From Physocladia obscura (lineage: Eukaryota > Chytridiomycota > Chytridiomycetes > Chytridiales > Chytriomycetaceae), in the NCBI GenBank assembly GCA_027596945.1, contig JADGJH010000103.1, positions 3,474 to 29,746 on the forward strand: a DNA stretch of 26,273 bases. Direction: 5' to 3'. A program made the translations under genes and the position numbers. The notes under the pieces were generated by a model that was not told where the DNA came from, searched no databases, and saw nothing but the letters and a program-made list of their open reading frames with translations. This document shows positions 1 through 26,273 of this stretch, piece by piece (positions within the stretch are counted from its first letter, which is position 1; each line of letters begins with the position of its first letter).

Positions 1-224
1 TCCCCCTTTTTTTGTGGCTTCTTTTTTTCCCCCGTTTTGGACATCTCACCCCCAAATTACGCCTTTTAAAAAAAAAAAAAAAAAAAATTGCAAAAAAAAA
101 AAAAGAGAAAAAGTTGAGTGAAGCAAACGATCGAAGTATGAGCACGCGAGTGACGAAAAAAAGAAAGAAACACACCCCCGAAAGTATTAAAGTCTCCTAA
201 ATAAATTAAAATAACAATTAATAG
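1..224. other. Low-complexity scaffold start, probably intronic
   Basis: This stretch has T- and C-runs followed by A-runs (68-87 and 92-104) and purine-rich sequence. It contains no hydrophobic reading frame that could supply the missing TM4 of the receptor that follows. The last bases end in a plausible splice acceptor (AATTAATAG). Confidence 0.5.
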
Positions 225-962
225 TTCACCACGACTGCGTGGATATATATCCCGTTTGGTATTCCTTGCCAACAAGATCCTACATATGCATATATTTGCA
301 ACATTACTAGCACGCCATCCGCACAGTCAATACTATTTCTTGTGGGCCTCTCATATTTCCCTCTCACCAGTATTGCAGTCTGTATTGTTTATGAAAACAC
401 ATATTTTCTCATCCAATATGTCAATGACACATCCGTAACCGACATTGACCTGGATTTTGAAAAGTTAGAAGCTCATCTAGCCAGACCACCAACACCAACA
501 CTACCATCGCCAGCACAATTGGCAATAGCAATAACATCAGAAGAAGAAGCAGCAATAGTGGTAGAAATCGACAATACCAACAAAAACAGCATATCATCCG
601 CCACCAAAACCCGGATTGACCGTGCGATACTCGCCCGATGTATATGCATGAGTATCTCACTAGTAGCATTCTACATCCCAAGTATCGCTCTCGTCAGTCT
701 GCAGGTGATAGCACCGGACATTTGGGACGCGTTGTATGACGTAGAAGTGTATGTGATTGTGATAATGGATGTTGTTCCAGCAATGGATCCGCTGTGGACG
801 CCGGTGTTGTTGCTGTGGTTCCATGATGCACTACGGAGGCTTGTTTTCCGGGATTGGGAGGCACTAGTGACGAGCATTTGTGGTTTTGTGCGGCGGGTTG
901 GAGGTGGGGTTTGGGATACTGTCGGTATACGGCGTGGGAAGAGCGGGAAGCAAATTATTTGA
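225..962 (+). CDS. Seven-helix receptor paralogue, 5'-partial (TM5-TM7 half only)
   Basis: An open frame of about 245 codons starts right after a splice-acceptor-like AATAG (ends 224) and closes with TGA at 960-962. Its protein aligns along its whole length with the second exon of the complete receptor at 3043-4365. Shared blocks include W-x-Y-x-PFGIPC at the start, the TM5 end VYENTYFLIQ, the TM6 start R-x-ERAIL/DRAIL-x-RC, and the TM7 block PAMDPLWTPVLL-x-FHD-x-LR. The third cytoplasmic loop between TM5 and TM6 is longer here and acidic/Pro-rich. The exon begins at the same place as exon 2 of the paralogue, so that intron position is probably conserved. No TM1-TM4 coding sequence is visible in bases 1-224, which read as A-rich low-complexity DNA. 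The gene is therefore cut by the scaffold end, has a longer intron, or is a truncated copy. Class A (rhodopsin-like) GPCR is the best family guess, with a DPLWTP motif where NPxxY would sit. Confidence 0.62.
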   Translation, partial: FTTTAWIYIPFGIPCQQDPTYAYICNITSTPSAQSILFLVGLSYFPLTSIAVCIVYENTYFLIQYVNDTSVTDIDLDFEKLEAHLARPPTPTLPSPAQLAIAITSEEEAAIVVEIDNTNKNSISSATKTRIDRAILARCICMSISLVAFYIPSIALVSLQVIAPDIWDALYDVEVYVIVIMDVVPAMDPLWTPVLLLWFHDALRRLVFRDWEALVTSICGFVRRVGGGVWDTVGIRRGKSGKQII

Positions 963-3042
963 ATTTTGTAATTATATCTTGGCAGTGAGACTAAATAATT
1001 TAAACAAAGCAATCCTTGATAACGACAAACTAAATTTATGAAAATTCACAACGTACACAAGCAAAATTGAAATAATGCATTTCCTTTTTTTTTTTGTCTT
1101 GAGTTCCAATTCAAGTGCTCGAAGCAAAAATTTCAAAAATAATTCAACGAAAAAATTAATGCAATGCTTATGAGGGTAAGATTGAGTGTTGGTATGCTCG
1201 CAACAGTATGTGTAGATTAATTCGAGCTGTTTAATTGTGTGCATTATCCAAATTTCCCTCGTGTTATAAAATTCAAAATTACAGTTATTTTTAGAAACCA
1301 ATGAGCCAAACAATAAAAAAAAAATTGCATTTGGTTTTGTCTGACACATATATAGGTAAGGCTATGTTTATATCTCTGTGAGGCATTGCTGAAATTTTTG
1401 CAAAAGTTTTCAATTTTTCATGTTTGGATTGTTCAAAATTTTTATCAAAAATTCAAAAATAAAACATTACTTAATTCGACAATAATAAGAGATAATAAAC
1501 TTTAACTTTAGCTCCACAGGAATCCCTCTATTTTCCTCACACTGATTCACTTCTAATAGGTTAATCCATGTATCGCTGTATGTTTGACCCTGTTGTTATA
1601 TTGGGGTGCTTGACACAAACAATCCTTTTTTCGACATGCAATTCTCAAATTGTTTTCATCAAGCAAAATATATAATTTTTGTTTATTACACGAACGTCTA
1701 TCGTCACAATTAGCACTTTAATAGTTTTTGTGGAGCTCTGACGCTTGAGCAGGCTACCACACCAAACAAGAAAAATTTATGGGTCCTGTTTTGTAAAGTC
1801 TGTATCAAAAAAACCAACAAAAATATTGAAAAATGCAAACCCAGCCCACACTCATGGTCAGGAAGATTTCTGGGATTTGGATATCAATGACAAACACAAA
1901 AAAGTCTGACATAAATGGAACATTTTTACGTCAAGGAACAGTCATATCTAACTCACCAAAATTTTCACTTCTTGGAAACTATGTTTAAAGAAACAGCAAG
2001 ATACCAAAAGAGTCACACTGGCTGCAAAAGAATAACAAAGACCATTTGGAAGACAAGCTGTCAGAACTACCACCTCTACAGCCACCAGCAACACCTACAA
2101 CACACTATCAAAGTGGTCAACACCACAAAATCAGGCATGCCAATCAAAACTCAAATACGAATAAATCAGAAGGCATTGTGATGCATCAACAGAAACAGCT
2201 AGCCAAACAAGAATCGCAGATTCTGTCAAACTGGTATATTTGCACTTAGTACAATGTGTGTCAATTTCTTTGAATCGTTTTGATTTTGCAAGTTTATTTA
2301 TTGACATAATGTATCACATGATATTCTATTGGATGTTTGTTATAATTCCTCTTAGTATTTGTGCAGTGGCAAAAGATAGTGAATAATTTCAAGCGGTGGC
2401 AGATTGTTTAGGCTTTCAGAGACAAAAGAAAGCATAAACATGATCACCACCAAAATAAATACAATAATTTTTTACCACACAAACACCTAATATCCTATCT
2501 CGCTTAGTCAATTATCACAGTACTCCCTGAGTCTACACAGTATTTTGGCCGCATTTGCTATTATTTTGCTGACTGTGTGGCAGAAGCCACCAAACCTGGA
2601 CAGCGTATTGGCCAATCAGAATTTCTTCCAGAATCTACCAGTAGTAGCCTAAAAAAATGAAACAAATTTTAAACATAAAATTTTCTGCTTTCTACCTGGA
2701 AATTTTTTTGCAAGACTTACCAGTCTGATGAAAATAATAGTAATGTGTGAATTGCTTGTTTAGTTCTTTAACTCCACTTATTCAATTCTAATGATGACTC
2801 TCTTTATCTATTAATTCTTTGCTGTGCTTCACTTTGATAGAATTACCAACGAGTGTGTGGCAATTGAAGACATTCACCAATGGTATCTGGTTGTTGAAGA
2901 AAATAAATAATATGAGCATGCTTTTAGAGGAAGAAAAAATGTAACTGCAGTTCGATAAATGCACGCGTTTTTGTCATTTGTGTTGTTTTCAGTGATGAAG
3001 TGAACTCTGGATTGCAACAAATGAAATTTGTTTGAAACAATT
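963..3042. other. Gene-poor intergenic region between the two receptors
   Basis: About 2.1 kb has no coding sequence I can support. The first 900 bases are strongly AT-rich with short homopolymers; an AATAAA at 1312-1317 could be a poly(A) signal of the upstream receptor. Around 1915-2250 the plus strand is rich in C and A and carries two overlapping short open frames with Gln/His/Thr/Asn-rich, low-complexity translations and no recognisable domain. They could be chance frames or a decayed element. A four-codon upstream ORF (ATG at 3021, stop at 3033-3035) lies just before the receptor start at 3043. Confidence 0.6.
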
Positions 3043-4365
3043 ATGGCTGTGCCGGGAGTGAGTGATGCTGCTACAAACGGAACAATCGATTGGAGCATCG
3101 ATCTTGAGATTGCTGCAGCGCATATTGCTGCTACAATTTCATTCACGGGAGCAATAATTAGCTCAGTTATGCTGGCGTCAATGTGGCGAAACCGAAGGCG
3201 GCTGTTTCCTGCATCACCATCAACAATACAAGCACAGCAAACACTGTCACCGCCACCAGTATCATTATCATCGCAACATGTCGTAATAACAACCCCTCCG
3301 ATTCCCGCTATGCCCGCGAATGTTAGCATCGCAATCATCGTCATATGTGTAGCAAGCGCTCTCCACGGCATTCTAATGACTTTTCTGAACGAAGTGTGGG
3401 TTGTAACCGTCATAACAGACACAGAAAATCAGCAGCAGCAGCAGCGGCAAGCGGGCAATGATACTGATATATATTCATTCACGGGCGGGCCTTTGGATGG
3501 GATTGTGACAGCCACAACGTTTGCGTCGGCCACGTATATTCTGTTGTGTACAATTTTCACGGCGAATTTGCTTCTTGCACTTGAACGGCGATGTGCGATT
3601 AAAAATAACAGGCCTTTGCGACGGATAACGTTTTTTGGCCTTTTTGGAGTCGGCGCTGTATTTGCCACTTTTATTGTTTCGTCGTTTGTATTGACGGTTT
3701 GCTTTTTTTGTTGACCTAAGTTTCGCTAGAACTTGCATACTAAAACAAATAATAAACAGAACACAACAGCATCATGGTTGTATTTGCCTTTCGGAATTCC
3801 ATGTATTATAGTAGATCCCAAAAACACGACAGTATGCTCAACGATATCAACACCAGCATTGCAATCTATCCTTTTTCTTTTCGGATTGGCATACCTCCCA
3901 GCAACAGCACTCGCAGTATGCGTTGTATACGAAAACACGTACTTTCTAATACAATCTGTCAACGACAACGCCGTGCCTCCTCTCCCGCCGTCATCGCTGT
4001 CGTTATACAGCAGTAACAAAGACGGTGAAACAATAAGTCCTGCGCGGAAGACGCGTATCGAACGCGCGATTCTGGTGCGATGTGTGTGTATGAGCGTGAG
4101 TCTCGTGGCATTCTATGTACCGAGCGTGGTGTTGGTGTTTGTGGAGGTTGTGGCGCCGTCGACGTGGGTGAGCCTGTACGTGTCGCAAACTTGGTTGATT
4201 GTAATGGCAGATATTGTGCCGGCTATGGATCCGTTGTGGACTCCTGTGTTGTTGATTGGGTTTCATGATGTTCTACGCGAGATGGTGTTAGGTGATTTGC
4301 GGGAGTTAATGAGGCGGATTGTTTTCTGGTTTTCGTGGATGCGGTCATGCCTGTTAAAAAAGTAA
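3043..4365 (+). CDS. Putative rhodopsin-like (class A) seven-transmembrane receptor
   Basis: The model has two exons, 3043-3687 and 3760-4365, encoding about 416 aa. Without splicing the frame meets TGA at 3712 and TAG at 3727. A 72-nt phase-0 intron (donor GTATTG at 3688, branch-like ATACTAAAAC, acceptor AAACAG at 3759) removes both and joins TM4 to TM5 in frame. Predicted helices: TM1 about 23-47, TM2 94-117, TM3 154-182, TM4 195-215, TM5 246-272, TM6 317-343, TM7 355-381. TM3 ends in LALERRCAI, resembling the E/DRY motif of class A receptors. TM7 carries DP at 372-373 in the NPxxY position. An NGT glycosylation sequon lies in the short N-terminus. The first cytoplasmic loop (about 49-92) is unusually long and Pro/Ser-rich, and a Gln run (130-134) sits in the first outer loop. 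The ligand cannot be read from sequence. The start at 3043 is the first ATG in frame and precedes TM1 by a normal extracellular tail. Confidence 0.72.
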
Positions 4366-5082
4366 ATATTAATTACTGGTAGAATAATCGATTATTGCCT
4401 GATATTTATGGTTTTTGCAATTTCATGTAATATGTTTACCATGGCAAGGCATCTTGCATTTGGCTCATGTGACCCGAGAAAAATTGTGATACTAACAAAA
4501 TAGGCTAACAACCTTGGCATGATCGTAACTCTTCTAAATGCCTTTGATTCCATGGCTGTGTCACTGAATAAAATAGGACGTAAAAGTTTAATACACACAA
4601 CAAGTTAATTCATTATAAGATTAAATTTCTTCACATACACTCTTAGATTATGTTACAATTGTCTATTCCGATTAAAACATGTAAGTAAGTAGATTTAAGT
4701 TTAGTAATAAAATTAAATGAACCGAGAAACACTTTAATTTGTGCATGAATCAAGTCTCTATCGTTAAACAAATCTAGATGACAGCGGAAATACTGCAAAG
4801 AATTTTTTCCTTCTGTTTGTTTGTATGTAATTTTTTTTCCAAATTTCTGTACAAATTGATTTCGCAAATTAAACTCCACCAATCCGACTTGTTTTATTCA
4901 TTAGTCATTCATTATTGAAATTTAATTCAAATTATTGTGAATCTATAGCCAAAGATGTTAAACAGCACTGTCGCTAATAAGAAATAATATAATACGAAAT
5001 ACATCACGTGAACTTTGATTGCATGAATCAAATTTTTGAGAAATAGAGAATTTTGAAAAAAAATTAAATTAAAAAATCCAAA
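4366..5082. other. Intergenic region between receptor and GH5 gene
   Basis: This AT-rich spacer of about 720 bases has no coding sequence I can support. AATAAA at 4567-4572, about 200 bases after the receptor stop, could be its poly(A) signal. A palindromic CACGTG (5006-5011) lies about 75 bases upstream of the GH5 ATG and matches the E-box core bound by bHLH regulators, but a single hexamer can occur by chance. The last 40 bases before the GH5 start are A/T-rich, as expected for a fungal leader. Confidence 0.5.
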
Positions 5083-6844
5083 ATGCAACTTCTTAACATA
5101 CTTCTTGTAATTGGAGCGTCGCGTTTTGTTGTAGCTGACTGTGTTGATTCTGATGGCGGATCAACTACTTCAACAGCCACTGCCAACTCCGGCCCAACAG
5201 ATAGTACTGTCACGAGTGCCACAGCGGAACCAAGCTCCGCTTCAACGCTCACCGAAACAACTACTTCGTCGACCTCAACTCCAACTGCCACCAGTTCTCC
5301 TTCTCTGCAGTACCTGGGTCTTGACGAATCTTGCTTGGAGTTTGGCTCTGGAAAGTACCCCGGTGTTTACGGAACAGATTACACGAGCCCGAATCCAGTG
5401 GCGATGAAAAACGCAAACGGTCAATTTGCCAACTTGTTTCGTATTTCTTTTGCATGGGAACGCGTTCAACCTGCCTTGAATGGAACTTTGGATCCATTTT
5501 ATTTCTCGCTAATTGATGGCGCAGTTCAGACTGCTACAAATTTGAATTCTGTCGCTGTGTTGAATCCTCATAATTATGCAAAATACCGCGGTACGACCAT
5601 TGGTACTGGTAATGTGACTGCTGCGAATCTTGCAAACCTATGGGTTCAACTTGCTGACATTTATAAAAATAATTCACTTGTTTGGTTTGGGTATGTACAA
5701 TTTTTATTTCAATTTTTCGGTGTATTTTAAAAAATTAATATATAGGCTTATGAATGAACCTAATTCTATTGATGCAACTACGTGGTTCGATGCAGCACAG
5801 TTATCAATTAACGCAATTCGCGAGACCGGTGCAACAAACGTCATCACTGTTCCTGGAAACTGCTGGACAGGCGCGCACAGTTGGGTTTCTGGAAACTGTG
5901 ACATTACGCCAACTGCAAACGCAGTTGCCGCGCTTGCGATTACCGACCCAGCAGATAACTCTGTATTTGAAATGCACCAGTATTTTGACGTTGACTTTTC
6001 TGGATCTCACGATTCGTGTGTCAACAACTACACGACCTTGATTGAAGCTACACAGTGGCTGCGTATCAATAATAAAAAAGGATATCTCGCAGAATTTGCC
6101 GGTGCCAGCAATGAGCAATGCGAGACAGTGGTTTCTGACGTTTTGGCATTTTTGACTACGAATGCTGACGTTTGGGTTGCTGCTGGTTGGTGGGCTGGTG
6201 GACCATGGTGGGGAAGTTACATGTTTAGCGTGGAATCTGATGGCATCACTCCTGCGCCAGATGCTGTGATGATTCCAATCCTTGGCCAGTATAAAGTCGG
6301 AGGTGAGTCAACAGCAACTGCAACAACGTCTACAACGAGTGCTGTCCAAACAACATCAACTGCCACTTCTTCACCCCCAACGAATTTGCCTGATCTTGTT
6401 ATATATGATGGAGGATCTTCTTTATCTGGAGATTGGCAAAATTGGTCATGGAACACTGATTTAACTTTTAACTACACCGAAGTGCCACCCCCCACAGATG
6501 ACGGTGCGTTTCTTGCCAGCTCTTCAAACTGGGGTGGAATCAGTTTCTACTTGCCAGAATCATTTAACCAGTACTCGACTTTTGCATTTTTTGCATCATC
6601 GCAAAACATATCTTACACAATTGGCTTTTCTGTTTCTGGGACCGGTTATTCATCGCCCACTGTTACACTTCAGTCTGCTTGTGTGGGAACTTTGTCTTCA
6701 ATTGCTTTTGTTTCTTGTTCTGTGGATCTTCTTGCAGACAGTCCATCTTCGTACCCTTTTGATCGTGTCAATATTCAAAGCCAATCTGCGGGAAACCAAA
6801 CAATTGTGCTTTCAGATTTATACTTCTCAACTGTTGAGTGTTAA
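5083..6844 (+). CDS. Secreted GH5 endo-beta-1,4-glucanase (subfamily 5-like) with C-terminal beta-sandwich domain
   Basis: The model has two exons (5083-5690, 5746-6844) joined across a 55-nt intron (GTATGT...TATAG), giving about 568 aa. The intron falls inside WFG|LMNEP, and splicing restores the catalytic motif. Residues 1-18 form a signal peptide. Residues about 24-72 are a Ser/Thr linker, probably O-glycosylated. The GH5 barrel spans about 75-388: NPHNYAKY, NEP with acid/base Glu207, MHQY with His280, and nucleophile Glu319 in GYLAEF. The blocks NPHNYAKY and WFGLMNEP match fungal Cel5A/EG2-type cellulases that cleave internal beta-1,4-glucan bonds. A second Ser/Thr linker (about 389-415) leads to a C-terminal domain of about 150 aa containing GDWQNWSW and ending IVLSDLYFS. 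This looks like a beta-sandwich carbohydrate-binding module but I cannot name its family. There is no N-terminal CBM1, although the linker is placed as if one had been lost. The gene is convergent with the RdRP fusion downstream. Confidence 0.92.
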
Positions 6845-7504
6845 TTTTATTATTTCTGTTTTTTGTTTTTCTAAATTATAACCAATTAGAACTGAAGAGA
6901 GAGAGACGAGACAGACCCAGCAGCCGATGTATAATAATTGGCATATTCCCGTTTAAATTTTCTGAATTTAGATATTCATGGTGAAATAATAGAGAATTTG
7001 TCGACTTTTAAGAAAAGCATTGTGAAGAAAATCCGATTTTTGCATGTCTGTTAAGGTGAAGGTTTTTCAGAAATTTGAAACATAGAAAACCAAAACTTTC
7101 CGTGTCATCTCTGCTGTGGAAAAATTCAAAAAAAAAAAAAAAGAAAGAAATTTCAGTTGAATTAGGGAAATCTGCACTCAATTATCAGGGGCACCTGTGT
7201 TCTTTCAGGCTACAATTACAAATAGCGGACCAAAATTGAAGTGAAAGAAAGTTCTAAATGTTTTCCGTTTTACTCAATTTCAAGGGGAATTTGAATGTAC
7301 TTTCCAAGTGTGCTTTGATTTTAAATGATAGAATTCCAAAAAACAAAAATCGTACAAAATGAATGATTTCAAATAAAACTAATGGCCAACAGATCTCTTG
7401 CGAGTGACCCAGCACGCTGTCGTCGTATGGATGTAGGGTTAATTTTATAAGTATTATATTAAAAAATAGTGCAGCATTGTGTAAATCCAGCAATAATATT
7501 TTTA
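6845..7504. other. Convergent 3' intergenic region
   Basis: About 660 bases separate the stop codons of the GH5 gene (plus strand) and the RdRP fusion (minus strand). The stretch is AT-rich with an A-run near 7128-7142 and a GA-repeat near 6896-6905. I see no supportable gene or clear poly(A) hexamer close to either stop. Confidence 0.55.
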
Positions 7505-10500
7505 TCACTCCAATCCGATATTCCATCTTTTTCGAAATTCCATAAACGATAAACCAACTCCCCAGAAACTATCAGCAAATTTTTCAATACCCACACCACC
7601 AGTTGCAGGCAACGGAAGATGAAACTCAATCTCCAAGGAATTTCGAACCAACTTAATAAATGGGCTGTTTTCTTTTTCTTCTGGCAAATACCAAAGTACA
7701 TCTAACACCCAGCATTCCACACCATTCGTATTATTACGGTAAATTGATGATTTTGTCGCTCTCACCATTCCAACTTCCATTATTGGGTCACATCTGTACT
7801 TTGCTGGAGATTTTTCAGGCCCTGAAATAACCGGGATAAGTACAGGAGATTTTCGAAAACGATCTGGAAACTCGTCCGTGTGTAACTGATCTTGGGCCAT
7901 TAAATAAAACCGGATATCTTCCTCCGTCTGCAAATCTTCGCCTCCAACTTGAATTTCCATATTTGATGAACTCGAAGGGATGAGTGTTGCTGCAAAAAAT
8001 CGTGTAGTTTCAGATTTCGCCGATTTGATGAATCCTTGAGAATCAATGGTTATGTGGACAGACTTCTTGCGATTATATGCCACAGTCACAGTAACAGATC
8101 GATCTTCCACTCCTCTGAACCCCGATGGTATACTTGAAGGATGTGATACGACTGTTTGAATAAATCCTTGTGACTTGAGGAACGAATCAAAAGAGTGTGT
8201 CATAAGGTTAATTTCATCCTCAGATTTCAGCATTATTCCGGAAATAAAGGCATGTGTTGCTCCAACATATTGCTTTTTCTTTGCAAGGTCCATTTCTTCA
8301 AAATCCTGAACAAGCCTCTTTTCTCTGTAATTCTTGATAGCGTCTTTCACAATAAGTGCATTGAATTTTCTGTCTTTAACTGGTATTTCTTCAGAATAAT
8401 TTGTTTCAGAATCACTTTCAGAGAAATTTTCGGAACTGTTATCGTCAATATCACTTGACTCAAAGATATATTTTGTGTTTGGCAAATCTGTGTTTTCCGG
8501 GTTTTTGGCAGTTATACTATTCATTTGCAGCCTGACTTCCCAACTCTTCTTTGTAATTCTCCTCTTCAGAAAAGCTGCTTCTATGTCAGAAATTTTAACG
8601 TCTGCTCGCGTTTCTGGAGGAAAAGATCTCTGTAAATTTATAATGTAATCACGACCTGTATATAACTTTAGCGTAATTCCAATAAAAATCCACAATAAGA
8701 TAAAATGTCTATATAATTTGCACCAACCAAAACGAATAACAGCAATTACATCGCTATCTTTGTTAGTTAAAGCACTCTCGCGTAACCTTTCATCGACTGC
8801 TCGCCACTGACGGTATAGTGCAGTGCGAAACTTCATTTGCGCGTGAGTCATCTTGGTATGGTCTGAGGTGAGCGGAGCAATTAGCGACGCAGTATGAACA
8901 GCAAGCCCAACATGCTGAGGATGTGAAGGGCCAGTATAACGACGAAATCCAAGAAGATCATTATCGCTCGATGATCCCTCGAAAATATACCTATGCAGGC
9001 AAAAATAATCAGTATATTACAATTGATTTATCACATATTTTTACTTACACGCAAGAATTTTCAACAAAAGTGAGCCCTTGACTTCCTCGTTTCACAATCA
9101 TAGTTTGATTAATCATTTTTTGGATTTCATTTTCGACTTTTTGAACATCAGCAGTTGATCCTTCAATGACAACAACAGATTTTCCGTTGTTTGCTGACGC
9201 ACGACTAATTGAAACTTTAAGGCGATATTGACTTGCAAACTGAGAGTTGCATAACGTTTCAAGCCTAAAAGCATTGAATTTTTCAGCACCCAAAATTCGA
9301 TCTGAAAATGCTTTGCTAAGACGAACAGTGGAAACTTTTGGTGAAAAAGTGTCAACTCCCGTCAATAATGATATCAGACTTCCGTAATTCATCGACAGAT
9401 TATGCAATGCGTGTTTCGAAAGTTGGGACATTAAATAAGCCTCCGCAGAATTTTTTGTGAACACTATGAATTCTCTTCGCTTCACCGAATCCCAAACATG
9501 AAATGCTCGATTATTTGAAAAACTCTTCAAAAAATCAATTATAGCCATGGAAGCTCGAAGAACAGTGGAAAATTCTGAACAGCACACATCTAATATCTTA
9601 AGAACGACAGCCTTCGGGTCTTCATCTTCAACTTTGGAAACTCTATCTGCTGATACGACACTGACAAAATTGCAAAATCCCCAAATGAAATCAGATACAG
9701 TCAAAATTCGATTTTTCAAGCCGTTGTTATTTTTCACAATACCAGAAACTCGAGCCCATTTGAGAAGTACAGAAAGAGCGGCATAAATCCATGGCGCAGA
9801 TTCAATAATACGCAAAAGCTTTGTTGACTTTGTCAATCCTGAGTCACCAACACTTATGTCAAAGTGAAAATTGTCAGAATCAACACCAGCTTTTTGAGTT
9901 GTAATAATCGGAACTTTTGTATCTTCGATAATTCTGGCACTAGGAAAATCCATCCTGATAGAAGGTAGAATTTGACGTAGCAGCTTGGTGGAATGCTGTG
10001 TCAAATCATTTCCAAGTTTCGAAGTGATACACAAATCAACATCAGACGAAAACTCATGCAAACAAACCAAAGATGATCCAAATAGTTGTAATTCTACGCC
10101 TGATAAAATAGACTGAACTATCAACGAAAGTTGACCTTTCAAATCATGACGGTCACTCAAGTCTTCCAGCAACTCAAAGCGTTGATCAACCATATAATTT
10201 CTTATATTTCGCGCAAACGACTCGCAAAATGTGTTTACAGTGGGGTATACTAAAGACTTAACATCTTTCTTACAATTCTTTTTGATGGAAATTAGGAAAG
10301 CAACAGGAATCCAAGCAAAGCTGTAAAACTTATTTTCTGAACCGCTTTCAGAAGAATGTCCTGCAACATACCACGCTGACGATTTTTGCTGCTGCTCAAC
10401 TAATTCGTCACCGGCTATCCATTCTTGAAATTCGTTCAAAAATTTGCCTTGAATTCGGCGCATCTCTGAATATACTTCAATGCCGATCTCGTTTTTCCTA

Positions 10501-13500
10501 TGCTTTAAACGCGAATATACTCTCACAGATTGTTGCACAATGAGTTCACCCTCACTCGGAATACCGTATTGAGCAAGTAGCGCGGAAATGTTGAATCTGT
10601 ATTGTTTGTACTTTTGACATGCAAATTTCAAGAACAGCGTATGACCATCAAGGACAAGATCCGAATCCATTTCAACATTCAATAGACTGGAAGCATCTTC
10701 TAACACAACACTGTCTCGAAACAATATTCCCAACGTTTTCTCAGACTTGTACATTTTTCGATCGTATTTCTGCATAAAGTCGGGATATTCGTTGGGCCAC
10801 ATGTTTGGTGGAATTTCAACATGACGCTCTGTTTTTGGAAAGTCGACTTCAATATTGTTGATTTCGGCAAGACGCAGCGATGCTGGATCTGCTGCACCCT
10901 TTTCAGATTTGTCGGCAATCGCAAGATGGGCATTCGCCACAACACCTAGCTTTTCGTTAGACATATAGCGCATATAAAAATCAACTAAATCAGCGCCCGT
11001 AATTTTATCGGCACGTGGATTAACAGAACCCTGAGAGTTGAACACCATAGCAGGAACAGTAACTTGCGGTATTAATGCCGGATGCCAAATTACAGAAAAT
11101 AAGTCACCATCAAGATCTCCTCCACTACATTCGTTTGGATGCGATGACGGACCCTTCGATGGAAATACAACTAAAAAAAGAGTATTTTTATAAGAAAAAA
11201 TCGTAAAAATAACCAGAACTCACCGCAATCTTTCAAATGCGCCAAGCCAGGGGGAACATTTTTGCGTACACGCAAAACACGAACATCACCGGGATGAAAC
11301 ATTGGATTTCGGCAGACAATAACATTCTCACTTTCAACCAAATTTTCATGCAAATACTCAAGGCGTCCAGATACATAATTTGGCGTTGAAACGCACACCA
11401 ATACTTCTCCGTGTTCTAATGAACTTGTTTCATCCATAACTCCAAGTAAAACTCGACCTTCGCGGATAAAAATACGCGCTTTTGTTCGGATTTCATTTAC
11501 TTTTACACGATATAATGACACAAGTAAGGAGCGAAAATATGGCTCCGACACCAAATTAAACAACTCAGACACTTTCGGCCAAATCGCATCATCTGCAAGC
11601 AATTGATGATATTTGCCTGAATCAATTGCAACTTCTTGGTCGCAAACCATTTGCCGGCATGACTCCAGATACTCCCTCTGCAGTTTTAAAAATACGGTAC
11701 TTGGAACCCCTAAGGTTTCCAAAATCACTATCAATTGACGGTTCAGAAAGCAAGGAATGTACTGCGATACGTTAACAACACACAATTCATTTCTTGAAGA
11801 TACAAATTTGATCATGCTTGGTCTCAATCTAATGTCCTCAGCGTCACTCATTTCAGGATTCACCACCAAAACGCCTTTAGCTCCACCAACTCGGATTTGA
11901 AAAGCTGTTGGTACTGAACGGTCCAAATAACTAACATTCTTGTACTTTTTGTAGACATTTTCGGCAAATTTTGGCCCAATCATTCCAACGCCGTCTGAAA
12001 GGATATCGCCGTTATCAGCAAATTTATCATTGATTTTGGAAATCAAAGAGTTTGGGTGCACATTCAACGTCGGAACAGATGATGAAAAGGAGAGACCCAG
12101 CCTTGCCAAGTATTTTCCAGGTGTCTTGATTTGATCAAGCTCACCAATTGAAGACCGAAGTGCATCGACATCAAGATTTGAAAACCAACAACTATAATTG
12201 CGCAACTGAGACGCCGAGCATCCAAGAAATTGAAACTTGTCACCAGTTTTGCTTTTTATCGACGGAATTAAGAGCCCAGACGTCATCGTTTTTTCAACTC
12301 GAGCAAGCAAATCGGCAGTGTTTTCAAGAAGCTCACCATCCTCATCGCGAAACGAAACGATAATAAAGTTTTCTGCAGACCCGTGGCTCCGAATCATTGA
12401 GTTGGCTAGCATTTGACACATTGGCAAATAGTACCATCGAGTTGGTGTAACCATAATGTGACGTATTTGCATATATAATTTTGATTCTGAGGTGACAGTA
12501 GGCATCGAATCCTTTTGGGATGACTTTCCAGTAAGAAATTTCGAAAGACTGAAAGGCAACAGTTCAAATCGTGAAGGAGTAAATACTTCCAAAATTTGTG
12601 CGATTTGATCTGGACTCTTTGTAAATAATATAAGTTGATTTACAAAGTCTGAATCTAGAAATCCGTCGGAAAGAAGGTGCATATGTTTTGACCAAAACTG
12701 AATAAATGACCCATTCAATGCCAAAAGCAAACTTGGATTTTTATTAATTTTCGATAAATGTTTTGAAGAATTTCTTGCTTCGATTATGTGCGCATCCCAA
12801 ACTTTAATATTCCTGCGTTCAAGTTTTTGCTGAAATTTCTCTGCATCTTCACTAGTAAGAAAAATTTCAATCTGAAAGGCCAAAGATTGCGCAAACAAAT
12901 CTATGGTTGTTCTAATCCAACTATTTGCTGAGTTAGGAGATTTTTTGAATACCCAGGGACCAGATTTCAATAGAACCCAAAATCGAGAATTTTGGTAATC
13001 CATGATTATATCCGAATCGATGGAAGAGAAAAAAAAATCCATACGGAGAGTCTCGGACTCAAGAATCACAGCACTTTCGGATATCAGCACTCGAGAATCG
13101 TTGTTAATTTCTCCAGGCCATGTCGAAAATCCTTCATTAGATGGGACGAAAGTCGTTGTGGTTATGAACCAGCCTCTTTTTACTCCAAGTAATGGCAAAG
13201 ATAAATAATCTGATGTAGTTTCATTGTTCTCTTCTCTAATTTTAATACGACGTGTCCACAAAGAATGATTGAGTATCGGGTTTTGGTTGATTTTCAACAC
13301 AAAGTCATAGTAGTCGGACACAGATGGAACCAAAGGTCTTAAATGAACAAGACCTGAATCAATATCACAACATATAACTGACATCCAAGTTCCAAAATAG
13401 TCCGCCAGCTTATCATTCGTGCAAAATGCAGGAACATTTTTTACGCCAATCAACAAGTCACGGGACTCAATTGTAAAACGCCCTGCGTCGTCATCGTGAT

Positions 13501-16048
13501 CTCGACCATTTCCAGTCGAATTTACAACAATGCTGGTATTTTGCAATCTATTTATGACATCAATTGCGTTTTTTACTTGGTCGTTGGGCATAACCATGCT
13601 TCGTATAGTATCAATTAGCATATTTTCTCTTGTCTTCATTGTTTCTTCAAGAGCGTACTGTTGAGGGGTACATAAAACGACAAATCTACTGTCTTGGTGT
13701 CTGGCGCGACCACGACTTTGAATTAAAGACTTTATATCGGTTACCCCATCAAATCGAATTACCAAAGAGCAGTTCGGAACATCAAGACCTGATTCGAGTT
13801 AAAATGAAAAGACAAATCCACAAAATAAAAGTAAAAATAATGCACCTTCTTCCAAAACTGACGTCGAAACAAGGCATTTCACAATTCCTTGCTGAAACTT
13901 TTTCAAAAGCGGCTTTTGTTCATCCGTCCAATTCATTCCATCAAATCCTGAATGACCAACAATCAAAGTTGGACGCAACGGGACTGCAACTGACTGAACT
14001 TGCGACAACATAGCATGAAGAGCCCTTGCAGTACTCCGCTCACTAACAAACACAATAATCCTTAAAAAAGCAGGATCATTCATTTTATCACGAACTGCAT
14101 CCTCCAGTTCATTCACCAACGCTGAAACTCTTGCTGAACAAGATAATGTTAAATTGTTTTCGCTCACACCTCCACCAATAATTATACTTGGTCCAGTGCC
14201 ACTGTAGACCGGAATACTCTGTAAACGGGCCAAAAACAAGTTCCAAACACGCTCAAAGTCCGGATTAAAACGAATCATGGACATTTTCAGAGCACCACAC
14301 CGCACTATCATAGCAATACAGTGCCCAACACTCAAAACTTTTGCAGATTCAAGCACGCTGTGAATAAAAATCAAATTTCGAATCACAAGTTCATCCATGT
14401 TCGGTGCAGCTGGTGGTGTTCTCGAGTTTTGCTGCTGCATAAGATGCGAAACGCGGCGCCGTTCCAGCACAACATAATCCAAACAAGATTTTAAGGCACC
14501 AAGTGCTATTTTCGTTGTAGGATCGGCAATAAGGGCTGCAAACGATTGTGTTCCATTCATTGTCGTTCCATGAATGGGAAGAACCCATACCTGTGCGACG
14601 TGATTGAAATATTCCACAATCACTTGCTCGAATAGTGTTTCGGCCTTGCTTGGGTAAATTGTTCTCCAAACTTCTGTTGACGTCTTCAGTGCACCTACAG
14701 CCGCACTTGCTTCCCAGATCGGAAGGTAGACACGGGTTTCGTTGCCAAGTCTGCTACACAGTTCCAAAATAGTTCCCTTGATTTTTTCTTGAGAAGGTAC
14801 GCGTGACGTAATGGTCACAGGGGAAGCGGTGAGACCAATTGTACGAGGTCTGAGGTTTGGCGGAACGGCGGAAATTGCTGCAAGAAATCTTGCGTATCCG
14901 TGGTCGCCGGAAGCATGGTGAACCTCGTCCATTATAACAATCGATGCTTGCGATATGGCAACAAGTTGGGCGGAAACTGCATTCACTAATGTGTCAGCAG
15001 TGCAAAAGAACACGGTTTGTTCAGGTTCGGCAGCAAGTTTCTGTATTCGTTCACGTGAACTATTTTCACCAACCAGAACTTGTGCATGCAAATTTGGAAA
15101 GCTCATGCGAGTTTCTCGCTCAAAGTATGCGGCTTGCTGGTACGCCAGAGGAACGCGATCAACCTGAAAAATAATATGAGTGATAACTNNNNNNNNNNAA
15201 AAAAAAAAAAGAGAACCAAAAAGAAAGCTGTTTTTGTTGGATTCAAGGTTTTGAAAAAACAAACAGTGAGAAATGAAATCAAGGTTTTCCCGACACCAGT
15301 TGGCAAAACAAGAATTCGATTTCCCAGTAGACATTCGAGGAAGCATTCAATTTGAAAAGGATGTGGTATTGTTTTTGTGAAGGAAAACACGTCGATGCTG
15401 CCAAGTTGTGTAGTTGTCGGCAAAATAATCGAAGTGTTTTCTGACGGACGGAAAGTTGGCTCACTTGCAGGCAGAAAATTCGAAGCATCACGAGACGGAA
15501 TATGAGGGTGGAGTTGCATTTGCTTCTTCCACTTTGTTGTCAGAGATTGGGGTGGTGAATGTGAATTTGATGCTGATCTGTGTGCCAAATATGTTTTTCT
15601 GTAACCATACGCGATTGCCGGCTCTCTTGCGGGGCCGAGGATAGAAACATTGCCGACGGGGGCTGAGCACGCTACGAGAAAGGACGGATGAATATACAGA
15701 ATGCATAACAGCGATGCAAAAGAGGTTAAGGTTTGCAATCGTCAGGGTAAAATTACCAGCGCAGAAAGCGGCAGCAGGACTGAACGCGTCAGAGGTTCGC
15801 GCGATGCGATGAGCAGCGACAAAGCCGGAAGCCGGCAGAATAAAATACTTCGATTGTCTGCGCGAATTGTGGTTGTTGTTTGCGAAGCTAATATTGTCGT
15901 TGAGAAATGCGGATAACTCGGAAGCTGCAGCTTCAGGCCGCAACAGCAAATGTGACTCAGTGTAGAAACACAATGCCGCACGTCCGCTCAAAACAAGAAT
16001 CGATCCGCATCCACCGCAGTATAGTGCACTGTCCAATTCAACCTCCAT
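7505..16048 (-). CDS. Zinc-module / DExH helicase / RNA-dependent RNA polymerase / terminal nucleotidyltransferase fusion (RNA silencing)
   Basis: Six exons encode about 2745 aa: 16048-15757, 15671-15217, 15163-13846, 13788-11224, 11170-9049 and 8990-7505. All introns are GT-AG, 53-85 nt, and preserve the frame; intron 2 contains the 10-N gap. Order of parts: Mis18/Yippee-like zinc module (Cys11, Cys14, Cys96, Cys99); Dicer/RIG-I-clade helicase about 195-730; possible RRM-like stretch about 800-880; eukaryotic RdRP about 1125-1835 with DLDGD at 1562-1566; Cid1/TRF4-type nucleotidyltransferase about 1870-2130 with Asp1920, Asp1922 and Asp1981; unknown tail to the TGA. Likely role (inference): copying target RNA into dsRNA for silencing, with helicase and 3'-tailing activity in cis. 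There are no PAZ or RNase III domains, so it is not Dicer. Helicase-RdRP fusion is known from Dictyostelium RrpA/RrpB; RdRP, helicase and nucleotidyltransferase are separate subunits in fission yeast RDRC. Start: the ATG at 16048 is the first that keeps the zinc module; longer in-frame sequence upstream begins with a Lys-rich stretch from the poly-T tract. Confidence 0.93.
9411..10193 (-). other. Cid1/TRF4-type terminal nucleotidyltransferase module of the fusion
   Basis: Residues about 1870-2130 contain LFGSSLVCLHEFSSDVDL, the DNA polymerase-beta superfamily signature: Gly-Ser at 1908-1909 and paired metal-binding Asp1920 and Asp1922 (10035-10043). The third Asp is in HFDISVGD (Asp1981), followed by the LSVLLKWARVSGI helix that matches the LVKHWAKR region of Cid1-type enzymes and the start of the PAP-associated part. 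All three acidic residues are present, so the domain looks active. Enzymes of this family add U or A tails to RNA 3' ends; which nucleotide is used cannot be read here. The module lies in the same uninterrupted exon (11170-9049) as the RdRP DLDGD motif. Confidence 0.88.
10296..12481 (-). other. Eukaryotic RNA-silencing RdRP module of the fusion
   Basis: Residues about 1125-1835 follow the cellular RdRP (QDE-1/Rdp1/RDR) order: HIMVTPTRWYYLP, SDGVGMIGP, FQIRVGGAKG, LRPSMIKF, ARIFIREGRVLLGVMDE, FHPGDVRVL and HPNECSGGDLDGD. The Mg-binding Asp residues of DLDGD (11103-11117) are intact. The domain is split by the 53-nt intron 11223-11171, and splicing gives the expected KDCVVFPSKGP block just before the catalytic motif. 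The head region after it, with QYGIPSEGEL near 1744, is also typical. This family copies single-stranded RNA into dsRNA. Confidence 0.95.
13664..15381 (-). other. Dicer/RIG-I-clade DExH helicase module of the RdRP fusion
   Basis: Residues about 195-730 carry the superfamily 2 motifs in order: motif I PTGVGKT (Lys226), motif Ia FLVDRVPLAYQQ made by joining exons 2 and 3, motif II DEVH (328-331), motif III TAS (361-363), motif V STSVLEEGLDVPN around 681-694, and motif VI QSRGRAR (712-718). About 230 residues lie between motif III and the second RecA lobe, matching the helical insertion (Hel2i) of Dicer and RIG-I. VLEEGLDVPN is the typical Dicer-helicase motif V and is created by removing the 57-nt intron 13845-13789. 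Motif II is DEVH rather than the DECH of Dicer and RIG-I. All residues needed for ATP hydrolysis appear intact. Confidence 0.92.
15189..15198. other. Assembly gap (10 N)
   Basis: Ten N bases lie next to a 12-A run inside intron 2 of the RdRP fusion (15216-15164). The true intron length is unknown, but the flanking donor (GTTCTC) and acceptor (TTTTTCAG) join the helicase frame in phase 0, so no coding sequence needs to be missing. Confidence 0.95.
15604..16048 (-). other. N-terminal Mis18/Yippee-like zinc-binding module of the RdRP fusion
   Basis: Residues 1 to about 120 contain YCGGCGSIL (Cys11, Cys14) and, about 80 residues later, FCAACSAPVGNV (Cys96, Cys99), followed by an Arg-Lys-Thr-Tyr-rich strand. 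A CxxC pair, a spacer of about 80 aa, then CxxC with a Gly five residues on is the layout of the Yippee/Mis18 beta-tent fold, which is also related to the RIG-I C-terminal domain. The second CxxC is created exactly by splicing the 85-nt intron 15756-15672 (GTAATT...CGTAG), which supports both the intron and the module. The family assignment is by motif layout only. Confidence 0.5.
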
Positions 16049-16107
16049 CAAAATCCTCAATCTTGTTTTTTTTTTTTTTTTAATCTGTGTTCTGTCAGTC
16101 AGTTTCA
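16049..16107. promoter_or_regulatory. Compact bidirectional promoter between the two giant genes
   Basis: The divergent ATG codons at 16048 (minus) and 16108 (plus) are only 59 bases apart. The spacer is dominated by a 16-base T-run at 16066-16081, a poly(dA:dT) tract of the kind that keeps fungal promoters nucleosome-free. If the plus-strand gene starts instead at the ATG at 16198, the spacer is 149 bases. The two genes must share promoter DNA, or their transcripts overlap. Confidence 0.55.
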
Positions 16108-19100
16108 ATGATCTGTGAAAAAAATGAAAATTCATTAAAAAGAAAAAGAAGGAAAAGAAAAGAAAAGAATCGACGCATCATCAAAAAGGAAAAGGAAATG
16201 CGTCAAAGTTTTGTGGACGCTGGCAATACAGTGAACTCTCCATCAAGTCATCTTCTAACAATACCCGATGAGTCTTTGTCAATAGCTTCACCTATCGAAA
16301 CAATGAGTTTCATAAGCATTAATTCAGAGACAGACGTAGACTATGACACACCACTGTCTTCTGATAGCCAATTGAATGACTCAGTAACCCACGAGCTATT
16401 TGATCGACGGCCACCTAGCTATTTACTGGAAAAGTACAAAAGCATGCAATCTCCAATTAATAGCAGCATGAGTTTTATCAGTGCAAGCACAAACCTTCAT
16501 TTTGAGTTTCCCGCCTTTCGGAATAGTTCTTGCAATTCATTTGCCGCGTATTTATGCCATGGCAGTGATAATAACGACGCGGGCTCTCTGGTTGGCTTAA
16601 TTGCTGAAGAAAATTGCTGGAAACGTGTCGACCTTCTCGTACTATCTCTAAAAGCAATTATATCTTTTTCAAACTCGATATCATCATTAGCATCATCTAT
16701 GAAAGATATAGAACTGTGCTTAAACGAAAAGGATATAAATGAAGTGGAAAAATTTGCCACCAGCAGAACGAGTGCAAGCAGTAGTAGCAGTAATATAAAA
16801 AACAGCAATTGCAACAACAAAAATGAAAGCCTTTCTACTCTTTTTTCGCGACCTCCATCTTCATTTCATACACACTATACCTCTCAGACGAGTATTTCAC
16901 ATCCGTATCATCATACTAGATCTCATCTCTCTCAAATGTATAGAAAGTATTTAGGGCTGTCTGGTACTCCATTGATTGCTCTAAAAAAAACACAGGTTGG
17001 ATTTAATTTTCAAAATTTTCAATAATAATGACTAAACAATGGGAATTTCATTATCAAATCAAATTGCTATCTTCGGCTTTTTTTTGATAAGGGCAACCTC
17101 CCCGAAAATTCCCAAGCAACTCGCCTTATCAACCTTCTATACACCCGCACGTCATATACAGTCGCTGAAATTGACGTACTTGAACTGTACTCTCAGTATC
17201 GAAATTCCAAGAAAAAAATTTCACATTCAGTGAAATTTTCATCGTTTTGTCTTTCACAAATTTCTGCTTTGATTTCACAAAGTATTCTGCCGATATCAGG
17301 AATATTCTTCTCCCACTCTAATGACACACGTAGCATTTTCCCCAGCCTGGACACAAATCTTGTCCGATTATTTAATGCACTACGTGAATCCTGGAACGCC
17401 ACAAACGGTGTGTCTGTCGTGATTCTCATCGATGAGTATGGCCTTGAACAATGGGATTTATTTCGAGATTTGATTAATGGTATTGTGTTAACAAATTGCT
17501 TATTGGAAGTTTCGGGGGATCTAAAGATTCGATCAAAGTATGTTTTTCTGTTTATAATGCAAAAAAAATAATAAACAAATAATAACTAAAAAATAAACCA
17601 GCTCGGGGCGATGCAAATTTGACAAGCAAATAAAGCTTTTAAAAAACGAGATCTCTCTTCGCAATGATTTCAGCGTGTTTGGAATCGAGGTTGTTGAAGG
17701 AATCTTATCGCCTCAACTACATGCCCATATAATCAAATTTTACACAAATATGGGTTTTAAATTTTGGATTTCGAATTCATCTAAATTTGACAAAGTCAGT
17801 AATATTGCACCAAATAATTTACTGAAAATCGGCTCCGATATGCTTGAAATTGCGACAGCACCGGTGGTTGCCAACGCGTTAACATTAGTGGAAGATATAT
17901 ATATATCATTAATAAATAAATACCCAGAGCACGACGTTCCCGAAATATCCCGACAAGATTGGGTTGATATTTTTAATCGGTTAAATGAGTCAAATCCATT
18001 GGATTTTTGGAAGAAATATCAAACTGTATTCGCTCCGCTAAATCATGCTGATTTTAAAAACACCGTATATATCAAACCAAAATTTCCAAGTCCGCCGCTT
18101 CCATCTTTACTTCAATCAGTAACTTCCACAGCCGCAGAAATTTTTACAAACTCGTCTACAACCGCTAAATTTGATCCAACCTACCAAAATATAATTTATT
18201 ACACCCATATTGGTGTATCTATAAATCCACCCGCGCGTAAAAAGACACTCGCATCTCTCACACTCGGTGTTTTGCGTGCGCTCAAATCCAAGGACTTACT
18301 CGCATCCGCCCGATACAACAATGACCTTGATACAGATTCATCGGTATTGGCGTCCCCATTCCTCAAAATGGTGTCACTCTTTGACGCAATTACGGATTCT
18401 ATACACGCAACACCGTCTACCAAGTGGGTTTTGTCGCTGTTTTCTGTGCAAGCGCGACAAGAAGTTATAGCTGGTGTGAAAATGCTTGCATCGCGGTTGC
18501 GTGACGATACTGTGAGTGTTTGGAGTGCAACAAAAGTCGCGTTTATTCCAAAGAGTGAAGATATTACAGGAGAAAAAATCATGGAAAGTGATCCCATGTG
18601 GGCTTTGACGCAGGATTTTGAAGGACATCTAACGATTTATCTTTCTGATGGACATCCGTGTATGGAGGAGGCAGTAATACATAGTTTTATGAAGTATAGT
18701 TTTGGATGGAGGACTGGACTTTGCGTGATGGCAGAAGCATTAGTCAGGTACTTAAATTTTTTTAATTTTTAGTAAATTGAATCCGCAATTTCATGCCAGT
18801 GCGCAAGCATGTACGGATGAAAATTTTAAAATGCCGGTTCCAACAAGAATAATCCATGAAATTCGATCAGCATACAGGTCAAAAATGCTCACATATGTGC
18901 GGAATTCATCAGATGTTATCTCGCGAATCAACGCAGCTGCAGAGTCGGAAGGAGAAACAAAATATTTAACTCATTTGTGCTTGTACGTGAACGAATGTGT
19001 TCGTTATTTGATGATTGTACATGAACGTTAGTTTTACATTTATTACCTATATTATTTTAAATGCGTTGAAAATTATTTTAGAATTTTCGGGTTTAATGAG

Positions 19101-22100
19101 ACAGTGGCTGAATGACGAATATAATTCAGAAAATCCTGCCGAAAAATCACTTTGCAAATTTTTAGGAGAGCAAACTTTGTCTCCCGACGGCTTAAACAAT
19201 GTTGTTAAAATATTTACAGAAATTGAAAATTTTCTAAGCTCTGGCTCTGACTCAGAAAAGTTTTTACTCTGTTATCTTGCATTCTCAATTTATAAAGCAT
19301 GTAGACATTGCGCTTACTTGGAATTGAAGTTGGCAATTACAGACATGTCAACACAAATACTGCCAGACAAGGATCAAGTTGCTGTATGTCTAGAGATGGC
19401 AACTACACAAACGACTTTGCAGCAAATTTTCAATCTTTCAAGTTTAGAATTAGCACCATCTTTCCACAAAGGCCAACGAAATTTAATGCAAAAGGCAGAA
19501 GAATACATCAAAGATGAAGTTGAACATATGAAAGAGTTTTCATTTGATAATTTAGATTTCAGTACTGGCCGGCAAATCGGGAATAGCTATATTTACATTT
19601 ATCCTATTTTGATTGATATGGCTTTAAATGCTGCCATCGGCAGTGGGCTGTTCTTCAGTAACAGAATGGACACTATAACATTACAAGCTGCGACTGTAGC
19701 ATTTTTAGGTATTAAAATAGTTTTACCTATTATTTTATTGATAATCATATTTATCATGAATCAAAGTGAGCTTTCCATTTGTCGGAGCCTTAATGAACAG
19801 TTTTGGTCGTACAATGTCCTTCTATTTTTACCAGCGCAGTATAACTGTTATGATTATGGCCGTATCACATCGACTCACAGCAAGTATTTCAGTTTTGATT
19901 TTTGTCGGTTTTTTAGTTGCAGCCTCAGTTTTTGTAATTGTTGGAACTAATTATTGGAGTTTAATTTGCATTAGCTTTATTTCCTCAATCTTATTTGGGT
20001 AAGTACAGTTCTTGTCAATAATTTTACTTATAATCAAACAGTCTATATATGATATTTTACGCAATTTTGGTCGCATTTAGAGATCCGGATGTTTTATTTT
20101 ACAAATCTCCAGGCCCCGTAGCTTGTTTGCAAAGTGTCATTCTTTTGATACCGTCATCAATTATATGCCGTTTGGCTTTCAATGATGTGTCAAATTCTTT
20201 GATTGTGTGGGGCATCTACTGTGCAATGATGATTTTGACACTTTTCTTCATGGTTTTCAAATATTCTCAAATTGCAAAGTCATATGTGCAATGGCCGTCT
20301 GCAGTTAAAGTCACTCCAAATGATGAAATCCTTAAAGCTTATGAAAATGTCATATTAAAACCGCTCAGTATTGATTTGGAAGAACCCGCAGAACAAAGTG
20401 ACCAAAGACGACGGCTCTGGGAACGCAGTGCTACAGAGTGGTTTGCAGAAAAAATGCGAAAGGCTGTGAATGCAGCCCCGAAAGCTTTTATTTCAGAACC
20501 AGTTCTTAAAAAACGTATGGACCAGTGGCAGTGGGAGAGGCCGTTAATGACCTGGTTCATGCAACGAAGTTCAGTCAACCCAGCCACAGTTAAATCTTTT
20601 TCACAAGAGTGGGATGCATTGTTGAAGCAAGCTATTGACGCTTTAGCAAAAAAATACCAAGTTGAGAAATTAAATCGAGGCGCCTTGTATGTATAGAATC
20701 TTATTTAGTATTAGTTTGTTTTAATTATTTTTTACTATGAATTTTGCAGACTCTTCCAATTAGAATCGCCTGCTATCGTATTTGGATTTTTGTATTTCAT
20801 GTGAGTATATAAGTTCACAAATTTTCTTGAATAATCGATTGATGATTCAGAATTACATTTTTGGATAAGTGGGCGATTTTATGTGCTACTGGAGAAGTAG
20901 GCGTTTTTATACCAAATGGCGATGCTCTAAATGTGGCAGTTATATTCGCTACTATATACTTGCTTCTTTCAGCTGGATTTCTTGAATTGACTATCACGTC
21001 ATGCTCTGAAAAAGTTAATCAATTCAAATATGCAAGCATGTCTGCGGTAGAGCAGCCTCTTGAGCTCATTGCTCAATATCAAAAATTCACAGACGAAATG
21101 TATAGATCTGAGCTTCAAAAACTAGTATTTCGATCATTTTTTGTTTTCGCTGTTATCACAGCGATATTCGCTGCTTCTTTCGGCTTGAATGACCCCTCGG
21201 ACACGATATTTTCTCTTTATGGCATTGCATGCTTCAATTACACTGGCCTCCTTGTGGGTCTCTTCAACAAGATATTCATCAATATCAATGAAAATCAACT
21301 AAATAAGTTTTTGACAGTTGCTGTTGTGTTGAGCACAGGAACTTCGACTGCAATGATCAAAATCACAAATAACAATCAGTTATGCCTCTTAGCCACAGCT
21401 TTAAGTTGCTGGGGTTTTGGATTGAGCTGCTTATATATAAGATTTTGCGAACGAAATAGATCACCGCACTACGAAATTTCTATTGGTATCTGGACAGTTT
21501 TAGATAAATTTCTTAAACACTGACATATTCTTTTTTAGGACCTAATCTAAGAACATCTGGGCAACGAATGATTGGTTTCTCTTCGAATTCATTTACAAAA
21601 AAGCAACTAGAAGTGCACGCAGAAATGCTACTTGAATGTAGAGAAAATTTTCTGCTTTGTGGTCCGTCGTCAAAAATTGGGTTATCAATTGTATCACAGC
21701 TGGAATTCGTCAAATCCAATGCAATTGCAATAAAAGAATGGAGTGTTTTACAACCACTTTCCGTCAATTTAATACTCGTTCTAGAAAGATCGATTGACGA
21801 CTTTAAGACCGGTGTGTTAATGGTTCGTGAAGTGCAAGGTGTCTTGACTGCAGGCGGCATTTCTTATGCGGCAATCGCTAGAAAATCAAAATTTGGAACT
21901 TGCGAATACTTGGATGTGTTTGTTTCCGGAACTCAAAATATGCTGGACAATGTGCGAACCAACTTACTCTGCGAGGCGATAGTTCATGAGATGGCAGAAA
22001 ATCTTGGCTTCAATCATTCAACAGCATGTGTGATGGAAACCCTCTTGCGTTCCTACGCTAATAGCGAATTCAGCATTCCAAATCGAATATCGCAGCAGCT

Positions 22101-25100
22101 CCACGAATGTGATTCGTCTCAGAAAGATTTTATCATTTCTAGAACTCAAGCAGAATCCACCAAAAGCTCAACGTTTGGTTTCGATGTTGACTCTTCATGG
22201 CAAGAGTTAACTCACGCTGAGAAAGAATGGCTGTTTTCTGTTTCGCTAATTTGGAACGATTCAATTCGCAGCTTCCTAGGGGTTTCAAATAACCAGAATG
22301 ATCTGTTTCGATTGTGTGTGACTGCACCTGTTACTCTAAAAAGGTTATTTTCTTCAAAGTTTGAACACTCAATTTTGCAATATTGCTGCCAAGCTTTGCT
22401 TCGTGGAACTCTTGCGCTCAAAATATCCGAGCTTATAGTCATCGGGTTCGCACCTCCGCCTTATGAATTTCCAAAAACAATACCACAATCTCCAAGACAT
22501 AAAATTTCAGATTTTTTGAACGTACATATTGCAGTGACCTATTTTGCTCTCACTTGTGATGTTTCTTTCAGCCGCGAAGCTTCTGAACTACCTTTTTTGT
22601 CTCGTCAAATATTATGCCCCCTATTTCGATTGAACCAACTAATTTTCAACGTCATAAACGAAGCTATTTTATTCAACAATGACTCATTCATCACAGATTT
22701 TAAGTTACAGTCGGAACAAGGAGTCGCTCAGATTCGCTATTATCATCAATTGGGAGGAAAATCAGTTTTGAAAAGAATTGATATTCTTGAAGGAGGAGAC
22801 AAAAAAACCGCCACTGTGGCAGATAAATCTGATACAATAATCGAAATTAAGCGATACTTAGGCAGCAAGCAAGTGAATTGGGAACCAAAAGACAACGAAA
22901 CCCCCTTTGCAATTGCTTTGGTTCAAAAACATCCATCTCCACGAATACTCGAAGAGAAGCTTTTGGACGCAGCAGGCACTGTTGTTAAATCTCATTTATA
23001 TTCTTTTTCAACGAAAAGTTGCGAGTATCCTATGAGCAGGTTGGTTTTCTCCAAAGAGATCCCTCCAAGAAGTGAGCAACTGAGTTCGGCTGAAGTTCAT
23101 GCCCTAAGCCACAGCAGTAATTTACTTGAAATTCACTGGTTTTACACTGAAGGTCCATTACTTGGATTGGTGCAATGCGCAATGCTGAATGCAGTACATA
23201 AAATATCAAAGACTAAAGTCAAGATTTCAGTTGAATTTCAGCATCAACTTCCGTTTGTCAGTAGTATACCAGTATGGGGAGTATTTCATCGAGAAGACTC
23301 ACCAAATTGGGAAATTGTTGTTGAATATGCGCCATTTTCGGATCCTGGCTCGCCGATGCAGCCGTGGAGCGTTCGATACCGAGATGGAGATAGCAATAAC
23401 GTCAAAGTTGTTATTTTTGATTATTCACACCCGAAACATGTCACAACAAAAACAATATTGACACCATCTGCAGCAAAGTTTGAACTTTTATCACAAATTA
23501 AAGGAGAAGAGGTGCATTCACCATCAGAAATAGTTGGTAAGTTAATTAATTTATATTTCTTTTATATAAATTTTTTATTGCCTTTCAGATGATTATTTCG
23601 GAATTTTAGGGCTTCATCCAATGAAAACGGCACAAAGTAGTTGTGAACTGATAACAAATTCTCTGAAACTTCGCAATCGATACAAGCTACACAGATCATG
23701 GCCGTTCATTCGAATTAACTCTGTTGAATACACCGGATTACCCTACGGCACACGGGAAAAGCGTGATATGCTTTGGACTGCTTGGAGAGGAGGAAAAATC
23801 GCCGGAGTGTTCGCACGACATTTCGATGAAACCATTCTCCAAAACGATAAAGCCCTGAAGATATATTGGAGAAACCGGCATTCTGGAAATTTGCCGGCGG
23901 CACTCGAATATCTGCGCGAAAACCGCCGACTATTAAGCAACGTTCTTTACAATGCTGATATTCCGGCGAAGCGTAACCGCTTGCAGATAAGATACAGTGA
24001 CTTGGCAATATTCGGCAGCGGGGGAGACAGCGAACATATTTCTTCGTTCGATAGTTGCGGAGACGACTTGCAAGTCGGAGAATCTTCTGATGTCCTTGAA
24101 GCAATTTGTCTTGATTCTGGTACGTGGCCCACGGGTGGAGGAGGAGTAGGTTCATGCCGCCGAGATGTTGTTGATTCTCTTTCGCGAGTTCGATGGACTG
24201 CCATTGCAGAAATCGCAGGTGCAGAGCTTGAACATAAGGATTACCAAATAGAAAAGAACATCAATGCGATCATTTACCTACCGATTTTCGATAATGACAT
24301 GGGAAGTCCAATGGAAAATATTTACAAGACATTTCCATTTAGAAGCTTGCGCGATAGGAATATCAGAACCACTGATAAAGTTGTTGCCACGAAATTTGTT
24401 CCAATAATTGTGGAATTGATTAATGCGTGTCTCACTGAAAATTTGGAAACAAGACGTGTTCAACAAGACGAGCAATTAATTCTGTCCTTTTATAATTACT
24501 TCAAGACGCATGATTGGCGAAAATCTTGGGATCATCCACTCACACAAAGATTGTGGATGGCCACATTCTTGGAAAAAGCAAAACAGATGGAGAATGATGG
24601 CCGTCTGCTTAAGCATGAGTCTCCAACTCTTGCTCACATCAGCATGTTGTTCACATTATTTTCTCGACTACTGTTGATTCTCAGTAGAGAGATTCCTAAA
24701 GTGCCTGTAGTTCATGTTTCTCATCACGGTACCCAATCTTTAATTGCTGTTGTTGCAAAAGTAGTTCATGGATCATCTGTAATTATTTGGGATCACGGAA
24801 TGCTTTGGCGTGAAAGATTGTTTGCGCTTGGAAGAGATCAAATGCCATCATTTGCTCAAATTGGATTTTCTGGATTAACAAGGTTGTGCACCAGATTGGC
24901 GTACAACAGGTGTGCTTCTCTCTTCTTTTTTTTTTTTTTTCTTTTCTTTTTTAATCATTTTTATTACGGCATGCCAGGGCTGATTATGTGACACCATGCA
25001 CCAATGTTCAAAATGTCATGTGGGCTGCATATTTGGCTGGAGGTAAATTTACCAAATTGTAAATTCTTTTTTAATAATAAATATAAAACATAAAGGAAAA

Positions 25101-25934
25101 TACCTTAATGATTTTGAGAGAGTTTTGCTTATGTCAAAATGCTCAGCCGTACTCAATGGAATGAATTTGAAGCGGTTCAGCATCAAACGTGAGCTGGCTC
25201 GAAAAACACCGACAGCGGTGATGCTTTCTCACATCTCGCCAGTAAAAGATATTATGAACGCCATCAAAGCAGCTTATCACGTAGTTCACGAGTTCAAAGT
25301 TTCAAACTACGAGCTGCATGTTTATGGATCGCCAAACACGGATCTTTCATATACGTTGACTTGCAACGCAGCAATCAAGGAGCTTAATCTCGAAAACAAC
25401 GTATTTCTAAAGGGGCTCGGAAATCCAACAAACGTGTTGCCAACAGGCTGGATTTTTGTCAACTCTTCAATAACAGAAGGCTTGCCTTTGGCGATCGGAG
25501 AAGCAGGACTTTGCGGACTTCCAGTTGTTTGTACAGATGTTGGAGGGTCACGGGAAGTTATTGCTGACTTGAAAACGGGGGCGGTGTATGGGGCTGTTGT
25601 TCCTCCTTCGAGACCGAGACAGCTGGCGTTGGGACAAATTCAAGTGTTTGCCATGACGGATGGACTTGATTTGTTTGTGAACCTGTCACAAAAAAATTCT
25701 TTGGCACAACAGCAACAGCAGCAACTCAGTGTGACCGATTTAGTGGTACAAGGACCAGAAGCTATGATGCGGCGTATTTTAGATCCAGATATCAATGCAT
25801 TGCGCGAGAAACTTGGAGAAATGTTTCGCCAAAAGACAATGTCTGTATTTTCAATTGCGCGCTACTGTAGAGAACACGAGCAAGTCTTATGGCTGGGAGA
25901 GTTGTATTCGCGTTCATGGCGTAGTATTGAATAA
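16108..25934 (+). CDS. Giant multi-pass GT4 glycosyltransferase, PelF/Gtb3-like (exopolysaccharide synthase)
   Basis: Thirteen exons encode about 3039 aa: 16108-16995, 17092-17537, 17602-18747, 18800-19026, 19082-19708, 19767-19998, 20042-20686, 20750-20800, 20851-21485, 21539-23536, 23589-24909, 24978-25042, 25096-25934. The sum is a multiple of three with every junction in phase. The long N-terminal region (1 to about 1065) is Ser-rich, then carries IDEYGLEQWD near 409. About 1069-1620 holds roughly eleven or twelve membrane helices. A large soluble region (about 1640-2600) leads to the C-terminal GT4 fold: IIWDHGMLWRER (2698-2709) resembles the TEHGIY-x-RER block of bacterial PelF; SPVKD and the E-x7-E sugar-nucleotide motif (Glu2888, Glu2896, in TEGLPLAIGEAG) are intact. 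The same architecture is known from fungal Gtb3, needed for galactosaminogalactan in Aspergillus, so an N-acetylhexosamine polymer is the best guess for the product. The start is uncertain: ATG 16108 opens with a Lys/Arg-rich stretch; ATG 16198 would skip it. An AATAAA lies 123 bases after the stop. Confidence 0.88.
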
Positions 25935-26273
25935 TTGTTTTTATCCATTTGCACCAAACTTTCATTTTGAAGAAAAAACCATCACACCATTTTGAGCATT
26001 ATTTTGCCACGTTAAGACTGATGTCAATGCTGTATAAATTGATATATATCACAAGCAATAAAGCAGATTGCCAAACAACAAAAAGTCGGTTTTTGCAGTC
26101 AGGAGTTCAAAATGCAGAGCACACTAACAATTCCATGAAACATTTTTTTCCTCAAAAACTTTACAGCTAATTTCAAAAGGTTTGAGAAAAAAAAAAAAAA
26201 AAAAAAATTTTAAAAAAATTAATTTAATGAATTATAATGGTATATAATGTAAAAAAAAAAAAAAATTAAATTT
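25935..26273. other. 3' flank and low-complexity scaffold end
   Basis: This AT-rich stretch holds A-runs at 26187-26207 and 26251-26265. It has a short open frame on the plus strand with no recognisable features, which I treat as chance. Confidence 0.5.
26057..26062 (+). terminator. Poly(A) signal AATAAA of the GT4 gene
   Basis: An exact AATAAA hexamer lies 123 bases downstream of the TAA stop codon of the giant glycosyltransferase, at a plausible distance for 3'-end formation. It has not been tested against transcripts. Confidence 0.5.

Follow-up and report, generated by a model that had tools for sequence, protein, structure and literature searches.

Background

In model organisms, helicase, RNA-dependent RNA polymerase (RdRP), and tailing enzyme are separate proteins. 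The fission yeast RDRC is made of three separate subunits, Rdp1, Hrr1, and Cid12. In nematodes, the RdRPs EGO-1 and RRF-1 partner with DRH-3, and in Tetrahymena the RdRP Rdr1 is paired with a dedicated uridyltransferase, Rdn, again as separate subunits.

Bollmann et al. (2016, PMC4791657) reported proteins that join a helicase to an RdRP from Peronosporomycete oomycetes, Dictyostelium, Hydra, and Nematostella. In that paper, the RDR helicases group together with 100% support, separately from Dicer; overlapping cDNA segments and RACE confirmed the P. sojae RDR, a protein of the helicase–RdRP type; and the Dictyostelium helicase–RdRP was implicated in the production of ~23-nt siRNAs. The same text names no nucleotidyltransferase (NTase), and the word ‘transferase’ occurs in it 0 times. 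Tailing has been tied to nematode RdRPs, in that MUT-2 pUG tails recruit RdRP and CDE-1 interacts with EGO-1 (PMC7988573). The RdRPs of Branchiostoma (PMC6396948) and Nematostella (PMC12768352) were reportedly not linked to siRNA amplification. Our limited search of the open literature found no mention of a fused NTase in these four papers.

Here we describe a gene from Physocladia obscura, a chytrid in the Chytridiales, that carries all three enzymes, together with an N-terminal zinc domain, on one chain. It lies in a window of 26,273 nucleotides (assembly GCA_027596945.1, contig JADGJH010000103.1, positions 3,474 to 29,746), and window coordinates are used throughout.

Gene structure and modules

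After splicing, positions 16048-7505 of the minus strand give a single stop-free frame of 2745 codons. The features of the gene are as follows.

7505..16048, minus strand: whole gene, with six exons, 2745 codons, and four recognised modules (spliced frame and GenBank copy P0001)
16048-15757, 15671-15217, 15163-13846, minus strand: exons 1-3
13788-11224, 11170-9049, 8990-7505, minus strand: exons 4-6
15672..15756, minus strand: intron 1, 85 nt, GT-AG; splicing restores the second CxxC of the zinc domain
15164..15216, minus strand: intron 2, GT-AG, 53 nt as assembled, with a 10-N gap inside; splicing restores helicase motif Ia
13789..13845, minus strand: intron 3, 57 nt, GT-AG
11171..11223, minus strand: intron 4, 53 nt, GT-AG, within the RdRP domain
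8991..9048, minus strand: intron 5, 58 nt, GT-AG
8630..8740, minus strand: extra intron in the last exon, GenBank model only; the region is open in frame here
15508..16042, minus strand: N-terminal zinc domain, with CGGC at 16018-16007 and CAAC split by intron 1 and ending at 15667; predicted fold like the RIG-I/LGP2/DRH C-terminal domain
13628..15381, minus strand: Dicer/RIG-I-type SF2 helicase, motifs I, Ia, II, III, V, and VI
10713..12451, minus strand: RdRP (PF05183), DLDGD at 11117-11103
9339..10238, minus strand: terminal nucleotidyltransferase (TENT), palm and helical part, GSS...SDVD...D
9105..9230, minus strand: possible KH-like RNA-binding element after the NTase; a weak match to KH_PARP14_8 (9.7e-5, 22.6 bits, below the cut-off of 27)
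7505..8990, minus strand: C-terminal region, no Pfam match; parts align to the same place in relatives

The locus holds long open frames of 875 and 724 aa; 200 base shuffles of the region yielded no one-strand frame longer than 195 aa. The original prediction, that helicase, RdRP, and NTase follow one another in one frame of about 2745 codons, was borne out by splicing, by an exon-by-exon Pfam scan, and by the motifs, each of which was found again at its predicted position. It had also held that the fusions depend neither on intron calls nor on the N gap, and this stands. Exon 4 holds helicase motif VI together with the start of the RdRP, and exon 5 holds both DLDGD and the NTase. Neither join therefore depends on the intron calls; the gap is inside intron 2.

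The closest database match is the same Physocladia obscura protein (P0001, 2692 aa), named ‘Interferon-induced helicase C domain-containing protein 1’ in GenBank. That model is without 16 residues at helicase motif Ia (15264-15217). With them, the pattern NP.....F.V....L..QQ is restored, which was found in 7/7 relatives compared (with VDR or VDK in 6/7). Because the restored residues are common to relatives, we prefer the originally predicted end of exon 2 to that of GenBank.

The helicase motifs are GVGKT (15297-15283), DEVH (from 14929), and QSRGRAR (13720-13700), and exon 3 matches the ResIII/DEAD helicase family in Pfam (ResIII, 2.6e-6). Its nearest solved chains are the ancestral Dicer AncD1D2, DCL1, and LGP2, followed later by MDA5. 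A Dicer/RLR-type helicase placed N-terminal to an RdRP on one chain is the architecture of the RDR gamma fusions. The RdRP carries GGDLDGD at 11123-11103, and its Pfam profile matches at positions 1-416 in exon 4 (8.2e-94) and 418-581 in exon 5 (4.3e-43). Since these halves abut at intron 4, we take the RdRP to be continuous across it. Two solved RdRPs, 7w84 and 7eu0 (RDR2), match at 2.7e-102 and 1.9e-88.

An NTase had been expected by HMM in the exon 11170-9049, and an MTPAP-like NTase palm was indeed found there, in exon 5 (Pfam, 1.1e-11). Its motifs are FGSS (10082-10071), SDVD (from 10046), and a third Asp in FHFDIS (9869-9852); all three Asp, the GS, and the W..R..G helix are intact. Of 32 proteins picked by GS...DxD, a set that includes the window protein, 30 have D or E as the third acidic residue; in the window protein it is D. 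A profile search and a structure model both point to GLD-2, Cid1, TUT7, and other TUTases, and in the model the NTase has the TENT fold of palm plus helical domain. The fused TENT would be expected to add nucleotides to 3′ ends, though which nucleotide it adds is not readable from sequence. A conserved K in the fused NTases is R in GLD-2 and N in a trypanosome TUTase in our alignments. For close stand-alone NTase kin, a profile search that depends on shared exact words gave 2 weak matches among 7107 candidates. The C-terminal region was compared with the 124 other proteins of our set by phmmer, with a best E of 4.9e-9 for that small set.

The zinc domain was overlooked in the original prediction and adds a fourth module. 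In the predicted structure, two CxxC zinc pairs sit on a beta-tent fold. This fold is predicted to be most like the RIG-I/DRH C-terminal RNA-binding domain, with Mis18/Yippee as a competing likeness, and by that likeness the domain may bind RNA ends. A RIG-I-CTD-like N-terminus is found in the Nematostella and Acropora fused proteins too, and in the oomycete rows the second of the zinc CxxC pairs alone is visible.

Distribution among relatives

Two protein searches gave 17 and 111 matches, which together represent 125 different RdRP proteins. We scored the presence of helicase and NTase with HMMs built from members of this same set, using cut-offs of our own choosing. By this measure, a helicase, an RdRP, and an NTase signature occur together in 25/125, some of them partial proteins (e.g. 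P0007, P0012, P0025, P0059, P0109). In eleven more (11/125), helicase and RdRP come with an NTase-like tail that lacks the signature. Helicase and RdRP only were found in 13/125, of which ten, possibly truncated or shortened, end 31-86 residues past the RdRP; P0032 and P0056, also of this kind, have tails of 862 and 1005 residues in which no NTase was detected. The remainder comprises RdRP and NTase only (7/125), RdRP with an NTase-like remnant (13/125), and RdRP alone (56/125).

The three-module fusions come from Fungi, Stramenopiles, Amoebozoa, and Metazoa. Carriers include the chytrids Physocladia, Phlyctochytrium, and Cladochytrium; the oomycetes Globisporangium, Pythium brassicae, and Peronospora; Pelomyxa (Archamoebae); the cnidarians Nematostella and Acropora; and the gnat Pseudolycoriella. 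The best non-self matches of the window protein are themselves fused proteins, and the domain order sought in relatives was found, for example in oomycete P0002 and Nematostella P0022. Pfam, applied to 17 of the 125 proteins, placed helicase, RdRP, and NTase in that order in 10, including P0004 and P0009, whose NTase matches fall below the curated cut-offs; in P0010-P0012 the NTase was missed by Pfam and detected by our own HMM and motif. With all three modules in 25/125 RdRP proteins across four eukaryotic groups, we reject the idea that the fusion is unique to Physocladia obscura. Dictyostelium RrpA and RrpB were not named among the matches of either protein search.

We built two quick trees, of 65 RdRP rows and 28 helicase rows, with SH-aLRT support only. 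The RdRP tree has long branches, and it places the chytrids in a 6-row group (SH-aLRT 86) with a pair of gnat sequences and an amoeba-labelled row. The window RdRP falls outside the clade of stand-alone plant and fungal RdRPs in this quick tree, and no starred set of half the rows or fewer includes it.

P0012 is encoded on a 136.9 Mb contig, the size of a chromosome, of the gnat Pseudolycoriella hygida, and has a helicase-C domain, an RdRP, and the NTase signature. The RdRP tree puts it close to chytrid sequences (SH-aLRT 83-86), and gene transfer is a possible origin for it; P0009-P0011, P0092, and P0102 are its look-alikes. P0019, on a 7.3 Mb contig of the liverwort Marchantia paleacea, combines an RdRP with an intact NTase, without helicase, and sits beside Pelomyxa (SH-aLRT 91), apart from the plant RDR clade.

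Proposed function and the RNA-silencing genes of the host

The same arrangement occurs in oomycetes, amoebae, and corals, so the protein likely makes silencing dsRNA as a single machine. Our preferred reading, which we consider somewhat favoured by the evidence as a whole, is that this four-module protein turns single-stranded template RNA into dsRNA for Dicer and needs no separate partner subunits to do so. The zinc domain and helicase would first engage RNA ends or duplexes and translocate; the NTase would then extend the template or product at its 3′ end, a step that could help the RdRP to start or mark its products; the RdRP would copy the strand; and the duplex would be cut by Dicer, with the small RNAs loaded by Argonaute. 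We infer tailing of the template or product by the fused TENT because MUT-2 and CDE-1 act with nematode RdRPs. A single chain fixes stoichiometry and order, and offers one target for structure work.

The Physocladia obscura genome (21.76 Mb, 1222 contigs) has candidate genes for the later steps. RNase III pairs mark two Dicer-like loci, on contigs C129 and C61, and Piwi domains are found on C587 and C21, with a weaker match on C193. The C193 match (G000:C193:10886-11444, minus strand) is short, falls in two pieces, and has in-frame stops; it is perhaps a decayed Argonaute or exon pieces. We considered whether a Dicer had lost its helicase to the RdRP and rejected this: by tblastn C129 retains a helicase, so transfer with loss does not fit that locus. 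On C61, tblastn gave a short helicase match at the contig edge only.

There are two further RdRPs, one on C809 and a divergent one on C262. The C809 protein falls within a 12-row clade of stand-alone fungal and plant RdRPs (SH-aLRT 99, quick tree). In the stretches fetched, tblastn found neither an NTase nor a Dicer-type helicase on either contig, and both RdRPs were rejected as further fusions of this type. On C262 (locus L024, 2971-8285), two more plus-strand frames lie downstream of the RdRP frame, one with a DEAD/DEAH-box helicase match (PF00270, 2.1e-7) and the other with QRMGRAG and no Pfam match. This may be a fusion of RdRP and DEAH helicase with the order reversed. Around the fused gene itself, we scanned seven neighbouring frames with Pfam (5068-6844 and 16084-25931, plus strand). 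Two matched glycosyl hydrolase family 5, one DUF3492, and one glycosyltransferase group 1; three had no match, and none of the seven had an RNA-related one.

A different role, as a RIG-I-like RNA sensor or a maker of antiviral dsRNA that does not feed small-RNA amplification, would suit the RIG-I-CTD-like domain, the RLR-like helicase, and the GenBank name of an interferon-induced helicase. Branchiostoma and Nematostella also have RdRPs that were reportedly not linked to secondary siRNAs (PMC6396948, PMC12768352). We nevertheless regard this role as unlikely, given the Dicer-like and Piwi-domain loci in the same genome and the ~23-nt siRNAs in which a Dictyostelium helicase–RdRP is implicated (PMC4791657). 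A RIG-I-like domain within the helicase–RdRP family would link RNA silencing to RIG-I-type RNA recognition.

Probable age of the fusion and apparent decay of the nucleotidyltransferase in some relatives

The distance from DLDGD to GS is 292-396 residues in 31 of 32 proteins, and 542 in P0017. We compared the histories of the modules in careful trees of 23 rows, which include signature-less tails and from which the near-duplicates P0004, P0005, and P0024 were dropped. Helicase and RdRP trees share 7407 of 8855 quartets (84%), while the NTase tree shares 6157 with the helicase and 6229 with the RdRP (70% in both cases). With permuted labels, the mean was 33% shared quartets, and 0/200 permutations were as high as the real trees. 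The same trees were then cut to 13 rows, hand-picked to thin clades. Identical quartets came to 484/715 (68%) for helicase and RdRP, 392/715 (55%) for helicase and NTase, and 415/715 (58%) for RdRP and NTase, with 0, 9, and 3 of 1000 permutations, respectively, as high. Agreement among the module trees is thus much higher than with permuted labels, so that the fusion behaves like a single ancient unit. It is likely held together by descent rather than local to Physocladia obscura, with possible transfers between lineages, since the deep branches are long and weakly supported.

Not every fused NTase looks active. Eight of the eleven helicase-bearing tails without the signature have a readable palm, and in 8/8 the second Asp of DxD is altered (to Q, N, E, or G); NTase activity therefore seems dispensable in some lineages. 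In five tails (P0028, P0029, P0049, P0067, and P0083, including the rotifer Brachionus and Paramicrosporidium) this Asp has become Q or N, and these are likely pseudo-nucleotidyltransferases fused to helicase–RdRPs, judging by their residues. Ten stand-alone RdRPs from lancelets and hemichordates (P0027, P0031, P0037, P0039-P0041, P0044, P0045, P0050, P0064) match the NTase profile at its first 28-75 positions and again from ~170, with the palm absent between. As the flanks of the profile match without the palm, the deuterostome tail looks like a palm-deleted TENT remnant; in several of the ten it is annotated as DUF7752 (PF24934). The fold is thus retained where catalysis is lost, and a single ancestral fusion followed by decay fits better than repeated gain.

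Could the three enzymes instead have been fused independently in several lineages, as joint workers, so that chytrid, oomycete, amoeba, and coral proteins resemble one another by convergence? The patchy distribution would allow it, with 56/125 RdRPs lacking both helicase and NTase and with the stand-alone fungal and plant RdRPs, C809 among them, in a separate 12-row clade. Such convergence is nonetheless quite improbable. The module order is identical and the spacing near-constant, the module trees agree, the N-terminal zinc domain is shared, decayed NTases or palm-less remnants sit in the same place, and PMC4791657 reports a clade of RDR helicases, supported at 100%, from which Dicer is separate.

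We think there is similarly little chance that the NTase of the window protein is a scaffold only, as may hold in rotifer-like relatives. The change of the second catalytic Asp in 8/8 readable signature-less tails and the absent palm of the ten lancelet and hemichordate RdRPs speak for such a role, but the window protein keeps the three Asp, the GS, and the W..R..G helix intact. Last, mis-splicing of neighbouring genes in annotation can be practically dismissed, despite the assembly gap in intron 2 and a gene model taken from genomic sequence, as each of the joins is contained in one long exon and distant relatives have the same order.

With descent from one fusion as the preferred history, a broader and more speculative proposal is that the four-module protein was the ancestral eukaryotic small-RNA amplification enzyme. 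The fission yeast, nematode, and ciliate machines would then be taken-apart versions of it, and stand-alone animal RdRPs shortened ones, some with a palm-less NTase remnant. We hold this to be possible but rather doubtful; it suggests a testable history in which the split complexes are derived.

Comparison with known systems

The fission yeast RDRC has the same three enzyme classes (RdRP, helicase, and TENT), there as separate subunits and here on one chain. Tetrahymena Rdr1-Rdn likewise pairs an RdRP with a tailing enzyme, although its subunits are separate. GLD-2, Cid1, and TUT4/7 have the same fold and the GS-DxD-D signature, and the window NTase differs from them in being fused to an RdRP; the fused NTases also conserve G..K, where GLD-2 and the trypanosome TUTase have other residues at K. 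In nematodes, an RLR-type helicase with a CTD, an RdRP, and a tailing enzyme act together as separate proteins. The DRH CTD is C-terminal to the helicase, whereas the CTD-like domain of the window protein is N-terminal to it.

The nearest described proteins are the RDR gamma proteins, which, according to PMC4791657, likewise have an N-terminal DEAD/helicase-C region and an RdRP on one chain. Compared with that description, an NTase is now found in the oomycete and Nematostella members examined here. The analogy with RDRC-like complexes is supported by the joining of RdRP, SF2 helicase, and TENT on one chain, and ‘one-gene RDRC’ is an apt label at the level of function class. The helicase–RdRP half of this architecture was already published; what is added here is the tailing enzyme and the RIG-I-like sensor domain within the helicase–RdRP family.
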